Of a DNA stretch of 64,000 nt, positions 1 to 64,000 are shown piece by piece. Numbering within the stretch: position 1 is the stretch's first letter; each line of letters opens with the position of its first letter. The translations under genes were made by a program, and so were the position numbers. The notes below the pieces were generated by a model. The model had not been told where the DNA came from. It did not search any database and saw only the letters and a list, made by a program, of their open reading frames with translations. Source of the stretch: Terriglobus albidus (lineage in GTDB: Bacteria > Acidobacteriota > Terriglobia > Terriglobales > Acidobacteriaceae); NCBI RefSeq assembly GCF_025685425.1, contig NZ_JAGTAS010000058.1, forward strand, positions 62,001-126,000. Reading direction: 5' to 3'.

Positions 1-542
1 CTCTTGCCCTGTCTGTAGTAGCGCGGATCTTCGTGAAACAAACTGGCAAAGACACCGAATACCAGGATTGACTGCGTGCCCTGCTTTAGCGCCGCGGCCC
101 CCAAACGCTCACCAAAAGCTCCACTGTCAGTTCCATAATGCGGACGTCCATCCCTGAGATGACTTAAGCCAGCAGAAAGAACCCAATTTACGGGAGACAT
201 CGGCCGGGTCTGGTTTCGGATGGAAAAAATCAGCTTGTCACCGGCCGTAAGAGGCTGCGCTTGCTGGCCTGGCTGAATGATACGGGCATGCTTAGGTGCC
301 AAATTGGTTTTGATAATCGGAGCATCATCTCCCATTTCGAGGGTGTTTGTATGCTCTGGCGGGGTCTTCAAAGCAGCAGAACGGACAAAACCAGGGCTGT
401 CGGGTAGCAGCGACACGGCACTTTCAGCCAGCAAGAACTCAGCAGAAGCGGGCTGGATGGCTGGTTGCGCGACAGACGCAAGCGGCAGCAGGCAAAAAAG
501 AGTGCCTGTCAGAAAAAATCGGCTAATTCCGTTTATTCGCAT
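1..542 (-). CDS. Exported protein of unknown function, 3' end outside window
   Basis: The minus-strand frame starts with ATG at 542 and runs off the window edge, so only about 180 residues are visible. The N-terminus (MRINGISRFFLTGTLF, then a hydrophobic stretch ending near LASVAQ) looks like a cleavable signal peptide, so the protein is probably exported. The visible part ends with a block reading FGERLGAAALKQ and then LFHEDPRYYR. I associate this type of motif with a family of uncharacterised exported proteins common in Acidobacteriaceae; that family assignment is from memory. No enzymatic motif is visible. The gene lies tail-to-head with the KdpD kinase-half gene, about 110 bp away, and nothing ties it to potassium transport. 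No strong Shine-Dalgarno site precedes the ATG. Confidence 0.6.
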   Translation of the reverse strand, partial: MRINGISRFFLTGTLFCLLPLASVAQPAIQPASAEFLLAESAVSLLPDSPGFVRSAALKTPPEHTNTLEMGDDAPIIKTNLAPKHARIIQPGQQAQPLTAGDKLIFSIRNQTRPMSPVNWVLSAGLSHLRDGRPHYGTDSGAFGERLGAAALKQGTQSILVFGVFASLFHEDPRYYRQGK

Positions 543-653
543 GAGTGTATGAAGATCGGATGAGGTTGACCAGCAACCAGTTGCTTTTCCTGAGTTTAGA
601 TCAAACAGGAGATGACGTGTCCCACCCTTTGGGGTCGGCGCCTGCGGGATTTG

Positions 654-2102
654 CTACGTGGCTAGAGGAATGGTGAAGGTAAAGACGGATCCCTCACCTG
701 GACGGCTGACGACATCGATAGAACCTCCATGCGCCTCTACGATGGACCGGCTGATCGAAAGCCCCATACCCGTACCGGAGATCCGCTGGTTATGAATCGG
801 AGCACGATAGAAGCGGTCGAAGATCAGACTCTGTTCATGCGGATCAATGCCGATCCCTTTATCAGCCACGCTGACTGCCAGCTTGTTTCCTTGCACCTCG
901 GCCGTCAGAACGATAGGGCTGCCTTCTGCGGAGTATTTCGCTGCGTTTTCGAGGAGATTGCCCAGAACCTTCTTTAGAAATTCGAAGTCAGCGCGTACAG
1001 GTTCTTTTTGCTGGATCCGTACGTCGATGGGATTTCTTTCCTCCACCCAGCTAACGTCCTTGATAGCGCCGGAGATGACCTCGTCGATATCCACCGGCTC
1101 AAAGGTCATATGGACCTGGCGCGCGTCCAGCTGTGCCATCTCCACCGCCTGAGAGACGAGGCGATTGATGCGGTCGCTCTCCTGATCGATGATGGTTAAC
1201 AGTTCACGTCTGTCTTCGTCTCTCTGGATCTCATCGGAGAGCAGGGCGCTTGCCGCTCCTTTGATCGAGGTAAGTGGTGTACGCAACTCATGGGTGATGG
1301 AATCAATCATCAGACTGCGAAGGCGCTCGCTCTCTTTGGTAGCTTCACTGTGAGCCACGTTCTCAAGCGCCTTGGCACGATCGAGCGAAACGGAGATGAT
1401 GGTGCCGATCGCTTCAAGAGCGCCATCGGAGAGAACGGCTCCCCGCAGCATGAGTATGCCTCGAGGCTTCACGCCAACCTTCAACACAACCCTGAGTTCA
1501 TCTCCGGTTCGGTTTATTCCATTGCCATCCCGAGCCTCCTGGCGAAGATAGAGCCGCTCGTGTTCAGAGAGCAGTTCCGTACCTGCCTGAAATATAAGGT
1601 CCTCATCCAGCAGGTACAGGACAGCGGAACGTGCCTTTGTCGTCGCCACCACGGCACGCGGGATGCCATCGATGAGGGCAGCAACATTATCGGTCGCCAG
1701 CATCTCGCGGCTGAGGGCAAAGAGAGTTTCGAGCTCTCTCTGGCGGCAGCGCGCGTCTTCCGCCTCATCCCGGGCTTTCTGAGAGAGCCGGCTGCCGATC
1801 AATGCCGTGCTCAGAAAGGAAAAAAGCGCAAGCCAGTTCTGCGGATCCGCAATGGTTAGCGTATTGACCGGTGGAAGGAAATAGAAGTTATAACCCAGCG
1901 TGGCCAACACCGAAATAACGATCGCCAGCCGCAGGCTCCAGAGGGAGGCAAGCACAAGGATGTATAACAACAGCGTGAGCGCGACCGTAGTCGGATTGAC
2001 GTGGAGCCAGCGCCGGTACACAAAGATGATTCCCGCCAATGCGACAATGGAGAACGTCCAACGCGTGATGGCGACGATCCTGCGCGAGTTCATGAGGAGC
2101 AT
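654..2102 (-). CDS. kdpD: KdpD membrane and histidine-kinase half (split sensor)
   Basis: This is a 482-residue sensor kinase matching the C-terminal half of KdpD. Hydrophobic segments between residues about 15 and 105 match the four-helix KdpD membrane domain. A GAF-like segment follows (about 125-250), then the phosphoacceptor His271 in HELRTPLTSIKG, the N-box NLLENAAKYS near 382, DKGIGI, FDRFYR and GTGMGLSI. The ATP-binding/USP half found at the N-terminus of E. coli KdpD is missing here and is encoded divergently from 2111. I chose the ATG at 2102 because AAGG stands 6 nt upstream; an in-frame GTG at 2132 would overlap the divergent gene and lacks a ribosome site. It probably phosphorylates the KdpE encoded at 3238. 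The two halves must associate as separate chains if they act as one sensor, which is inference. Confidence 0.88.
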   Translation of the reverse strand: MLLMNSRRIVAITRWTFSIVALAGIIFVYRRWLHVNPTTVALTLLLYILVLASLWSLRLAIVISVLATLGYNFYFLPPVNTLTIADPQNWLALFSFLSTALIGSRLSQKARDEAEDARCRQRELETLFALSREMLATDNVAALIDGIPRAVVATTKARSAVLYLLDEDLIFQAGTELLSEHERLYLRQEARDGNGINRTGDELRVVLKVGVKPRGILMLRGAVLSDGALEAIGTIISVSLDRAKALENVAHSEATKESERLRSLMIDSITHELRTPLTSIKGAASALLSDEIQRDEDRRELLTIIDQESDRINRLVSQAVEMAQLDARQVHMTFEPVDIDEVISGAIKDVSWVEERNPIDVRIQQKEPVRADFEFLKKVLGNLLENAAKYSAEGSPIVLTAEVQGNKLAVSVADKGIGIDPHEQSLIFDRFYRAPIHNQRISGTGMGLSISRSIVEAHGGSIDVVSRPGEGSVFTFTIPLAT

Positions 2103-2110
2103 TCTAAGCC

Positions 2111-3241
2111 TTGTCTGACTATCGCAAGTCACCCGAAGAGTGGCTGAAGACCAGCGACACCGAAAAAAAACGTGGGCGCTTCAAGGTCTTTCTTGGCTAC
2201 GCTCCCGGAGTCGGTAAGACCTACGCCATGCTGAGCGAAGGAGTACGGCGGCGCAGCCGTGGAGAAGACGTCGTCATCGGGGTTGTGGAGACCCACGGGC
2301 GTGCCGCTACCCTGGAGATGGCCGGCAAGCTGGAGCAGATTCCCCGCAAAGAGATCGAATACAAGGGCACCCTGTTCACCGAGATGGACGTCGATGCCAT
2401 CCTGGCGCGTATGCCGCAGGTAGCGCTGGTGGACGAACTGGCCCATACCAATATCGAAGGCAGCCGTACCAAAAAGCGCTATGAAGACGTTCTGCTGCTT
2501 CTGGAAAACAAGATTGATGTGCTATCGACCATCAATATCCAGCATGTTGAGAGCCTCAGCATGCGGGTGCAGGCGCTGACCGGAATCAAAGTGCACGAGC
2601 AGGTTCCGGACTGGGTACTGGATCAGGCGGATGAGATCGTCATCAGTGATCTGACGCCCGAGGCCCTGATCACGCGCATGCGCCGCGGGGATATCTATCC
2701 TTCAGAGCGGGTCGAGCGAGCGCTCTCGAATTTCTTCCGTCAGGGGAATCTGATTGCCCTGCGCGAGATGGCATTGCAGCGGGTAACCCGCGCGGTAGAC
2801 CGTACGCTTGACGATTATGTCAAACGCAAGCGTTTAGGCCCGCAATGGACCGTAGCGGAGAGGATTGCAGTTTGTATCAGCGCAAATCCCGAGGCTCGCG
2901 ATCTGATCGGCCGTGGCGCCCGGCTTGCCGAAGCGTTGGATGGAGAGCTTTACGTCCTGCACGTCGACAGCGAGCGAGACAAAGAGCCTGAGCGCAAAAA
3001 GACCCTGGAATCTCATATCCAGTTCGCCACGAATCTAGGAGCGACGGTGGTTCATCTCACCGGCAGCAGTGTTGCCTCTGCCACGGCCGCCTTTGTCAAG
3101 GAACAACGCATCACGCAGGCTCTGTTCGGACGCTCAGCCCTGCACGGCTTGAAAAAGTATCTGTACTATCTGGCGATTCAGAAGTTCATGTCGGAAGCGC
3201 CGCATGTGGACCTGCATATCATCACCCAGGAGTCTCGATGA
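2111..3241 (+). CDS. kdpD: KdpD N-terminal ATP-binding and USP half (split sensor)
   Basis: This 376-residue protein corresponds to the cytoplasmic N-terminal part of KdpD. The KdpD signature domain carries a Walker A loop GYAPGVGKT (29-37) and a Walker B-like VALVDELAHTN (104-114). A universal-stress-protein-like domain fills about 244-376. The frame stops where the membrane helices would begin in a normal KdpD of about 890 residues. The start is TTG at 2111, with GAGGAG at 2094-2099. That ribosome site is the complement of the CTCCTC codons of the divergent kinase half. The stop overlaps the kdpE start as ATGA (3238-3241), indicating translational coupling. In E. coli this half binds ATP and modulates the kinase/phosphatase balance; here it would have to do so in trans. 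Confidence 0.88.
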   Translation: MSDYRKSPEEWLKTSDTEKKRGRFKVFLGYAPGVGKTYAMLSEGVRRRSRGEDVVIGVVETHGRAATLEMAGKLEQIPRKEIEYKGTLFTEMDVDAILARMPQVALVDELAHTNIEGSRTKKRYEDVLLLLENKIDVLSTINIQHVESLSMRVQALTGIKVHEQVPDWVLDQADEIVISDLTPEALITRMRRGDIYPSERVERALSNFFRQGNLIALREMALQRVTRAVDRTLDDYVKRKRLGPQWTVAERIAVCISANPEARDLIGRGARLAEALDGELYVLHVDSERDKEPERKKTLESHIQFATNLGATVVHLTGSSVASATAAFVKEQRITQALFGRSALHGLKKYLYYLAIQKFMSEAPHVDLHIITQESR

Positions 3242-3936
3242 GCGCCAACATTCTGATCGTGGATGACGATCCCCAGATCCTGCGCATGCTGCGTACCTCT
3301 CTCCAGGCCAGCGGATACACCGTTAATACAGCTCTAAGCGGAGGTTCCGCGCTATCAACCATCGCGCAGACAGTACCCGACCTCCTGATTACGGATATCG
3401 CCATGCCGGGCATGGATGGCATTGAACTGACAAAGAGGGTTCGCGAGACCCATGCGTTACCAATCATTGTGTTGAGCGTGCGTGACAACGATGAGTCCAA
3501 GGTGCGTGCCCTGGACGAGGGAGCGGACGATTACATCACAAAACCCTTCCGTACCCCGGAACTGCTGGCTCGCGTTCGGGCACACCTGCGCCGCAGCCAG
3601 CGGGTGGAAGACGCGCCACACCCCGTGCTGCATGTCGGCCACTTTGAGATCGACCAGGACAGCCATACTGTTACGCTGCGCGGTGAACACATTCATCTCT
3701 CACCGAAAGAGTTTGACCTGTTGCTGTTGCTCGCGAAATCCCCACAAAAGGTACTTACTCACAAGAACCTGTTGCGAGCGATTTGGGGCGTCGCAGGAGC
3801 CAATCAGCCGGAGTACCTGCGCGTATTGGTGGCCCAGCTTCGGAAGAAGATCGAGACGGAAGACTCCAAGTACATCCAGAGCGAGCCCTGGGTCGGCTAC
3901 CGTTTCAATCCGGAAGGCCGGGATGAGCTCTTATGA
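3238..3936 (+). CDS. kdpE: KdpE response regulator
   Basis: An OmpR/PhoB-type response regulator of 232 residues. The receiver domain shows the acidic pair D10/D11, phosphoacceptor D53 in ITDIAMPGMDG and K102 in DYITKPF. The C-terminal winged helix (about 130-227) contains LSPKEFDLLLLLAKSP and ends GYRFNP, both typical of KdpE. The gene overlaps the KdpD N-terminal half by four bases (ATGA). By analogy with E. coli it activates kdpFABC when potassium is scarce. Its cognate kinase is presumably the divergent 654-2102 product, so the regulator and its kinase sit on opposite strands and need separate promoters. Confidence 0.93.
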   Translation: MSANILIVDDDPQILRMLRTSLQASGYTVNTALSGGSALSTIAQTVPDLLITDIAMPGMDGIELTKRVRETHALPIIVLSVRDNDESKVRALDEGADDYITKPFRTPELLARVRAHLRRSQRVEDAPHPVLHVGHFEIDQDSHTVTLRGEHIHLSPKEFDLLLLLAKSPQKVLTHKNLLRAIWGVAGANQPEYLRVLVAQLRKKIETEDSKYIQSEPWVGYRFNPEGRDELL

Positions 3937-4000
3937 CTTTTTAACGCTTTTCCTATGAATTTCATACGGACCCTGACCGTTGAATCTATTCAGGGTTCAC

Positions 4001-5416
4001 ATGAAGATTCTTGTCAGTACCGTAACGCTCCTCCTCCTCGTAGCAGCCTTTCCGCTGACGGCCCAATCAACACAGGAACCTTCAGCCGCACGACGGGCTG
4101 AGATCGCCGAGCTGCGGGCAGAGCTTGCCCGCCTCGCTGCCCGGCTGGATGCCCTGGAAAAGACAGAAGCCACTTCGGCAGCAGAACCTACGGCATCCGC
4201 CAACGGAGCTCCGGCCCCGGTTTCGTCGTTGCCCTCCTCTTCGAGTTCGACTACGGCTTCGACAACGGCCCCAGCATCCGCAGCGGCTCCTCCTACCGTG
4301 GACGACTTCCTGCACGGCACAACGCTCGGCTTTGGCCTTGACGGCTACTACGGCTACAACTTCAACCAGCCCATCGGACGCGCCAACCTGCTGCGTGTCT
4401 ACGATGTCACCAGCAATAGCTTCAGCATCAACCAGGCGTCTCTGGTCGCAGAGCGGATTCCCACCACCGACAGCCGCTTCGGGGGACGCCTGGACCTCCA
4501 GTTCGGCCAGGCAACAGAGACGCTGCAGGGTTCGTATGCGAACGAGCAGCGGGCGCAGGTATGGCGCAACTTGTTCCAGGCGTACGGCAGCTATCTTGCC
4601 CCGGTCGGAAGCGGACTCCAGATCGACTTCGGTAAGTTCGCCAGCGCCCTGGGGGTAGAGGGGAACTACACCAAGGATCAGATCGCCTACTCCCGCTCAT
4701 TCACCTTCAACTATCTGCCCTATTACCACATGGGCGTCCGCGCAAATTACAACATCACTCCGAAGATCAACGTCACGTATTGGCTGGTGAACGGCGCGCA
4801 ACAGACGGAAGACTTCAACGGCTTCAAGTCACAGGCATTCATTCTGAACTTCAAGCCTTCTTCTACTGTGTCCTGGAACGTGAACTACTACTTCGGTCAG
4901 GAGCAGCGGGACGTCCTGCCGACAGATAATCCGGGAGCGCCGACGTCCCCTACGCAGCCGGGCCTTCCCACCACCAACATCACTCCGGCGCCGAATGGAC
5001 GGAATCACATCTTCGACACCTACGCGACGTGGAATGTAACACCGAAGCTCACGCTGGTAGGCGAGGCGGATTATGTAATCAGCCGGGTGCAGCAGCAGTC
5101 GAACCCCGCGCATACAGCCATCGGGGCAGTTTACTTCCGCTATGCGCTTCCGAAAGACTGGAGTATCGGCAGCCGCTTTGAGTACTTCGACGACCGGGGA
5201 GCCCTGTTCAGTGGAGAGACACAGGCGCTGAAGGAGTTCACCTTCGTCGCCGACCGCAAACTGGCTCCAGGCATGCTTGCCAGGGCTGAGTACCGCAGAG
5301 ATTTTTCCAACCAAAACTTCTTCACCACAGACAGAGCCGGCGTACTCGTCAAGCAGCAACCGACAGCGACGCTCGGCCTCATCTTCTGGTGGGGCAACAA
5401 ACAGGGCCAGTGGTAA
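4001..5416 (+). CDS. Outer-membrane beta-barrel porin in the kdp operon (BBP2/OmpL-like)
   Basis: A 471-residue exported protein. It has a signal peptide (MKILVSTVTLLLLVAAFPLTAQ), a short heptad-like stretch (AEIAELRAELARLAARLDAL, about residues 33-52) of the kind that trimerises or binds peptidoglycan, a low-complexity Ser/Thr/Ala/Pro linker (about 55-95), and then a long alternating beta-strand region to the C-terminus. The barrel begins with GYYGYNFNQP and has the style of the putative beta-barrel porin-2 family (PF07642). I use ATG 4001 rather than TTG 3980 because the signal peptide begins there. It lies 64 bp after kdpE and 20 bp before the next small gene, so it is probably co-transcribed with kdpFABC and may let K+ cross the outer membrane. 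That role is inferred from position only. Confidence 0.75.
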   Translation: MKILVSTVTLLLLVAAFPLTAQSTQEPSAARRAEIAELRAELARLAARLDALEKTEATSAAEPTASANGAPAPVSSLPSSSSSTTASTTAPASAAAPPTVDDFLHGTTLGFGLDGYYGYNFNQPIGRANLLRVYDVTSNSFSINQASLVAERIPTTDSRFGGRLDLQFGQATETLQGSYANEQRAQVWRNLFQAYGSYLAPVGSGLQIDFGKFASALGVEGNYTKDQIAYSRSFTFNYLPYYHMGVRANYNITPKINVTYWLVNGAQQTEDFNGFKSQAFILNFKPSSTVSWNVNYYFGQEQRDVLPTDNPGAPTSPTQPGLPTTNITPAPNGRNHIFDTYATWNVTPKLTLVGEADYVISRVQQQSNPAHTAIGAVYFRYALPKDWSIGSRFEYFDDRGALFSGETQALKEFTFVADRKLAPGMLARAEYRRDFSNQNFFTTDRAGVLVKQQPTATLGLIFWWGNKQGQW

Positions 5417-5436
5417 CTGGCCTTAGGAGAGACACC

Positions 5437-5535
5437 GTGCCCGATGTCTTCGCAGGCATTACGCTCATCCTTCTTTTTCCGCTCAGCCTTCTGTATGTCC
5501 ATGGCTGCGCGCGGCTGAAAGGAAAGAACCAATGA
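5437..5535 (+). CDS. 32-residue single-span membrane peptide upstream of kdpF
   Basis: A GTG start at 5437 preceded by AGGAGA at 5425-5430 opens a 32-codon frame that ends in ATGA, overlapping the kdpF start at 5532. The peptide has one hydrophobic helix (about residues 5-22, including GITLILLFPLSLLYVHG) followed by a short basic tail (ARLKGKNQ). The strong ribosome site and the four-base overlap with kdpF argue that it is a real gene that automated calling would miss because of length. I have a recollection of similar tiny membrane peptides beside kdpF in other bacteria, but no named family. It could be an accessory subunit of the KdpFABC complex. Confidence 0.65.
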   Translation: MPDVFAGITLILLFPLSLLYVHGCARLKGKNQ

Positions 5536-5618
5536 TTCTCAACTGCGTTCTTCTCGCCATTGTCATTTCCCTGATGGCGTATCTCGTCTACGCATTGCTT
5601 CGCCCGGAGAAGTTCTAA
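5532..5618 (+). CDS. kdpF: KdpF small subunit of the potassium ATPase
   Basis: A 28-residue single-span peptide ending in LLRPEKF, the usual KdpF C-terminus (E. coli KdpF has 29 residues). KdpF stabilises the KdpFABC complex at the KdpA interface. It overlaps the preceding 32-codon frame by four bases, and its stop directly abuts the kdpA start codon at 5619. GGAGA in its last codons doubles as the kdpA ribosome site. Confidence 0.9.
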   Translation: MILNCVLLAIVISLMAYLVYALLRPEKF

Positions 5619-7382
5619 ATGTCTCTCAATGGCTGGCTTCAGATTGTCGTCTTCTTTGCCGCAGTCTTGTTATTCACAAAACCTCTCGGCGTCTACATGG
5701 CGCGCGTCTTCCAGAAACAACGTACACGGCTCGACATTATCTTCGGCCCATGTGAGCGTTTACTTTACCGTCTGACCGGAGTTAATCCTGACGAGGAGAT
5801 GAGCTGGGGCGTTTACGCCACGGCCATGCTGGTCTTCAGCGCCGCAACCCTGGTGCTGACTTACCTGGTGGAGCGGCTACAGCATGTTCTGCCGTTGAAT
5901 CCGCAGCATCTTCCAGGAGTAGCGTCGGACCTCGCACTGAACACCGCGATCTCGTTCACTACGAATACAAACTGGCAGTCGTATGTTCCCGAGTCCACGA
6001 TGAGCTATCTCACCCAGATGTTGGGTCTGGCCACGCATAACTTCTGGTCCGCAGCAGTCGGCCTTGCACTCGCAATCGCCTTCATTCGCGGCATCGCACG
6101 GCGCGAGATGAAGACGCTGGGTAACTTCTGGGTTGATCTGACACGGGGAACCTTGTGGGTGCTGCTTCCGCTATCCGCGCTCTTCGCCATGGTGCTTGTC
6201 TCTCAGGGTGTGGTCCAGAATCTAAAGCCCTATGACACGGTCAAACTGGTCGAGCCGCAGGCGGTTACCGGTACAGACGGCAAGCAGACGACTGTCACGA
6301 CACAGACCATCGCTCAGGGCCCGGTTGCATCGCAGGAAGCGATCAAGATGCTGGGCACCAACGGTGGTGGATTCTTCAACGCGAACAGCGCGCATCCGTT
6401 TGAGAATCCGACACCTCTGTCCAATTTCCTGCAGATGCTGGCAATCTTCCTGATTCCCGCGGCGCTGACAGCGACCCTTGGCCAGATGGTGGGCTCTCCG
6501 AAACATGGTTGGGCTGTCTTTGCCGCCATGGCACTATTGTGTTTTGTCGCCGTACTTACCTGTTACTGGGCGGAAGCTCACGGCAACCCGCTGTTGCATG
6601 GAGTTGATCAGCACGTCTCCGCATTGCACTCCGGTGGCAACATGGAAGGCAAAGAAGTGCGCTTCGGCATCGCCAATAGCGCATTATTTGCCACCGTCAC
6701 GACAGACGCGAGTTGTGGCGCCGTGAACTCCATGCACGACAGCTTTACGCCGCTTGGCGGCATGGTGCCCATGGTGAATATCCTGCTCGGCGAAGTCGTC
6801 TTCGGCGGAGTCGGAGCGGGGATGTACGGCATGCTCGTCTTCGTGATTGTCGCTGTCTTCATCGCGGGCCTGATGGTAGGCCGAACTCCGGAGTATCTCG
6901 GAAAAAAGATCGAAGCTTACGATGTACAGCTTTCCATGCTGTATGTCCTGATCTTCCCCCTCCTGATTCTCGGGTTTGCGGCCGTCACGGTGCTGATGCC
7001 TCGTCTTGGCCTGAGCGGTCTTGCCAACCATGGCCCTCACGGTCTGTCAGAGATCCTCTACGCCTACACCTCGGCGACCGGCAACAATGGCTCAGCCTTC
7101 GCGGGCTTGAATGCCAACACGCACTGGTACAACTACACGCTGGGCATTGCGATGTTCTTCGGGCGTTTCATGATGATTATCCCGATGCTGGCGATTGCGG
7201 GCAATCTTGCCGGCAAAAAGATTGTCCCGGCGTCGTCCGGTACATTTCCGGTCACCACACCGCTGTTCACGATTCTGCTGACCGCAGTCATCGTGATCGT
7301 CGGCGCACTGACTTTCTTCCCTGCACTTTCACTGAGTCCGATTCTTGAGCACCTGCTGCTCGGCGCCGGACAGACTTTCTAA
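5619..7382 (+). CDS. kdpA: KdpA potassium channel subunit
   Basis: KdpA, 587 residues, is the channel-like subunit that binds and conducts K+ in the inner-membrane P-type ATPase KdpFABC. Conserved selectivity-filter and pore loops are visible: [43 protein letters not shown] and [14 protein letters not shown]. About ten hydrophobic segments are spread along the chain. Length is slightly above the E. coli protein (557), largely from the periplasmic loop around residues 205-240 ([15 protein letters not shown]). It sits between kdpF and kdpB with an 11 bp gap to kdpB, clearly within one operon. Confidence 0.97.
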
Positions 7383-7393
7383 GGAGACCGGAG

Positions 7394-9430
7394 ATGTCGC
7401 ACGCAAAACGCCGCTCCATGTTTGATCGCAAAATCGTCCGCCGCGCCTCGGTGGATGCACTGCTGAAGCTTTCACCAAAAGTCATGATGAAGAACCCCGT
7501 CATGTTCGTGGTGGAGATCGGCAGCGTACTTACCACAGTGCTGCTCATTCTGAATCTCACCACCAGGCGTGGACACTTCCAGTTCGACCTACAGATCACG
7601 CTCTGGCTCTGGTTCACGGTCCTGTTTGCAAACTTCGCTGAAGCCATGGCGGAAGGCCGCGGAAAAGCTCAGGCCGATGCTCTGCGCCAGGCGAAGTCAG
7701 AGACGACAGCCTTCCGCGTTGGCAAAAATGGCATCGAGCAGATTGCCAGCTCGCAACTGCGGTCCGGCGACGTCGTACAAGTCAGTGCCGGACAGATGAT
7801 TCCAGGCGATGGCGAAGTCATTGAAGGCATCGCTTCCGTCGATGAATCGGCCATCACCGGCGAGTCTGCTCCGGTAATCCGCGAAGCAGGCGGTGACCGC
7901 TCCGCTGTTACCGGCGGAACACGCGTGCTCAGCGACGTGATCACCATCCGCATCACCTCCAACCCCGGTGAGACCTTCCTCGATCGCATGATCGCTCTGG
8001 TGGAAGGCGCGGAACGGCAGAAGACGCCGAACGAGATCGCACTGAATATCCTGCTCGCGGGACTGACCATCATCTTCCTGCTGGCGGTGGTGACGCTGCA
8101 ACCCTTCGCCATCTACTCGGCCGCACCGCAGACAGTCTTCGTTCTGGTCTCGTTGCTGGTCTGTCTGATTCCGACAACGATCGGGGGCCTGCTGTCCGCT
8201 ATCGGCATCGCCGGCATGGACCGCCTGGTGCAGCACAATGTGCTGGCAACCTCTGGACGTGCCGTTGAAGCAGCCGGTGACGTCAACACGCTGCTGCTGG
8301 ACAAGACGGGAACCATCACCATCGGCAACCGTCAGGCATCGGAGTTCGTACCGGCGCCCGGAGTAAAGGCCGAAGTTCTTGCGGACGCTGCTCAGCTCTC
8401 ATCGCTGGCGGACGAAACTCCGGAAGGACGTTCCATTGTTGTTCTCGCGAAGGAGAAGTACAACCTTCGCGGACGCGAACTGGGTCAGATGCATGCGGAG
8501 TTCGTTCCCTTCTCCGCAACCACACGCATGAGCGGCATCGAGGTAGAAGGTAGAAGCATCCGCAAGGGAGCGGTTGACGCCATCGCCCGCTACCTGCAGG
8601 AGCACAGCTCACAGATGCCGGCCGAGGTGCGCGAAGCCGTGGAAACGATCGCCCGCAGTGGCGGCACTCCGCTGGTCGTTGCGGAGAATGGCAAGGCTCT
8701 CGGCGTCATTCACCTGAAGGACGTGGTCAAAGGTGGCATGCGCGAGCGCTTCGAGCAGCTCCGCGCCATGGGCATTCGCACCGTCATGATCACCGGCGAC
8801 AATCCGTTGACCGCCGCGGCCATTGCGCGGGAAGCGGGCGTCGATGATTTCCTTGCTGAGGCAAAGCCGAAGGACAAGATGGACCTGATCAAACGCGAGC
8901 AGGCGGAGGGCAAGCTGGTGGCCATGACCGGCGACGGCACCAACGATGCTCCCGCACTCGCGCAGGCCGATGTGGGTGTCGCCATGAACAGCGGCACGCA
9001 GGCGGCGAAAGAGGCAGGCAACATGGTCGACCTCGACAGTAATCCGACGAAGCTGATCGAGATCGTCGCCATCGGCAAACAACTGCTGATGACCCGAGGC
9101 GCTCTGACCACCTTCTCCATCGCTAACGATGTGGCCAAGTACTTCGCCATCATCCCAGCAATGTTCGCTGGGTTCTTCCCGGTGCTGAACGCGTTGAACA
9201 TCATGCATCTGCATAATGCAGAATCGGCCATCCTTTCGGCCATCATCTTCAACGCGGTCATTATCATCGCCCTAATCCCCCTGGCACTACGCGGAGTCAG
9301 CTACCGGCCCATGTCCGCCGCCGCCCTGCTGCAGCGCAACCTGCTGGTGTATGGACTGGGCGGCATCATCGTACCGTTTGCCGGTATCAAGCTGATCGAT
9401 ATCGTCATCGTCGCCATGCATCTTGCATAG
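7394..9430 (+). CDS. kdpB: KdpB ATPase subunit
   Basis: KdpB, 678 residues, is the ATP-hydrolysing P-type subunit of KdpFABC. All signatures are present: TGES at 155-158 (the serine that is inhibited by phosphorylation in E. coli), the phosphorylated Asp303 in [13 protein letters not shown], the hinge motif [12 protein letters not shown] and membrane segments at both ends. AAGGAGA just after the kdpA stop supplies the ribosome site. Nothing is missing, so the pump should be catalytically complete. Confidence 0.97.
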
Positions 9431-9441
9431 AGGAACTCACC

Positions 9442-9993
9442 ATGAAGAAACATCTCATTACCGCAACCCTCTATACCCTGGTTACCGCCGTGCTGCTGGG
9501 GATTGTTTATCCGCTGGCGATCACCGCGATCTCACAGCTTGTCTTTCGGGATAAGGCGAATGGGCAGCTTGTGACCCGGAAGGACGAGCTGATCGGTTCA
9601 AAACTGATTGGCCAGCCCTTCACCGGGCCCACTTACTTTCACAGCCGGCCTTCAGCGGCCGGCACAGGGTATGACGCATCGGCATCCAGCGGATCAAATC
9701 TCGCTCCCACGAACAAGGCGTTCGTCGATCGCGTGGCGGCCAGCGTTGCCGCGGAGAAGGTGAACAACGTGCCGGTGGATCTGGTCACGGCGTCAGGATC
9801 GGGTCTTGATCCTGACATCTCGCCCGCCGCCGCTCTGGCCCAGGTATCGCGGGTTGCGGCGGAACGTCATCTGGACGAAGCCAAATTGAAAAGGTTCGTG
9901 GAAGCCCACATTATCGATCGTCAGTTTGGTCTGCTGGGAGAACCTCGCGTGAATGTGCTGGCGTTGAATCTGGCGCTGGATGCTGGGATCTAG
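9442..9993 (+). CDS. kdpC: KdpC subunit
   Basis: KdpC, 183 residues, completes the KdpFABC pump. One N-terminal membrane span (about 7-31) is followed by a periplasmic domain with the family blocks GQPFTGPTYFHSRPSAAG, SGSGLDPDISPAAA and the C-terminal NVLALNLALD. AGAGGAACTC precedes the ATG, 11 bp after kdpB. It is the last gene of the operon; a strong hairpin follows at 10108. Confidence 0.96.
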   Translation: MKKHLITATLYTLVTAVLLGIVYPLAITAISQLVFRDKANGQLVTRKDELIGSKLIGQPFTGPTYFHSRPSAAGTGYDASASSGSNLAPTNKAFVDRVAASVAAEKVNNVPVDLVTASGSGLDPDISPAAALAQVSRVAAERHLDEAKLKRFVEAHIIDRQFGLLGEPRVNVLALNLALDAGI

Positions 9994-10107
9994 TGCCCAT
10001 CGGGAACAGTTCGTCTCTGTTAGAACTTTGGGATTACCCTGCCCACCCTAACGTTGTGAGGTGGGGCACCCGGGCGGGACCGATGACATAAAAACATCCA
10101 AAAGTTG

Positions 10108-10141
10108 CAATGGCCAGACACCCATCGGCGTCTGGCCATTG
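10108..10141. terminator. Bidirectional terminator between kdpC and galM
   Basis: A perfect 12-bp stem (CAATGGCCAGAC paired with GTCTGGCCATTG) with a 10-nt loop, followed by TTTT on the plus strand and preceded by an A-rich stretch on the other side, so it can serve both converging transcripts. Confidence 0.8.
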
Positions 10142-10158
10142 TTTTAGCTTCGCGATAA

Positions 10159-11256
10159 TTAGTGAGCGACGCCGAAGGTGAAGACCGTTGACGAAGTACG
10201 TACTTCGCCGGGATTCAACAGCGTCGTCGGGAAGCCTGGTTTGTTGGGTGAGTCGGGATAGTGCTGTGTCTCCAGGCAGAGGCCCATGCGCTTGGTGTAC
10301 TTCACACCGCCGCGGCCTGTCAGCGAGCCGTCCAGGAAGTTGCCGGAGTAAAACTGTACGCCCGGCTCGGTAGTGGTTACCGTCAATGTGCGTCCGCTCT
10401 TCGGTTCAACCACCTCAGCAGCAAGCTTCATCACGCCGTTCGGCCCGTTCAGAATCCAGTTATGGTCATATCCACCGGCAAAGGTGAGCTGCTCGAAGTT
10501 GGCGCCGATACGCTCGCCGATCGCATGAGGGGTACGGAAGTCCATCGGTGTCCCCTCGACGACATCCATATTGCCTGTCGGGATCAACGTCTTTGAGGTG
10601 GGCGTGTAATGGTCAGCATTGATACGGATCTGATGTCCGAGGATATCTTCCGTTCCACCCGTGAGATTGAAGTACGTATGGTTCGTGAGATTCACGACGG
10701 TGGCTTTATCGGTGGTCATCCTGTAGTCGATGCGGAGGGCATTCCCTTTCAGCGTATAGGTGACCTGCGCGGTCAACTTGCCGGGAAAACCCATATCACC
10801 GTCAGGAGAGATGAGCGTCAGCTCCACGCCGTTCGGCACCTGTTTCGCCGTCCACAGCTTCTTATCAAAGCCGACCGGGCCGCCATGCAGCGCGTTGGGA
10901 CCATCGTTCGTGGGAACCTGATAGGTCTGGCCGTCGATGGTGAACTTACCGAGAGCGATGCGGTTGCCATAGCGGCCGACCACAGCACCGTTGTAGGTCT
11001 TATCCTTCAACCACTCGGGAAGCGTATCGAAGCCCAGCATCACGTCGGCGACCTTGCCGGAACGATCAGCCGTCTTGATGCTGATGAGCTTCGCTCCGTA
11101 GGTCATCACCTTCGCTTCGACCTGCGGGCTCTTGAGGGTGTAGACGTCTACTCCCTGTCCGTCCGGCATCTTGCCGAAAGCCGCCTTTGTTACCTGGCCC
11201 ATGGCGTGCAGCGCCATTCCAGTCATCATCACAGCCGTCAACCACCGCTTGAACAT
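10159..11256 (-). CDS. galM: Exported aldose 1-epimerase (mutarotase)
   Basis: A 365-residue galactose-mutarotase-family protein that interconverts alpha and beta anomers of aldoses such as arabinose or galactose. The catalytic histidine lies in LTNHTYFNLTG (H193) and the catalytic glutamate region is TTEPGVQFYSGNFLDG near the C-terminus; NGAVVGRYGNRIALG is also typical. Residues 1-20 (MFKRWLTAVMMTGMALHAMG) form a signal peptide, so it probably acts in the periplasm. It follows araD and araB on the same strand; a subtype-A repeat element fills the 145-bp gap after araB. Its likely role is to prepare L-arabinose for uptake. Confidence 0.9.
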   Translation of the reverse strand: MFKRWLTAVMMTGMALHAMGQVTKAAFGKMPDGQGVDVYTLKSPQVEAKVMTYGAKLISIKTADRSGKVADVMLGFDTLPEWLKDKTYNGAVVGRYGNRIALGKFTIDGQTYQVPTNDGPNALHGGPVGFDKKLWTAKQVPNGVELTLISPDGDMGFPGKLTAQVTYTLKGNALRIDYRMTTDKATVVNLTNHTYFNLTGGTEDILGHQIRINADHYTPTSKTLIPTGNMDVVEGTPMDFRTPHAIGERIGANFEQLTFAGGYDHNWILNGPNGVMKLAAEVVEPKSGRTLTVTTTEPGVQFYSGNFLDGSLTGRGGVKYTKRMGLCLETQHYPDSPNKPGFPTTLLNPGEVRTSSTVFTFGVAH

Positions 11257-11304
11257 CCGTTTCTCCTCGTGTGCTTCAGGCGTTGCCTGTTATGTCCATC
11301 GCCA

Positions 11305-11416
11305 GAGCATTTCTCCTAAAGGTGTAGAGCGAAGCTTTGACTGTTTGCGCCGTTTTCCTGCGAGGAAAACGGCATTCACAGATTTATCCAACACTACAGT
11401 ATTAGGAGAATTGCTC
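11305..11416. repeat. 112-bp inverted-repeat element, subtype A, copy 1
   Basis: The ends GAGCATTTCTCCTAA (11305-11319) and TTAGGAGAATTGCTC (11402-11416) are inverted repeats with one mismatch. In the centre GCCGTTTTCCT (11349-11359) pairs perfectly with AGGAAAACGGC (11363-11373) around a 3-nt loop. A second copy of identical length, with about 12 differences by eye, lies at 52975-53086. The right end overlaps the last codons and the TAA stop of ribulokinase, so that gene's final residues (EQFS) are encoded by the element. It looks like a non-autonomous (MITE-like) or REP-like element; no transposase is present. Confidence 0.8.
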
Positions 11417-12991
11417 CAGACTCTCCCGGGCGATCTCGCGAAGCTGGGGCAGAACATCTCCCAGAACCGCCGCCGATGCATCCGGACGTCCAAAAGCAAA
11501 GTACACCTTACGGTAGAGCGCGTACAGGCGCTCGTAGACAGCCGCGGCCTTCGCCTCTGGCATGTAGGTCTTGAACGGCAGGCAGAGTGCGGCCTGCGCG
11601 GCTTCAATAGAGGGATAAACCCCGGCAGCTACCAGTGCAATGATGCCGGAACCGAGGCTGGTCGGTACGCCATCCGGAACAAGCACCGGCTTGTTCAGCA
11701 CATTCGCATAGATCTGGTTCAGGGTTGCGTTGTTCTGCGGGATGCCGCCTCCATTGATCACGCGTTCGACGGGTACCCCATACTCTTCCATGCGTTCCAG
11801 GATGATGCGCGTGTGGAAGGCTGTGCCTTCAATGGCGGCATGCAGCTCATCCTGTGCAGTATGAATGAGGTTCCAACCGAGCGTGATACCACCCAGCTCC
11901 GGGTTTACCAAAACGGTGCGATCTCCGTTGTCCCAGCTCAGGCGCAGCAAACCGGTCTGACCTGCACGATAACTCTCCACGCCTTGGGCCAGTTCTTTCA
12001 CGTTCTTCCCGGCGCGCCGCGCAATCGCTTCGAAGATATCGCCGACCGCGGAGAGCCCCGCTTCAATACCGGTGAGCTGCGGATCAACGCTGCCTGGAAC
12101 CACACCGCAGACACCGGGGACAAGCTGCGTCTTCTCCGCCATCGCGATGATGCAGGTCGACGTGCCGACGACATTGACGACATCGCCCTCCTTGCAGCCT
12201 GCTCCCAATGCGTCCCAATGCGCATCGAAGGCGCCCACTGGAATAGGAATACCCGCCTTCAGCCCCATGCGCTCGGCCCAGTGTGAATGCAGGCCTCCGT
12301 AAATATGATCGGAGGTCAGGTATTCGCCGCCAATCTTCTCCCGTACGCCTGCGAGCAATGGATCAACTTTGACCAGGAACTCCTCCGAAGGCATGCCACC
12401 CCACTTCGGATTCCACATCCACTTGTGCCCCATGGCGCAGACGGATCGTTTGATCTTTGCGGGATCACTAACCCCCGTAAGCGTTGCCGCCACCATGTCA
12501 CAGTTCTCGATTGCGGTTCCGAACCGGCCGCGCTCCTCCGGAGTGGCATGACGCAGCCAGTGCAGCAGCTTCGCCCATCCCCACTCGTGGGAGTAGACGC
12601 CTCCACACCATTCGATCGCTTCCAACCCGGTCGCGTGGGCCAGTTCGGTAATCTCACGGGCCTCGCGGTGTGCGCGATGATCGCACCACAGGTAGTAGGG
12701 CCCGATAGGCTGCATCGCGCTGTCCACCATCAGCACGCTGGAACCGGTCGTATCCAGCGCCATCGCAGCGACATCCTCGCCACGGGTGCCAGTCTGCTCC
12801 AGTACCTGCCGCGTCGCCCGAACCAGAGCTTCCATCTGGTCATCGTGCGACTGCGTGGCATAATCCGGATCTTCGCGGCGGCGGTGCAACGGATACTCGG
12901 CGACCGCTGTACCAAGTCTTCCCTTTTCCGAATCCAATAAGGTCACACGAACGCTGAGCGTTCCAAAATCTGCGCCTGCAACAATAGCCAT
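11402..12991 (-). CDS. araB: L-ribulokinase
   Basis: A FGGY-family sugar kinase of 529 residues that phosphorylates L-ribulose to L-ribulose 5-phosphate, the second step of L-arabinose catabolism. It opens with the ATP-site strand IVAGADFGTLSVRV and contains ALDTTGSSVLMVD, GAFDAHWDALGAG, VVGTSTC and NGGGIPQNN; its best fit is ribulokinase rather than xylulokinase, supported by adjacent araD and araA. I start it at ATG 12991, with AAGGAAAAG directly upstream and 7 bp after the araD stop; a longer frame from 13030 would overlap araD. The 3' end (EQFS and TAA) lies in the terminal repeat of a subtype-A element. Confidence 0.93.
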   Translation of the reverse strand: MAIVAGADFGTLSVRVTLLDSEKGRLGTAVAEYPLHRRREDPDYATQSHDDQMEALVRATRQVLEQTGTRGEDVAAMALDTTGSSVLMVDSAMQPIGPYYLWCDHRAHREAREITELAHATGLEAIEWCGGVYSHEWGWAKLLHWLRHATPEERGRFGTAIENCDMVAATLTGVSDPAKIKRSVCAMGHKWMWNPKWGGMPSEEFLVKVDPLLAGVREKIGGEYLTSDHIYGGLHSHWAERMGLKAGIPIPVGAFDAHWDALGAGCKEGDVVNVVGTSTCIIAMAEKTQLVPGVCGVVPGSVDPQLTGIEAGLSAVGDIFEAIARRAGKNVKELAQGVESYRAGQTGLLRLSWDNGDRTVLVNPELGGITLGWNLIHTAQDELHAAIEGTAFHTRIILERMEEYGVPVERVINGGGIPQNNATLNQIYANVLNKPVLVPDGVPTSLGSGIIALVAAGVYPSIEAAQAALCLPFKTYMPEAKAAAVYERLYALYRKVYFAFGRPDASAAVLGDVLPQLREIARESLEQFS

Positions 12992-12998
12992 CTTTTCC

Positions 12999-13685
12999 TT
13001 ACCTCTGTCCGTAGGTGGCGTTCGCGCCATGTTTGCGGAAGTAATGCCGGTCCAGTAGTGCCTGCGATACGCCGGCAGCGGAATTTAAGAGGACGGTCAT
13101 AAAAGCCATCTTTGCCACCGCCTCCAGAACAACCGCATTGTGAGCTGCATCCATCGGATCGCGACCCCAGGCAAAAGGCGCATGTCCAGCCACTAGAACC
13201 GCGGGAACAGCCAAGGGATCGATGCCCTCGAAACGCTCGGTGATGGCGTAGCCGGTATTCAGCACATAATCGCCGTTGATCTCGTCGTCCGTCAGCTCGC
13301 GTGTACACGGGACGGGACCATGGAAGTAGTCGGCGTGCGTGGTTCCAAGCGCCGGAATCTCGCGGCCAGACTGAGCCCAAGCCGTAGCGTTCTCCGAATG
13401 GGTGTGCACGACCCCACCGATAGAAGGAAAGGCTCGATACAGCTCCAGGTGCGTCTTCAGATCACTGGAGGGCCGCAGATCGCCCTCCCGGATATTACCG
13501 TCGAGATCGCAAACTACCATGTGTTCCGGGCGAAGCGCGTCATAATCCACGCCGCTGGGCTTGATGACCACCAGACCGCTCTCGCGGTCGATACCGCTGG
13601 CGTTGCCAAAGGTGTAGAGCACGAGGCCGCGCCGTACGAGGTCAAGGTTGGCTTCGAGCGTTTTCTCTTTCAGTTCCTGAAGCAT
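12999..13685 (-). CDS. araD: L-ribulose-5-phosphate 4-epimerase
   Basis: A class II aldolase/epimerase of 228 residues (E. coli AraD has 231) that converts L-ribulose 5-phosphate to D-xylulose 5-phosphate. Family blocks include LVLYTFGNASGIDRE, VVIKPSGVDYD, SDLKTHLELYRAFP and the zinc-binding histidines of GGVVHTHSENATAWAQ, with a third in the VLVAGHAPFAWG region. The start is ATG 13685, preceded by AAGGTG; the longer upstream frame to 13775 is not needed. It is the first gene of the araD-araB-galM run and diverges from araA across a 145-bp regulatory region. Confidence 0.94.
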   Translation of the reverse strand: MLQELKEKTLEANLDLVRRGLVLYTFGNASGIDRESGLVVIKPSGVDYDALRPEHMVVCDLDGNIREGDLRPSSDLKTHLELYRAFPSIGGVVHTHSENATAWAQSGREIPALGTTHADYFHGPVPCTRELTDDEINGDYVLNTGYAITERFEGIDPLAVPAVLVAGHAPFAWGRDPMDAAHNAVVLEAVAKMAFMTVLLNSAAGVSQALLDRHYFRKHGANATYGQR

Positions 13686-13782
13686 GTCGCACCTTATGTG
13701 GAATGCGGTGAGTATACGTTTTCTGAAGAAGCCGGAACAAGTAGAGACCAGCAGGCAATCTGGGCTCCCTTGCAACTCTTCG

Positions 13783-13796
13783 GGTAAACGATTACC
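13783..13796. promoter_or_regulatory. Candidate LacI-family operator in the araD/araA intergenic region
   Basis: GGTAAACGATTACC is symmetrical at 12 of 14 positions around a central CG, the usual form of a LacI-family operator. It lies between the divergent araD and araA genes, and a LacI-type regulator gene follows araA. A 10-nt inverted pair, ATACGTTTTC at 13714-13723 and GAAAACGTAT at 13819-13828, also flanks this region and may hold further half-sites or promoter elements. Confidence 0.5.
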
Positions 13797-13830
13797 GTGA
13801 AGGGGGCAACCCCGAAAGGAAAACGTATCG

Positions 13831-15291
13831 ATGGCATCGACAGCTTCTCTGGAAATCTGGTTTGTGACCGGCAGCCAGCACCTCTATGGTCCTGAAACCC
13901 TGGCAACGGTAGCGGAGAATTCTTCGAAGATTGCCGTCTCGCTCGACAGCAGCGCGGCCATTCCTGCCAAGGTGGTCTGGAAGCCGACACTCACCTCTCC
14001 CGAAGCGATTCGAGACCTGTGCCAGGAGGCCAATTCCAGCAAGATCTGCATCGGCCTGGTGCTATGGATGCACACGTTTTCTCCAGCCAAGATGTGGATC
14101 GCCGGTCTGTCGCTGCTCCGCAAGCCGATCCTGCAGCTCCATACCCAGTTCAACCGCGAGCTGCCATGGGCGACCATCGACATGGACTTCATGAATCTGA
14201 ACCAGGCCGCCCATGGCGACCGCGAGTTCGGACACATTACCGCGCGGCTCCGCCTGCCCAGAAAGGTCGTTGTCGGTTACTTCGCCGATCCTGAAACCGT
14301 CGCCGAGATTGGCGTCTGGAGCCGTGCTGCGCTCGGCTGGCACGAATCCCAGAACCTGAAGGTCGCCCGCTTTGGCGATAACATGCGCCACGTCGCCGTC
14401 ACCGAAGGCGACAAGGTCGAGGCCCAGCGCGTCTTTGGATACACCGTCTCCGGGTATGGCATCGGCGATCTTACGGATCGCATGGCACAGTTCAGTGACC
14501 AGGAGGTCGCCAGACTGGTCAGCGAATACCGCGAGAGCTACTCGATCGCAAGCCAGCATGACCGGGCCGACTCACTGACGGTAGCCGCCCGCATTGAGCT
14601 GGGTCTGCGCGCGTTTCTGACCGAAGGCGGCTTCGGTGCGTTTACCGACACCTTTGAAGACCTGCACGGGATGGGTCAGCTTCCCGGTATTGCCACGCAG
14701 CGCCTGATGGCTGATGGCTATGGATTCGGCGGCGAAGGCGACTGGAAGACGGCCGCACTGGTTCGCGTGATGAAGGTGATGGCGCAGGGTCTGACAGGCG
14801 GAACGTCGTTCATGGAGGACTATACCTACGACTTCTCCGGCACACCTAAGGTGCTGGGATCGCACATGCTGGAGATTTGCCCCTCCATTGCTGACAGTAA
14901 ACCCTCGCTTGAGGTTCATCCTCTCGGTATCGGCGGCAAGGCGGATCCCGTCCGTCTGGTCTTCAATACGCCTGCCGGGCCTGCTATCGTTGCCAGTGTT
15001 GTCGACATGGGCGACCGTTTCCGTATGATTGTCAACGATGTGGATGTGATTCCTGCGGAGCACGATCTGCCTCGCCTGCCGGTAGCACGGGCCGTCTGGA
15101 TTCCCCGGCCGAGCCTGAAGACAGCGGCAGCCGCGTGGATCTATGCCGGAGGAGCGCACCACACAGGTTTCAGTCAGGCGCTTACGATGGAGCACATGGA
15201 AGACTTTGCAGCGATTGCCGGAATTGAGCTGATCCGCATCGATGCCGAGACCAGGCTGCGCGATATCCGCCAGGCATTAACGCGCGGCTAG
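13831..15291 (+). CDS. araA: L-arabinose isomerase
   Basis: A 486-residue L-arabinose isomerase (about 500 in E. coli) that converts L-arabinose to L-ribulose with a divalent metal. Characteristic blocks are [16 protein letters not shown] at the N-terminus, [17 protein letters not shown]-like text near 70-90, [29 protein letters not shown] (a metal-ligand region), [13 protein letters not shown] and [12 protein letters not shown] near the C-terminus. AAAGGA stands shortly before the ATG. It diverges from araD and is followed 34 bp later by the LacI-type regulator. Confidence 0.96.
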
Positions 15292-15325
15292 AGTCGTCGC
15301 CGGGCAGAGACGAGGATCGATCGGT

Positions 15326-16402
15326 TTGAAAAAACGCAAGCGGTCAGACGCCAGGAGTGCAAAGAGCCGTCTGGATATTCGCACCGTAGCACACGCGGCC
15401 GGAGTTTCAGTGGCAACTGTATCGCGTGTCATCAATAAGGTCCCGTCTGTCGATCCGGCCCTGGCCAAGAAGGTCTGGGAGTCCATTCAAAAGCTTGGGT
15501 ATGTTCCCAATACCCAGGCTCGCGCCCTGGTGTCAGGACGCAGCAAACTACTCGGCGTCATCATCTCCGACATCACCAACCCCTTCTTCCCGGAACTGAT
15601 TCAGGGCTTCGAGGACAAGGCCGTCGAGGTCGGCTATGAGACCCTCATCGGCTCGACTAACTATGACCTGCAGCGCATGGAGCTGTGCATACAGCGCATG
15701 CTGGAGCGCAAGGTCGAGGGCGTTGCCGTGATGACCTTCGGCATCGAAGAGCCTCTTCTGGATCGTCTGGCATCCCAGGGCATTCCCATGGTCTTTATCG
15801 ACCTGGCCCCCAAAAAGAAGGGGATTTCGACGATCCGGGTGGATTACCAGAAGGGTATCTACGAGGCAGTGCAACATCTGGCCGTGCTCGGACACCGCAG
15901 GATTGCGTTCATCTCCGGACCGGAGCGTCTTCACTCTGCGGTGGCCCGGCTGCAGGCCTTTCGCAACGCAGTCGACGACATCGGATTGCGTGTGCCGGAG
16001 AGCTACGTCTTCTACGGAGACCATACGGTGGAAGGCGGCGAGCGTGGCGTAGAGCACCTGCTTACCCTCAGCAGACCACCCACCGCCATCATGTGCTCGA
16101 ATGACATGACCGCCATCGGCGCCATGCATGCGCTCTCGCGGGCCGGATTGTCGATTCCCAGAGATATCTCCCTGATCGGATTCGACGACATCCGTATCAG
16201 CGAATATATGCTGCCCCCACTGACCACGATCCGCATGTCCGGGAGAGATATCGCCGCCAGTGCCGTAACGGCGCTGCTCGACTCTTCCACGCCTCCGCGA
16301 GATGTGGAAACGAAGCTGGTGGTGCGTCAGACAACGACGGTGCCGGCCGGTACACTCGCCGACCTGCGCAAAAAATCGGGGAAGGCGCAACGCGGCCGTT
16401 AA
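15326..16402 (+). CDS. LacI-family regulator, probable arabinose repressor
   Basis: A 358-residue LacI/GalR-type repressor. Residues about 18-65 hold the helix-turn-helix and hinge helix (VAHAAGVSVATVSRVINK, then LGYVPNTQARALVSG), followed by a periplasmic-binding-protein-like effector domain beginning LLGVIISDITNPFFPE. The start is TTG at 15326 with GAGG about 10 nt upstream. It sits 34 bp behind araA on the same strand and probably controls the araDB-galM and araA transcription units through the site at 13783; this link is inferred from position. Nothing shows whether the effector is arabinose or another sugar. Confidence 0.88.
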   Translation: MKKRKRSDARSAKSRLDIRTVAHAAGVSVATVSRVINKVPSVDPALAKKVWESIQKLGYVPNTQARALVSGRSKLLGVIISDITNPFFPELIQGFEDKAVEVGYETLIGSTNYDLQRMELCIQRMLERKVEGVAVMTFGIEEPLLDRLASQGIPMVFIDLAPKKKGISTIRVDYQKGIYEAVQHLAVLGHRRIAFISGPERLHSAVARLQAFRNAVDDIGLRVPESYVFYGDHTVEGGERGVEHLLTLSRPPTAIMCSNDMTAIGAMHALSRAGLSIPRDISLIGFDDIRISEYMLPPLTTIRMSGRDIAASAVTALLDSSTPPRDVETKLVVRQTTTVPAGTLADLRKKSGKAQRGR

Positions 16403-16529
16403 ACAGGAAGAAAGTTTTTGCTTTTCATTTCGTGGCGTCGGGGTTCCCAGACAGCTTTGCTGGGTCGGTGAAGGACAGCGGAGAAATCTGCTTCTCTACC
16501 GATCTACTCAGACCGCGAAAAGTACCTCC

Positions 16530-17921
16530 TTAGGCTTCAGGATTCGACACAGGAAGCTTTACCGTGACGATGGCGCCTCCCGCCTGATGATTGTCGATCT
16601 CGATGCTTCCGCCGGCACGGTCGCAGATCGCCTTGCAGATCGAGAGGCCGAGACCCGTTCCCCCGCTCTTCCGGCTGCGTGACGGATCGCCGCGATAGAA
16701 CGGTTCAAACAGGTGAGGACGATCTTCCTCCGCAATTCCTTCGCCATGGTCGCGAATGGTCAACGTTGCCGTCGTTCCATCAGACCGCAGGGCGATCTCG
16801 ACCATCCCATGATCGGGACTATGCTGCAGGGCGTTCACAATCAGATTCGAGCAAAGAAGCGCCGCATCTCTCGCATCCACGGGAACGAAAACTGGCGTCA
16901 CGGGAGAGGCTGTCAAAATGACTTTCTTCAGCGAAGCAAACGAGGCGCTCTGGGTAACGTTGTCCTGCAGGACCTGGTGAAGCGCACATCTGGGCGCGAG
17001 GGCATCGGCAGGCTGCTCCAGGCGTGCAAGCGTCAGCATTTGCTGTACCGTCTCTTCCAGACGGGTGAAATCTTCAAGGGCGATATCGAGGCCTTTTCCA
17101 TACTCCTCGACGCTCCGCTCCTTCATGGTGAGTAACTGGAGCGAGGATTTAACGATAGCGAGGTCTGTCTTCAGTTCATGCGCCGCATCGCGAGTGAAAC
17201 GCTTCTGCTGCTCGAACGAACTCTGGAGCCGGTTGACGGTCCGCTCAATCGCAGATGCGAGCGGCCGCAGCTCCACAAGGTGCATCGCTACCTCCGGAGC
17301 GGTAAAACTCCAATGCACGGAGTTCACCTTGTCTGCCTCGGATGCCAGCACATGAATCGGAGCCAGCAATCTGCGAATCATCCAGACGAGCAGAACCGCC
17401 GTGACTCCCAACAAGATCGCGGTGGCGACCATGAAAAAGCGCGTCGCCTCCCAGATCTCGTGCCACACACGGCCATCCGGCTGTCCGTAGAGGATGTGTA
17501 CCTGATGGACTACGGCACTTGGGGTTCCGGGATCGACGACCCGTTCTCCGTCTAGAGCAAAGAAGCGATAGGAGTGACCGTGGATTTTGACGCGCCGAAA
17601 AGAATCGGGTTCGATGGTGAGCTGCGGTACAGGCCCTTCGGTACCGAGGATGTGCCCTTCACCGTCGGTCACCTGATAAATTGCGTGCGGCGTCCGCGGA
17701 ATCCTTCGCAGATCGAGCCCAATGTTGGGGGAAGAGTCTTCCGCTTCCTGGACGGCGCCGAGAAAAGCGTTTGCGGAGGCCCTGAGGTTGGCATCGAAGG
17801 CACTGTACTCATCCTGATGCTCGTTGACGATGACAGCGACGATCAACAGAACTGCGGCGAGTCCTTCCAGAAGCAACACAGCGGTAATAAGCCGCCGCGT
17901 AATCGAACTGCCTTTGTTCAC
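16530..17921 (-). CDS. Two-component sensor histidine kinase
   Basis: A 463-residue membrane kinase. One helix at about 10-31, an extracytoplasmic sensor region (32-160) and a second helix (about 162-182) lead into a HAMP-like linker. The dimerisation region contains His248 in RDAAHELKTDLAIVKSSL, where the usual proline after the His block (HELRTPL) is aspartate. The ATPase domain has NLIVNALQHSPDHG, DHGEGI, FEPFYR and GGTGLGLSI. Its start overlaps the stop of the response regulator by four bases, so the two are co-translated. The stimulus is unknown. Confidence 0.9.
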   Translation of the reverse strand: MNKGSSITRRLITAVLLLEGLAAVLLIVAVIVNEHQDEYSAFDANLRASANAFLGAVQEAEDSSPNIGLDLRRIPRTPHAIYQVTDGEGHILGTEGPVPQLTIEPDSFRRVKIHGHSYRFFALDGERVVDPGTPSAVVHQVHILYGQPDGRVWHEIWEATRFFMVATAILLGVTAVLLVWMIRRLLAPIHVLASEADKVNSVHWSFTAPEVAMHLVELRPLASAIERTVNRLQSSFEQQKRFTRDAAHELKTDLAIVKSSLQLLTMKERSVEEYGKGLDIALEDFTRLEETVQQMLTLARLEQPADALAPRCALHQVLQDNVTQSASFASLKKVILTASPVTPVFVPVDARDAALLCSNLIVNALQHSPDHGMVEIALRSDGTTATLTIRDHGEGIAEEDRPHLFEPFYRGDPSRSRKSGGTGLGLSICKAICDRAGGSIEIDNHQAGGAIVTVKLPVSNPEA

Positions 17922-18598
17922 GACGAAGCTTCCTCGCTCAACCTGTATCCGCGGTGCCGCAGAGTTTCAATCAGAGGCTCTGTTCCTTGAAGGTTCAGCT
18001 TGCGGCGGAGATTGGAGATATGAGCCTCAATAACGTTGGAGTGATGCTCCCACTCGAAGTCGTAGAGATGTTCAAGCAGCTCCTGCTTCGAAACGATTGC
18101 ACGTGGGCGATAGGAGAGGTACTGCAGGATGCGGTATTCCATGGGAGAGAGATCGATCTCCTGCCCGCGCCTCTTTACCGTCTGGCGAACGGTATCAATC
18201 TCCATGTCGGCAACCTGGATGATGGTGGACGAAACACCCTTCGCACGGCGGATAAGCGCCTTAACCCGGGCCAGCAGCTCGCCCAGGTCAAACGGCTTAG
18301 CCAGATAATCGTCTGCTCCGCTGTTAAGGAGGTCGACGATCGTCTCTTTGCCCTCGAGTGCCGTCAACACCAGAACAGGTGTACGGGACTTCGTCTGGCG
18401 AAGCTCGGTCAGTACCCGCTTGCCGCTTTTCCCCGGTAGCATCAGGTCCAGGATGATGGCGTCGAAGATGTCCTGCACCGCCATGTGAGCCCCGGTAATG
18501 CCATCGGCCGCATGATCGACCGCAAAACCGGCCTCGCGAAGCGCCTGGGCGATATTCTCCGCGAGCCGTTTTTCATCCTCAATGATGAGAAGACGCAC
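17918..18598 (-). CDS. OmpR-family response regulator
   Basis: A 226-residue regulator with a receiver domain (acidic residues E7/D8, phosphoacceptor D51 in IILDLMLPGKSG, K101 in DDYLAKPFD) and a winged-helix output domain with LSPMEYRILQYLSYRP and a terminal RHRGYRL. It is first of a two-gene operon with the 16530-17921 kinase (ATGA-type overlap). Upstream lies a 756-bp region reaching to the divergent TonB receptor at 19355, a possible target; that is inference only. Confidence 0.93.
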   Translation of the reverse strand: MRLLIIEDEKRLAENIAQALREAGFAVDHAADGITGAHMAVQDIFDAIILDLMLPGKSGKRVLTELRQTKSRTPVLVLTALEGKETIVDLLNSGADDYLAKPFDLGELLARVKALIRRAKGVSSTIIQVADMEIDTVRQTVKRRGQEIDLSPMEYRILQYLSYRPRAIVSKQELLEHLYDFEWEHHSNVIEAHISNLRRKLNLQGTEPLIETLRHRGYRLSEEASS

Positions 18599-18950
18599 TC
18601 TTATACCTCATCCATATTGTCTCTGCCATGGCTTAATACCGGCTGAATAGCACACCGTATCAGATTTTGTGTCGCACGACCTGAATGCGTTCTTCCCGCC
18701 TTGCCTCCCAACGGCAACAGGAGTAGCCAAGATAGCGGTAACAGAAGATATATCGGTATATCGCTTGGCAACCAGTCACTTCTTCCGGGATTCCAACTAG
18801 GACATTTGACTGATGTTCATCCATAGCCGGGACAAATAAGCTTGCCCGCAAGCAAAAAAACTGAGCTTTTACGCCATAAATGCGCAAAAAGCCTGTAAAA
18901 ATCCATCTGGTTTGTTTGGCTTCTCCGTTTTCCTAGTTCCCCCGTGGAGT
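18599..18950. other. Intergenic region upstream of the response regulator
   Basis: About 350 bp with no convincing gene. It is less G+C-rich than the neighbours and includes a run of A residues around 18855. It should contain the promoter of the two-component operon and possibly one for the plus-strand genes. No strong hairpin or RNA motif was recognised. Confidence 0.4.
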
Positions 18951-19307
18951 ATGGCAGTGAAACTAAGCCAGCACGTAATCGTTCTGTTCTGTTGTCCTGT
19001 CGGTTCGGCGACTCATTCCATCGTTGCCCAGAGGGCTGGCGAAGGTCTGTGGGAACGTACGACTGACGTGACAGGATCTGTCGTGGCGAAAGCTGCTATC
19101 AAGCAGCGTCCACCACAGCCAACACTGACAGCAGAACCGGGTGCCCTCTTTACCCCACGGCAAAGTTTGGATTCATCGACCGCGCACCTTCACCTGTGGT
19201 CGATTCGCCACGATCTCGCCCAAACATACATTCACTTCGATCTTCCGCCGGGCAAGATGCAGTACCGGAAGGTCAGCTACAGGTACTTGCTCACAACAAA
19301 GAAGTAG
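18951..19307 (+). CDS. Possible small exported protein, unrecognised
   Basis: A 118-codon plus-strand frame starting at ATG 18951, with GGAG three bases upstream (a tight spacing); a longer version would begin at 18912. The N-terminus (MAVKLSQHVIVLFCCPVGSA) is mildly hydrophobic and could be a signal sequence. The C-terminal part is polar (DLPPGKMQYRKVSYRYLLTT). It ends 47 bp before the TonB receptor start on the same strand. I recognise no family, and codon use does not clearly separate it from chance. It may be a small secreted protein or a spurious frame. Confidence 0.35.
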   Translation: MAVKLSQHVIVLFCCPVGSATHSIVAQRAGEGLWERTTDVTGSVVAKAAIKQRPPQPTLTAEPGALFTPRQSLDSSTAHLHLWSIRHDLAQTYIHFDLPPGKMQYRKVSYRYLLTTKK

Positions 19308-19354
19308 AGAAAAGCAGCACCTTCACGCAGTACCAACACTTTTAGGAGACACCG

Positions 19355-22300
19355 ATGCGGCAACGAATTCGATTCTTTCGATTCATAGTCATGATGCTCC
19401 TGGCTGTCTGTAGCAGCTTTGCTATGGCCCAGACAATCACCGGCAGCATCAACGGTACCGTGACCGACGCTTCCGGCGCCGTCATTCCAAACGCCAGTGT
19501 CGTCGCAACGAACGTAGATACCGGAGTTGAGACTCCGACCACAACCAACAGTGAAGGCATCTACAGCCTTCGCTTCCTGCAGATCGGCACCTATAAGGTG
19601 ACGATTACCTCTTCCGGCTTCGCCACCACAACGTATGGCCCTTTCGTCCTGGAAACGGGTCAGAATGCGAAGATTGATGGCAAGCTGGGGGTTGCAAATG
19701 AGACCCAGAAGGTCACGGTCGAAGCTGAGGTCGCTCCTCTGCTCAATACGGAGAGTCCAACCCTCGCCACCACGCTGGATACACGCGCTATTGAGAACCT
19801 TCCTCTGGTCAGCCGAAATCTCAATGCCCTGACAATGTTCCTTCCCGGCGCGATCAGCACTTCGCCGAACAGCTTCGTCAGCAATGCTTCCATCTCGGGT
19901 CCGCTCAGCGGCAACAACCCGGCGAATGCCAGCAGCAACAGTTCCGTCTCCATCAACGGCAACCGTCAACAGACCAACCAGTACCTGCTCGACGGTATGA
20001 ACATCAATCAGACGTTGGATGATACTCCAGGCTATAACCCCAGTGTCGACGCAATCGGCCAGGTTCAGGTCATCTCCGCCAACGCACCTGCGGAGTACGG
20101 GAATGTGCTCGGCGGCGACATCATCTATCAGACAAAGAGCGGCACGAACCAGTTTCACGGCAGCGCCTTCTACTTCCTTGGCAATCACCTGCTGAATGCC
20201 AACACCTGGGCCAACAAGCACGGTACGACTCTCGTTCCAAGGGCCACCTTCACTCGCAGCATCTTCGGAGGCACGTTTGGCGGGCCTATCTTCAAGGACA
20301 AGCTCTTCTTCTTCGGTGATTACCAGGGGGGCCGTTATCATTCCGGTGGCTCCGCGACCGCAACTGTGCTAACGGACAAGATGCGCAACGGCGACTTCTC
20401 TGAACTACTCGATCCCGGCCTCATGTGTTCCGGCGACTTGGGCGGAGTTTGTGTTGGCCCCTCTCGTCTGATTGAGTTGTATGACGCCACGACCGCGGGC
20501 AATCCGAGATATGCCAATAACCAGATTCCTATCCTCAATCCCGCGGCGCAGTATCTGCTGGCCCACCCTGAGATTTATCCGCGGGCCAACCGTGCACCGG
20601 ACCGCAGCAATAGCCCGGCTCGCAACAACTACGTTGGTCCAACCAAAGCTCGTAACTATGGCAATCAGTTCGATGTCAAAGTGGACTGGAAGGCTACGCA
20701 AAGGGACAATCTAGCTGTCCGCTTCTCGTATGCGAACCAGGGACAGACAACACAAAACGTCCTTCCTACCAGCTTCGCCAGTGCTCCTACCTTCCCGGTA
20801 CGCGGCGTGGCTATCAATGAGATCCATAGCTTCAACTCAGCCATGGTCAATGAGTTCCGCGCCGGTTACACTCGCATTCAAAACAACGGTGCAGTGCTTC
20901 TTGATCCTACCGGCGTCTTTGGCCTGCGGGGTGATAGCATTCTTGGTATCGGATCCAGCAACCCTGTCAATCAGCAATTCGCGGGCTTCTCCGCACTTGG
21001 CTTCACCAACTCCAATAGCCCACAAGGTTTTTCCGTAACAAACGGAAACGAGTACACCACTCTCGGCAACCAGAACACCGGCACAAATTACACCATCAAT
21101 ACCTTCCTGTATGGTGACAACTTCACCTGGCTCAAGGATCGCCACGCCTTCAAATTTGGTGTGCAGTTCCTTCGTCAGCAGCAGAACAACTTCTACCCGG
21201 GCAATGACGGCTCACTTGGGGGTTTCTTCTATCTCGGACCTGGAACCGCCAGTGGCACCCCGCTTGCCAACGGGCACAGTACTGGTTATACCGCTGCTGA
21301 CTTCCTCCTGAACCGCGCTGGCTTCAAGAGCATCGGCGGCGTTGCCGGTCCGGTTGGTATGCGTCAATGGCGCGATGCCTACTTCATCCAGGACGACTGG
21401 AAGGTTCTTCCCACCCTTACCCTCAACCTCGGTGTCCGCTACGAATACTCGCAGCCGATCTATGAGGTTAACCACAAGATGTCGACCATCGATCCGGCGA
21501 ATCCCAGCAGGATCATCATCGACGGCAATAACACCTCGGTTTGCCAACCGTTCGGTCTGCCCTGCATCACTGCCAGTGCTGCAGGATATGGCCGCGGACT
21601 GGTTGATCCGTACTATGGCAGCATCATGCCTCGCGTTGGTTTTGCCTTGTCGGTGAATCCTAAGTTCGTCGTTCGTGCCGGGTATGGCCTGCAGAATTAT
21701 ATGGAAGGTACTGGTGCAAACCTCCGTATGACCACAAACCTGCCCTTCCAGTCTGCTTCTCAGCTGAGCGGTAATCAGCCTGGCCCGGGCAACACTGCCG
21801 GCTCCTTCTATAACGTACAGGGTGGCTTTGGCAGTGCTTCGGCGTTGTCTAATGTCTATAACGTCTGGAACAAGAAGATCAAGCCGGCATTCATCAGCAT
21901 CTACAACCTGACTGTCGAGTATCAGTTCAGCAATTCCGCTTCTCTTCAGGTCGGTTATGCCGGCGAATCTGGCCAACATCTGGTTACCGCAAACCAGCGC
22001 AACCAACTACATAATCCTTGCGTCATCGGCAGCACGGTGCAAACCGTCAATGTACCCAACCCTCCAGCGGCTTGCCTCACCCTGGCTCCGGCGCCTTTCT
22101 ATACGACTCCAGGCGTTGGTTATAACGGGGTAATTCGTTATACAGACTCCAATGCCTCGATGAACTATAACTCCCTGCAGGTCAGCTTCCGCCAGCGCGC
22201 ATGGCATGGTCTGCAGTACACCGCTAACTACACCTACAGCAAAGGCCTCACTAACAGCACTGGTTTCTATGGTGTCCCCAGTGTTACCGTGGCCAGCGCA

Positions 22301-22930
22301 TATGCAGAGAATGTCTACGATCTCCACTCGGAGTGGGGCCCTGTTGGACAGGACATCCGTCACGCTCTCAATTACAACCTGGTATATGACCTGCCAGTCG
22401 GCCGCGGCCGGATGCTGGGTAGAAATATGCCGCGAATTCTCGACGAGATTATTGGCGGGTGGAAGACGGGCATGACAGGTATTGCGTATACCGGATTCCC
22501 CGTGAACATCAGCGCAAGCAACAACTCGGGAGTCAATGGCAACTCACAACGCGCAAATCACTATCGGCCGTTGAAGATTGTCAACCGTTCCATCAATAAC
22601 TGGTTCGGCACCGATCTTTCCGCGAAGCCATGCACTGGCGTAGACAATGGTACTTGCGCTTATGGCCAGCCGTTACCTGGAACCTTCGGTACTGCGCGTC
22701 CTACTTCGGAACGCGCACCGGGCTTCCAGACCTACGGAGCATCTGTGACCAAGGACTTTACCATCTGGAACGAGCATCAGATCAACTTCCGCGCTGATGC
22801 CGATAACGTCTTCAATAGTGCCTATTGGTCTAATCCAACCAGCAGCGTAGCAAGTGCGACCTTCGGCCAGATCACGGCTGTCCGCAACAACCCTCGTAAC
22901 ATGCAGTTGTCAGTCAAATACCACTTCTAA
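19355..22930 (+). CDS. Oar-like TonB-dependent receptor
   Basis: An outer-membrane receptor of 1191 residues. A signal peptide (about 1-26, ending FAMAQ) is followed by a carboxypeptidase-regulatory-like beta-sandwich (about 28-105, with GTVTDASGAVIPNASV and GTYKVTITSSGF), a plug domain (about 110-270, including SVSINGNRQQTNQYLLDGMN and EYGNVLGGDIIYQTKSG), and a large beta-barrel ending in aromatic KYHF. AGGAGA precedes the ATG. There is no SusD-like partner, as is usual for this receptor type in acidobacteria. Its C-terminal 200 residues clearly resemble the partial receptor at 62893. Cargo is unknown; the setting suggests an oligosaccharide. Confidence 0.92.
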   Translation: MRQRIRFFRFIVMMLLAVCSSFAMAQTITGSINGTVTDASGAVIPNASVVATNVDTGVETPTTTNSEGIYSLRFLQIGTYKVTITSSGFATTTYGPFVLETGQNAKIDGKLGVANETQKVTVEAEVAPLLNTESPTLATTLDTRAIENLPLVSRNLNALTMFLPGAISTSPNSFVSNASISGPLSGNNPANASSNSSVSINGNRQQTNQYLLDGMNINQTLDDTPGYNPSVDAIGQVQVISANAPAEYGNVLGGDIIYQTKSGTNQFHGSAFYFLGNHLLNANTWANKHGTTLVPRATFTRSIFGGTFGGPIFKDKLFFFGDYQGGRYHSGGSATATVLTDKMRNGDFSELLDPGLMCSGDLGGVCVGPSRLIELYDATTAGNPRYANNQIPILNPAAQYLLAHPEIYPRANRAPDRSNSPARNNYVGPTKARNYGNQFDVKVDWKATQRDNLAVRFSYANQGQTTQNVLPTSFASAPTFPVRGVAINEIHSFNSAMVNEFRAGYTRIQNNGAVLLDPTGVFGLRGDSILGIGSSNPVNQQFAGFSALGFTNSNSPQGFSVTNGNEYTTLGNQNTGTNYTINTFLYGDNFTWLKDRHAFKFGVQFLRQQQNNFYPGNDGSLGGFFYLGPGTASGTPLANGHSTGYTAADFLLNRAGFKSIGGVAGPVGMRQWRDAYFIQDDWKVLPTLTLNLGVRYEYSQPIYEVNHKMSTIDPANPSRIIIDGNNTSVCQPFGLPCITASAAGYGRGLVDPYYGSIMPRVGFALSVNPKFVVRAGYGLQNYMEGTGANLRMTTNLPFQSASQLSGNQPGPGNTAGSFYNVQGGFGSASALSNVYNVWNKKIKPAFISIYNLTVEYQFSNSASLQVGYAGESGQHLVTANQRNQLHNPCVIGSTVQTVNVPNPPAACLTLAPAPFYTTPGVGYNGVIRYTDSNASMNYNSLQVSFRQRAWHGLQYTANYTYSKGLTNSTGFYGVPSVTVASAYAENVYDLHSEWGPVGQDIRHALNYNLVYDLPVGRGRMLGRNMPRILDEIIGGWKTGMTGIAYTGFPVNISASNNSGVNGNSQRANHYRPLKIVNRSINNWFGTDLSAKPCTGVDNGTCAYGQPLPGTFGTARPTSERAPGFQTYGASVTKDFTIWNEHQINFRADADNVFNSAYWSNPTSSVASATFGQITAVRNNPRNMQLSVKYHF

Positions 22931-22960
22931 GCGGCTGCAAGATTCCGCTTAGCATCCCAG

Positions 22961-23000
22961 CAATAGGAAAGGCCCGGCATAAGCCGGGTCTTTCCTATTG
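22961..23000. terminator. Terminator between the TonB receptor and the ThuA gene
   Basis: An 18-bp inverted repeat (CAATAGGAAAG then CCCGGC, with one G-T position) around the 4-nt loop ATAA. It lies between convergent genes and contains AAAG/CTTT ends suited to both strands. Confidence 0.8.
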
Positions 23001-23064
23001 ACCATACCGTCCGCTGGATGTGATCGGTATCCCACCTTCCACCCGCCCGACGCTCGGGGCCGGA

Positions 23065-23850
23065 TCAACGCATCTGTTCCACTCCACTCGCCCACTGAAT
23101 CCCATGCCGAATGAGGTTAAGGATCATCGGATCCTCATAGTCTTCCTTATTATGTCCAAGCGCGAGATAAAACTCCCGGCCACCATCGAAGGTGTGATAC
23201 CAGGCCACCGGCAGCACCTCAGGATAGCTGTTGAGATCCAGCTTCATCTTCTGCGTGTTGATGAGTGTTGACCGCCGAACGCCTAGTAGAGGATGAATGT
23301 CAGGATTCATCAGCGTAAAGAAATAGCACTCGTCCTTGTGCTGTAGCTTGGCGGCCATTCCCTTGGTGAAGGGAGTGTTGGGGTCCAACACTTCGACCGT
23401 CAATTCCTGCTGCGGTGGATGCTCGACAAATCTGCCTCCAAGCACCGAAGCAAAGTATGGCCAAGAGCGTTCCGAGCCGGAAGCCGAATGAAGTCCGAGG
23501 AATCCGCCGCCGTGTTCGATATAGCCCTTGAAGGCGTCTCGCTGCTGGTCCGTGAGGAAGGCTTCGTTGTTGGTATTGGCGAAGACGAGAACAGCGTAAC
23601 GACTGAGGCGTGCCGGCTCAAAATATTCCGGATCGTCGGTCACATCGACCTCAAGCCCAGCCTCCGTGCCAAGTTTCTTAACGGCGGCTACACTGGCGGC
23701 TATATTGTCATGCACGTAGCCCTTTCCATTGCGGGTATAGATCAACATCCCGTGCCGGGCATTCTGGGCGCTCGCCACATTGGGGGTCAACGCGGCGGCA
23801 ACGAGGGCAACCGCCGCTAGATAAAGGCCGATCTTCTTTTGTTTTTCCAT
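23065..23850 (-). CDS. Exported ThuA-like (trehalose-utilisation family) protein
   Basis: A 261-residue protein with a signal peptide (about 1-28, ending ASAQ) and a ThuA-like class I glutamine-amidotransferase-like fold. Seen blocks: MLIYTRNGKGYVHDNI, YAVLVFANTNNEAF, FKGYIEHGGGFLGLHSAS and PVAWYHTFDGGREFYLALGH. GGAGGG stands 5 nt before the ATG. ThuA-type proteins often sit beside Gfo/Idh/MocA oxidoreductases and TIM-barrel isomerases in clusters handling 3-keto or other oxidised sugars, which fits here. It is the last gene of the minus-strand cluster that begins at 29247. The exact reaction is not known. Confidence 0.8.
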   Translation of the reverse strand: MEKQKKIGLYLAAVALVAAALTPNVASAQNARHGMLIYTRNGKGYVHDNIAASVAAVKKLGTEAGLEVDVTDDPEYFEPARLSRYAVLVFANTNNEAFLTDQQRDAFKGYIEHGGGFLGLHSASGSERSWPYFASVLGGRFVEHPPQQELTVEVLDPNTPFTKGMAAKLQHKDECYFFTLMNPDIHPLLGVRRSTLINTQKMKLDLNSYPEVLPVAWYHTFDGGREFYLALGHNKEDYEDPMILNLIRHGIQWASGVEQMR

Positions 23851-23904
23851 CGTTACCCTCCAACATTCATCACAAACCTACATCCTGAAAGGGGTGCGGT
23901 GAGC

Positions 23905-25101
23905 CTAGATGCTGGCACGCATCAGTTCCCTGCCTCGTTGTTCTCTGCGCACCGTAAGTGCAGCCGCCAGCAGCGCGAAGGTAATGAGCTCAAAGACAGC
24001 CAGGGCTCTTGCGTATCCCAACGAATCGCGCAGCGCATACTCCACCATCACGCACGGCGCTCCGAGCAGGACACCAAACTGGTAGACAAGTCCGGGAAAG
24101 AGTCCGCGGGCGCCTTCCGGAGCGAGCTCATTGAGATGAGCCGGAATCACACCGAAGGCTCCCTGTACGCCAAACTGCATGAGAAAAGCTCCTGCGGCAA
24201 GCCACGCGACCGATCCTCCAAATGCCCATGCTGGTACGGCCATCAAACAAATGAGCAATGCGAGATAGATACTGTTGCGCCTCCCTAACCAGTCCGAGAT
24301 ACGGCCAAAGACGACTGCCCCCAGAACCGCTCCTACGTTATAGAGAATCGCCATATTGGCAGCCGATCGCAGGCTGAATCCATGCACCACTCGGAGGAAA
24401 TCGGGATAGAGATCCTGGGTCCCGTGAGAGAGACAGGTAATCAGGGTCATCAGACCCGTAAGCAGGACGAAGTTGCCCCAATGGGCGCCGATCGTACGCA
24501 GAAGATCAGGACGAGTTTCCGTGGATACCCGGCGATAAGTGTCAGGGGAGAAGAGAATCAGCAGGACAATCCAGACCGCAAGGCATAGCCCGCTCCAGAA
24601 AAGCCATTGCCATCCAACCGCTGGAGCGAGTGTGCGCGCCATCACCGCTGCGAGAAGATATCCCAGCGAGTAACCTGCCTGCAGAATTCCAGAGAAGAGA
24701 CCGCGTAGGGATACAGGGCAGCTCTCCATCACCAGTGCTGCTCCGACGCCCCAGTAACCGCCCATGCCGATGCCATAAAGCGCGCGCAGCACGAGGAAGA
24801 CGGAGTAACTAGGAGCTAACGGGGTCAGCGCAGTGATAAGGGAGAAATAAAGCACGCAGCAGAGTAGAGGAATACGCCGGCCCCAGCGATCGGCACAGTA
24901 GCCGAAGAGGAACGCGCCTAGAGGACGCATGACCAGCGTGGCAGTAATCGTGGCGACAATCCGCCCCTTGCTTACGCCAAAGTGCGCTGCAAGCGCATTC
25001 ATGACGAAGACGAGGATAAAGAAGTCGTACGCATCAAGCACCCAGCCAAGGATGCCGCTCGCTACCGCAAAGCCCCACCGTCTGTTTCCTGTTGCGATCA
25101 A
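23905..25101 (-). CDS. MFS transporter, sialate/lactate:H+ symporter-like
   Basis: A 398-residue major-facilitator protein with about twelve hydrophobic segments. The first helix contains GWVLDAYDFFILVFVM, the loop after helix 2 has GYCADRWGRRIPLL, and GIGMGGYWGVGAALVMES resembles the fifth-helix motif of the sialate:H+ symporter (SHS) group that includes NanT and lactate carriers. The start is TTG at 25101 with AGGAG about 8 nt upstream, 11 bp after the SDR gene. It probably imports the acidic sugar or sugar acid processed by the cluster; the substrate is inferred from neighbours only. Confidence 0.85.
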   Translation of the reverse strand: MIATGNRRWGFAVASGILGWVLDAYDFFILVFVMNALAAHFGVSKGRIVATITATLVMRPLGAFLFGYCADRWGRRIPLLCCVLYFSLITALTPLAPSYSVFLVLRALYGIGMGGYWGVGAALVMESCPVSLRGLFSGILQAGYSLGYLLAAVMARTLAPAVGWQWLFWSGLCLAVWIVLLILFSPDTYRRVSTETRPDLLRTIGAHWGNFVLLTGLMTLITCLSHGTQDLYPDFLRVVHGFSLRSAANMAILYNVGAVLGAVVFGRISDWLGRRNSIYLALLICLMAVPAWAFGGSVAWLAAGAFLMQFGVQGAFGVIPAHLNELAPEGARGLFPGLVYQFGVLLGAPCVMVEYALRDSLGYARALAVFELITFALLAAALTVRREQRGRELMRASI

Positions 25102-25112
25102 TTCACACGCTC

Positions 25113-25886
25113 CTATAGCCGCGGTACAGTCAGCCCACCATCCAGATGCAGCACAGAGCCGGTTGCATAGGGAATCTCACCCCGCGCCAGCACACTCACG
25201 GCCCGCCCAATATCTTCGGGAGTCCCCCAACGTGCCTCAAGCAGAAGACCACCCTGGATGAGGCGGTCGTATTTGTCTTTCACAGCACTGGTCATATCGG
25301 TGGCAATAATGCCGGGACGAACCTCGTAGACCGAAATGCCATGCTCCGCCAGGCGCACTGCCCACAGGCGGCTCGCCATCGCGATGCCCGCCTTCGAGAC
25401 GCAATAGTCGCCGCGGTTGATGCTCGCAACTTCAGCCGAAACGGAGCCCACATGGATAATCGCTCGATGCTCTCTGCTCACGGCCTGCTGGCGGATCATC
25501 CATTGTGCGGCGGATTGCGTAAGGAAGTATGGACCCTGCAGGTTGGTGCGGATCAATTCCTCAAAGCTTGCCTCATCGGCTTCAAGGATATCGGCGCGAC
25601 GGCGCGGCGCCATGCCGGCGTTATTCACCAGAACATCGAGACGGCCGAATGCCTCTTCCGTAGCTTGGAGCAGCGCCTCGCGATCGTCACGAGACGCAAC
25701 GTCCGCGCGAAGATAGCGGACAGTTGCACCCCCCTGTTCCAGCGACGTCAGGAATGGATCAATCTCTTCCTCACTGCGCCGGCCTGCCAGCATCAGGTCA
25801 AAGCCATCCGCAGCCAGGCGTTCCGCTATACCTGCTCCGATGCCTCGTGTTCCCCCGGTAATGAGTGCAACATTCCGTGTTGTCAT
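25113..25886 (-). CDS. SDR-family dehydrogenase (3-ketoacyl-ACP reductase-like)
   Basis: A 257-residue classical short-chain dehydrogenase. The NAD(P) loop is ALITGGTRGIGAG, the structural motif is NNAG in VLVNNAGMAP, and the catalytic set is the serine in VGSVSAE with YCVSKAG (Tyr and Lys). The C-terminus has ATGSVLHLDGGLTV. It is usually annotated as 3-ketoacyl-ACP reductase, but in this setting it more likely oxidises or reduces a sugar intermediate. It lies 2 bp after the GH88-like gene and 11 bp before the transporter, so it belongs to one operon. Confidence 0.85.
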   Translation of the reverse strand: MTTRNVALITGGTRGIGAGIAERLAADGFDLMLAGRRSEEEIDPFLTSLEQGGATVRYLRADVASRDDREALLQATEEAFGRLDVLVNNAGMAPRRRADILEADEASFEELIRTNLQGPYFLTQSAAQWMIRQQAVSREHRAIIHVGSVSAEVASINRGDYCVSKAGIAMASRLWAVRLAEHGISVYEVRPGIIATDMTSAVKDKYDRLIQGGLLLEARWGTPEDIGRAVSVLARGEIPYATGSVLHLDGGLTVPRL

Positions 25887-25888
25887 GG

Positions 25889-27256
25889 TTACTCGAAGAA
25901 GGTGTAGTAGCTTCCGTCTGCAATCCGTGTCATCAGAAGGGCCAACTCAAGCAGGTGATAGTCGCCCCACATACTGGACTCGCCATGTGGCGCCAGACCA
26001 GGCACAGGTACGTGATCCCAACCATTGGGGCGGTGATAGATGGTATGCAGCAGTAATCCCTCATGTTCCACGGAGCTGGAGAGATAGCGCGACTCGAAAA
26101 GCGTCTGAGCGACGGTCAATCCGGCAGAGGTGTAGTGGGTTCCTGCATCTCCAAGAAGATGCCCGAGACGCAACAAGCCCTGCGCGGCGATTGCACTCGC
26201 CGAAGCATCCACCGGCTCAAACCGGTTTTGCGGCTCGGCATCGCGGTCTCTCCACTCCAGAAAGGACGCCAGTCCGGGCGCACCGGTATCCCAATAGCAG
26301 ATTCCGTCACGTGCCGTCGCACAGCCTATGTAGAAGTCGCAGGTGGCGCGTGCCGCCTTGTGAAGCACCTCCAGTGTTTCCTGATAAGCGCTGTGATTCT
26401 GCCGTTGGTCTTCAGACAACGATTCCAGAAACTCGATCTGTTCCGTTGTTCCCAGCATCGCCCAGGCGAGACCGCGGGTCCATGTTGAAAACGGGGAATA
26501 CCCCTGCTGCGTAGACGGACAACGAAAGGCGCCGCTGGCGGGGTTGAAGATCGCTTCATGCACCGTACGGCCTCGATCTTCGGGAAGGTCATACGAATCG
26601 CGGCCTTCGCCGTAGTAGATGTTGTAGTGGGCCGATGTCCGGGCATGCATCATCATGCGATCGAGGAGGTCGATTCGTTTGTCCTGTTCCCCTGACAGAA
26701 GATGACCGAGCACATGAGAAAGCCCGCAGATACGCAACGTGCGGAAGGTATCGACAAAGAGCGAATGGTTTCCATTGAAGGAGTAGATATAGCCGGAATC
26801 GTTTGAAAGCTGCGTCCAGCGATGGGCCTGCACTGCCCCACTCACCTTTAACGCCATCTCGCAGGCAGCCAGATCGCCGCTGCTGTCCGAGATGCGGCCG
26901 GAGCGTATCAGGCGGCGAAGGTTTCCATACGTAGAGACGCAGTTGAAGCCGTGATCGTGGACGCCAGTGTGAGTGAGATGAACCGGCATCTCACGCCGAA
27001 TATGTTCGCGGGCCAGGTCGACGAGACCTTCGTCTCCACCGATCTCGAAAGCGAGCAACGCGTTTCCGAACAGGAATCCATGGGTCCAGTTCGTCCAACT
27101 GCGCGAGGTGTACTTCCCATTGACCGTGATAACCGGCGCACCATCTTCGCTCTTCCAACGACCGAGCAGCGTCCGCGTTTTATTGGCCGCAAGCTCTGCC
27201 GCCGTGAGAGCCTTTGCCTTGAGATCAGCCGCGCGAATGGTTGAATGGATCTGCAT
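25889..27256 (-). CDS. GH88-like (unsaturated glucuronyl hydrolase-type) enzyme
   Basis: A 455-residue protein with an (alpha/alpha)6-barrel look. Blocks include SRSWTNWTHGFLFGNALLAFE, HDHGFNCVSTYGNLRRL, HARTSAHYNIYYGEG, YSPFSTWTRGLAWAMLGTTEQIEFL and YWDTGAPG. The TWTRGLAWAMLG and AASGLLxLG-type segments (here ASASAIAAQGLLRLG) are typical of GH88/GH105 enzymes that remove unsaturated uronic acids from oligosaccharide ends. No signal peptide is seen, so it acts in the cytoplasm on imported oligosaccharides. It sits 9 bp after the isomerase gene. The specific substrate cannot be read from sequence; a related non-hydrolytic epimerase activity is not excluded. Confidence 0.7.
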   Translation of the reverse strand: MQIHSTIRAADLKAKALTAAELAANKTRTLLGRWKSEDGAPVITVNGKYTSRSWTNWTHGFLFGNALLAFEIGGDEGLVDLAREHIRREMPVHLTHTGVHDHGFNCVSTYGNLRRLIRSGRISDSSGDLAACEMALKVSGAVQAHRWTQLSNDSGYIYSFNGNHSLFVDTFRTLRICGLSHVLGHLLSGEQDKRIDLLDRMMMHARTSAHYNIYYGEGRDSYDLPEDRGRTVHEAIFNPASGAFRCPSTQQGYSPFSTWTRGLAWAMLGTTEQIEFLESLSEDQRQNHSAYQETLEVLHKAARATCDFYIGCATARDGICYWDTGAPGLASFLEWRDRDAEPQNRFEPVDASASAIAAQGLLRLGHLLGDAGTHYTSAGLTVAQTLFESRYLSSSVEHEGLLLHTIYHRPNGWDHVPVPGLAPHGESSMWGDYHLLELALLMTRIADGSYYTFFE

Positions 27257-27265
27257 GTCGTGTCT

Positions 27266-28078
27266 CTACACCAACTCCAGAAATCGCTGCTTTGTTCGTG
27301 TCAGGACGGCATCCGGATCTTCATCCCAGATGGCCTGATTGAAGATCTCCACCTCGATAGGCCCGCTATATCCAGCGGCATCAACCGTGGCGCGCAACGT
27401 TCGGAGATCAATGATGCCGTCGCCCATCATGCACCGTCCCAGCAGCGTGTCGGGTAAAGGCACAGGCCAGTCCGAGACATGAAAGCCCATGATCCTGTGC
27501 GAAGCTGCAGCGATCTGCTGTAGGACATGGGGATGCCACCAGATATGGAAGACATCGAGCACCACACCGACACGATCTTCGGCGTACGGAGCTGCCAGTT
27601 CCAGCGCCTCATCCACAGTGGTTAGCACAGAACGGTCACCGGCAAACATGGGATGCAATGGTTCCAGCCCAAGTTTGACGCCTGCCTGCTCAGCATATGG
27701 AACGAGCGCAGCAAAACCATCCCGCACCATTTCTCTTGCTGCGACAATTCCTACCGGAGCCGCGCCACCTACCACAAAGACAAGGACATCGGCATTGAGC
27801 GCGGCAGCTTCATCGATAGCACGGAAGTTACCTTCGATTTTTGCTCGGCGCTCGATTGCATCAGGAGCAGGAAACATGCCACCACGGCAGACACTCGATA
27901 CATGAAGACCGGCATCGCGTACGGCTTGTACGCTTTGCTTCAGGCCAAACTCGCTGATCTTATGCCGCCACAGAGAGATGCCAGGCACGCTATGCCGCAC
28001 GCAGGCCTCCGCCGCCTCGCCAACGCTCCATGCCGGAGTCGTGATCTGGTTCAGTGACAACCGTGAGAGCTCTGCCAC
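27266..28078 (-). CDS. TIM-barrel sugar phosphate isomerase/epimerase family protein
   Basis: A xylose-isomerase-like TIM barrel of 270 residues. Recognisable strands are LSLNQITTPAWSVGEAAEACVRHSV (shown in part), VSSVCRGGMFPA, LGLEPLHPMFAGDRSVL, VGVVLDVFHIWWHP and GFHVSDWPVPLPD, with acidic and histidine residues (E, D, H) at positions expected for metal ligands. I start it at GTG 28078, whose first base is the last base of the upstream stop (TAG/GTG overlap), with AAGGCGG just upstream; the longer frame from 28138 would overlap the oxidoreductase. Such proteins epimerise or isomerise keto-sugars and often pair with Gfo/Idh/MocA enzymes, as here. Confidence 0.82.
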   Translation of the reverse strand: MAELSRLSLNQITTPAWSVGEAAEACVRHSVPGISLWRHKISEFGLKQSVQAVRDAGLHVSSVCRGGMFPAPDAIERRAKIEGNFRAIDEAAALNADVLVFVVGGAAPVGIVAAREMVRDGFAALVPYAEQAGVKLGLEPLHPMFAGDRSVLTTVDEALELAAPYAEDRVGVVLDVFHIWWHPHVLQQIAAASHRIMGFHVSDWPVPLPDTLLGRCMMGDGIIDLRTLRATVDAAGYSGPIEVEIFNQAIWDEDPDAVLTRTKQRFLELV

Positions 28079-29247
28079 TAGTGCGCCGCCTTTACAGGCA
28101 CGATCGGCGGCACCTGCATCCACCGTTTCTCTTCCCATGACTGCAACGCCAGCTCCGCCAGTTGCACACCACGCGCGCCGTCCCAGAAGTCATGCGGAAA
28201 CGGTTTCCCCTCGGCAACAGCTTTCAGATAGAGCTCCCACTGCACCTTGAAGGCATTCCCGTACTCCATGTTGTCGGGCACGTCCGTCCAACTGTCGCGG
28301 AAGGGTATGGGGTTCGCAATATCGGGATTCCACACCGGGCGCGGCGTATTGACACGATGCTGCACGCGGCATTCACGCAGACCGGCAATCGCGCTGGCTT
28401 CGGTGCCGTCGACCTGCATGGTGAGTAGTTCATCCCGATAGACGCGGGTTGTCCATGAAGAGTTGAACTGCGCAATGATGCCGCCTTTCAGAAGAAACGT
28501 CCCGTAGGCGGCGTCGTCCGCAGTACAGTCGTAGGTCTTCCCTGCCTCATCCACACGGGTTGGGATGTGTGTTGCTCCCAGACAAGAGACCGCTTCCACC
28601 GGCGCAAAGGTGTGGTCCAGCACGTACCGCCAGTGCGCGAACATGTCGAGGATGATGCCTCCATCTTCTTCTTTGCGGTAATTCCATGAGGGCCGTTGCG
28701 CCGGAAGTCCCCAGTCGCCCTCAAAGACCCAGTATCCGAACTCCCCGCGGATGGAAAGAATGCGACCGAAGTAACCCGAAGTAATAAGGCGGCGCAGCTT
28801 CCGGACGCCGGGAAGGAAGAGCTTATCCTGCACAACGCCATGACGGACGCCAGCGGCATCCGCGGCCGCAGCGAGACGCGCAGCGCTGTCAGCGGTCGTC
28901 GACAGCGGCTTTTCACAATAGATATGTTTTCCGTGCTCGATGGCGCGCATCACGCTTGCCTCGCGCATTCCTGTCAGACCCGAGTCGAAGTAGATCGTGT
29001 CCTCCGGATTCGCCAGGCAGGCCTCAAGGTCCGTACTCCAGCGGAGGCCGCCATGCTGTCTGCTGATCGCTTCGAGCTTCTGCGGATTGCGTCCCACGAG
29101 AATTGGATCGGGCATGAGCCTCCGCCCGTCAGAAAGCAGAACTCCGCCCTCGGTACGGAGCTGCAGGATTGATCGCACCAGGTGCTGGTTCAATCCCATG
29201 CGCCCCGTGACACCGTTCATGATGATCCCAATTCGTTCCGCCATCAT
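28078..29247 (-). CDS. Gfo/Idh/MocA family oxidoreductase
   Basis: A 389-residue NAD(P)-dependent sugar oxidoreductase. The nucleotide-binding N-terminus is IGIIMNGVTGRMG, the family's catalytic lysine lies in HIYCEKPLST, and EFGYWVFEGDWG plus DMFAHWRYVLDH follow in the substrate domain. Two ATGs occur in tandem (29247 and 29244) with GGGAG just upstream; either may start it. It is the first gene of the six-gene minus-strand cluster and diverges from the LacI gene at 29354 with a candidate operator between. Family members commonly oxidise a sugar hydroxyl, for example at C3. Confidence 0.88.
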   Translation of the reverse strand: MMAERIGIIMNGVTGRMGLNQHLVRSILQLRTEGGVLLSDGRRLMPDPILVGRNPQKLEAISRQHGGLRWSTDLEACLANPEDTIYFDSGLTGMREASVMRAIEHGKHIYCEKPLSTTADSAARLAAAADAAGVRHGVVQDKLFLPGVRKLRRLITSGYFGRILSIRGEFGYWVFEGDWGLPAQRPSWNYRKEEDGGIILDMFAHWRYVLDHTFAPVEAVSCLGATHIPTRVDEAGKTYDCTADDAAYGTFLLKGGIIAQFNSSWTTRVYRDELLTMQVDGTEASAIAGLRECRVQHRVNTPRPVWNPDIANPIPFRDSWTDVPDNMEYGNAFKVQWELYLKAVAEGKPFPHDFWDGARGVQLAELALQSWEEKRWMQVPPIVPVKAAH

Positions 29248-29291
29248 CTCCCTACCCGTCTACACTTCGCCGAACGCATGATTCTCCCTTA

Positions 29292-29307
29292 TTGGGAGCG
29301 CTAACAA
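29292..29307. promoter_or_regulatory. Candidate LacI-family operator
   Basis: TTGGGAGCGCTAACAA is an interrupted palindrome (12 of 16 positions symmetrical) centred on AGCGCT. It fits the general LacI/CcpA-type pattern TGNNANCGNTNNCA. It lies between the divergent cluster start at 29247 and the LacI gene at 29354, where an autoregulated repressor would bind. Confidence 0.55.
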
Positions 29308-29353
29308 TCTAGTTACCGCGTCTTCAGCTTGTCAACGCCGGAAGCATAAAAAG

Positions 29354-30427
29354 ATGCCCGACTTCCCAATCGGCGGCTATGATGGAGGCTCCGTGTCCGT
29401 CTCTCGCCCCATGGGTCGCGTGACCCTTGCCGACGTCGCCAAAGCAGCAAGCGTTGCCACCATGACAGTGTCACGTTATCTGCATGGCAATCCGAATATT
29501 TCGCCGGCAACCGCACGTAAGGTGAAGGCTGCCATCGATCGCCTTGGCTATCGGCCAAACTACGCGGCCCGCGTGCTGATGGGCCAACCGTCCAAGGTCA
29601 TCGGGCTGATCCTTCCCAACCTTGCCAACCCATTCTTCTCGCTGATCGCGCATTGCGTGCAACAGACGGCTCACGGGCGAGGCTATCTTGTCTGGATTGC
29701 CGCAACCAATGACGATCCCACCAGCGACCTCGAACTGATTGAGCGGATGCGCGATCATCATGTCGACGGCCTACTGCTCGCATCCTCCCAAGGCAGCAAC
29801 ATTCCGCAGGAGAAGATGGGAGGGATTCCGACAGTGGCGATCGACCGGCCATTGAGAGGCGCCGGCGTAGACTTTGTCACCGTCGACGATCGGGCCGCAG
29901 CCCGCGAGGCGGTCTCTCATCTGCTGCAACACGGGTACAAGCGGATTGCGATCACCGGGATCGATGCCCAGATCAGACCAATCCAGGAACGGATCCTCGG
30001 GTATCAGGATGCTATGCGCGCTGCCGGTCTGCCGCCCCTTCCCTACATCCGCTGCGACGACCACGCCTCCGCATTACAGATCTGTAAAACACTAAGAACC
30101 GGTAAACGGCCCGTAGAGGCTCTCTTCCCTCTCAATGGAGATACCTCGGTGCTCTTCCTGGAGGCTTTCGAAGAACTGCGTATCTCGATACCGCGCGACC
30201 TGGCATTTTTTTCCTATGGCGACATCCCGCTGTCGCGCGCTATTCGCCCACGTTTAAGCGCCGTGCAACAGCCGATCGAGGCCATGGCTGAACAGGCGAC
30301 TCTCCGTCTGCTGGAGCAGATCGAGCAGAAGACAAAGCCATCTCGCGCTCGCATCAAGATTCCGGCTTCCCTTGTCATTCGCGAGTCCTGCGGATGCACA
30401 CGGAGCCGTTCTTCGAGAACGTCATAG
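29354..30427 (+). CDS. LacI-family regulator of the divergent sugar cluster
   Basis: A LacI/GalR-type repressor of up to 357 residues. The DNA-binding segment reads VTLADVAKAASVATMTVSRYLHG and RLGYRPNYAARVLMG, then the effector domain begins VIGLILPNLANPFFS. The start is uncertain: ATG 29354 has GGAAG about 9 nt upstream, GTG 29393 has GGAGG 4 nt upstream, and ATG 29411 lies just before the HTH. The C-terminus is Cys-containing (RESCGCTRS). It is back-to-back with the Gfo/Idh/MocA-isomerase-GH88 cluster and very probably controls it. Confidence 0.88.
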   Translation: MPDFPIGGYDGGSVSVSRPMGRVTLADVAKAASVATMTVSRYLHGNPNISPATARKVKAAIDRLGYRPNYAARVLMGQPSKVIGLILPNLANPFFSLIAHCVQQTAHGRGYLVWIAATNDDPTSDLELIERMRDHHVDGLLLASSQGSNIPQEKMGGIPTVAIDRPLRGAGVDFVTVDDRAAAREAVSHLLQHGYKRIAITGIDAQIRPIQERILGYQDAMRAAGLPPLPYIRCDDHASALQICKTLRTGKRPVEALFPLNGDTSVLFLEAFEELRISIPRDLAFFSYGDIPLSRAIRPRLSAVQQPIEAMAEQATLRLLEQIEQKTKPSRARIKIPASLVIRESCGCTRSRSSRTS

Positions 30428-30449
30428 GAGGTGTTCAGGAAGGGAGCAA

Positions 30450-31634
30450 CTACTTTGCACTTCCCTTCACTGGCCAGGTTGTTAAGCCCCCTTTGCGATA
30501 AGCGAGATTGCCGATATGCCCGGCATTGGCGGCTGCAACTCCGGCCTCGACCGGCGCGTTCGGCTCCTGGCGGCTCACAATGCAATCGAAGAAGTTGCGC
30601 ATATGGGTAACCGTACCGTCGATAAAGCTGTCTTCCTTCAGCACGGGATTTTCATTTGACTTCACGCTCTCTCGCCACAGGCTCATACCGGACCGCTTGA
30701 GCTTCAGGGTCGCCTCCGTCCCTCGGAACTCGAGACCTCCATCATCGATGGAGGAGCTCATCATGCCCTCGTAAACAACATCGAAGCCTGGGTAGCGAAA
30801 AGCCGCCTGAATGGTATCGGGGCAGTCCCACTGCTTGAAGACGTATTTGTCACCGAGCATCGTCGCCATGGATGGCTCATTCGCCTTCATCGCCCAATGC
30901 ACAACATCGATCCAGTGACTGAAGAGATCGGTCATCGCACCTCCGCCAAAGTCCCAGAACCAGCGCCACCGGCTAAACTTTTCCAGATCAAACGGCTGCT
31001 CCTTTGCTCCGCCGAGCCATTGCTTCCAATCGAGCTGAGCAACATCGACCGGCTTAGGAACCCAACTCACGTCGTAGTTTTGCCACCAGTAGGTCCGCAC
31101 CTGTGTCACCCGGCCCAGCGCCCCTCCCTGAATCAGGCTGACAGCATTACGGAAGTGTGACCAGCTCCGCTGCTGAGTGCCGCACTGCAGGATCTGTTTG
31201 CAGGAACGAACGGCTTTCAGCAGGACAGCCCCTTCTTCCAGAGTGTGCGTCACCGGCTTTTCAAGATAGACATCCTTTCCGCTGGCTAGCGCCGCCTCCG
31301 CGATACGGACATGCCAGTGGTCTGGAGTCGCGACGATAACGGCGTCGATCGTGTGATCATCGAGCAGTGAGTGATAGTCGTGGTGTATGGTAGCGTCCGC
31401 CGCTCGCGACCTCTGCTTTACCTCTTCGCACCGAGGCGCGTACACATCGCAAACCGCGGCAATCTCGAAGGGAACTCCGGTTCTCTCGGCCGCATCGAGC
31501 AGGCCGCGCATACGGCCACCTGCTCCAATCACCCCAAGCCGCAATGTTTTGTTCGCTCCAAGAACGCGGGTCGCGCTCAAAGCGGTCATTCCTCCGGCGA
31601 TAAGAAAATTGCGACGGCTGATTCCAGTCTCCAC
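30450..31634 (-). CDS. Tat-exported Gfo/Idh/MocA family oxidoreductase
   Basis: A second oxidoreductase of the family, 394 residues from GTG 31634, which has AAGGAG about 6 nt upstream; the frame extends to 31751 but without a ribosome site. The N-terminus ETGISRRNFLIAGGMTALSA is a twin-arginine signal, so the folded, cofactor-loaded enzyme is probably exported. Then come LRLGVIGAGGRMRG (nucleotide fold), DVYLEKPVTHTL (catalytic lysine block) and FSRWRWFWDFGGGAMTD. It converges on the LacI gene with 22 bp between and is separated by 91 bp from the divergent BAX-inhibitor gene. It resembles periplasmic glucose-fructose-oxidoreductase-type proteins; substrate unknown. Confidence 0.85.
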   Translation of the reverse strand: METGISRRNFLIAGGMTALSATRVLGANKTLRLGVIGAGGRMRGLLDAAERTGVPFEIAAVCDVYAPRCEEVKQRSRAADATIHHDYHSLLDDHTIDAVIVATPDHWHVRIAEAALASGKDVYLEKPVTHTLEEGAVLLKAVRSCKQILQCGTQQRSWSHFRNAVSLIQGGALGRVTQVRTYWWQNYDVSWVPKPVDVAQLDWKQWLGGAKEQPFDLEKFSRWRWFWDFGGGAMTDLFSHWIDVVHWAMKANEPSMATMLGDKYVFKQWDCPDTIQAAFRYPGFDVVYEGMMSSSIDDGGLEFRGTEATLKLKRSGMSLWRESVKSNENPVLKEDSFIDGTVTHMRNFFDCIVSRQEPNAPVEAGVAAANAGHIGNLAYRKGGLTTWPVKGSAK

Positions 31635-31725
31635 GGACACTCCTTTTCTGGTGCGCAACCGTTTTACCATTCCTTCCGGCGTCAGGGCATCTCCACATGA
31701 CAAATTCCCCGGAAAGGCGTCCAAT

Positions 31726-32415
31726 ATGGTTGGAACAGAAAATATGCCCATGAACGATTACCGTCTGAGCAACAGCTACCCCACCATCATCGACGTCCCG
31801 CGCGAGAGCGCCTCTGCGCTGCTGGCTAAGGTGCTCGGAATTACAGCACTTGGCTTTCTGATCACGGCATTCGGCGTGGCCACGGCTCCGGCCGGTGGAA
31901 GCTTTATTGGCTTCATCGCCGTCTTCGGTCTTATCTTCGCCATCAACTTTGCCCGCCGCGGCAATCCGGCGCTGGCGCTTGGGTTGTTCCTTTGCCTGGC
32001 CTACTTTATGGGCTGGGAGATCGGCCCGCTAATCCATCGCTACATCCGAGCCTTCGGCTCGACGCTGGTCTTCAACGCCGCCGGCACCACCGGCTGCGGC
32101 ATGGCGGTGATGGGCTGCGTTGCCTACCTATTCAACATCAACTATCGCCGCGTCGCCGGAATCGGCCTCGCGGCCCTCTTGCTCCTGGTGATTGCCGGCA
32201 TCGCGAGCATGTTCTTCCACTTCATGGCGCCGGATACCTATAGCTGGCTTGCACTCGGCATCTTTTCGCTGCTCACAGTGGCAGACTTCGCACGCATCCG
32301 CGCCGGCGGCGACGGAGCCTCGGCTGTCTCGCTTGCGCTCTCTATCTATCTCGACGGCATCAATATCTTTATGGCGGTGCTGCAGTTGATGGGTGGCCGC
32401 CGCAGCCGCGACTAA
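31726..32415 (+). CDS. BAX inhibitor-1/YccA family membrane protein
   Basis: About 229 residues with seven hydrophobic segments, containing FGLIFAINFARRGNPALALGLF-like text (in part), TLVFNAAGTTGCGMAVMGC and the C-terminal block ALSIYLDGINIFMAVLQLMGG typical of the BI-1/YccA/YbhL family. Start is ATG 31726, preceded by GGAAAGG; ATGs at 31744 and 31750 are alternatives, and the much longer frame from 31387 is only antisense to the Gfo/Idh/MocA gene. Family members are inner-membrane proteins linked to calcium leak and to FtsH in some bacteria. A strong terminator follows at 32431, so it is probably monocistronic. Confidence 0.9.
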   Translation: MVGTENMPMNDYRLSNSYPTIIDVPRESASALLAKVLGITALGFLITAFGVATAPAGGSFIGFIAVFGLIFAINFARRGNPALALGLFLCLAYFMGWEIGPLIHRYIRAFGSTLVFNAAGTTGCGMAVMGCVAYLFNINYRRVAGIGLAALLLLVIAGIASMFFHFMAPDTYSWLALGIFSLLTVADFARIRAGGDGASAVSLALSIYLDGINIFMAVLQLMGGRRSRD

Positions 32416-32430
32416 TCTCTTACATTCGAA

Positions 32431-32463
32431 CGGAGAAGCCTCTCTTCGCGAGAGGCTTCTCCG
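32431..32463 (+). terminator. Terminator after the BAX-inhibitor family gene
   Basis: A perfect 14-bp stem (CGGAGAAGCCTCTC with GAGAGGCTTCTCCG), a 5-nt loop and then TTT, starting 15 bp after the stop codon. Confidence 0.85.
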
Positions 32464-32756
32464 TTTAAGGCTGATGCTCCGCGCATGCGCTTGAAGACTG
32501 GAAGGCGTAACGTGCTCTGAGTACGAAAAGGTGGCTCTTGCCGGACGCTCAATCCAAAAGACTTATGCTCGTATCGTCGGGCTGAACTGTTCCGAACGTT
32601 GCCAAGTTGATCTTCCAGCCACAGACTTTGCGCGTATGTATTTTCGAGGATGCTTCAAGGCGATCCCAAATGTTGTACGGGCCAAGAAACGATGACAGTC
32701 ATCCAGGACGACGCACTTCTCCTTCTCCGTGTCCAGTCGCATAGCAGGTACCAGCA
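32464..32756. other. Intergenic region upstream of the alginate-lyase-like gene
   Basis: About 290 bp with no supported gene. A minus-strand frame at 32563-32763 exists but has no ribosome site and resembles nothing I know. The region should contain the promoter of the following two-gene lyase/hydrolase unit. No clear operator or hairpin was seen. Confidence 0.4.
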
Positions 32757-34859
32757 TTGACACGGCGAGAGTTCCACCAGGTCCTGCTCAGCGCAGCGAC
32801 AACCTTCCTCGGCCCCAGAATAGGCAACGCAAAACAAGGAACGTTCAAAGCGTTCGTCCACCCTGGGATTCTTCATACAACCATCGACTTTGAACGGATG
32901 CGGCACGGCATTCGGAACAATGTCGAGCCACTGGTTCAGGGCTTTGAAAAGCTCCGGGAGCATCCGTCCTCCCAGGCCAGCTACAAACCGCATCCATTTG
33001 CCGAAGAGATCGGCCGGAATCCATCGGCCAACTTTGCCGAATTCGACTCCGATGCAAATGCCGCCTACCAGTGCGCTCTGATGGCCGCGATCACCGGGGA
33101 GAACCGATACGCGGTCCTGGCCGGCGAGATCGTACGCGGGTGGTCAAATTCGATACAAGGCGTCTCCGGGGCAGATGCCGTATTGATGGCCAGCCTCGGT
33201 CCTTTCAAGTTTGTAAATGCCGCTGAGATTCTGCGCTGGCTCGGTGAGTTGAGCCCTTCTGACTCGGCGGCATGTAAGGCGATGCTGCGACGAGCTATCC
33301 TTCCCGCCATCTTTGATTTTGCACCGTTCGCGAATGGCAACTGGGATACCGCAGCCATCAAGACCATGCTGGCGATCGCTGTTTTTTGCGATGATCCGGT
33401 TCTGTTCGAGCGAGCAACCTCTTATTACCTCCATGGCGATGGTGATGGCAGGCTCACTCACTACATCTATGAGAACGGCCAGTGCCAGGAGAGCGGCCGT
33501 GACCAGCAACACACGCAGCTCGGCCTGGCGCACATGGGAGATGCCTGCCAAATTGCCTGGAACCAGGGTTGGGATCTTTACGGTGCCCACGACAACCTGC
33601 TCCTGCGCGGATTCGAGTACACAGCCTCCTACAATCTCGGGAGAAAGGTGGACTTTCAGCCTGATCTGGACCGCACCGGCAAATACAAACATAAGGCCAT
33701 TTCAGAACCAAGTTCTCTGCGCCCGATCTACGAACAGATCTTTGCGCACTATCATGTGGTCCGCGGACTTCCAACACCAAATCTCGCCAAAGCTGTGGAC
33801 CGATTAAGGCCAGAGGGAGCAAGCCAGGGAGCCGACCATACGGGATTTGGCACCCTCCTCTATGCGCGCACGGCACAGGACTCCGATACATCAGCGCCGG
33901 ATGTCGCTCCAATCTCCCTCCATGCCAAGCACACAGCCCACGGTATTCAGCTCGACTGGCTGACGCCGCGGACGAAGAGGACCTTCGATCTACAACGAGC
34001 CGGAATGCGCTGGCCTGTTCCAGGCGGGACAACGCACTACACCGACACGCACGTTGGTGAGGGGCAGCTCTATACTTACCGTTTCTCCGCCCCCGCAAGC
34101 GGTGGTTTTTCGCCACTCCCGGCGATGGTCGCAGCCGGGCTTCCTGCCGGGTGGAGAACCCAGCCTCTTGGACCCTCATCAGGTGCGGCGGATACACAGT
34201 TCGACGGCAAGGTTTTTACCCTGCTCACCGCAGGCAAAGGCCTGCTGCAACCCATAGACGACGGCTTGTTCGTGGCTGCGCCAGCCTCTGCAACTCACCT
34301 TACCGTCCGTTTTATTCCCCAGGTTGCCTCTCAAAACGTTACGTTTGGACTCAGCTGCCGCACTGGTTTCGAGCAAAACGCCCCCTGCGTCGTCTTGCTT
34401 CTCGCCCCAGCGTTGGGTGATCCCGAGAGGCACGGCTGGGTATTGCAATGCTCCATGCGTGATTTCTCCGGAGGGATAACATCCATCTCGCGGATGGAAT
34501 TACCTGCGCCAATCGTTCAATATGGACGGCTGATGAAGCCTGTCTGGCTTCGCATGACCCGTCGAGACTCTTCTGTGATCGCCGCTTACTCGCTCGATGG
34601 CCAGGTATGGAAACTGGCGGGCGAAAGCCGAATGATGCTTCGCGGCCGGGTTGGATTGATCGGAGCTTCAGGCCACGCTCAAATCTCAACAGCCCTGCGC
34701 TTCGAGCTCGTCGAAGAGCCATCGCACGAATCATTGCAAACTGCTCCTCTTTTAGGATCACGTGAAGATGCTCATGAAAAAGCCAGGAACTCTCGCTCTC
34801 TTCTTCGCCATAGCGCTATCGAGCCTCGCAGGATCGCAGGCCGAGGGACAGCTGACTGA
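32757..34859 (+). CDS. Tat-exported alginate-lyase-family protein with a C-terminal beta-sandwich
   Basis: A 700-residue exported protein starting at TTG 32757 with AGGTA upstream. MTRREFHQVLLSAATTFLG is a twin-arginine signal. Residues about 30-370 form an (alpha/alpha)-toroid like the alginate lyase family (PF05426): FVNAAEILRW, FANGNWDTAAIKTMLAIA and ESGRDQQHTQLGLAHMGDAC match the Asn, His and Arg blocks of that superfamily. A fibronectin-type-III-like stretch (about 380-450) and a laminin-G/DUF1080-like domain (about 460-655) follow. The last 33 codons overlap the next gene's start and encode Arg-rich, non-conserved-looking text. The substrate is probably a uronic-acid polysaccharide; alginate itself is not proven. 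Confidence 0.75.
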   Translation: MTRREFHQVLLSAATTFLGPRIGNAKQGTFKAFVHPGILHTTIDFERMRHGIRNNVEPLVQGFEKLREHPSSQASYKPHPFAEEIGRNPSANFAEFDSDANAAYQCALMAAITGENRYAVLAGEIVRGWSNSIQGVSGADAVLMASLGPFKFVNAAEILRWLGELSPSDSAACKAMLRRAILPAIFDFAPFANGNWDTAAIKTMLAIAVFCDDPVLFERATSYYLHGDGDGRLTHYIYENGQCQESGRDQQHTQLGLAHMGDACQIAWNQGWDLYGAHDNLLLRGFEYTASYNLGRKVDFQPDLDRTGKYKHKAISEPSSLRPIYEQIFAHYHVVRGLPTPNLAKAVDRLRPEGASQGADHTGFGTLLYARTAQDSDTSAPDVAPISLHAKHTAHGIQLDWLTPRTKRTFDLQRAGMRWPVPGGTTHYTDTHVGEGQLYTYRFSAPASGGFSPLPAMVAAGLPAGWRTQPLGPSSGAADTQFDGKVFTLLTAGKGLLQPIDDGLFVAAPASATHLTVRFIPQVASQNVTFGLSCRTGFEQNAPCVVLLLAPALGDPERHGWVLQCSMRDFSGGITSISRMELPAPIVQYGRLMKPVWLRMTRRDSSVIAAYSLDGQVWKLAGESRMMLRGRVGLIGASGHAQISTALRFELVEEPSHESLQTAPLLGSREDAHEKARNSRSLLRHSAIEPRRIAGRGTAD

Positions 34860-35961
34860 AAATGAGAAGAAGGCCGTCGTAGGCGACGCTCCAACCGAGC
34901 CTGGAAGACTTGCGTCTGATCTCTCCCCCGCCCTGCGGCATGCGGAGATCCAAAAGGCTATGAGGAAGGTTGCGGACTGGCAGAACGCGCGAATCACGGA
35001 CTCGCCCAGCCAGGATTGGACCTTCGCCACTCTGTATCTGGGAATGCTTGCCGCATCGAAAACCCTGCATGATCCGAGCTATGAGAACACGGTCCTGAAG
35101 GTTGCGGAACACTATCAGTGGACTCTTGGACCTCGCCAGACACATGCGGACGATCAGGCGATCGGCCAGGTTTATCTGCAGCTCTATCGCCAGAGGCCGG
35201 ATCCCGTCCGGATTGCACCACTGCGCACGCAGTTCGATCGCATCATGCAGATCCCTGACGATCCGGCCAGGCCCGTCTGGTGGTGGTGCGACGCTTTGTT
35301 CATGGCGCCGCCGGTCTGGGCCGGCCTGTCATCGACAACCAACGATAGTAAGTACCTTGAGTACATGGATCACGAGTGGCACATCACGGCCGATTTACTC
35401 TGGGATCCTCACGAGAAGCTGTTCTCCCGCGACGCCAGCTATCTCACCAAGCGGGAAGCCAATGGGCGGAAGGTCTTCTGGTCGCGCGGCAACGGATGGG
35501 TGATGGGCGGACTGGCTGGAGTTCTGCAGGCTCTCCCGGAAGGAGATCGCAGACGCGCATTCTATCTTCAGAAGCTCAAAGATATGTCAGAGTCGGTCGT
35601 CACTCTTCAGGGAGATGACGGACTGTGGCGTGCCGGCCTGCTCGATGCCGGCGCTTATAGGCGTCCTGAGATCTCGGGATCGGCCTTCTTTGTTTATGCC
35701 ATGACATGGGGTGTAAGGAATGGCATCCTTGATCGCAAACGCTATGAACCTGTCATCGCGCGCGCATGGGCTGGAATCCTCAAACACATCTACGCCGATG
35801 GCCGGCTGGGTGATATCCAACCCGTCGGCGAGGCGCCCGGAGCCTATACCCCTGGGGCCAGCTATGTGTTTGGAGTAGGCGCATTTCTGCTGGCAGGTTC
35901 AGAGCTTGACCAATGGTCCGCGGAGCAGAAGTCCATCGGCAAAACGCCCCAAAGAAGATAA
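34762..35961 (+). CDS. GH105-like unsaturated rhamnogalacturonyl hydrolase
   Basis: A 399-residue exported (alpha/alpha)6 hydrolase. GTG 34762 has AGGA 5 nt upstream; ATG 34774 is also possible. The signal peptide is KKPGTLALFFAIALSSLAG. The YteR/GH105 hallmarks are DWTFATLYLGM, HADDQAIGQVYLQLY (acid residue), WWWCDALFMAPP and WSRGNGWVMGGLA. Such enzymes remove the unsaturated uronic acid left by polysaccharide lyases, which fits the lyase-like gene just upstream, overlapped by 98 bp. The pair probably forms one operon acting on pectin-type oligosaccharides outside the cytoplasm. Confidence 0.87.
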   Translation: MKMLMKKPGTLALFFAIALSSLAGSQAEGQLTENEKKAVVGDAPTEPGRLASDLSPALRHAEIQKAMRKVADWQNARITDSPSQDWTFATLYLGMLAASKTLHDPSYENTVLKVAEHYQWTLGPRQTHADDQAIGQVYLQLYRQRPDPVRIAPLRTQFDRIMQIPDDPARPVWWWCDALFMAPPVWAGLSSTTNDSKYLEYMDHEWHITADLLWDPHEKLFSRDASYLTKREANGRKVFWSRGNGWVMGGLAGVLQALPEGDRRRAFYLQKLKDMSESVVTLQGDDGLWRAGLLDAGAYRRPEISGSAFFVYAMTWGVRNGILDRKRYEPVIARAWAGILKHIYADGRLGDIQPVGEAPGAYTPGASYVFGVGAFLLAGSELDQWSAEQKSIGKTPQRR

Positions 35962-35972
35962 GTGTCTTCTTT
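35951..35972. terminator. Compact hairpin shared by convergent genes
   Basis: AAAGAAGA (35951-35958) pairs exactly with TCTTCTTT (35965-35972) across a 6-nt loop. It spans the stop codons of both convergent genes, which are only 9 bp apart. The stem is A+T-rich, so the terminator may be weak. Confidence 0.4.
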
Positions 35973-36648
35973 ACGGAGCCGCCTTAAAAGACAAGCCGCT
36001 GAAATGGCCTTCGGTACCAGGACCAATCCAAAGCGCGATGCCCCCGGAAGAGTCACCCAGTTTAAGATCGTTCACAATCAGACACGGCTGGCTGGCCCCG
36101 TTCACATAGAGACGCGCCTTCGTACCCTCCACGGTGATGCGGTAATGGATCCATACCCCGGGTTCAATATCCACATAACTCTCATACTTCTCCGGAGCTT
36201 GTTTGCGAGATTCGGCGAAGCTGAAATCCGGGTAGGAGCTGTACTGCGTCGTATGGTTGCGACGCACCTGGTCATCGGCACGGCCGTTGGTGGGGCGCAG
36301 ATAGATGTACTCGAAGTGATCGTTTTGGAGATGGAACGCTATCCCAATAAAGCCACGCGCTCCCTCGAGAGCTCCGGGGGCCGGAGCGCCGGCAAGGTCC
36401 ACCTCGATGGAACCGTTGTGCAAAGCAGCGTCTTTCACAACAGCGTATGCCTCACCATTAGGGACCTGGCTATCCTCTGTGACTTTGATCGCATGCCTGC
36501 CGCGATATTCGACTGACGCCAGCTTCACCCTGTGAGGAACGAGCTGACTGAGCGTTTGTGCGGACGCAAAAGATGTGAAAGCAAACGGTACGGCGACGGA
36601 AACCCACAAAACAGCCTTAGAGACACTCATCATCCGTATTTCCTTCAT
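35971..36648 (-). CDS. Exported DUF1080/laminin-G-like domain protein
   Basis: A 225-residue secreted protein. AGGAGG stands 7 nt before ATG 36648 (a second ATG at 36633 also has AAGGA). The signal peptide ends at about FASAQ. The rest is a concanavalin-like beta-sandwich: GARGFIGIAFHLQNDHFEYIYLRP is typical of DUF1080/laminin-G-like sugar-binding or 3-keto-disaccharide hydrolase domains, and GGIALWIGPGTEGHFSGLSF forms the last strands. It converges on the GH105-like gene and could bind or cleave the same polysaccharide. It resembles in type the C-terminal domain of the 32757-34859 lyase. Catalysis is unproven. Confidence 0.75.
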   Translation of the reverse strand: MKEIRMMSVSKAVLWVSVAVPFAFTSFASAQTLSQLVPHRVKLASVEYRGRHAIKVTEDSQVPNGEAYAVVKDAALHNGSIEVDLAGAPAPGALEGARGFIGIAFHLQNDHFEYIYLRPTNGRADDQVRRNHTTQYSSYPDFSFAESRKQAPEKYESYVDIEPGVWIHYRITVEGTKARLYVNGASQPCLIVNDLKLGDSSGGIALWIGPGTEGHFSGLSFKAAP

Positions 36649-37414
36649 AGCTCCCCCTCCTCTACCTTTTCGACTATGACTGATCCTTACGAAAGAGCGT
36701 CCGGGATTGTTCCCACGAGCGGTCCTCCAGTAAGAACCGATCGCAGTGACCTCGATTCCATTGGAGCACGGCGTTCATCGAGTCAGGGAACCTTCTGATT
36801 CAAGCCTACCTTAAGGTTCCCTGCATGACATAGCGCAGACCAAAACGTTTCGACTTACTTTCATCTTGACAAATAGAACGTGTACTGAATATATGTGTAC
36901 TGTCCTTTCCAATGAACGCGGGATTGTCCTGAATGTGTATTCGCAACTCCGGTCCAAACGAAAAAGCCACGGCCGCAATGGCGGTAGAAGCCGTGTTTCT
37001 CTCATAGCGCAGAAGAAAGGCGGTAAATATCTCGCACGCGCATGCGGACTCGGGCCCTAGGTGAAACCAGGACCGCAAATATCTGAACTAAATCAGTACG
37101 CAGTTACAACCATACAAGATCAGTTATCACCGCACCTCGCATACGTGCGTGCATGCAGGTGTATGCATCTTTGATGCCTTGAGATAGAAATTTACCACTT
37201 ACCTGAGACCCATATCTCTCATTGGCAATCAAGTCACAGCAGTTACCAGAAACACACACGTAACCCGGTTGAGACGACAAAAAGTAACTATGGTTTACGC
37301 GCTGTACCGAATAACTTCGGCAAGAAAAATCGATGAATTATTCATAGACAAATCGAATTACTGCCTGCTATGTTTCGACTCCTCACAAGACAAAACGTGA
37401 GGAGACCACACTTT
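36649..37414. other. A+T-richer intergenic region upstream of a TonB receptor
   Basis: About 765 bp without a supported gene; the short frames inside lack ribosome sites. From about 36830 onward it is visibly richer in A+T than its surroundings. TTGACA at 36866-36871 followed 18 nt later by TATATG (36890-36895) is a possible plus-strand promoter, about 520 bp upstream of the receptor start, which would give a long leader. The region around 37140-37165 contains short palindromes (TGCATGCA, GCATAC/GTATGC). No known riboswitch or RNA was recognised. Confidence 0.35.
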
Positions 37415-40400
37415 ATGAAAGTACCAGCAGATCTTCTGGCTATATTCCGGGGCGTGCAAATGAATCTAAAAAAATCACCAAAACAACTTCTCTACTTGTT
37501 TCTTCTAATTGTTGCATCCACATTCACCACTCGTATCACTGCACAAAGTACGAGTACAGCCGACATCCTCGGCAACGTTACGGACCCCATGGGAGCATCT
37601 GTCCCAGGCGTAACAGTCACCCTGACGAATCTCGATACACAGGACTCACGTTCGCTGACGACGGACGGCAGTGGATCGTATGTCTTCCCCAACTTGAACC
37701 CGGGGCGCTATAAGCTGGTCCTGGCCGGCACGGGCTTCTCATCACTCTCTGTACCGGAGGTCGTAGTGGCTGCGGGTGACCGGCGCCGTCTTGATGAGCA
37801 ACTGAAGATCGGCGGCTCGACTGAAACCATCGAAGTCAGTTCCGTGGCGCCTGTCCTGCAGACGGACAGCTCCGCCATTGCAAGCACCGTGACAGAAAAA
37901 GCGGTACAGGACCTGCCGCTGAACGGCCGCAACTACATCCAGCTCGTGCAAATCACGGCAGGTGCTAACGAAGGTACGAATAACGGATTAGCCAGCGGCA
38001 ATCGCCCGGACGATCGCCGTCAAAGTTCATCGATCTCGGTGAACGGTCAGTCCGACATCATCAACAATCAAGAGATCGACGGCCTGGACAACAATGAGCG
38101 CATCATCGGCTCCATCGGCGTCCGCCCATCCATCGATTCCATTGCCGAAGTCCGCATTCTCACAAATAGCTACACAGCAGATATCGGACGAAGCGCAGGC
38201 GCGGTCGTCAACATCATCACCAAGAGCGGTACTAACACCTATCACGGGTCGATCTATGAATATTTCCGCAACGATGAACTAAACGCCTATGCTTTCCAGT
38301 TCGGCCAACACTTCCGCAAACCGGAGTTGCGTCAGAACCAATTCGGCGGCAGCCTGGGTGGTCCTATCTTCAAAGACAAGACTTTCTTCTTCGGAGATGT
38401 AGAGTTCTTCCGTCTGATCGCCGGCACCAACTTCAGCGTCGCCAATGTTCCGACGGCGTACGAACACAACAATCCAGGCGACTTCTCTGACACGCGTACA
38501 AACTTCGCAGGATCCGGAACCTATGCCGCCGGACCGGCCGGCTTTGATGCTTATTGTGCAAGCGCGAATGCATCGTTGACGGGCTATACCGTTGGTTCTG
38601 GAACGGTGAACCCCAATATCACCCCCACGGCACAAAAGAACGGTTGCGTCTACGACAGGTACAGCGGCCAGTACATCCCCGGCAACGTTGTACCGGTCTC
38701 GCAGCGTGATAAAGCGGGTCTTCTGTATTTCTCTCTCTATCCCTTGCCGAACTCACCCAGCAACGCGGGCCAGTACATTGGCAATCGCAAACGCAATCAG
38801 TTCTCTACTGTCTGGGATGTTCGCCTGGATCACAGGTTCTCAGATAGAGACTCCATCTTCGGCCGTTATACCAATAATGATGTGAGCAGCCTCGCTGCCA
38901 CGTCACCGCTGCCAGTCACAACGGCAGCAGGCATGACGATTGATCCACAAAGCGGTTTCGCCGGGAGCGCACCAGGACTGGCGCGTAACGGGCAGATCAA
39001 CTATACCCATGCCTTTACGCCACGCCTGCTCCTCAATGCGAGCGTTGGCTATCTCTTCGTCAACCTTGCTTCCTTCCCGCTGAACTATGGTTTGAATCCC
39101 AATGCGGCCTTCGGCCAGGCAAATATCAACATTGGTCCGCTAACCTCAGGTCTGGGCCAGGTCAACGTCACCAACTTCACATCGCTGGGCAACGGCGGAT
39201 TCTTTGTACCGCTCACCAACCACGACTCTACCTACCAGGGCACAGCCTCGATCATCTACTCACGCGGCAATCACTCCTATAAGGTGGGCTCCGCGCTGAT
39301 CCGCAGGCATGCGGCGTTGACCCAGGACAATGCCGGAGAAGGTCTGTTCGGATTTACCGTAGGGCTTCCCGGTCTGGTCTCCGGCTTCTACTCGTCAGTG
39401 ACACGCAACAATTCGCTCTTTATTCCTCACTATCGTCTCTGGGAGATCGCGGGATACGTAGCCGATGACTGGCACGCAACTCCGAAGCTCACCCTTAACC
39501 TTGGCGTCCGCTATGATGTCTTCACGCCGTTCACTGAAGAGAACAACCATATCTCCAACTTCGATGTGGATACGGCAACCATCGTGCAGGCGGGACTGAA
39601 CGGCGCCAGTCGCACAGCCAACGTGAAGACCGATTTTCGCAACGTGGCTCCACGTGTCGGCTTTGCCTATTCCCTTACTCCCAAGACAGTCATCCGCGGC
39701 GGCTTCGGCCTTGCATTCTTCCCGGAAAACTTTACCTCTTCCTCAAACCTCAAGAACCAGCCCAACAGCGCTCTCTACGGCACCTGCACCTCCGTTACCG
39801 CGCAGACGGGAGCTTCGGGCTGTAACCCCAGCTACCGTTTCCTGGGAGACGGACTACCGGTCGCTGTCGCGGCCAGCGCAACAAACCTCGCGGGCAATAT
39901 CCCAGCCGCGGAGGACTACAACTTCCGCAACAGCTACCTCGAACAGTTCAATCTCGCCGTACAGCGGGACATATTCGGAAACACGGTGACAGCAGCGTAC
40001 GTCGCCAGCCTTGGACGTTTTCTCTACAACAACGTGGCCGATATCAACCGTGCTCCGCTCGGCTACACCACAGCAGCCGCGGCTACAGTGAACCGTCGTT
40101 TCTATTCGAAGATCCCGAACATCACCACGATCAACCAGCTTCAGTCGAATGGTTCTTCGTCGTACAACGCGCTGCAGCTCTCAGCAGAGCGTCGTTTTGC
40201 CGGAGGCCTTGGCTATAGCGCAAATTACACACATGCCAAGAATCTCGATAACGTCTCCACGCCCTCCGGCGGTGGAGGCGGAGGCTTGAACCAGGTGCTT
40301 GCCACGCATGGCCGCGACGATTGGGGGAATGCCGATCTGCAGCAGGCAAACCGCTATGTTATCTCCCTGAACTACGCGCTGCCTGGAAAGGACTTTACCG

Positions 40401-40879
40401 GATATAAGGCACTGCTCGCGAAGGAATGGCAGGCAAACCTCATTCAGGTGTGGGGCAACGGTCTTCCCATCAACGGGATTAATAGTAGCAATATCTCCAA
40501 CACCAGCCCGAATGGCGCGGCAGACCGGCCTAGCCGAAATCCAGGTGTAAGCCTGGCGCCGGTCGGAACAAAAAGCATCACCAACTTCTTTAATCCAAAT
40601 GCCTACGTAGTACAGGCTGCCGGAACGATGGGCAACGCACATCGTAACGACATCATCGGACCGAACTACCGCCACCTCGACATCTCGGTGTTCAAGGGAT
40701 TCGATGTCACGGAACGCGTCAAGGCACAATTCCGTGCCGAGATGTTCAACCTTGCCAACCAGGCAAACTTTGCCTCGCCGAATGTCACGATGGGCACCAG
40801 CACCATTGGCACCATCACCGCCTTGAGCAACAACTACAACCCACGGCTAACGCAGTTTGCGCTTCGGTTCGATTTCTAG
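37415..40879 (+). CDS. Oar-like TonB-dependent receptor
   Basis: An outer-membrane receptor of about 1154 residues. I favour ATG 37415 because GAGGAG lies about 10 nt upstream; the frame opens at 37370, and 37460 ([20 protein letters not shown]) would give a more normal signal peptide. After the signal comes the regulatory-like domain ([20 protein letters not shown]), the plug ([21 protein letters not shown], in part, and [21 protein letters not shown]) and a barrel with GDVEFFRLI and [18 protein letters not shown], ending RFDF. A terminator follows at 40899. It is flanked by the pectin-type lyase genes and the SWIM protein; cargo unknown. Confidence 0.92.
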
Positions 40880-40898
40880 AGCCGTACTGCATGAAAGG

Positions 40899-40935
40899 TG
40901 AGGGAGAGATTGCCGGCAATCTTCCCTCATCCTCA
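40899..40935 (+). terminator. Terminator after the TonB receptor
   Basis: A long hairpin: AGATTGCC/GGCAATCT forms a continuous core and GAGGGA/TCCCTC plus GTGAGG/CCTCAC extend it with small bulges. CTTTT follows at 40936-40940. Confidence 0.75.
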
Positions 40936-41098
40936 CTTTTCGGTCGGCTCCAAACAATGAGCGTGACCAGGCCTCTCGAATATCGAGACGCTTTTTCTTT
41001 ATAGCTGTGCCCTCCGGCAATTCTCTGGGACTGAAGTGCGTCCTCAGAGATACCACGCGAGCAAGCCCGCCATTTAGGATGCTTTTAAGGAAGCATCC

Positions 41099-43126
41099 AT
41101 GGCAACCAGATCAGCGCACACAACAAAGGCAAATGCTCCAGCGGAGCCGGAGTCACTACGATCCAAATGGGCCTCCGTCACCTGGGACGATTTTGAGACT
41201 TGGGCTGGAGTGTCGTCGGTAGAACGCGGACGAACCTATCAGCGAGCCGGCCGTGTGCACTCCCTCGCAGTCTCGCCGGATGGCAGGCTGCTGGCGACGG
41301 TTGTTGGCCAATACCTATATACAACCAGTGTCTGGTGGGAAGCAGATGCCCTTCAATCGCAATGCAATTGTCCCGTCGGCTCGCGCTGCAAGCACGCAAT
41401 CGCCGTTGCTGCAGCTTATCTCGCCATGCTATCGAAAAACGCCTCCGTTCCGGTAGCAGACGCGAACGATAGCCGGTGGGAAAAACTCACAGTCAATACC
41501 CCTCAAGCCCCACATCTCCAGTCCGAAAACAGTGATGAATCGGCAGACAATTCAACTTCTCGTCAGCGAAGTGGAAAACGTGACATCGAGGACGAAAAGA
41601 TTCGCAAATACATTGATGCGAAGAGCCGGGAAGAGCTTGTCGAACTGGTTTGGTTACTCACGGAACGGCTGCCGGAGTTACGGGAAGAGCTCCGCGAGCG
41701 CATTGCCGTGGACGAAAGTGATGTCGGCCACCTGCTTGCCAATGCACGCAAAGAACTTCGCAAGGTAACCTCAGAACCTGGCTGGATGGATTACTGGGGC
41801 GATGACGGCTATACTCCAGATTTCAGCCGCCTGACTCGTTATCTGGACCGCATGATCGACTGCGGCCAGGCAGACGCTGTAGTGAAACTGGGTCAGGAGA
41901 TTCTTGGGCGGGGCACGGACCTGATTGAGCAATCCAACGATGAGGGTGAAACGGCCCTCGCGTTCGCGAAGTGCCTGCCGTCAATTTTCCGGGCAATTAC
42001 GGTCTCGACCCTGCCCTCTGTCCAGAAACTGCTCTTCGCAATTAGCGCTGACCTCGTTGACGAATTCGATGTAATCGATGCGGAGATGGTCAATTCCGTC
42101 ATCGAGGGCAATATAAGCCACTCCGATTGGTCCGCCGCAGCCGAAAACCTGGACGGGCTCTTAAAGTCGTTACCGAGCGGAAGCGAATTTGAACGCGAGC
42201 GGGTCTCCAAGTGGCTTATGCAGGCGCTCAAACGCGCTGGACGCGAAGATGAAATCGTGGCTATCCGTGAGCGGGAGGCGCGCATCTCTGGTAACTACAT
42301 ACCATTCATCTCGTTCCTCATTCAGCAAAACCGATATGACGACGCTCAGCGATGGGCGATGGAAGGAATTCAGAAGGCGGTTCGAGAGAGTCCAGGCACG
42401 GCGCACCAGCTTGCGAGCGCAATGTGCGAGATAGCGCGGCAACAACGGCAGTGGGACGTAGTCGCCGCACATGTCGCGCGGGAATTCTTCGATCGTCCCA
42501 GCCCGGAGAGCTTCAACGCATTGGTAGCCGCCGCCGAGCAAGCGGGATGCCGGGAAGCAGTCGTGCGACTGGCCATGGAATTCCTGGAAACCGGAAATCC
42601 GCCTTTCTCGATCGGTGTCCGGAAAGACGGTGTCCACCAGGCCATTTGCCGCACCGACTGGCCCTTGCCACTTCCTGACTATTTAGTCCCCCTATCGCAG
42701 ACCCTCAATCGTCATCCACACTACGACGTCCTCGTTGATATGTCCATTGCCGCACACCGGCCGGACGATGTGCTGCAGTGGTACGACAAATGGCACGCAG
42801 CGCAGGGCGATGTCTGGTACTTCAGAGCCGGACGAGCCGATAAAGTTGCCGCGGCGATTGCGGAGTCGCATCCCGAGCGCGCTTTAGAGATCTATCAAGA
42901 CCTTGTCAATAAGAACCTGCAGCGGGCAGAGATCCCGGCCTACGAATTGGTAGCAGCGAATCTCAAGAAGATGCGCCCCATTATGAAGTCGCTGGATCAG
43001 GGTTGGCGATGGAATGAACTGGTAACCGAGATACGTATCAGATATCGCAACCGACGCAAATTGATGGAAATTCTCGACCGCCTGGAAGCGCGGCCCATCC
43101 TTCAAAAGTCAAGCACGCGGAGATGA
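41099..43126 (+). CDS. SWIM zinc-finger protein, function unknown
   Basis: A 675-residue protein with AAGGAAG before its ATG. Near the N-terminus it carries a SWIM zinc finger: C89 and C91 in QCNCPVG and C97/H99 in RCKHAIAVAAAYL fit the CxC-Xn-CxH pattern. Residues 125-160 are polar linker. The remaining 500 residues are mostly helical, with repeated segments such as RWAMEGIQKAV and HPERALEIYQDLV that recall TPR-like repeats. SWIM domains bind DNA or proteins; similar long proteins in bacteria are often annotated only by this finger. It is flanked by a terminator upstream and converges with the NIF3 genes. I see no catalytic motif. Confidence 0.8.
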   Translation: MATRSAHTTKANAPAEPESLRSKWASVTWDDFETWAGVSSVERGRTYQRAGRVHSLAVSPDGRLLATVVGQYLYTTSVWWEADALQSQCNCPVGSRCKHAIAVAAAYLAMLSKNASVPVADANDSRWEKLTVNTPQAPHLQSENSDESADNSTSRQRSGKRDIEDEKIRKYIDAKSREELVELVWLLTERLPELREELRERIAVDESDVGHLLANARKELRKVTSEPGWMDYWGDDGYTPDFSRLTRYLDRMIDCGQADAVVKLGQEILGRGTDLIEQSNDEGETALAFAKCLPSIFRAITVSTLPSVQKLLFAISADLVDEFDVIDAEMVNSVIEGNISHSDWSAAAENLDGLLKSLPSGSEFERERVSKWLMQALKRAGREDEIVAIREREARISGNYIPFISFLIQQNRYDDAQRWAMEGIQKAVRESPGTAHQLASAMCEIARQQRQWDVVAAHVAREFFDRPSPESFNALVAAAEQAGCREAVVRLAMEFLETGNPPFSIGVRKDGVHQAICRTDWPLPLPDYLVPLSQTLNRHPHYDVLVDMSIAAHRPDDVLQWYDKWHAAQGDVWYFRAGRADKVAAAIAESHPERALEIYQDLVNKNLQRAEIPAYELVAANLKKMRPIMKSLDQGWRWNELVTEIRIRYRNRRKLMEILDRLEARPILQKSSTRR

Positions 43127-43156
43127 AGCCGGCTGGACAAGACACTGTGTCCACGA

Positions 43157-43957
43157 TCATTTCGGCGCCCAGAACGGTTCCTCCGAGCGAACAAGCTGAA
43201 CCGGAACTTCAGGTGTAAATGACTTGATCCACTGGGCCATCTCGAGCATTCCTTGCTCTTCCGAGATATTATGTCCGAGCATAATCCATCCCTTAGGAAT
43301 GCCCAGGGTGCTAGCATCAAGCACGTACGCCGGACTATCTAGGAAGCCATCGCTCTCCTGCTGTTCCCCACTGACAATCACATCCACATCGGGAGCGTTA
43401 ATAGCGGGTGTGGCATAGCCCACACCGAGCTGCACACGGCTTACTCTTGCCTTCGGATCTCCCACGACTCTTAACGCTCTATCCCCTAGCTTCTTTTGAA
43501 ATCCGGCGGCCAGTTCGCCGAGCGTTGTCTCCGGCAAGGTGAAGTGGTGTGATTGCGGAGCTGTTTCATATTTGCTCTCCAGGCCGAGAGCACGTGCGGC
43601 ACCAACGTAGATAAAGTCGGGCTTCTGCGCATGCATGTGATCGTGCATGCGAAAGACAACGATATCGTGTTCACGCATGAAATCTCTCTTCAACTTGTAA
43701 GTCGGATCCCCAGCGACCAGATCAGTCTTATCCGGATCGTTCCAGTACGTATCTTCATGCGGGATGATCATGTTGCATCCCTGCTCGGCTGCGCGACGGA
43801 TCATGTCATAGGAGCAGAACATCGTCGTGGCGATTCCTTTGACCACCGTCTCCGGTCCGCCGAATTTGAAGGTGTCGCGATAAGTAGTTGTGCGCCACGG
43901 GAAGCCAAGATTGGTCTTGATACGGGCAACGACATCGCCTGCGGTCAATGGGCTCAT
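43157..43957 (-). CDS. NIF3-family (DUF34) protein, cytoplasmic member of a tandem pair
   Basis: A 266-residue NIF3-like protein, starting at ATG 43957 in ATGA overlap with the upstream paralogue; a longer frame to 44143 is not supported. NIF3 proteins form hexamers around a two-metal site. Corresponding segments here are GCNMIIPHEDTYWND (where the family usually has a His-His pair), VVFRMHDHMHAQKPD (a His-rich segment) and VDVIVSGEQQES (the GE strand near the C-terminus). No signal peptide is visible. The family binds metals and has been linked to nucleotide and GTP-cyclohydrolase-like activities, but no firm function exists. Confidence 0.8.
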   Translation of the reverse strand: MSPLTAGDVVARIKTNLGFPWRTTTYRDTFKFGGPETVVKGIATTMFCSYDMIRRAAEQGCNMIIPHEDTYWNDPDKTDLVAGDPTYKLKRDFMREHDIVVFRMHDHMHAQKPDFIYVGAARALGLESKYETAPQSHHFTLPETTLGELAAGFQKKLGDRALRVVGDPKARVSRVQLGVGYATPAINAPDVDVIVSGEQQESDGFLDSPAYVLDASTLGIPKGWIMLGHNISEEQGMLEMAQWIKSFTPEVPVQLVRSEEPFWAPK

Positions 43958-44910
43958 AGCGTCGGCCTCCAGTAGGGATCTCCGGCGGAGATCCATGTTG
44001 ATGAAACCTCTGGAACAATCGTCTTCAGCCACTGCGCACAGGCCTGCATGCCAGGATCTTCCGAGACAACACGACCGACGAGAATCAGCGATTTCTTTCC
44101 ACCCAGTGCGACGGTGTCGCGCACATATTCGACGGTCTCCCACTCGCGCACTTCGCCGGCGATGATGGTATCTACCTCCGGCAACGTCTGGATTGCAGCC
44201 TGAATCGGTGTCGATCCTGGAAGAAAAGCAACCTTACGAATACGCAGGCTTTGGTTCCCTACGATGCGCATGCCACCGCGGGACTTCAGCGACCTCTTCA
44301 CGTGTGAGGCGAGGGCATCGAGGGATGTCTCCGGTATGGTGAGATGAGCCGGATCTCCAGAGGTGATGAACTTTGACCACCCAAGGTCAGTCGCGAGACC
44401 CTGCGCAAACGGATCGGGTTTGCGCAGGCGCCAATGATCACTCAGCCGCAGCACAACCAGATTGTGCTTCTTCAGGAATTCGGCCTTGGCCGTGAATACA
44501 GGATCGGCAGGCGGCGGAGCACTGGAGGCCTCATTCTGAGGCATCCCGGGAATGCGGCGAACCGGTGGAGTCGGTGAATCGGCCTTTGAGAAGAAGGTGG
44601 GTTCGCAGGTAACGATCATGTTGGCTCCTGCCTTTACCGCGGCGTTGAGCACATTCAGCGACGCGAGCGCCGTGGTGACGATTCCCGTAACGGCCGTAGC
44701 CGCATCTCCTGCCTTGAAGGTGTCGACCGTATCCGGCTTCCATTCGACACCGACATTCTTCCGTATACGATCAAAGATCTCCTGCGCAGTGACACTGCCT
44801 TTGATCGTACGCGCCATGGATGCCAGCGGGGCCGATGCAACACTGGTTGCTGTCAGAGCGACAAACTTACGTCTTGAAATAAGGTGCATAGAGTTCATCT
44901 CGTGCCCCAT
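43954..44910 (-). CDS. Exported NIF3-family paralogue with altered metal-site motif
   Basis: About 318 residues, from ATG 44910 (GGGAG 9 nt upstream) or ATG 44925. SRRKFVALTATSVASAPLASM is a twin-arginine-type signal, so unlike normal NIF3 proteins it is probably exported. It aligns with its downstream neighbour along the whole length: TFKAGDAATAVTGIVTT, ANMIVTCEPTFFSKAD, VVLRLSDHWRLRKPD, EVDTIIAGEVREWET and YWRPTL against FWAPK. The histidines expected at the first metal motif are replaced (VTCEP), and the His-rich middle motif is reduced to one His. It diverges from the TonB receptor at 45193, with a 16-bp palindrome between them. Confidence 0.75.
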   Translation of the reverse strand: MGHEMNSMHLISRRKFVALTATSVASAPLASMARTIKGSVTAQEIFDRIRKNVGVEWKPDTVDTFKAGDAATAVTGIVTTALASLNVLNAAVKAGANMIVTCEPTFFSKADSPTPPVRRIPGMPQNEASSAPPPADPVFTAKAEFLKKHNLVVLRLSDHWRLRKPDPFAQGLATDLGWSKFITSGDPAHLTIPETSLDALASHVKRSLKSRGGMRIVGNQSLRIRKVAFLPGSTPIQAAIQTLPEVDTIIAGEVREWETVEYVRDTVALGGKKSLILVGRVVSEDPGMQACAQWLKTIVPEVSSTWISAGDPYWRPTL

Positions 44911-44985
44911 CGGGAAAACTCCCATTGTGGCTCTTTTGAGAGGCGAACAACATCATAGCCTTACCCATGCCTCAACCGGGGCACG

Positions 44986-45001
44986 ATCTCCGATCGGAGA
45001 T
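44986..45001. promoter_or_regulatory. Perfect 16-bp palindrome between divergent genes
   Basis: ATCTCCGATCGGAGAT reads the same on both strands. It lies between the exported NIF3 gene (starts 44910) and the TonB receptor (starts 45193) and could be the binding site of a dimeric regulator of either or both. No matching regulator is adjacent. Confidence 0.45.
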
Positions 45002-45192
45002 ATTTGTTACGAAACCTTTTCTAAACGCTTGCAAGAAGTTCATACGTCTGGTGTATTTAATCCAGTTTCAAAATAACGGACGTATCCCCTTTTGGTCTTC
45101 TCCCCGATGTTCCAGCTGCACTGACTGATGCGCAAAATCACAACTGAATAGCGAACAAACGATTACTTCCAATACTTGCGGAGGCAGTACTG

Positions 45193-48100
45193 ATGCGACC
45201 TTCTAAGTTCTGGCTGGCGGTGGTGTATGTATGCTTGCTCTCGACCCTGGCATGGTCACAGGGAGCAACCACCCAATTGCGAGGAACGGTGCTCGATCCG
45301 TCCGGGGCAACCGTAAAAGGTGCGGCCGTGCACCTGGTCAACCAAGCGAACTCACTCGCGTTCGATACGGTGACCAGTGACGCCGGAGAATATACCTTCC
45401 TGCAGATTCCGCCTGGAGACTATCAGATCACCTTCTCGGCTGCGGGCTTCGGCCGGCAGGTCATAACAGCGAAGCTCCTGGTAGCGCAGCCTGCTACTGT
45501 CAATGCGACACTCGCAGTGAGCTCGGATTCCGTAACGATTGAAGTCGCCAGCACCAGCCAGGTGATCAACACAATCGACGCGACGATCGGCAACTCAATC
45601 GCAGCCGAAACGATCACAGCGCTCCCGAGCGAAGGCCGTCACGTGGAAGCCTTGATGAGCCTGCAGCCGGGAGTGAGCTTTATCGCCGATCAATCGGACT
45701 CGACAGAAAGCCGCAATGGCACGGTCTCCGGGGCGCGCTCGGACCAGACGAATCTTACGTTGGATGGTGTCGACAATAACGATCAGATCTTCCCGGCGGC
45801 ATTCTCCGGGGCTCTGCGTACGCCGATCGACTCCGTAGCCGAGTTCCGCGTGGTGACCTCAAACGCTAACGCGGATACTGGACGCAGTTCGGGCGGACAG
45901 GCGAACGTGGTTACCAAGTCCGGTGGCAACACACTACACGGCACACTGTATGAGTACAACCGCAGCAGTCTCGGACAAGCCAACGAATGGTTGGTGAAGC
46001 AAGCGCAGCTAGGCTCGGGTGAGCCAAACCGGCCGGGTAAACTGATCCGCAACACCTATGGAGCGTCACTTGGTGGTCCACTGAAGAAGGATAAGCTCTT
46101 CTACTTCGGCAACTACGAGGGGCAGCGCACCAACGAAGGTGTTCCTGTGACGCGGACCGTTCCCAGTATGACCTTGCGTGCCGGCCAGTTGAAGTATGAG
46201 GATGTAAACGGCGGCGTAACGACGCTTTCGGCCAGCCAGATTGCAGGCATGGATAGCTGCACGTCCACCTGCTCCTGGGGTCAGGGTCCGAACCCGAATG
46301 TTCTGTCAACCTTTGCGCTTTACCCTGTGCCCAACTCGAACACATCGAGCGATGCCTATAACCTGGGAACACTGACCTTCTCTTCTCCACAGCCAACGAT
46401 CCTCAACACCTATGTAACGCGTATCGACTTCAATCTGAACGATCACAGTCAGATCTTCGCGCGCGGGACCATGATGAATGACCGCTCCTCCAGCCTGCAG
46501 TATTATCCTGGCAAACCGGTCGGCAATTCGACGAACAACTCTAAAGGATTGGCGATCGGTTACACGTGGACCCCGCTGGCATCGGTTGTAAATAATGTTC
46601 GATTCGGCTTTACCCGGCAGAGCTATGCCACGATTGGTGTCGGGCAGGGCGCCTACGCAAGGCTTCGCAATATCGATCTTCCTGAGTCGAACTCCCGCTC
46701 CACAAAGACGAACGTACCTGCCTTCAACGTCATTGATGACTACAGTTATGCGAAGGGCCGCAACACCATTCAGTTTGGGGCAAACTGGCGGCACTTCAAC
46801 TACAACAATGTGACCGATGCAAACTCCTGGGATGATTCGCTGGCGAACGCATCCTATCTGACGGGCTCCAGCATTGCGAATACCGGCGGCCCACTTGATC
46901 CTGCGGCATATGGATACGCTGCGGTGACTGATGATTTCTCCACCAACTACGACTATGCAGCGACGGCGTTGATGGGCCTGATGTCACAGACGACGAATCG
47001 TTATAACTATAAGGTTTCGGCAGATGGAAAGACGGGATCGGCTCTCGGACAAGGCACACCGGTAGCACGAGACTACCGCACGAATGAGTTCGAGTGGTAT
47101 GTCCAGGACACCTTCAAACCCATTCCCAACCTCACCATCACCGCCGGACTCCGCCACACCATTCTGCAGACTCCCTACGAAGCGAACGGCCAGCAGGTGC
47201 AGCCGACCATCGATCTGCATCAGTGGTTCGTCAACCGTGGTGTCGGCGCTCTCACAGGCCAAAGCATTCAACCGGACTTCACCTTTGCCGCTTCCGGAAA
47301 AGCGCATAACGGCAAAGCCTTTTACCCGATGAGCTGGAAGAACTTCGCTCCTCGCTTCTCGCTCGCATACTCCCCCGCGACAGAAGAAGGTACGTGGATC
47401 CATAAGCTATTGGGTGGCGCGGGCAAGAGTGCGATCCGCGCCGGCTTCGGCATGTACTATGACCACTTCGGCCAGGGGATCGTGTCTAACTTCAGCCGCT
47501 ACGGCTCGTTCAGCTTGAGCACGGCGCTTACCAATCCGGCAAGCCAGTTTGGGGTCTCCGATTCACCGCGTTACACCGGCCTCCACAGTATTCCCTCCGG
47601 AATTAACCCGATCCCCGCTTCAACCTTCAGCTATCCACAAGGGCTTGATCCGGGCAGCTTCGCCATCACGTACGGCCTGGACGATCACCTCAAATCGCCC
47701 TACTCAGAGGTGGTGGACTTCTCTCTGCAGCGTGAGCTGAAGGGAGGGTTCACGCTTGAGGCGGCGTATGTCGGCCGCTTCGGCCGGCACATGCTCCAGC
47801 AGATGGACCTGGCCCAGCCCCTGAATCTGGTCGATCCCAAATCCGGCATGGATTATTACACCGCTGCCACCCAGTTGGCGATGTACTCCGACCAGAAGCG
47901 TGTTTCCGTACCCACCATCGCTTACTGGGAGAATATGTTTCCGGATGCGAAGGGCGTCGGCGCTTATGGCGACGGTGTTCCAGGCGCCAGCGCAACCCAG
48001 AACATCTACAACGACTTCTTCACGGACGACGGTGGAACCAATAGCGCCTCGAATCTTTATTTCGGTCCGTTGCAATCCCGAGGCAATGAAACCAACATGC

Positions 48101-48978
48101 TCTATTTCTTTGATCTCGCGTGCTATCCCGGATGCGGAAATGCGGCTAAACCCCGATTCTGGCCTACGCAGTACTCATCACTGTATGCATGGTCTTCGGT
48201 CGGTTCCGCCTCCTACAACGCTGCGCAATTTACGCTGCGCCATCCCATGTCCCATGGCATTGCCGTGGATTTCAGTTACACCATCTCGCGATCGATTGAT
48301 ATGGGCTCGGACTCAGAGAGCAATGCATCTTCGGGTGGATTCAACTACGGCGTGATCTACGATGCCTTCAACCCCAGTAAGAACCGTGCTATCTCTGATT
48401 TCGATGCGACCCACATTATGAACGCCGACTGGGTACTCGCATTGCCCTACGGCCGCGGACGCAAATTCGGTAATCAGATCTCCCGTCCCCTGGACCTTGC
48501 ATTCGGCGGATGGCAGCTCACGGGAATTACCCGCTACTCCAGCGGCCTTCCTTTTACGATCTACGATGGCCAGGGTTGGACGACGAACTGGGAGTGGGAG
48601 TCGGCGATGGTGCAAACCGGTCCTATCAAAATGCGGAAGCATATCGATAAGAACGGAAACGTACAGGCCTTCGATAATCCGATAGCCGCTCTAAGCAATA
48701 TGCGGCTTCCCTATCCTGGCGAAGCCGGTCAGCGAAACAAGTTCCGGGGCGACGGCTTCTGGGGCATGGATGCAGGCTTACACAAAACGTTCCCTGTCAC
48801 CGAGAAGTCGCGCTTTGAGCTGGCATGGGAGACCTTCAACGTCACGAATTCAGCCCGCTTTGACCCACACAGCATCTCCGCTGAATCAACGGACGGATCC
48901 CAGACGGGAGTCTACGGAGCGACCTATTCGCCTCAGCAGGCACGCAAGATGCAGTTCTCTGGCCGATTTTCTTTCTGA
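45193..48978 (+). CDS. Oar-like TonB-dependent receptor
   Basis: A 1261-residue outer-membrane receptor, the longest in the window. GGAGG stands about 8 nt before ATG 45193. A signal peptide (about 1-22, ending LAWSQ) precedes the regulatory-like domain (LRGTVLDPSGATVKGAAVHL), the plug (ARSDQTNLTLDGVDNNDQ, SGGQANVVTKSGGNTLHG) and a barrel with GPLKKDKLFYFGNYEGQR and AYVGRFGRHMLQQMDLAQPL (part), ending GRFSF. It differs more from the 19355 and 62893 receptors than those do from each other. A terminator follows at 48990. Confidence 0.92.
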   Translation: MRPSKFWLAVVYVCLLSTLAWSQGATTQLRGTVLDPSGATVKGAAVHLVNQANSLAFDTVTSDAGEYTFLQIPPGDYQITFSAAGFGRQVITAKLLVAQPATVNATLAVSSDSVTIEVASTSQVINTIDATIGNSIAAETITALPSEGRHVEALMSLQPGVSFIADQSDSTESRNGTVSGARSDQTNLTLDGVDNNDQIFPAAFSGALRTPIDSVAEFRVVTSNANADTGRSSGGQANVVTKSGGNTLHGTLYEYNRSSLGQANEWLVKQAQLGSGEPNRPGKLIRNTYGASLGGPLKKDKLFYFGNYEGQRTNEGVPVTRTVPSMTLRAGQLKYEDVNGGVTTLSASQIAGMDSCTSTCSWGQGPNPNVLSTFALYPVPNSNTSSDAYNLGTLTFSSPQPTILNTYVTRIDFNLNDHSQIFARGTMMNDRSSSLQYYPGKPVGNSTNNSKGLAIGYTWTPLASVVNNVRFGFTRQSYATIGVGQGAYARLRNIDLPESNSRSTKTNVPAFNVIDDYSYAKGRNTIQFGANWRHFNYNNVTDANSWDDSLANASYLTGSSIANTGGPLDPAAYGYAAVTDDFSTNYDYAATALMGLMSQTTNRYNYKVSADGKTGSALGQGTPVARDYRTNEFEWYVQDTFKPIPNLTITAGLRHTILQTPYEANGQQVQPTIDLHQWFVNRGVGALTGQSIQPDFTFAASGKAHNGKAFYPMSWKNFAPRFSLAYSPATEEGTWIHKLLGGAGKSAIRAGFGMYYDHFGQGIVSNFSRYGSFSLSTALTNPASQFGVSDSPRYTGLHSIPSGINPIPASTFSYPQGLDPGSFAITYGLDDHLKSPYSEVVDFSLQRELKGGFTLEAAYVGRFGRHMLQQMDLAQPLNLVDPKSGMDYYTAATQLAMYSDQKRVSVPTIAYWENMFPDAKGVGAYGDGVPGASATQNIYNDFFTDDGGTNSASNLYFGPLQSRGNETNMLYFFDLACYPGCGNAAKPRFWPTQYSSLYAWSSVGSASYNAAQFTLRHPMSHGIAVDFSYTISRSIDMGSDSESNASSGGFNYGVIYDAFNPSKNRAISDFDATHIMNADWVLALPYGRGRKFGNQISRPLDLAFGGWQLTGITRYSSGLPFTIYDGQGWTTNWEWESAMVQTGPIKMRKHIDKNGNVQAFDNPIAALSNMRLPYPGEAGQRNKFRGDGFWGMDAGLHKTFPVTEKSRFELAWETFNVTNSARFDPHSISAESTDGSQTGVYGATYSPQQARKMQFSGRFSF

Positions 48979-48989
48979 CGTCCACAATG

Positions 48990-49029
48990 CAACGAAAAAG
49001 GCCCGGCTTATCGCCGGGCCTTTTCGTTG
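48990..49029 (+). terminator. Terminator after the TonB receptor
   Basis: GGCCCGGC/GCCGGGCC forms the core stem with loop TTATC; CAACGAAAA and TTTTCGTTG extend it, the latter supplying the U tract. It begins 12 bp after the stop. Confidence 0.88.
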
Positions 49030-49120
49030 TGCTTGCGTTACCGCGAGGAGCGGTTGGGCGTATTGTTGGAGTGCAGCTTCGCCAAATGTATAGGAATTCC
49101 ATCCACCTAAGAGGCCGGCA

Positions 49121-50428
49121 TTGAACTTATCGCTCGCAGCCCTCGGCACCTCCGATCCCGCCCTGAACCGTGCGACGTCACGAACGGTAAAACGGCTGGT
49201 TCCCTTCCTGATGCTGATGTACGTGGTGTCATTTCTCGACCGCTCGAATGTTGGTTTTGTAAAGCAGGTTCTGGAAACGTCCGAAGGCATCTCCGAGAGT
49301 ATCTATGCTTTGGGAGCAGGTCTGTTTTTCGTCGGCTATTCGTTATGCGGATTCCCCAGCAACCTGATCCTCCACAAAGTAGGTGCGAAAAAGTGGCTTG
49401 CCATCCTGATGGTGGGTTGGGGAGCCGTATCGATGGCGACCATGCTCGTGAGGGGTCCTGCATCGTTTTACTTTTTACGTTTGCTGCTTGGCGTGCTGGA
49501 GGCAGGTTTTTTCCCAGGCGCGATTCTCTACCTTACCTATTGGTTCCCTAATGGCATTCGCGGCCGGATTCTTGGGCTGTTCTATCTGGGTGTTCCACTG
49601 GCACTCATCTTCGGCGGCCCGCTCTCGGGTTTGCTGCTTGAAATGCCCCCATTCTTCGGGCTTCAAAGCTGGCAGTGGATGTTTCTCGTAGAAGGCTTCA
49701 TGGCAGTCGTTCTCGGTCTTTTCGCCTTCTGGTATCTGGACGACAGGCCGTCCAAGGCTTCGTGGCTGCCGGCCGAGGAGAAGCAGGCGTTGGCGAATAC
49801 ATTGATGCGTGAGGATGAGGAACGGCGCTCCGCTGGGCCAACGAAACTCCTCCCCATGTTTCGCGATCTTCGGGTCATGCACTTCCTGTTGATCTATGCC
49901 CTCATTCAGACCAGTACGTATGGCGCGGTCTTCTATCTCCCTGCCGAAATCTCAGCCCTTATGCATCGACCCGTGGGGATCGAGGTCGGCGTGGTGTCGG
50001 CCATACCGTGGATCTGCACGCTAGCTGCCGTCTATTTCCTGCCGCATGTCGCCGATAGGTTCCACAAACATCGACAACTCGCAACGCTGGCCTTAATGAT
50101 CTCCGGCTGCGCAAGTTTTGCATTTCCTAGTTGCGGAGCGGGGATGGGACTGGTGATGCTCTCGCTTGCAGTGGCCGGCTTTATTGCCGTGCAGCCCCTT
50201 TTCTGGACCTTTCCAACCGGATACCTGGCTGACCGCGCTGCAGCCGGTGGAATTGCTGTCATTGGAATGGGAAATCTTGGGGGATTCCTTGCTCCCAATC
50301 TGAAAGTCTGGGCCGATACGTACTTCGGTTCGCAACACGCAGGCTTGTATCTTCTGGCGGCGCTTACGGTTTTGAACGCGGGTCTGATCGCACTTGTGAA
50401 AAGCCGCCCCGCCCAAAGCACGACCTAG
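49121..50428 (+). CDS. MFS transporter, anion:cation symporter (ACS)-like
   Basis: A 435-residue twelve-helix major-facilitator protein. The start is TTG 49121 with AGAGG 7 nt upstream. The first helix ends YVVSFLDRSNVGFVKQVLE and the second-to-third region has GYSLCGFPSNLILHKVGAKKWL, typical of ACS transporters for hexuronates and sugar acids such as galactonate or glucarate; GVLEAGFFPGAILYLTYWFP also fits. It is followed by an SDR dehydrogenase, so the pair may import and oxidise a sugar acid. The second and third bases of its TAG stop are the first two bases of a subtype-B repeat element. Confidence 0.87.
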   Translation: MNLSLAALGTSDPALNRATSRTVKRLVPFLMLMYVVSFLDRSNVGFVKQVLETSEGISESIYALGAGLFFVGYSLCGFPSNLILHKVGAKKWLAILMVGWGAVSMATMLVRGPASFYFLRLLLGVLEAGFFPGAILYLTYWFPNGIRGRILGLFYLGVPLALIFGGPLSGLLLEMPPFFGLQSWQWMFLVEGFMAVVLGLFAFWYLDDRPSKASWLPAEEKQALANTLMREDEERRSAGPTKLLPMFRDLRVMHFLLIYALIQTSTYGAVFYLPAEISALMHRPVGIEVGVVSAIPWICTLAAVYFLPHVADRFHKHRQLATLALMISGCASFAFPSCGAGMGLVMLSLAVAGFIAVQPLFWTFPTGYLADRAAAGGIAVIGMGNLGGFLAPNLKVWADTYFGSQHAGLYLLAALTVLNAGLIALVKSRPAQSTT

Positions 50429-50539
50429 AGCATTTCACTGTAGATGTACCGCAGGGCTACCATATCTATGGACGTTTTCCGCAATGAAAACGCCGCTGCA
50501 CGCCTCTTCCGGAATACCCAGCAACAGTGAAAATGCTCT
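50427..50539 (-). repeat. 113-bp inverted-repeat element, subtype B, copy 1 (reverse orientation)
   Basis: The ends AGAGCATTTCACTGT and ACAGTGAAAATGCTCT are inverted repeats with one length difference. Read in reverse it aligns along its length with the copies at 53108 and 59063, including the central GGCGTTTTC/GAAAACG hairpin. Relative to copy 2 one base of each arm is changed together (CAC/GTG for CCC/GGG), so pairing is kept. TA stands at both outer edges. Confidence 0.8.
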
Positions 50540-50610
50540 AAAACCCCGCTTGATGACAGAATATTTTCGCGGGACTGTGAAGAGGTCAAGCCCGCTGCAG
50601 GAGCACTGAA

Positions 50611-51351
50611 ATGTTTGAACTCAAAGGACAGACGGCCATCGTCACGGGTGCAGCCACCGGTATTGGCGAAGCAATTGCAACGCGTCTTGGAAAGGCCGGT
50701 GCGACCGTCGTAGTTGCCGATTTGAATCTCGAAGGGGCAACGAGTGTTGCCACACGCATCGATAACGGAGCCTTTGCTCTCAAGGTGGACGTCAGTGATA
50801 AGTCTTCGATTCAGGCGTGTGTCGCCGAGGTGGTTAAGCGCGCCGGACAGATCGATATTCTCGTGAACAACGCCGGTATTGCCGGCCCTGCAGGCCCCAT
50901 CTGGGAACAGACCCCAGAGACCTGGGAGAAGGTCGTCGCCGTCAACTTGAGCAGTATCTTCTACTTCTGCCGTGCCGTGTTGCCACACATGCGCAAGCGC
51001 AGGTATGGCCGCATTGTCAATATCGCTTCGATCGCAGGTAAGGAAGGTAATCCTGGAATGGTGCCCTACTCAGCGACGAAGGCTGGTGTTATCGGATTAA
51101 CGAAGGCGCTCGGCAAAGAGGTTGCAACCGAGGGTATTTGCGTCAATGCGATCAGTCCCGCAGTGGTACAGACGAAGATCCTGGAGCAGCTTACGCCGCA
51201 GCAAGTGAGTTATATGACGGACAAGATCCCGATGAAACGTACCGGCAAACCGGAGGAGATCGCTGCTGTAGCGCATTTCCTCGCCAGCCCCGATTGCTCC
51301 TTCGTAACCGCACAGTGCTATGACGTAAGCGGTGGGCGCGCTACCTACTAG
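50611..51351 (+). CDS. SDR-family dehydrogenase, sugar/sugar-acid type
   Basis: A 246-residue classical short-chain dehydrogenase. AGGAG lies about 9 nt before ATG 50611. It has the nucleotide loop TAIVTGAATGIGEA, NNAGIAG, the serine of NIASIAGKEGNPG and the catalytic pair in YSATKAGVIGLTKALGKE, and ends with SFVTAQCYDVSGGRATY. Layout and motifs are close to dehydrogenases of 2-keto-3-deoxy-sugar or related acids, but specificity cannot be assigned. It lies 260 bp after the ACS-type transporter gene, separated by a subtype-B element, and 38 bp before yjbQ. Confidence 0.86.
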   Translation: MFELKGQTAIVTGAATGIGEAIATRLGKAGATVVVADLNLEGATSVATRIDNGAFALKVDVSDKSSIQACVAEVVKRAGQIDILVNNAGIAGPAGPIWEQTPETWEKVVAVNLSSIFYFCRAVLPHMRKRRYGRIVNIASIAGKEGNPGMVPYSATKAGVIGLTKALGKEVATEGICVNAISPAVVQTKILEQLTPQQVSYMTDKIPMKRTGKPEEIAAVAHFLASPDCSFVTAQCYDVSGGRATY

Positions 51352-51389
51352 AGATGTGTCATCGATCTGAAGACAGAGAGGCAAGAATA

Positions 51390-51806
51390 TTGAAGCAGGC
51401 AGTACACAAGCTTGAAATCTCAACGCGTGGCCAGGGGCTATACGAATTTACGTCAACCATCAACGAATGGATGGCGCACCAGAAGATGCAGACCGGCCTT
51501 CTGACCGTATTTTGCCGGCATACTTCAGCTTCGCTTCTGATCCAGGAGAATGCCGACCCTACGGTGCGCCGGGATATCAAAGCCTATTTCGACCGTCTCG
51601 CACCAGAAGATGGCCCGTATGAACACAACTACGAAGGGCTCGACGATATGCCCGCCCATCTGAAAACGGCACTGACTCAAGTGCAGCTATCGATCCCGCT
51701 CGTGAATGGCAACCTTGTATTAGGGACCTGGCAAGGCGTCTACCTTTTCGAACACCGGGTACACCCTCATCGACGGCAGATCGTGCTGCATCTGATCGGA
51801 GATTAG
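51390..51806 (+). CDS. YjbQ/UPF0047 family protein
   Basis: A 138-residue protein of the YjbQ family, named after a weak thiamine-phosphate-synthase activity seen in E. coli. The start is TTG 51390 with GAGAGG 6-7 nt upstream; the frame also extends to 51354. Family blocks are FCRHTSASLLIQENADP, HNYEGLDDMPAHLKTAL, IPLVNGNLVLGTWQGVYLFE and R-R-Q near the end. Real physiological function is unsettled. The TAG stop overlaps AGAGCATTTTCCCT, a sequence identical to the end of the subtype-B elements. Confidence 0.88.
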   Translation: MKQAVHKLEISTRGQGLYEFTSTINEWMAHQKMQTGLLTVFCRHTSASLLIQENADPTVRRDIKAYFDRLAPEDGPYEHNYEGLDDMPAHLKTALTQVQLSIPLVNGNLVLGTWQGVYLFEHRVHPHRRQIVLHLIGD

Positions 51807-51818
51807 AGCATTTTCCCT
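51805..51818. repeat. Lone end of a subtype-B element at the yjbQ stop codon
   Basis: AGAGCATTTTCCCT is identical to the first 14 bases of the elements at 53108 and 59063, but no matching second end follows. It may be the remnant of an excised or decayed element, or a chance match. Confidence 0.4.
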
Positions 51819-51870
51819 TCACCGTGCTAGAGTGGAGCCCTCCCCGCGACAGCCTGAGGACTGTCAAACG

Positions 51871-52971
51871 ATGGCGAGCACGATTGCTGAAATTTCTCAG
51901 CCACCGGCGGCACTGCATTCACGCCTGGCCCGATTTTGCGGATGGATTGTTCTTCTAGGAATAGTCTTTATTTTTGGTCTCGTGCCCAGAGGTCCAGGCA
52001 AGTACGCCGTCTTCGGAACCTATTGGGAGAGCGGCCATGCAGCGATTCACGGCCTCAATCCATACGCCACATATCCGGAGACCGGCAGGGTTGACTACTC
52101 CTTATATGGCGGTGATACGGCAACACCCGATGTCAATCTCAATCCGCCAGTCCTGCTGCCCTACTTCCAATTCTTGGCGCATCTGACCATCCGCCGGTTC
52201 ATCGTGCTGCAAATCGTCATTTCGGCGCTATGGTTTGCCGCAGGCACGCTGCTTATCGGTCCTGGTCTGCAAGGCCGGCAAGTGATCTGCCTCCTGGCGT
52301 CGGTTCCGGTTATCGGAGCCATTTCTTCAGGTCAGATCTATGGACTACTGTTCTTTCTCTCCGCGTTGGCGTGGTACCTCCATCAAAAAGGTTGGCTGGT
52401 CTGGTGTGCCGCATGCATCGGACTGCTCGTGGCAATCAAGCCTACGTTTTTGCTCTGGCCGGTGATTCTGTTCTTTGCCGGCCATCGCAAGCCCGCGCTG
52501 CTTTCCGTGACTGCATCGGCGCTGTTCTCGGCTGCGCCCCTGCTGCTCTATGGGCCGGGAGTGTATCGCGACTGGCTTGCAGCCCTTGCCCATGATCCGC
52601 ACTGGATCGATCGCCAAAATGTCGCACTGGTGCCATTCTTCACCCGGCTCGGACATACCACCATCGGCGTTACTGCAGCCGCGGTCATCGCTGCTGCTCT
52701 GTTGGCCTACGCATGGAAGTATCGTCCTGACTTCGACACAGCCAGCGGCATTGGCATTGCTGCTGGAATCCTGTGCGCTCCGCTGGGATGGTACGCCTAT
52801 GTCCTGATTCTCGCGCCGTTCTTTGTAGCACGCAGGTGGAACTGGTTCGACACCCTTGCAGCCTCGATCTTCTTTGTCCCGCTGTCGCTTGGAGAATCCG
52901 CAAATGGCATCGCTTATTTGCTGCCGCTGCTCCTGATTCTCAGCCACTTCTTACGAATTCGTCCTGCGTGA
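51871..52971 (+). CDS. GT87/DUF2029-like membrane glycosyltransferase
   Basis: A 366-residue membrane protein with about ten hydrophobic segments. I start it at ATG 51871, which has TGAGGA 10 nt upstream; a GTG at 51832 is in frame without a ribosome site. The first loop reads YWESGHAAIHGLNPYATYPETG and the next part has NPPVLLPYFQFLAHL, a pattern of the DUF2029/glycosyltransferase family 87 group, which uses polyprenyl-phosphate sugars (for example mannosyltransferases in other bacteria). Later segments include AIKPTFLLWPVILFFAGHRK. Its acceptor is unknown. A subtype-A repeat begins 3 bp after the stop. Confidence 0.8.
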   Translation: MASTIAEISQPPAALHSRLARFCGWIVLLGIVFIFGLVPRGPGKYAVFGTYWESGHAAIHGLNPYATYPETGRVDYSLYGGDTATPDVNLNPPVLLPYFQFLAHLTIRRFIVLQIVISALWFAAGTLLIGPGLQGRQVICLLASVPVIGAISSGQIYGLLFFLSALAWYLHQKGWLVWCAACIGLLVAIKPTFLLWPVILFFAGHRKPALLSVTASALFSAAPLLLYGPGVYRDWLAALAHDPHWIDRQNVALVPFFTRLGHTTIGVTAAAVIAAALLAYAWKYRPDFDTASGIGIAAGILCAPLGWYAYVLILAPFFVARRWNWFDTLAASIFFVPLSLGESANGIAYLLPLLLILSHFLRIRPA

Positions 52972-52974
52972 CGA

Positions 52975-53086
52975 GAGCAGTTCTTCTAAAGGTGAAGAGT
53001 GAAGTTTTGGCAGTTTGCGCCGTTTTCCTTCGAAGAAAACGGCATTCACTGGTTTATCCAACACTACGGTATTAGGAGAATTGCTC
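52975..53086. repeat. 112-bp inverted-repeat element, subtype A, copy 2
   Basis: Exactly the same length as the copy at 11305-11416 and about 89% identical by eye (about 12 differences). Ends are GAGCAGTTCTTCTAA and TTAGGAGAATTGCTC; the central hairpin is GCCGTTTTCCTTCGAAGAAAACGGC-like (positions 53019-53043). It follows the GT87 stop by 3 bp and is 21 bp from a subtype-B copy. Confidence 0.8.
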
Positions 53087-53107
53087 TATTCTCTTCTCGC
53101 AGCGAAT

Positions 53108-53221
53108 AGAGCATTTTCCCTGTTGCTGGGTACCCCGGAAGGGGCGTGCAGCGGCGTTTTCTTTGCGGAAAACGCCCATAGATACGGATGCTCCGGACTA
53201 CACCGACAGGGAAAATGCTCT
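53108..53221 (+). repeat. 114-bp inverted-repeat element, subtype B, copy 2
   Basis: The ends AGAGCATTTTCCCTGT and ACAGGGAAAATGCTCT are perfect 16-bp inverted repeats. GGCGTTTTC (53153-53161) pairs perfectly with GAAAACGCC (53168-53176). T stands before and A after, giving TA at both borders. It lies 28 bp before the acyltransferase start and makes the upstream open frame look longer than the gene. Confidence 0.85.
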
Positions 53222-53248
53222 AATGGATATCCATCATGGTGGTTTCGT

Positions 53249-54496
53249 ATGAATATCGCCGGCACTCTTCCCGTGACCGTTTCACATCTGTCCAGCACGC
53301 CCAAAACGGTGGGCGAAGAAAGCATCAAACCCGTTGTCCGGAATGTAGCCGTCGATGCCTACCGCGGGCTGGTCATGTTGCTCATGATGGGCGAGGTTAT
53401 GCGCTTCGCGGATACCTACGCTGCCCATCCCGGCAATCTGTTCTGGCGTATTCTCGCCTACAACCAAACCCACGTCGAATGGGCCGGCATGAGCCTGCAC
53501 GACATGATTCAGCCGTCGTTCACGTTCCTCGTCGGCGTTGCACTTCCTTACTCGATTGCTTCGCGTACGCGCAAAGGCCAGACCTTCGGCCGGCAACTAG
53601 GTCATGCTCTCTGGCGTTCGTTGTTGCTTGTCTTCCTGGGTATCTTCCTGCGCTCCATCGGCCGCCCTATCACGTACTTCACGTTTGAAGACACACTCTC
53701 GCAAATCGGGCTGGGCTATACATTTGCCTTCTTACTGTATTTCTGCCGACCGCGTATTCAGTGGATAGCCTTTGCCTCGATCCTCTTCGTCTATTGGCTT
53801 GCCTGGGCTCTCTATCCCGCGCCCGCTTCCAGCTTCGATTACGCCACCGTCGGCGTACCTTCGGACTGGCACCACAATTTCACCGGCTTCGCTTCCCACT
53901 GGAATAAGAACTCGAACTTCGGCAACGCCTTCGATGTTTGGTTCCTGAATCTTTTCCCGCGTGAGTCACGCTTCGCCTTTAACCGTGGAGGCTATCTCAC
54001 CCTCAGCTTTGTTCCTACATTGGGGACGATGCTCCTGGGCCTTATCGCGGGCCGCTGGTATCGCGAATCCCCCGAGCGCGTTCCCCTCAAAAAGTTCTTG
54101 TTCGCCGGCGTAGGTCTGGCCGTGCTGGGACTCGTCCTGCACTTCACCGGCATCTGCCCAATCGTGAAGCGCATCTGGACCCCTGCCTGGACGCTCTGGA
54201 GCGGCGGCATGTGCTTCTTCTTTCTCGCTGCTTTTGCCTGGGTCATCGACATCAAAGGATTCCGCCGCTGGGCATTCCCTCTCGTCGTCGTGGGCCTGAA
54301 CTCAATGGCCGCCTATCTTATCGCGCATCTATGCGAAGAGTTCATTCTGAGCTCGCTCCACACCAATCTTGGCGTTGCCCCGTTCCGCATTTTAGGACCT
54401 GGCTATGAGCTCTTTCTCATCGGCGTGGCGGTGATGCTCATCTATTGGCTCATGCTGTTCTGGATGTATCGCAACAAGATCTTCGTCCGAATCTAA
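53249..54496 (+). CDS. DUF5009/NagX-like membrane acyltransferase
   Basis: A 415-residue membrane protein of the acyltransferase/heparan-alpha-glucosaminide N-acetyltransferase-like group. The conserved start of the fold is [20 protein letters not shown], followed by [22 protein letters not shown] and [19 protein letters not shown] near the end; about ten hydrophobic segments are present. I use ATG 53249 because the in-frame extension back to 53015 is made entirely of the two repeat elements and codes for unrelated text. Related proteins in sugar-utilisation loci are thought to modify N-acetylglucosamine or other sugars at the inner membrane; substrate unknown here. Confidence 0.83.
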
Positions 54497-54523
54497 ATCG
54501 AAACCAAATCCCTCCGTCAAAGC

Positions 54524-54554
54524 ACGTGCCGGCCATGCTAAATGGCCGGCACGT
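54524..54554. terminator. Hairpin between convergent genes
   Basis: ACGTGCCGGCCAT pairs perfectly with ATGGCCGGCACGT over 13 bp with a 5-nt loop, between the acyltransferase and EF-G-like stop codons. No U tract follows directly. Confidence 0.65.
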
Positions 54555-54567
54555 ATCTACGGCAGCT

Positions 54568-56730
54568 CTATTCTTCCTCTTCTTCGACTGGCCGCCTGGC
54601 TGTTGCCACGATCTTCTCCGCCACCGGTTGCGGAACGATATCGTAGTGATCCATCTCCATACGGAAGCTGCCCCGGCCCTGGGTCAGAGAAGTAAGGGTC
54701 GTGCCGTAGCTAAGCATCTCCGCCATAGGAACCTCGGCTCGAATCAAGGTGTGTTTTCCGTGGCTCTCCATGCCCTGGACGCGTCCCCTGCGTCCATTCA
54801 AGTCGCCCATGAGCGCTCCGGCAAACTCCTCCGGAGCTTCAATCTCTACGTGCATGATTGGTTCCAATAAAGCAGGCTTGGCTTGTTCCATGCATTTGCG
54901 GAAGGCTAGTCTTCCCGCCATCTTGAAGGACATTTCGTTGGAATCGACATCGTGGTAACTGCCGTCGTACAGAATCACCTTAAAGTCGACGACCGGATAG
55001 CCGGCCAGGTAGCCGCGAGCTGCTGATTCCAGAATGCCTTTCTCCACGGCGGGAACGAATTGCCTTGGGATTGAGCCACCAAAGATGTCGTTCACGAATT
55101 CAAATCCGCCTCCACGAACCAGGGGCTCCATTTTGATTTTGCAATCGCCGAATTGGCCGTGACCGCCAGTCTGCTTTTTGTGGCGACCCTGAGCATCCGC
55201 CCGTCCGCGAATGGTCTCGCGATAAGGGACCTTGGGAGCCTTCAGCGTGACCTCCGTGTGGTAGCGCCGTTTGAGCTTGGAGACGATGGCCTCGATATGC
55301 GGCTGCCCGGAGCCGGCCAACAGAAATTCGTTCGTCTGTGGGTCACGGAAGAAGCGAATCAGCAAATCTTCTTCCATGAGCTTGTGAATAGCCGGAGCCA
55401 GCTTATCTTCGTCGGCACGCGTTTTTGGTTCAATGGCATAGGTCATCGCCGGTTCGGGCATGGTGAGGGGTTGGAGGAAGATGTCCTGCCCCTTCGCCCC
55501 CAGCGTGTCTCCGGTAAGAGTGACACGCAGCTTAGCAACCGCGCCAATATCTCCGGCATGGAGTTCGCTGACTTCGACGGCCTTTCGGCCCTGCATGATG
55601 CTTAGGTGAGCCAGGCGCTCCTGTTCCTTGCGGGAATAGTTTTCAACCGTAGCGTCGTTCTTGACCATTCCGCTGATCACCTTGAAGAAAGAGATTCTGC
55701 CCGAAAAGGGATCGGTCATGGTCTTGAAAACGTAGAGTGCCAATGGCTGCTGGTCATCGACATGGCGCACAACCAGCTCATCCGTGGCTTCGCCGCCATT
55801 GCTGTTACCGTCGCCGTTGGCGTGAACGGCAACAGCCTGTTTTTTAAGGGAACGTGCCGCCACCGGCTCGCGCTCGATCGGAGCAGGAGCGTAGACCTTC
55901 AGAAAGTCGAGCAGATGGTCCGTGGCAACATTGCGGCCTCCACTGGTGTAGAGCACCGGGAAGATCCGGTCTTCGCGAATGGCTTCATGAAGCGCAGTAA
56001 TCAGGTGCTGCTCCGGGATGGTGCCTTGGCGGAAGAACTCTTCCATGAGTTCGTCTTTGCCTTCCGCGACCAGTTCGACCAAGGCCTCGTGGGCTTCCTT
56101 CGCCCGGGTATGCAAGGGGCCGGGAATCTCGCCGATCTTCCCTCGTCCGTCACCATCTGGGGTGTAGTAGAAGGCCTCCATGGTGACCAGATCGACGACT
56201 CCGTGAAAACCCGATTCATCGACGATGGGGAGCTGAACGGGAACGAGGTGACGTCCCCAGCGCTCACGCATGTCTTCCAGCATGGCCTCCCGTCCGCTGT
56301 AGCTATCGGCTTTGGGATGGTCGACCTGATTGATGACGACAACGCGAGGAAGATCGAACTCCTCCGCGTATTTCCAAACGCGTTCCGTAACGGTTTCTAT
56401 GCCATTCTGCGCATTGATCACCACGACGGCCGATTCGACCGGCACCATGGCCGCGCGTGCTTCGTGACAGAACATGTGGAACCCGGGAGTATCGAGAAAA
56501 TTGATCTTGACGCCTTGCCACTCCGCGAAGGCAACGGCATTTTGCATAGTTGTTCGTCTGGCAACTTCTTCTTCGTCGTAGGCGGTAACGGCTGTTCCGT
56601 CTTCAACCCGTCCTGGCTTGTCGGTCATTTTGGCGGCATGCAGCAACGCGGAAATCAAGGTTGTCTTTCCACTGTGCGCATGCCCAACTACAGCTACGTT
56701 GCGGATCTCACTTCCCTGGTACGTTTTCAT
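54568..56730 (-). CDS. EF-G-like translational GTPase (EF-G2 type)
   Basis: A 720-residue protein with the five-domain plan of elongation factor G. AAGGAG stands 8 nt before ATG 56730. The G1 loop is GHAHSGKTT (16-24). The G3 motif is DTPGFHMF, with Phe84 in place of the catalytic His of DTPGH; G4 reads NQVD (134-137) instead of NKxD. An acidic or flexible insert (HANGDGNSNGGEATDE) lies before domain II. Domain IV has GRADAQGRHKKQTGGHGQFG, and the C-terminus ends in a run of glutamates. These changes match the EF-G-like paralogues (EF-G2/FusA2) rather than the housekeeping factor. Whether it hydrolyses GTP on the ribosome is uncertain. Confidence 0.87.
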   Translation of the reverse strand: MKTYQGSEIRNVAVVGHAHSGKTTLISALLHAAKMTDKPGRVEDGTAVTAYDEEEVARRTTMQNAVAFAEWQGVKINFLDTPGFHMFCHEARAAMVPVESAVVVINAQNGIETVTERVWKYAEEFDLPRVVVINQVDHPKADSYSGREAMLEDMRERWGRHLVPVQLPIVDESGFHGVVDLVTMEAFYYTPDGDGRGKIGEIPGPLHTRAKEAHEALVELVAEGKDELMEEFFRQGTIPEQHLITALHEAIREDRIFPVLYTSGGRNVATDHLLDFLKVYAPAPIEREPVAARSLKKQAVAVHANGDGNSNGGEATDELVVRHVDDQQPLALYVFKTMTDPFSGRISFFKVISGMVKNDATVENYSRKEQERLAHLSIMQGRKAVEVSELHAGDIGAVAKLRVTLTGDTLGAKGQDIFLQPLTMPEPAMTYAIEPKTRADEDKLAPAIHKLMEEDLLIRFFRDPQTNEFLLAGSGQPHIEAIVSKLKRRYHTEVTLKAPKVPYRETIRGRADAQGRHKKQTGGHGQFGDCKIKMEPLVRGGGFEFVNDIFGGSIPRQFVPAVEKGILESAARGYLAGYPVVDFKVILYDGSYHDVDSNEMSFKMAGRLAFRKCMEQAKPALLEPIMHVEIEAPEEFAGALMGDLNGRRGRVQGMESHGKHTLIRAEVPMAEMLSYGTTLTSLTQGRGSFRMEMDHYDIVPQPVAEKIVATARRPVEEEEE

Positions 56731-57364
56731 GGATGTTCTCCTTTGCATGGATCAAGTTCTTCCACCGCTGTGCATAGCCAGACTGGCCATGCAGTATATG
56801 GCGGCTGCGCGACGGTGGGGTGGATTTTGCCGGGGTCAAGACGCGAGGAACGAACTGTACAGAACGTACTAGAGAGACGAGCAACGAAGAGATCGGGAAA
56901 ATCCGCCCCGTCCCTGCGGGTTGTGGCAAAAATGAGGCCATACTGCACTCCCCAAAGACACCGTCCATCGCGGGCGAACCATGCTTACACAAAAGCCGGT
57001 TCATTGGAATATAAGCGTCAAGATTTGGAGCGCCCCACCCGGCTTCCCAAGGGAGACCGACCGAGGCAGATCGCTGATGGCGTGCCAGCTATAACGCTGT
57101 ATCACTGTGGTGCCCAGAGGCGAGTTGCCTCACAAACCTTTCGGGTCCGCGGATTTCAACTTCGCCAAGTCTGTCGATTACCCTTTATTTTCAGTTATTT
57201 ACTTTCGAAACATGTAAGAGAAATATGCCCATCCGAACGGACACACGGCCTGCGGAAATGGCCCGAACGAATTGGGTGACTATGGCGGCGAACCGTTGAC
57301 CGGATTCACGCGATGATTAGACATTCTGAACGTTGTGGCCAGTTCCCGATCGATATTGTCGTTT
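56731..57364. other. Intergenic region upstream of the EF-G-like gene
   Basis: About 630 bp with no supported gene on either strand. Long plus-strand frames crossing it are antisense shadows of the EF-G-like gene and lack ribosome sites. It must carry the promoter for the EF-G-like gene on the minus strand and the end of the GH28 transcript. No clear hairpin or RNA motif was recognised. Confidence 0.4.
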
Positions 57365-59038
57365 CTATGTGGACAGGTTTCCGCTTGCGAACACAGCACT
57401 CGGTAGCACGCTGCCATCAATCTGAATTCCCTTTTCTGCATGATGGAGGTCACAATTTGAAACCACGAGTCCATCTGTGGCTGCGCCCTCGACCGCAAGA
57501 AAGAGGCCGGTTTTGGCGGGCGCCGATGCTCCGGATATCCACGTATCTTTTGTGTTCGTAACCTTGATGAGCGGTTCCGCTCCGACGATCGCAGCGCTTG
57601 TGAATCCGGTGATCCGTGCGCCGTTCACCTGGTCAAACATAATAGCCGGTCGAGTTTCTCCTGCAGTTGCCGCGAGCGATATGTCTGCTAATTTGAGCCC
57701 ACGGACATGACGCGCATAGAGTCCCGAAACCGGTAGCATTCCAAACATCCGCGCCTCCGGATATCCACGTTCCATCTCAGGAACAACATGCCCTATCCAC
57801 TCCTGTCGAGCCGGCAATACATTTTCTATTCGAATATTTGAGAGCGACACATCCTCAACCATAAGCTCCGGAACCCCAGTGATGGAGCTCGCTAAAACCG
57901 TCTCGGATGCCTGAATACCATCGATCATTACCCCGCGCAAACGAGGCCGCACAGACGTACGCGGTTGCGAACGCTCGCCGAGGCGTATAAAGATCGGTGT
58001 TCTCGTGCGTTGCATCTGAATCCCTGAAATGGCTACCCCTTCGATCCATCCGCCATCAACAACTTCCAGGGCAATTCCAGAGATCACTCTATTTTTGAGA
58101 GCGCCGGGATCGCTATAGACCGCGGAGTTGGAAAAGGTAATGTTTTCAAAACCTCCAATCGATCCGATTCCGATCTTGAAGCCGTTACAACATGTTGTTA
58201 GAACGCAATTGGTAACAGTGATATTTCGTGCTAACCGCGGGCCTTCTCCGGTAGGGTCCTCGCTTTTCAAACAGATGGCATCATCTCCGGTTTCGATCGA
58301 GCAGTTTGAAATAAATACATTCTGACAACCGTCCATATCCAAACCATCTGTGTTGATACCGGTTATTGGGTTCTTTATTGTTACCCCCTGAATCGACACG
58401 TTCTCGCAATTGATCATGCTCACAGTCCAGCCGGGTGAGTTTTCGATGCGAAGGTCCTCGATTTTCAGCCAGCGACATTTGACAAACTGCAGCATCGGAC
58501 TCGGGCGGCCGGAATCCTTGGGCCTCCACGCAAGCGAAGCCACTTCCGCCCATTCGTTGTCTGCGCTTGCCGGCGGCCTACCGGAAGGCTGCCAGAAATG
58601 GGAGCCTTGACCGTCAATCCGCCCCGGGCCGGCGAGGCATACATTGTCAGCTTCTTTGGCGTAGATCAAAGATCTTGGCTTCGTATTTCCAGTGCGAAAG
58701 ATCTCACCAACCTCATCGTAGTCATTCAGCTCTAAGCTTCCTCGAATCACAGAGCCGGCTTCGAGATACAACGTGACATTGCTTTTGAGATGGAGCGTGC
58801 CAGATCTATAGACGCCGGGCCGAAGATAGACGACGCCACCACCGGACCGCGCGCAGGCATCAATCGCAGCATTGATTGCGGATGAGTCGAGGGTCCTACC
58901 ATCCCCCGTTGCGCCGAAATGCATAGGATCGAAGAGCGAGGGGACTACTCCACTGTGTGGTGTTTCGGACGCAACTGTGTGGCCCTGTACAGTCGATGCG
59001 AAAGCACCTGTCAACATGAGCATCTGTCTTCTATTCAT
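57365..59038 (-). CDS. GH28-family polygalacturonase-like protein
   Basis: A 557-residue right-handed parallel beta-helix protein of glycoside hydrolase family 28. The start is ATG 59038 (a GTG lies just before at 59041). The N-terminus MNRRQMLMLTGAFASTVQG carries an Arg-Arg signal, probably Tat or Sec export. Family motifs are FGATGDGRTLDSSAINAAID, NTDGLD (about 229-234) and the aspartate pair in TGDDAICLKS (252-253), the catalytic acids of GH28. The usual GHG catalytic-His block is replaced by NGFKIGIGSIGG. That variant suggests an atypical member such as an exo-acting or non-pectinase GH28. It presumably attacks pectin-type side chains. Confidence 0.83.
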   Translation of the reverse strand: MNRRQMLMLTGAFASTVQGHTVASETPHSGVVPSLFDPMHFGATGDGRTLDSSAINAAIDACARSGGGVVYLRPGVYRSGTLHLKSNVTLYLEAGSVIRGSLELNDYDEVGEIFRTGNTKPRSLIYAKEADNVCLAGPGRIDGQGSHFWQPSGRPPASADNEWAEVASLAWRPKDSGRPSPMLQFVKCRWLKIEDLRIENSPGWTVSMINCENVSIQGVTIKNPITGINTDGLDMDGCQNVFISNCSIETGDDAICLKSEDPTGEGPRLARNITVTNCVLTTCCNGFKIGIGSIGGFENITFSNSAVYSDPGALKNRVISGIALEVVDGGWIEGVAISGIQMQRTRTPIFIRLGERSQPRTSVRPRLRGVMIDGIQASETVLASSITGVPELMVEDVSLSNIRIENVLPARQEWIGHVVPEMERGYPEARMFGMLPVSGLYARHVRGLKLADISLAATAGETRPAIMFDQVNGARITGFTSAAIVGAEPLIKVTNTKDTWISGASAPAKTGLFLAVEGAATDGLVVSNCDLHHAEKGIQIDGSVLPSAVFASGNLST

Positions 59039-59062
59039 CACAATCTTTCAAATGGCGGCAAT

Positions 59063-59174
59063 AGAGCATTTTCCCTGTTGCTGGGTTTTCGGAAGTGTGT
59101 GCGGCGGCGTTTTCATTGCGGAAAACACCCATAGATGCGGATGCTCTGGACTACCCTCACAGGGAAAATACTCC
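59063..59174 (+). repeat. 112-bp inverted-repeat element, subtype B, copy 3
   Basis: It begins AGAGCATTTTCCCTGTTGCTGG, as copy 2 does, and ends AGGGAAAATACTCC, a slightly decayed form of the expected right end. The central hairpin GGCGTTTTC/GAAAACACC has one changed base. It lies about 25 bp upstream of the GH28 start codon, between GH28 and the beta-helix gene, so it could influence GH28 expression. Confidence 0.8.
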
Positions 59175-59233
59175 AGCCTGCGTGGGATTTGATGCCCCAC
59201 GCAGGCCATTCTGAAGAAATAGTCGCGAATCTC

Positions 59234-60550
59234 CTATTTTGTAAAGTAGCTATTCCACTGGACAACGTTGCCGGAACCACCCAGCAGTATGTCGGTTCCC
59301 ACAACATAGCCATTGGTATCCTTCTGCGTCAGATTGGGGTAATTGATAGCAGCGGAATTGGGCTGAATGCGGTTGTTACCAAAATTATTGCTCCAGGTAC
59401 CGTTCTGACCAGGCCCGCCTACCGTATAGTTCGCGGTCCCCGACCCTAACTCCACACCATAGTGACCGTTCTGAAAGAAGGCGTTGCCATAGACCGTTCC
59501 AGTGTCGATGACTCCGTTGGTGCCGACCTGGGTTGCGATACCATCCCAATCGTTATAGGTAAACAAACAGTTAAGAATGTTCACATTGGTGATGCTGGTG
59601 CCGACTGCATATAACTGAATGCCATCGCTTGCATTGCCTCTGAGAACGCAGTTGTCAATCGTGACATTGCTTACATTGTCTGTTCCCTGCGGTTCAATAT
59701 CGATGCCATCTCCGGGAGCTGTTCCGCTGGTATAGCTGAACTCCGAGTCATAGACGGAGATGGAATCGCCTGCAGTGATACTCAAACCCTGCCGCCGATT
59801 CCCCGTAGAAACCACATCGCAGAGAACGACGTCAGACGGGGCAGCACCGCTGTTGCTACCAATACAGATGCCATCCCCGGTGCAATCTGAAACCATTGTT
59901 CCTCGGATCGTTACGCCAGTCACTCCGAGAAGCTGGATTCCATGGCACCACTCATCCGTTCCGGTACTAAGACCAGAATAGACATGGGTATAGCGCTCTC
60001 CAACAAGCCATCCATTGGCAATCTCAACATCGTGGACTCCAACACCATACATCATGTATGCCCGGTTAGTGATCTTGCTGGGGTCTCGATTGATTGTCAT
60101 CGCCTGCAACTTCACGCCCGGTTTAAATTGAAGACGTACATTGGAATTCAGCCGAATCCCATAAGAGGTCGAGCCGCTTACGACTACATTCGCCTGCGGA
60201 TCGATCATGTAGATGCAGCGATTTTTTCCTGCCGTCTTTTGCCAGGGGATGATGACCGTTCCACCGTTCGATCCCAAACTGTCAATCGCAGTCTGGATAG
60301 CACCCGAACAATCTAATTGTTCCGTAGTATCGAGACCACTGACGATCACGGACGCCGTTCCAATTGCCCGCGACGGCAGCACTCTGTTGGGGATAGGCTG
60401 GCGGACGTCTTGCTCTGATGCTGCTTCCACTTTTGTGGGCGATGCGACTTCTTCTACCGCAACGGGGATTGCCGCCGCCAAAGGTAAGGTCAAAGCCAAT
60501 GAACCGGATTGGCCGAGGAACTTTCTCCGAGATGTTTCAAGCTTCTTCAT
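59234..60550 (-). CDS. Tat-exported right-handed beta-helix protein
   Basis: A 438-residue secreted protein. ETSRRKFLGQSGSLALTLPL is a clear twin-arginine signal. The body is a Gly/Asn/Asp-rich parallel beta-helix with repeated coils such as NVTIDNCVLRGNASDGIQLYAVG (part) and NVNILNCLFTYNDWDGIATQVG, the architecture of pectate lyases and polysaccharide-modifying enzymes (PF13229-like). I find no catalytic residue set that fixes the reaction. It precedes GH28 on the same strand, with a subtype-B element between, and may act on the same polysaccharide. Confidence 0.8.
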   Translation of the reverse strand: MKKLETSRRKFLGQSGSLALTLPLAAAIPVAVEEVASPTKVEAASEQDVRQPIPNRVLPSRAIGTASVIVSGLDTTEQLDCSGAIQTAIDSLGSNGGTVIIPWQKTAGKNRCIYMIDPQANVVVSGSTSYGIRLNSNVRLQFKPGVKLQAMTINRDPSKITNRAYMMYGVGVHDVEIANGWLVGERYTHVYSGLSTGTDEWCHGIQLLGVTGVTIRGTMVSDCTGDGICIGSNSGAAPSDVVLCDVVSTGNRRQGLSITAGDSISVYDSEFSYTSGTAPGDGIDIEPQGTDNVSNVTIDNCVLRGNASDGIQLYAVGTSITNVNILNCLFTYNDWDGIATQVGTNGVIDTGTVYGNAFFQNGHYGVELGSGTANYTVGGPGQNGTWSNNFGNNRIQPNSAAINYPNLTQKDTNGYVVGTDILLGGSGNVVQWNSYFTK

Positions 60551-60762
60551 TTCTGCGTCTCCTCTTGGATGAAATGCGTATTTGCATGAATCATTCGTGC
60601 TATGTACGTGCCGTCTTTGTCAGATCGGAAAAGCATTTGTGATGACATCCGGTGATGCACATTACTTACAAGCAGCCAAAGTGAAACAAGGCCTTCGCCG
60701 AGAGGTACAGATTTCGCTTCACGGAAATCCTGTGTCATTGAGCGCGGTGAATTGAGATGGGG

Positions 60763-62736
60763 TCAGGGTTCGATGCGGACCCGTGAGCCAAGGGCGCGTG
60801 TGAGATCTGGAACGTCAAAGTCGCGCAACACACCGGGAACAATCACTTCGGGTGAAATCTTGAAGAGCGGCAATTGGGTCATTGCGAGATAGGACATCGG
60901 CTGCTTATCGCACGCTACTGTATGGATGTGCGGTTCAATCGTCGCCGCGAAAAGTCCGACGTTGCAGGCAAAACCCGAAGTGTGTAACGAAATCGCGTTC
61001 GGATCGACGTCCGGTCTCGAGCTGAGATAGCGAAACGCGCTCAACACGTCCAGCGTCTGCATGCCTGGAACCGGCTTGCCTACCAGGATCGCGTGCATCG
61101 CGAGCTGGTAATCGCTCCGATAACCGGAGATCATTCGGTTGGGCGTCGCGCTTTCGCCCCAACCGCGCGGATCGATTGCCAACACGACATTGCCCTGCTC
61201 AACCATTCTCTGAATGGGGCCCTCGGTCACGGTATCCGCCATCATGCCGGAGGGATTGATGTAGAGAATTGCAGGCCTGCGCGCCGCCATCCCTGAAGGC
61301 TCGAACAAAAGAGCCGGTACGGTGATGCCAGGCTCTGTGTGGATCTCCAGCTTCTTTCCCGTCAGAGTCCCTTGCGTGTAGGTGCCTGTCGTTTCCACAT
61401 CCGGCTCCTTCACGAATTCTGGAAGGCCCAAGCGCTGTCGCACCCGTTCAGCAAGCTCTGCCGGGCTCCCTTGAAAAGGCCTTGACCGTAGGTGTTCCGC
61501 CAGAGAGGCATTCAGGGATTGCACGGTCTGGGCATCGGGATAACTTGTGAGAACCTGGCCGGTCACAGTGGCATTCAGAGCTGCCGGGCTATCCACCTCC
61601 ACGTCTGCTTCTTCCGAAGAACCAGGGCTCCCCTTCAGCCAGCGCGAGAGCCATGTGTATGCGGCAATGCGCCGCGGCTTCGACCATCCATGAGGATCAT
61701 CCGCTTCGAAGAGTGCAAGATTATCCGTCTTACCCAAGAGGTCGAATGTGTGCCGTGCTTCGTCAAACGTTGCGTGCGCCCCTGCGATCGGGAAAAAGTC
61801 ACGTGTCGCAACTTCCATTTCAACGGGCCGGGGAGCGATGTTCGTCAGAAAATCTGCATAGTCGAGATGGTCAGCTAGAAAATGATCGAATACTTGTTCG
61901 GAATCCTGCGGTCCTGGATCCGCCCACATCGCATCCCAGGCACTGAGATAACACGAGATGATGGAAGTGGCGACTCTCTCATCGAGCGTGGAGATATACG
62001 CAGACTGCGTGCCGCCTCCGGAGTTCCCTGCGACGCCAATTCGTGTTTTGTCCACATCCTCCCTGGACTGGAGATAGTCGATGCCACGCATGCCATCCCA
62101 GATGAAATACCGTGCAATGTTCGTGCCTGTGAGCAGCACAGGCAGGCCGTCAGCCATGTGCTCCGGTGTCCCGCCAATCTGTAGCAACGGCCGGCGGGTT
62201 GTTGGATCGAGATGCTCGATGCGCTCGCCCTGTCCGACAGGATCAATGGCCAAAACCAGAAATCCTCTCCTTACAAGGGAGACCCATACCGTCTGATACC
62301 CGGCGAAGGATTTACCATCTCCACTGTGCCCCGCGAGTCCCAACACCGCTGGGAATGGCTTCTTCGCGTTCTTTGGAACATAGACACTCCCGGTCACGTA
62401 GAAGCCAGGCAGACTTTGATAAACCAGCTTTTGCACCACGTAATCCGGATGTTCGATGGTTCCGGTAACCTGGGCGTGCAGTGGCGTCCTTTCGGGAAGC
62501 CCACCAAGTTCCTGAAGCAACATACGCCGGATATAGGCTTGTCGGGCGATTACGCCCTTTCCATCCTTGATGTTGCTCACTTCTTTACGGCGGGCTGCAA
62601 GATCCTGCCTGGCGATGTTGGCAAGATAGGCATCGGTTTGCGCGGAATAGTCCGGCGCGGTTTTTGCCGCTGTCTGACCGCACGCCGAGATACCTATCAT
62701 CACACCAAACAGACAACCTACGAGGGTACGGATCAT
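60763..62736 (-). CDS. Tandem alpha/beta-hydrolase lipoprotein, acetylesterase-like
   Basis: A 657-residue protein from ATG 62736 (GAGG about 9 nt upstream); a longer frame runs to 62829. MIRTLVGCLFGVMIGISAC ends in a lipobox-like ISAC (Cys19), so it is probably a lipoprotein. The first alpha/beta hydrolase domain (about 90-375) has the nucleophile elbow GVAGNSGGGTQ (Ser239), Asp313 in TRDFFPIAG and His349 in DDPHGWS. A second related domain (about 465-657, AILYINPSGMM, VVLAIDPRGWGES) has LHTSGFA in place of a normal elbow and lacks an obvious acid/His pair, so it looks degenerate. It resembles acetyl xylan esterase/dienelactone hydrolase types and may deacetylate pectin or xylan. Confidence 0.8.
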   Translation of the reverse strand: MIRTLVGCLFGVMIGISACGQTAAKTAPDYSAQTDAYLANIARQDLAARRKEVSNIKDGKGVIARQAYIRRMLLQELGGLPERTPLHAQVTGTIEHPDYVVQKLVYQSLPGFYVTGSVYVPKNAKKPFPAVLGLAGHSGDGKSFAGYQTVWVSLVRRGFLVLAIDPVGQGERIEHLDPTTRRPLLQIGGTPEHMADGLPVLLTGTNIARYFIWDGMRGIDYLQSREDVDKTRIGVAGNSGGGTQSAYISTLDERVATSIISCYLSAWDAMWADPGPQDSEQVFDHFLADHLDYADFLTNIAPRPVEMEVATRDFFPIAGAHATFDEARHTFDLLGKTDNLALFEADDPHGWSKPRRIAAYTWLSRWLKGSPGSSEEADVEVDSPAALNATVTGQVLTSYPDAQTVQSLNASLAEHLRSRPFQGSPAELAERVRQRLGLPEFVKEPDVETTGTYTQGTLTGKKLEIHTEPGITVPALLFEPSGMAARRPAILYINPSGMMADTVTEGPIQRMVEQGNVVLAIDPRGWGESATPNRMISGYRSDYQLAMHAILVGKPVPGMQTLDVLSAFRYLSSRPDVDPNAISLHTSGFACNVGLFAATIEPHIHTVACDKQPMSYLAMTQLPLFKISPEVIVPGVLRDFDVPDLTRALGSRVRIEP

Positions 62737-62892
62737 CACAAAGGTCCTCATCTTAGGTAAGTGGTTTTCGAACCGATCGATCGCAAAGTGCCCATAAGCC
62801 ATTCGAGCTATGGCCGCCGTTCTTCTCAATTCCCCCTCCGGTGCATGGCAAACAATCTTTCCGCCACGCCCGGAGGGGCATTCGTTCTCGGC

Positions 62893-64000
62893 TCAGAACT
62901 TATACTTCGCCGAAAGCTGTATGTTCCTCGGCGCAGACCGCGTGCTTGTGATTTGGCCGAACGTATTGGCGCCAACCGTTGCCACAGGGTTGCCGTAACT
63001 GGGGATGTTGAACACATTGAATGCCTCGATACGGAACGAGAGAGTCTGACCGTGCTCCGTAGCAAAGTCCTTGAAGGCGGCAGCGTCATACTGCTGATAA
63101 CCGGGGACGCGCTCGGAATAGGGATGCGCCGGGGAGATCGTACCCGGTGCAGGTACGCCGTACGCGCAAGTACCGTTGTCCGCTCCCTGCGTGCTGCAGC
63201 CCGTAGCCGAAGGATCATCGCCGAACCAGTTATTGAGCGTCCGGTGATGGATAACGAGGCGCCGATAATGCAGGGCGCGCTGCTGTGGCGAATTCACACC
63301 GGCATTATTTGTGTAGCTGATTAACGTAACCGGGAAGCCCGAATAGGCGTACCCGGAGACGGAGACATGCCATCCTCCTGCGACCTCGTCCAGAGCACGG
63401 TTCATATTGCCGCCAAAGCGCTGGCTGCGGCCAAACGGCATGAGATACGTGAAATGGAAATTCACGCTGTTTGTGCTATCCGTGGGAGCAGGGCCATATT
63501 CCAGGCTCCTGTTGGCAGGGTCTTCCGGGAACGAAGTGTTGTTTTGAATATTAAGGTTGCTGCCAAAGAATCCCGTCGCATTGGTCATCGCTCGGCTGTA
63601 TGTATAGTTCGCCGTAGCCTGCAGGTTATGAGCAAGACGTTGCCGGAAAGTAGCCTGCAGGGCGTTGTAGTTCATCATGCCTTCAGAATCGGTAATACGT
63701 ACCAGCCCGCTCTGGCCGACCAACTGATAAAACGGAGCCTTGTTGACCGCAAAACAGTCTGCGCTGTTGTAGGCCAGCAGGGTGGAACCAGAAAAACATG
63801 GATGGCTAAGCTGGTTACCGTTGTTTGCGCTGATGAGGTGCACGCCGGTCTCGCCGACATAGCCGATCTGGAATGATGCCGTATTGCTCAGCTGATATTC
63901 CGTCGTCAGGCTAAATTCGTTGATCGTGGATGGCCGCAGAGTCTGTGTCCAAACGCGAAATGTCTGGCCGCACGATGGGTTGGTTGCGAACGAACACGCA
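62893..64000 (-). CDS. Oar-like TonB-dependent receptor, 5' part outside window
   Basis: The C-terminal 369 residues of a receptor; the frame remains open to the window edge at 64000 (QIGYVGETGVHLISANN precedes the first internal GTG near 63843). It matches the C-terminus of the receptor at 19355 closely in style and in several blocks (NNWFG, DNGTCAYG, FGQIT, PRNIQLSAKYKF against PRNMQLSVKYHF), so the two are paralogues. The N-terminal regulatory and plug domains must lie outside the window. It belongs to the same gene neighbourhood as the GH28, beta-helix and esterase genes, all on the minus strand. Confidence 0.9.
   Translation of the reverse strand, partial: ACSFATNPSCGQTFRVWTQTLRPSTINEFSLTTEYQLSNTASFQIGYVGETGVHLISANNGNQLSHPCFSGSTLLAYNSADCFAVNKAPFYQLVGQSGLVRITDSEGMMNYNALQATFRQRLAHNLQATANYTYSRAMTNATGFFGSNLNIQNNTSFPEDPANRSLEYGPAPTDSTNSVNFHFTYLMPFGRSQRFGGNMNRALDEVAGGWHVSVSGYAYSGFPVTLISYTNNAGVNSPQQRALHYRRLVIHHRTLNNWFGDDPSATGCSTQGADNGTCAYGVPAPGTISPAHPYSERVPGYQQYDAAAFKDFATEHGQTLSFRIEAFNVFNIPSYGNPVATVGANTFGQITSTRSAPRNIQLSAKYKF

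Follow-up and report, generated by a model that had tools for sequence, protein, structure and literature searches.

Head-to-head genes encode the two chains of a split KdpD in Terriglobus albidus, the kinase mRNA being probably leaderless

In the 64,000-nt stretch of Terriglobus albidus DNA analysed here (the window; assembly GCF_025685425.1, contig NZ_JAGTAS010000058.1, positions 62,001–126,000, forward strand), KdpD consists of two chains made from two head-to-head genes, and the split is real. As an explanation of the whole we favour, with modest confidence, a two-chain KdpD in which a serine-kinase brake stands beside a separate K+ sensor whose kinase mRNA is leaderless.

RESULTS

KdpD is divided between two genes on opposite strands

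Pfam recognised DUF4118, HisKA and HATPase in the minus-strand protein, the phospho-acceptor of which is His 268, while the plus-strand protein scored 302 bits with PF02702 and has a Walker A motif (G-x5-GKT) at 29 and the Walker B Asp-Glu at about 108–109 (Table 1). On the 895-position NCBIfam KdpD model, residues 4–374 of the plus chain match positions 6–375 and residues 20–478 of the minus chain match 410–883, each half scoring below the full-length cut-off; the two thus tile the model, and the initial annotation was right in placing the KdpD halves back to back on opposite strands. The top NCBIfam score of the minus kinase was to PnpS (193 bits), which covered the kinase core alone, and no GAF domain was recognised in it by Pfam, a point that counts against the explanation we favour.

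Table 1. Features of the divergent kdpD locus and of the kdp gene row in the window
Feature	Position	Strand	Details and basis
GATGAT inside the kinase gene	2025..2030	+	Place of the near-clade TACAAT; doubtful promoter in the window
Membrane/histidine-kinase half of KdpD	654..2093	-	479 aa; start ATG 2093 by homology; Pfam, KdpD model
GAGGAG, probable ribosome site of the plus gene	2094..2099	+	11 nt before TTG 2111
CATTCT, possible weak divergent -10	2100..2105	+	5 nt before TTG 2111; shares bases of the kinase box; inferred from position
TAGAAT, -10-like box	2101..2106	-	7 nt before kinase ATG 2093; conserved TANNNT
KdpD/Usp half	2111..3241	+	376 aa; start TTG 2111; Pfam KdpD and Usp, KdpD model
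kdpE response regulator	3238..3936	+	Pfam receiver and Trans_reg_C; overlaps the KdpD/Usp gene by 4 nt
BBP2 outer-membrane porin	3980..5416	+	Pfam; between kdpE and kdpF
kdpF-like 28-aa peptide	5532..5618	+	Translation and pattern
kdpA	5619..7382	+	PF03814 match
kdpB	7394..9430	+	Name from sequence and position; TGES at 155
Putative kdpC	9442..9993	+	Position and sequence

Querying the whole genome yielded a single PF02702 match, with no other KdpD domain, and a single KdpA (PF03814), whereas DUF4118 was found at six places, four of them above the cut-off, with the window kinase the best. The full-length kdpD elsewhere that could have undone the idea of a natural split sensor is thus absent, and that idea is upheld by the one KdpD domain and by the conservation of both halves. 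A sequencing error or a decaying pseudogene has a negligible probability as the cause of the split: its single point is one relative (L184) with a short plus frame (326 aa), and it is already contradicted by the relatives, for 58 other fetched loci share the layout and the Walker A, Walker B, phospho-acceptor His and ATP-binding motifs are kept in the window and 16 relatives. With these motifs in place neither half looks like a pseudogene, and the split sensor is apparently intact, with no sign of decay.

The pair heads a row of kdp genes. The product of kdpE gave NCBIfam KdpE as one among several regulator matches, below the cut-off. The 28-aa peptide, which we take to be kdpF, is directly preceded and overlapped by a 32-aa membrane-like frame at 5437–5535, and similar small frames before kdpF were seen by eye in about 22 of 39 loci with the kdpF pattern; porin-like frames are also present in the kdp rows of many relatives. 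Linkage to kdpE and kdpABC holds in the window and, among the 59 divergent-pair stretches (window included), kdpE was found in 53 and kdpA in 42, several of the stretches ending early.

The divergent pair is common within the family Acidobacteriaceae

PF02702 is present in 162 of 200 genomes of the family, mostly, among the matches listed, in open frames of about 355–570 aa, with one of 872 aa. The latter, from genome G034, was rejected as a full-length KdpD, being in L062 merely open antisense to the kinase gene. Loci were fetched for 80 PF02702 places from the family and 40 from the phylum list, chosen by hand, and were classed by bit-score rules; seven of the latter bring the family loci to 87, with genome G128 counted twice. 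The search of related kdp loci for the same divergent arrangement, proposed with the initial annotation, was positive inside the family: a divergent KdpD/kinase pair was found in 58 of the 87 family loci, among the named records that of Granulicella aggregans (L213), and in 0 of 33 loci from other families of the phylum. A further 25 family loci have a same-strand kinase, with kdpA missing from the stretch, four have a KdpD half without a recognised neighbouring kinase, and none is full-length by the locus rule; the 33 loci of other families divide into nine full-length, four with a same-strand kinase and 20 with none recognised, some of these 20 having longer frames (e.g. L179, 942 aa).

A tree built from 48 kinases placed the full-length ones in one group and the same-strand ones in another, and the divergent kinases required two changes (one in 40% of bootstrap trees); with 14 of 45 inner branches weak, the tree is compatible with a single origin of the divergent layout, and says no more. 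That the same-strand pairs of the family belong to the same system was considered and rejected, since 0 of 25 have kdpA in the stretch; the kinase of L043, the sole same-strand one examined, has HAMP and PAS and no DUF4118 match, which also speaks against it.

Several loci depart from the common layout. L043 (8191–11105) and 24 other family loci carry a second KdpD/Usp type with a same-strand kinase, away from kdpABC, and KdpA was located elsewhere in 10 of 10 tested genomes with a same-strand pair. Tandem KdpD/Usp frames occur in L051, L148, L162 and L181, the second kind being weaker (about 176–180 bits to the window protein). The divergent pair of L184 (genome G417), with its 326-aa KdpD/Usp frame, has no adjoining kdpE, its kdpABC lying further on and on the opposite strand, and may be decaying. 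G148, of the same genus as the window, has neither PF02702 nor KdpA, so that sensor and pump seem lost together.

The kinase gene starts at ATG 2093 behind a conserved -10-like box

Start codons had initially been assigned at 2102 and 2111. TTG 2111 was retained for the plus gene, while homology moved the minus start to ATG 2093: the relatives begin with M/V-N-S or its equivalent, and in L193, L195, L086 and L088 the homologous start is preceded, within a few codons, by a stop codon, and no codon between the two could serve as a start. ATG 2102 and GTG 2132 were ruled out by homology. An ATG does exist at 2102, with an equivalent in eight of 73 anchored loci (L188-L192, L183, L205, L213), and a -10-like box was never found with the ATG at that place in these eight.

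A motif search gave 80 distinct upstream regions, and 73 of them were anchored on the kinase. A start codon stands 30–32 residues before the N-x-T-T anchor in 68 of these 73, with TANNNT 5–8 nt ahead of that homologous start in 67 of the 68. At this N5–8 distance TANNNT precedes 67 of the 70 start codons that occupy the homologous place. It does so for two of the 78 remaining start codons within range and, across 80 family loci, for 1,705 of 107,243 (1.6%) of all ATG/GTG/TTG; the loci being related, these counts are no independent draws. The middle letters vary (TAGAAT, TACAAT, TAAGAT, TAGTAT, TATACT and others). A TANNNT some 12 bp ahead of the start codon has been taken to mark leaderless genes, which are predicted at 9.7–19.4% in three Acidobacteria (PMC3160421), and the window kinase shows this arrangement (TAGAAT, N7, ATG 2093). 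Given the conserved box, the kinase mRNA is probably leaderless, with its 5′ end outside the KdpD/Usp gene.

These results revise the view that both mRNAs necessarily begin within the opposite gene: such an overlap is not forced once the kinase starts at 2093 with TAGAAT 7 nt upstream. The GAGGAG proposed as ribosome site of the plus gene does precede TTG 2111, and from a kinase start at 2093 it lies outside the minus gene and is not the complement of its codons; the AAGG proposed for the minus gene exists (2112–2109, minus strand) and is dispensable.

Three junction types point to different starts of the KdpD/Usp gene

The junctions of 67 loci were sorted into three types, the plus start being picked by rule where several were possible. 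Within the window's clade (28 loci, the near clade), in which the window's own start codons are 18 bp apart, the spacing is 18 bp in 15 loci, 15–19 bp in 27 and 124 bp in one, and the plus start codon is TTG in 8, GTG in 12 and ATG in 8. All seven sister-clade loci have 18 bp, a TANNNTA heptamer, ATG for the plus gene and GTG for the kinase. The gap is mostly wider in the remaining 32 loci, with ATG as plus start in 27; by eye, L015, L020, L069 and L072 among them share TCGACA-N17-GACAAT-N7-ATG. A GGAG-like motif before the plus gene is present in 26 of 28 near-clade loci, 0 of seven in the sister clade and two of the 32 others. From these patterns both genes look leaderless in the sister clade and in loci of the L015/L020/L069/L072 type, and the plus gene looks leadered in the window's clade. 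In L017 and L223 the gap between both start codons is widened by short repeats like GTTTCAAGGTTTC.

Kinase codons 2–32 of 21 near-clade sequences showed extra synonymous conservation (0.129 versus 0.041 beyond; permutation p 0.001), highest in codons 17–24 (0.277, a bin read after the fact), and no such excess was seen in 39 far sequences (p 0.95). Its main cause is a TACAAT on the plus strand, which 16 of the 28 near-clade loci write with the codons ATT-GTA. As the A/T at box positions 2 and 6 follow from the coded Ile-Val/Ile/Leu, the ATT-GTA choice alone counts. Those 16 of 28 compare with 0 of 56 other Ile-Val pairs, and the far group is somewhat raised too, at 6 of 38 compared with 3 of 82. 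TACAAT is thus a candidate plus promoter in the near-clade relatives, and together with the GGAG-like motif it suggests that transcription of the plus gene begins within the kinase gene. A TTGACA upstream of TACAAT in near relatives was rejected by eye: it stands 23 bp off, and conserved Val-Asn codons account for its letters.

The initial proposal that antisense pairing controls the split sensor thereby survives solely in a one-sided, unproven form, with the plus mRNA starting inside the kinase gene, its leader running over the leaderless kinase start, and pairing tuning the ratio of the chains. The GGAG-like motif of the near clade, its weak plus start codons (TTG or GTG in 20 of 28) and the synonymous conservation confined to it would suit such coupling. 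We nevertheless hold it unlikely, because the window's own group has GATGAT in place of TACAAT, a sigma-70 scan of 1700–2400 found 0 matches (shuffles 0.3), and overlap by itself is no proof of regulation.

The two starts may instead share one bidirectional promoter, with overlapping -10 boxes and both mRNAs leaderless from starts about 18 bp apart, so that the chains would be co-made without any overlap. The start codons are 18 bp apart in just over half of the near-clade loci and throughout the sister clade, the latter with TANNNTA, and divergent starts described in print are most often 18 bp apart (PMC10268837, PMC12825309). Like those bacterial bidirectional promoters, the sister clade has the 18-bp spacing and overlapping -10 boxes, although here it is start codons that were measured, not mapped transcription starts, and the plus box of the window is weak. 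Reciprocal boxes in full form are limited to the seven sister-clade loci, whereas the window has, at 18 bp, CATTCT with N5 to TTG. A TTG with such a box is a poor leaderless start. Moreover, five near-clade loci are spaced at 15 bp, a poor fit to a shared divergent start, and the GGAG-like motif would have no use. For the window we therefore consider a bidirectional promoter rather doubtful; it suits the sister clade better.

The KdpD/Usp chain retains Walker A and Walker B and probably lacks the c-di-AMP input

The KdpD domain is described as a serine kinase acting on KdpB, and a short Deinococcus KdpD as being stimulated by c-di-AMP (Silberberg et al. 2024, PMC11018627). The TGES target motif of this kinase is present in the KdpB of the window and in 38 of 38 KdpBs found (21 of 59 stretches gave none), and Walker A and Walker B are present in 59 of 59 divergent-pair loci. 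The residue right after GKT is Tyr in 40, Phe in 15 and His in four of the 59 loci and never Trp, so that the adenine-holding Trp39 of E. coli is replaced in all 59, which counts against our favoured explanation; a motif R[ML]xxG[DK][IV]Y, a candidate equivalent of R190 in the E. coli W39/R190 pair, occurs in 58 of 59.

A search for diadenylate cyclase (PF02457) gave no match in the T. albidus genome, 11 of 14 controls being positive; PF02457 was found in 90 of 200 family genomes and in 0 of the 8 Terriglobus genomes in that draw (19 in the genus). In S. aureus, c-di-AMP binding involves an SXS-X20-FTAXY motif, of which Tyr271 is required (PMC4686210). The window has SAN and ELYVLHV instead, and alignment through 7ji4 puts His 284 of the plus chain at the place of Tyr271. 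Tyr holds this place in 28 of 28 divergent-pair loci with a cyclase match in the genome (His in 0 of 28), while among loci without one it is His in 23 of 27 and Tyr in 4 of 27, 'without' meaning not among the PF02457 matches of the family draw, in which some genomes are incomplete; four divergent-pair loci outside the draw all have His. On the tree, Tyr/His takes one change and the cyclase two, which brings the link between them close to a single event and counts against the favoured explanation; a Fisher test of cyclase versus Tyr/His (p 9e-12) was set aside for the same reason. Because the genome gives no cyclase match and the plus chain carries His in place of the Tyr that binds c-di-AMP, the input described in print is unlikely to operate in the window, and it is probably absent in the window's clade.

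Brake and kinase could also be two functions that merely share a locus, the brake being controlled by a Usp ligand, the kinase working with KdpE alone and the layout having no regulatory meaning, a reading to which we give appreciable weight but less than an even chance. PMC11018627 suggests that both activities evolved separately and proposes the Usp domain, not the kinase chain, as what controls the short chain, the latter proposal counting against the explanation favoured here, and 20 of the 33 other-family loci have a KdpD half with no recognised kinase beside it. What speaks against unlinked functions is that 58 of the 87 family loci keep the pair side by side and divergent, and that the box at the kinase start is conserved.

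DISCUSSION

In the favoured explanation of two chains with separate tasks, the KdpD/Usp chain would most likely work as a free, atypical serine kinase; by phosphorylating KdpB at the TGES serine it would brake the pump at high K+. The membrane/histidine-kinase chain would most likely be a K+ sensor driving KdpE at low K+. The kinase gene would be read as a leaderless mRNA from its -10 box; for the plus gene, transcription would more likely set in farther upstream, within the kinase gene, and GAGGAG would serve as ribosome site, the alternative being weak divergent use of the kinase box. Since the c-di-AMP input is probably absent, the plus chain needs another signal, the simplest candidate for which may be the kinase chain acting in trans. 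Halves of E. coli KdpD reportedly complement each other in trans, which counts for this explanation. A scheme combining all these elements, with the serine-kinase half free of c-di-AMP control and signalled in trans by the histidine kinase, an antisense leader over the kinase start, and the brake/sensor ratio set at the 18-bp junction, is quite improbable.

In this family the two kinase activities of KdpD are naturally separated, both in relatives that have the c-di-AMP cyclase and in relatives that lack it, so that the way in which potassium levels are signalled to a free KdpD serine kinase can be addressed directly. The junction, of which this one family holds three variants, also supplies a small natural collection of divergent and leaderless starts.

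Full-length KdpD of the E. coli type is one chain, the model of which is covered jointly by the two window proteins. That KdpD can be split is already known, with separate chains published for Acidobacteriota and a divergent split for Deinococcus (PMC11018627, PMC5716572). Separate chains are commonest in Acidobacteriota and Chloroflexota, and the two-chain KdpD described there, a KdpD/Usp serine kinase and a TM/GAF/DHpCA histidine kinase, has the same domain split (PMC11018627); the accessible text of that paper does not describe gene orientation or promoters, and the window adds the divergent pair, the lack of a cyclase match and His at the c-di-AMP Tyr place. No divergent KdpD layout in Acidobacteriota was found in the accessible parts of the open-access literature. 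In kdpBAC-D-N of Deinococcus radiodurans (Dani et al. 2017, PMC5716572) KdpD is also split, with the kinase half on the opposite strand across a 38-bp intergenic region; there the kinase faces kdpB and the regulator travels with the kinase, whereas in the window it is the two KdpD halves that lie head to head, and kdpE comes after the KdpD/Usp gene. Collinear split KdpDs of other acidobacterial families (L158, L160) likewise have the KdpD half, kinase half and kdpE adjoining, but all on one strand and after kdpABC. Compared with these systems, the novelty seems to lie in the conserved head-to-head layout, the arrangement of its starts and a c-di-AMP input that has probably been lost.
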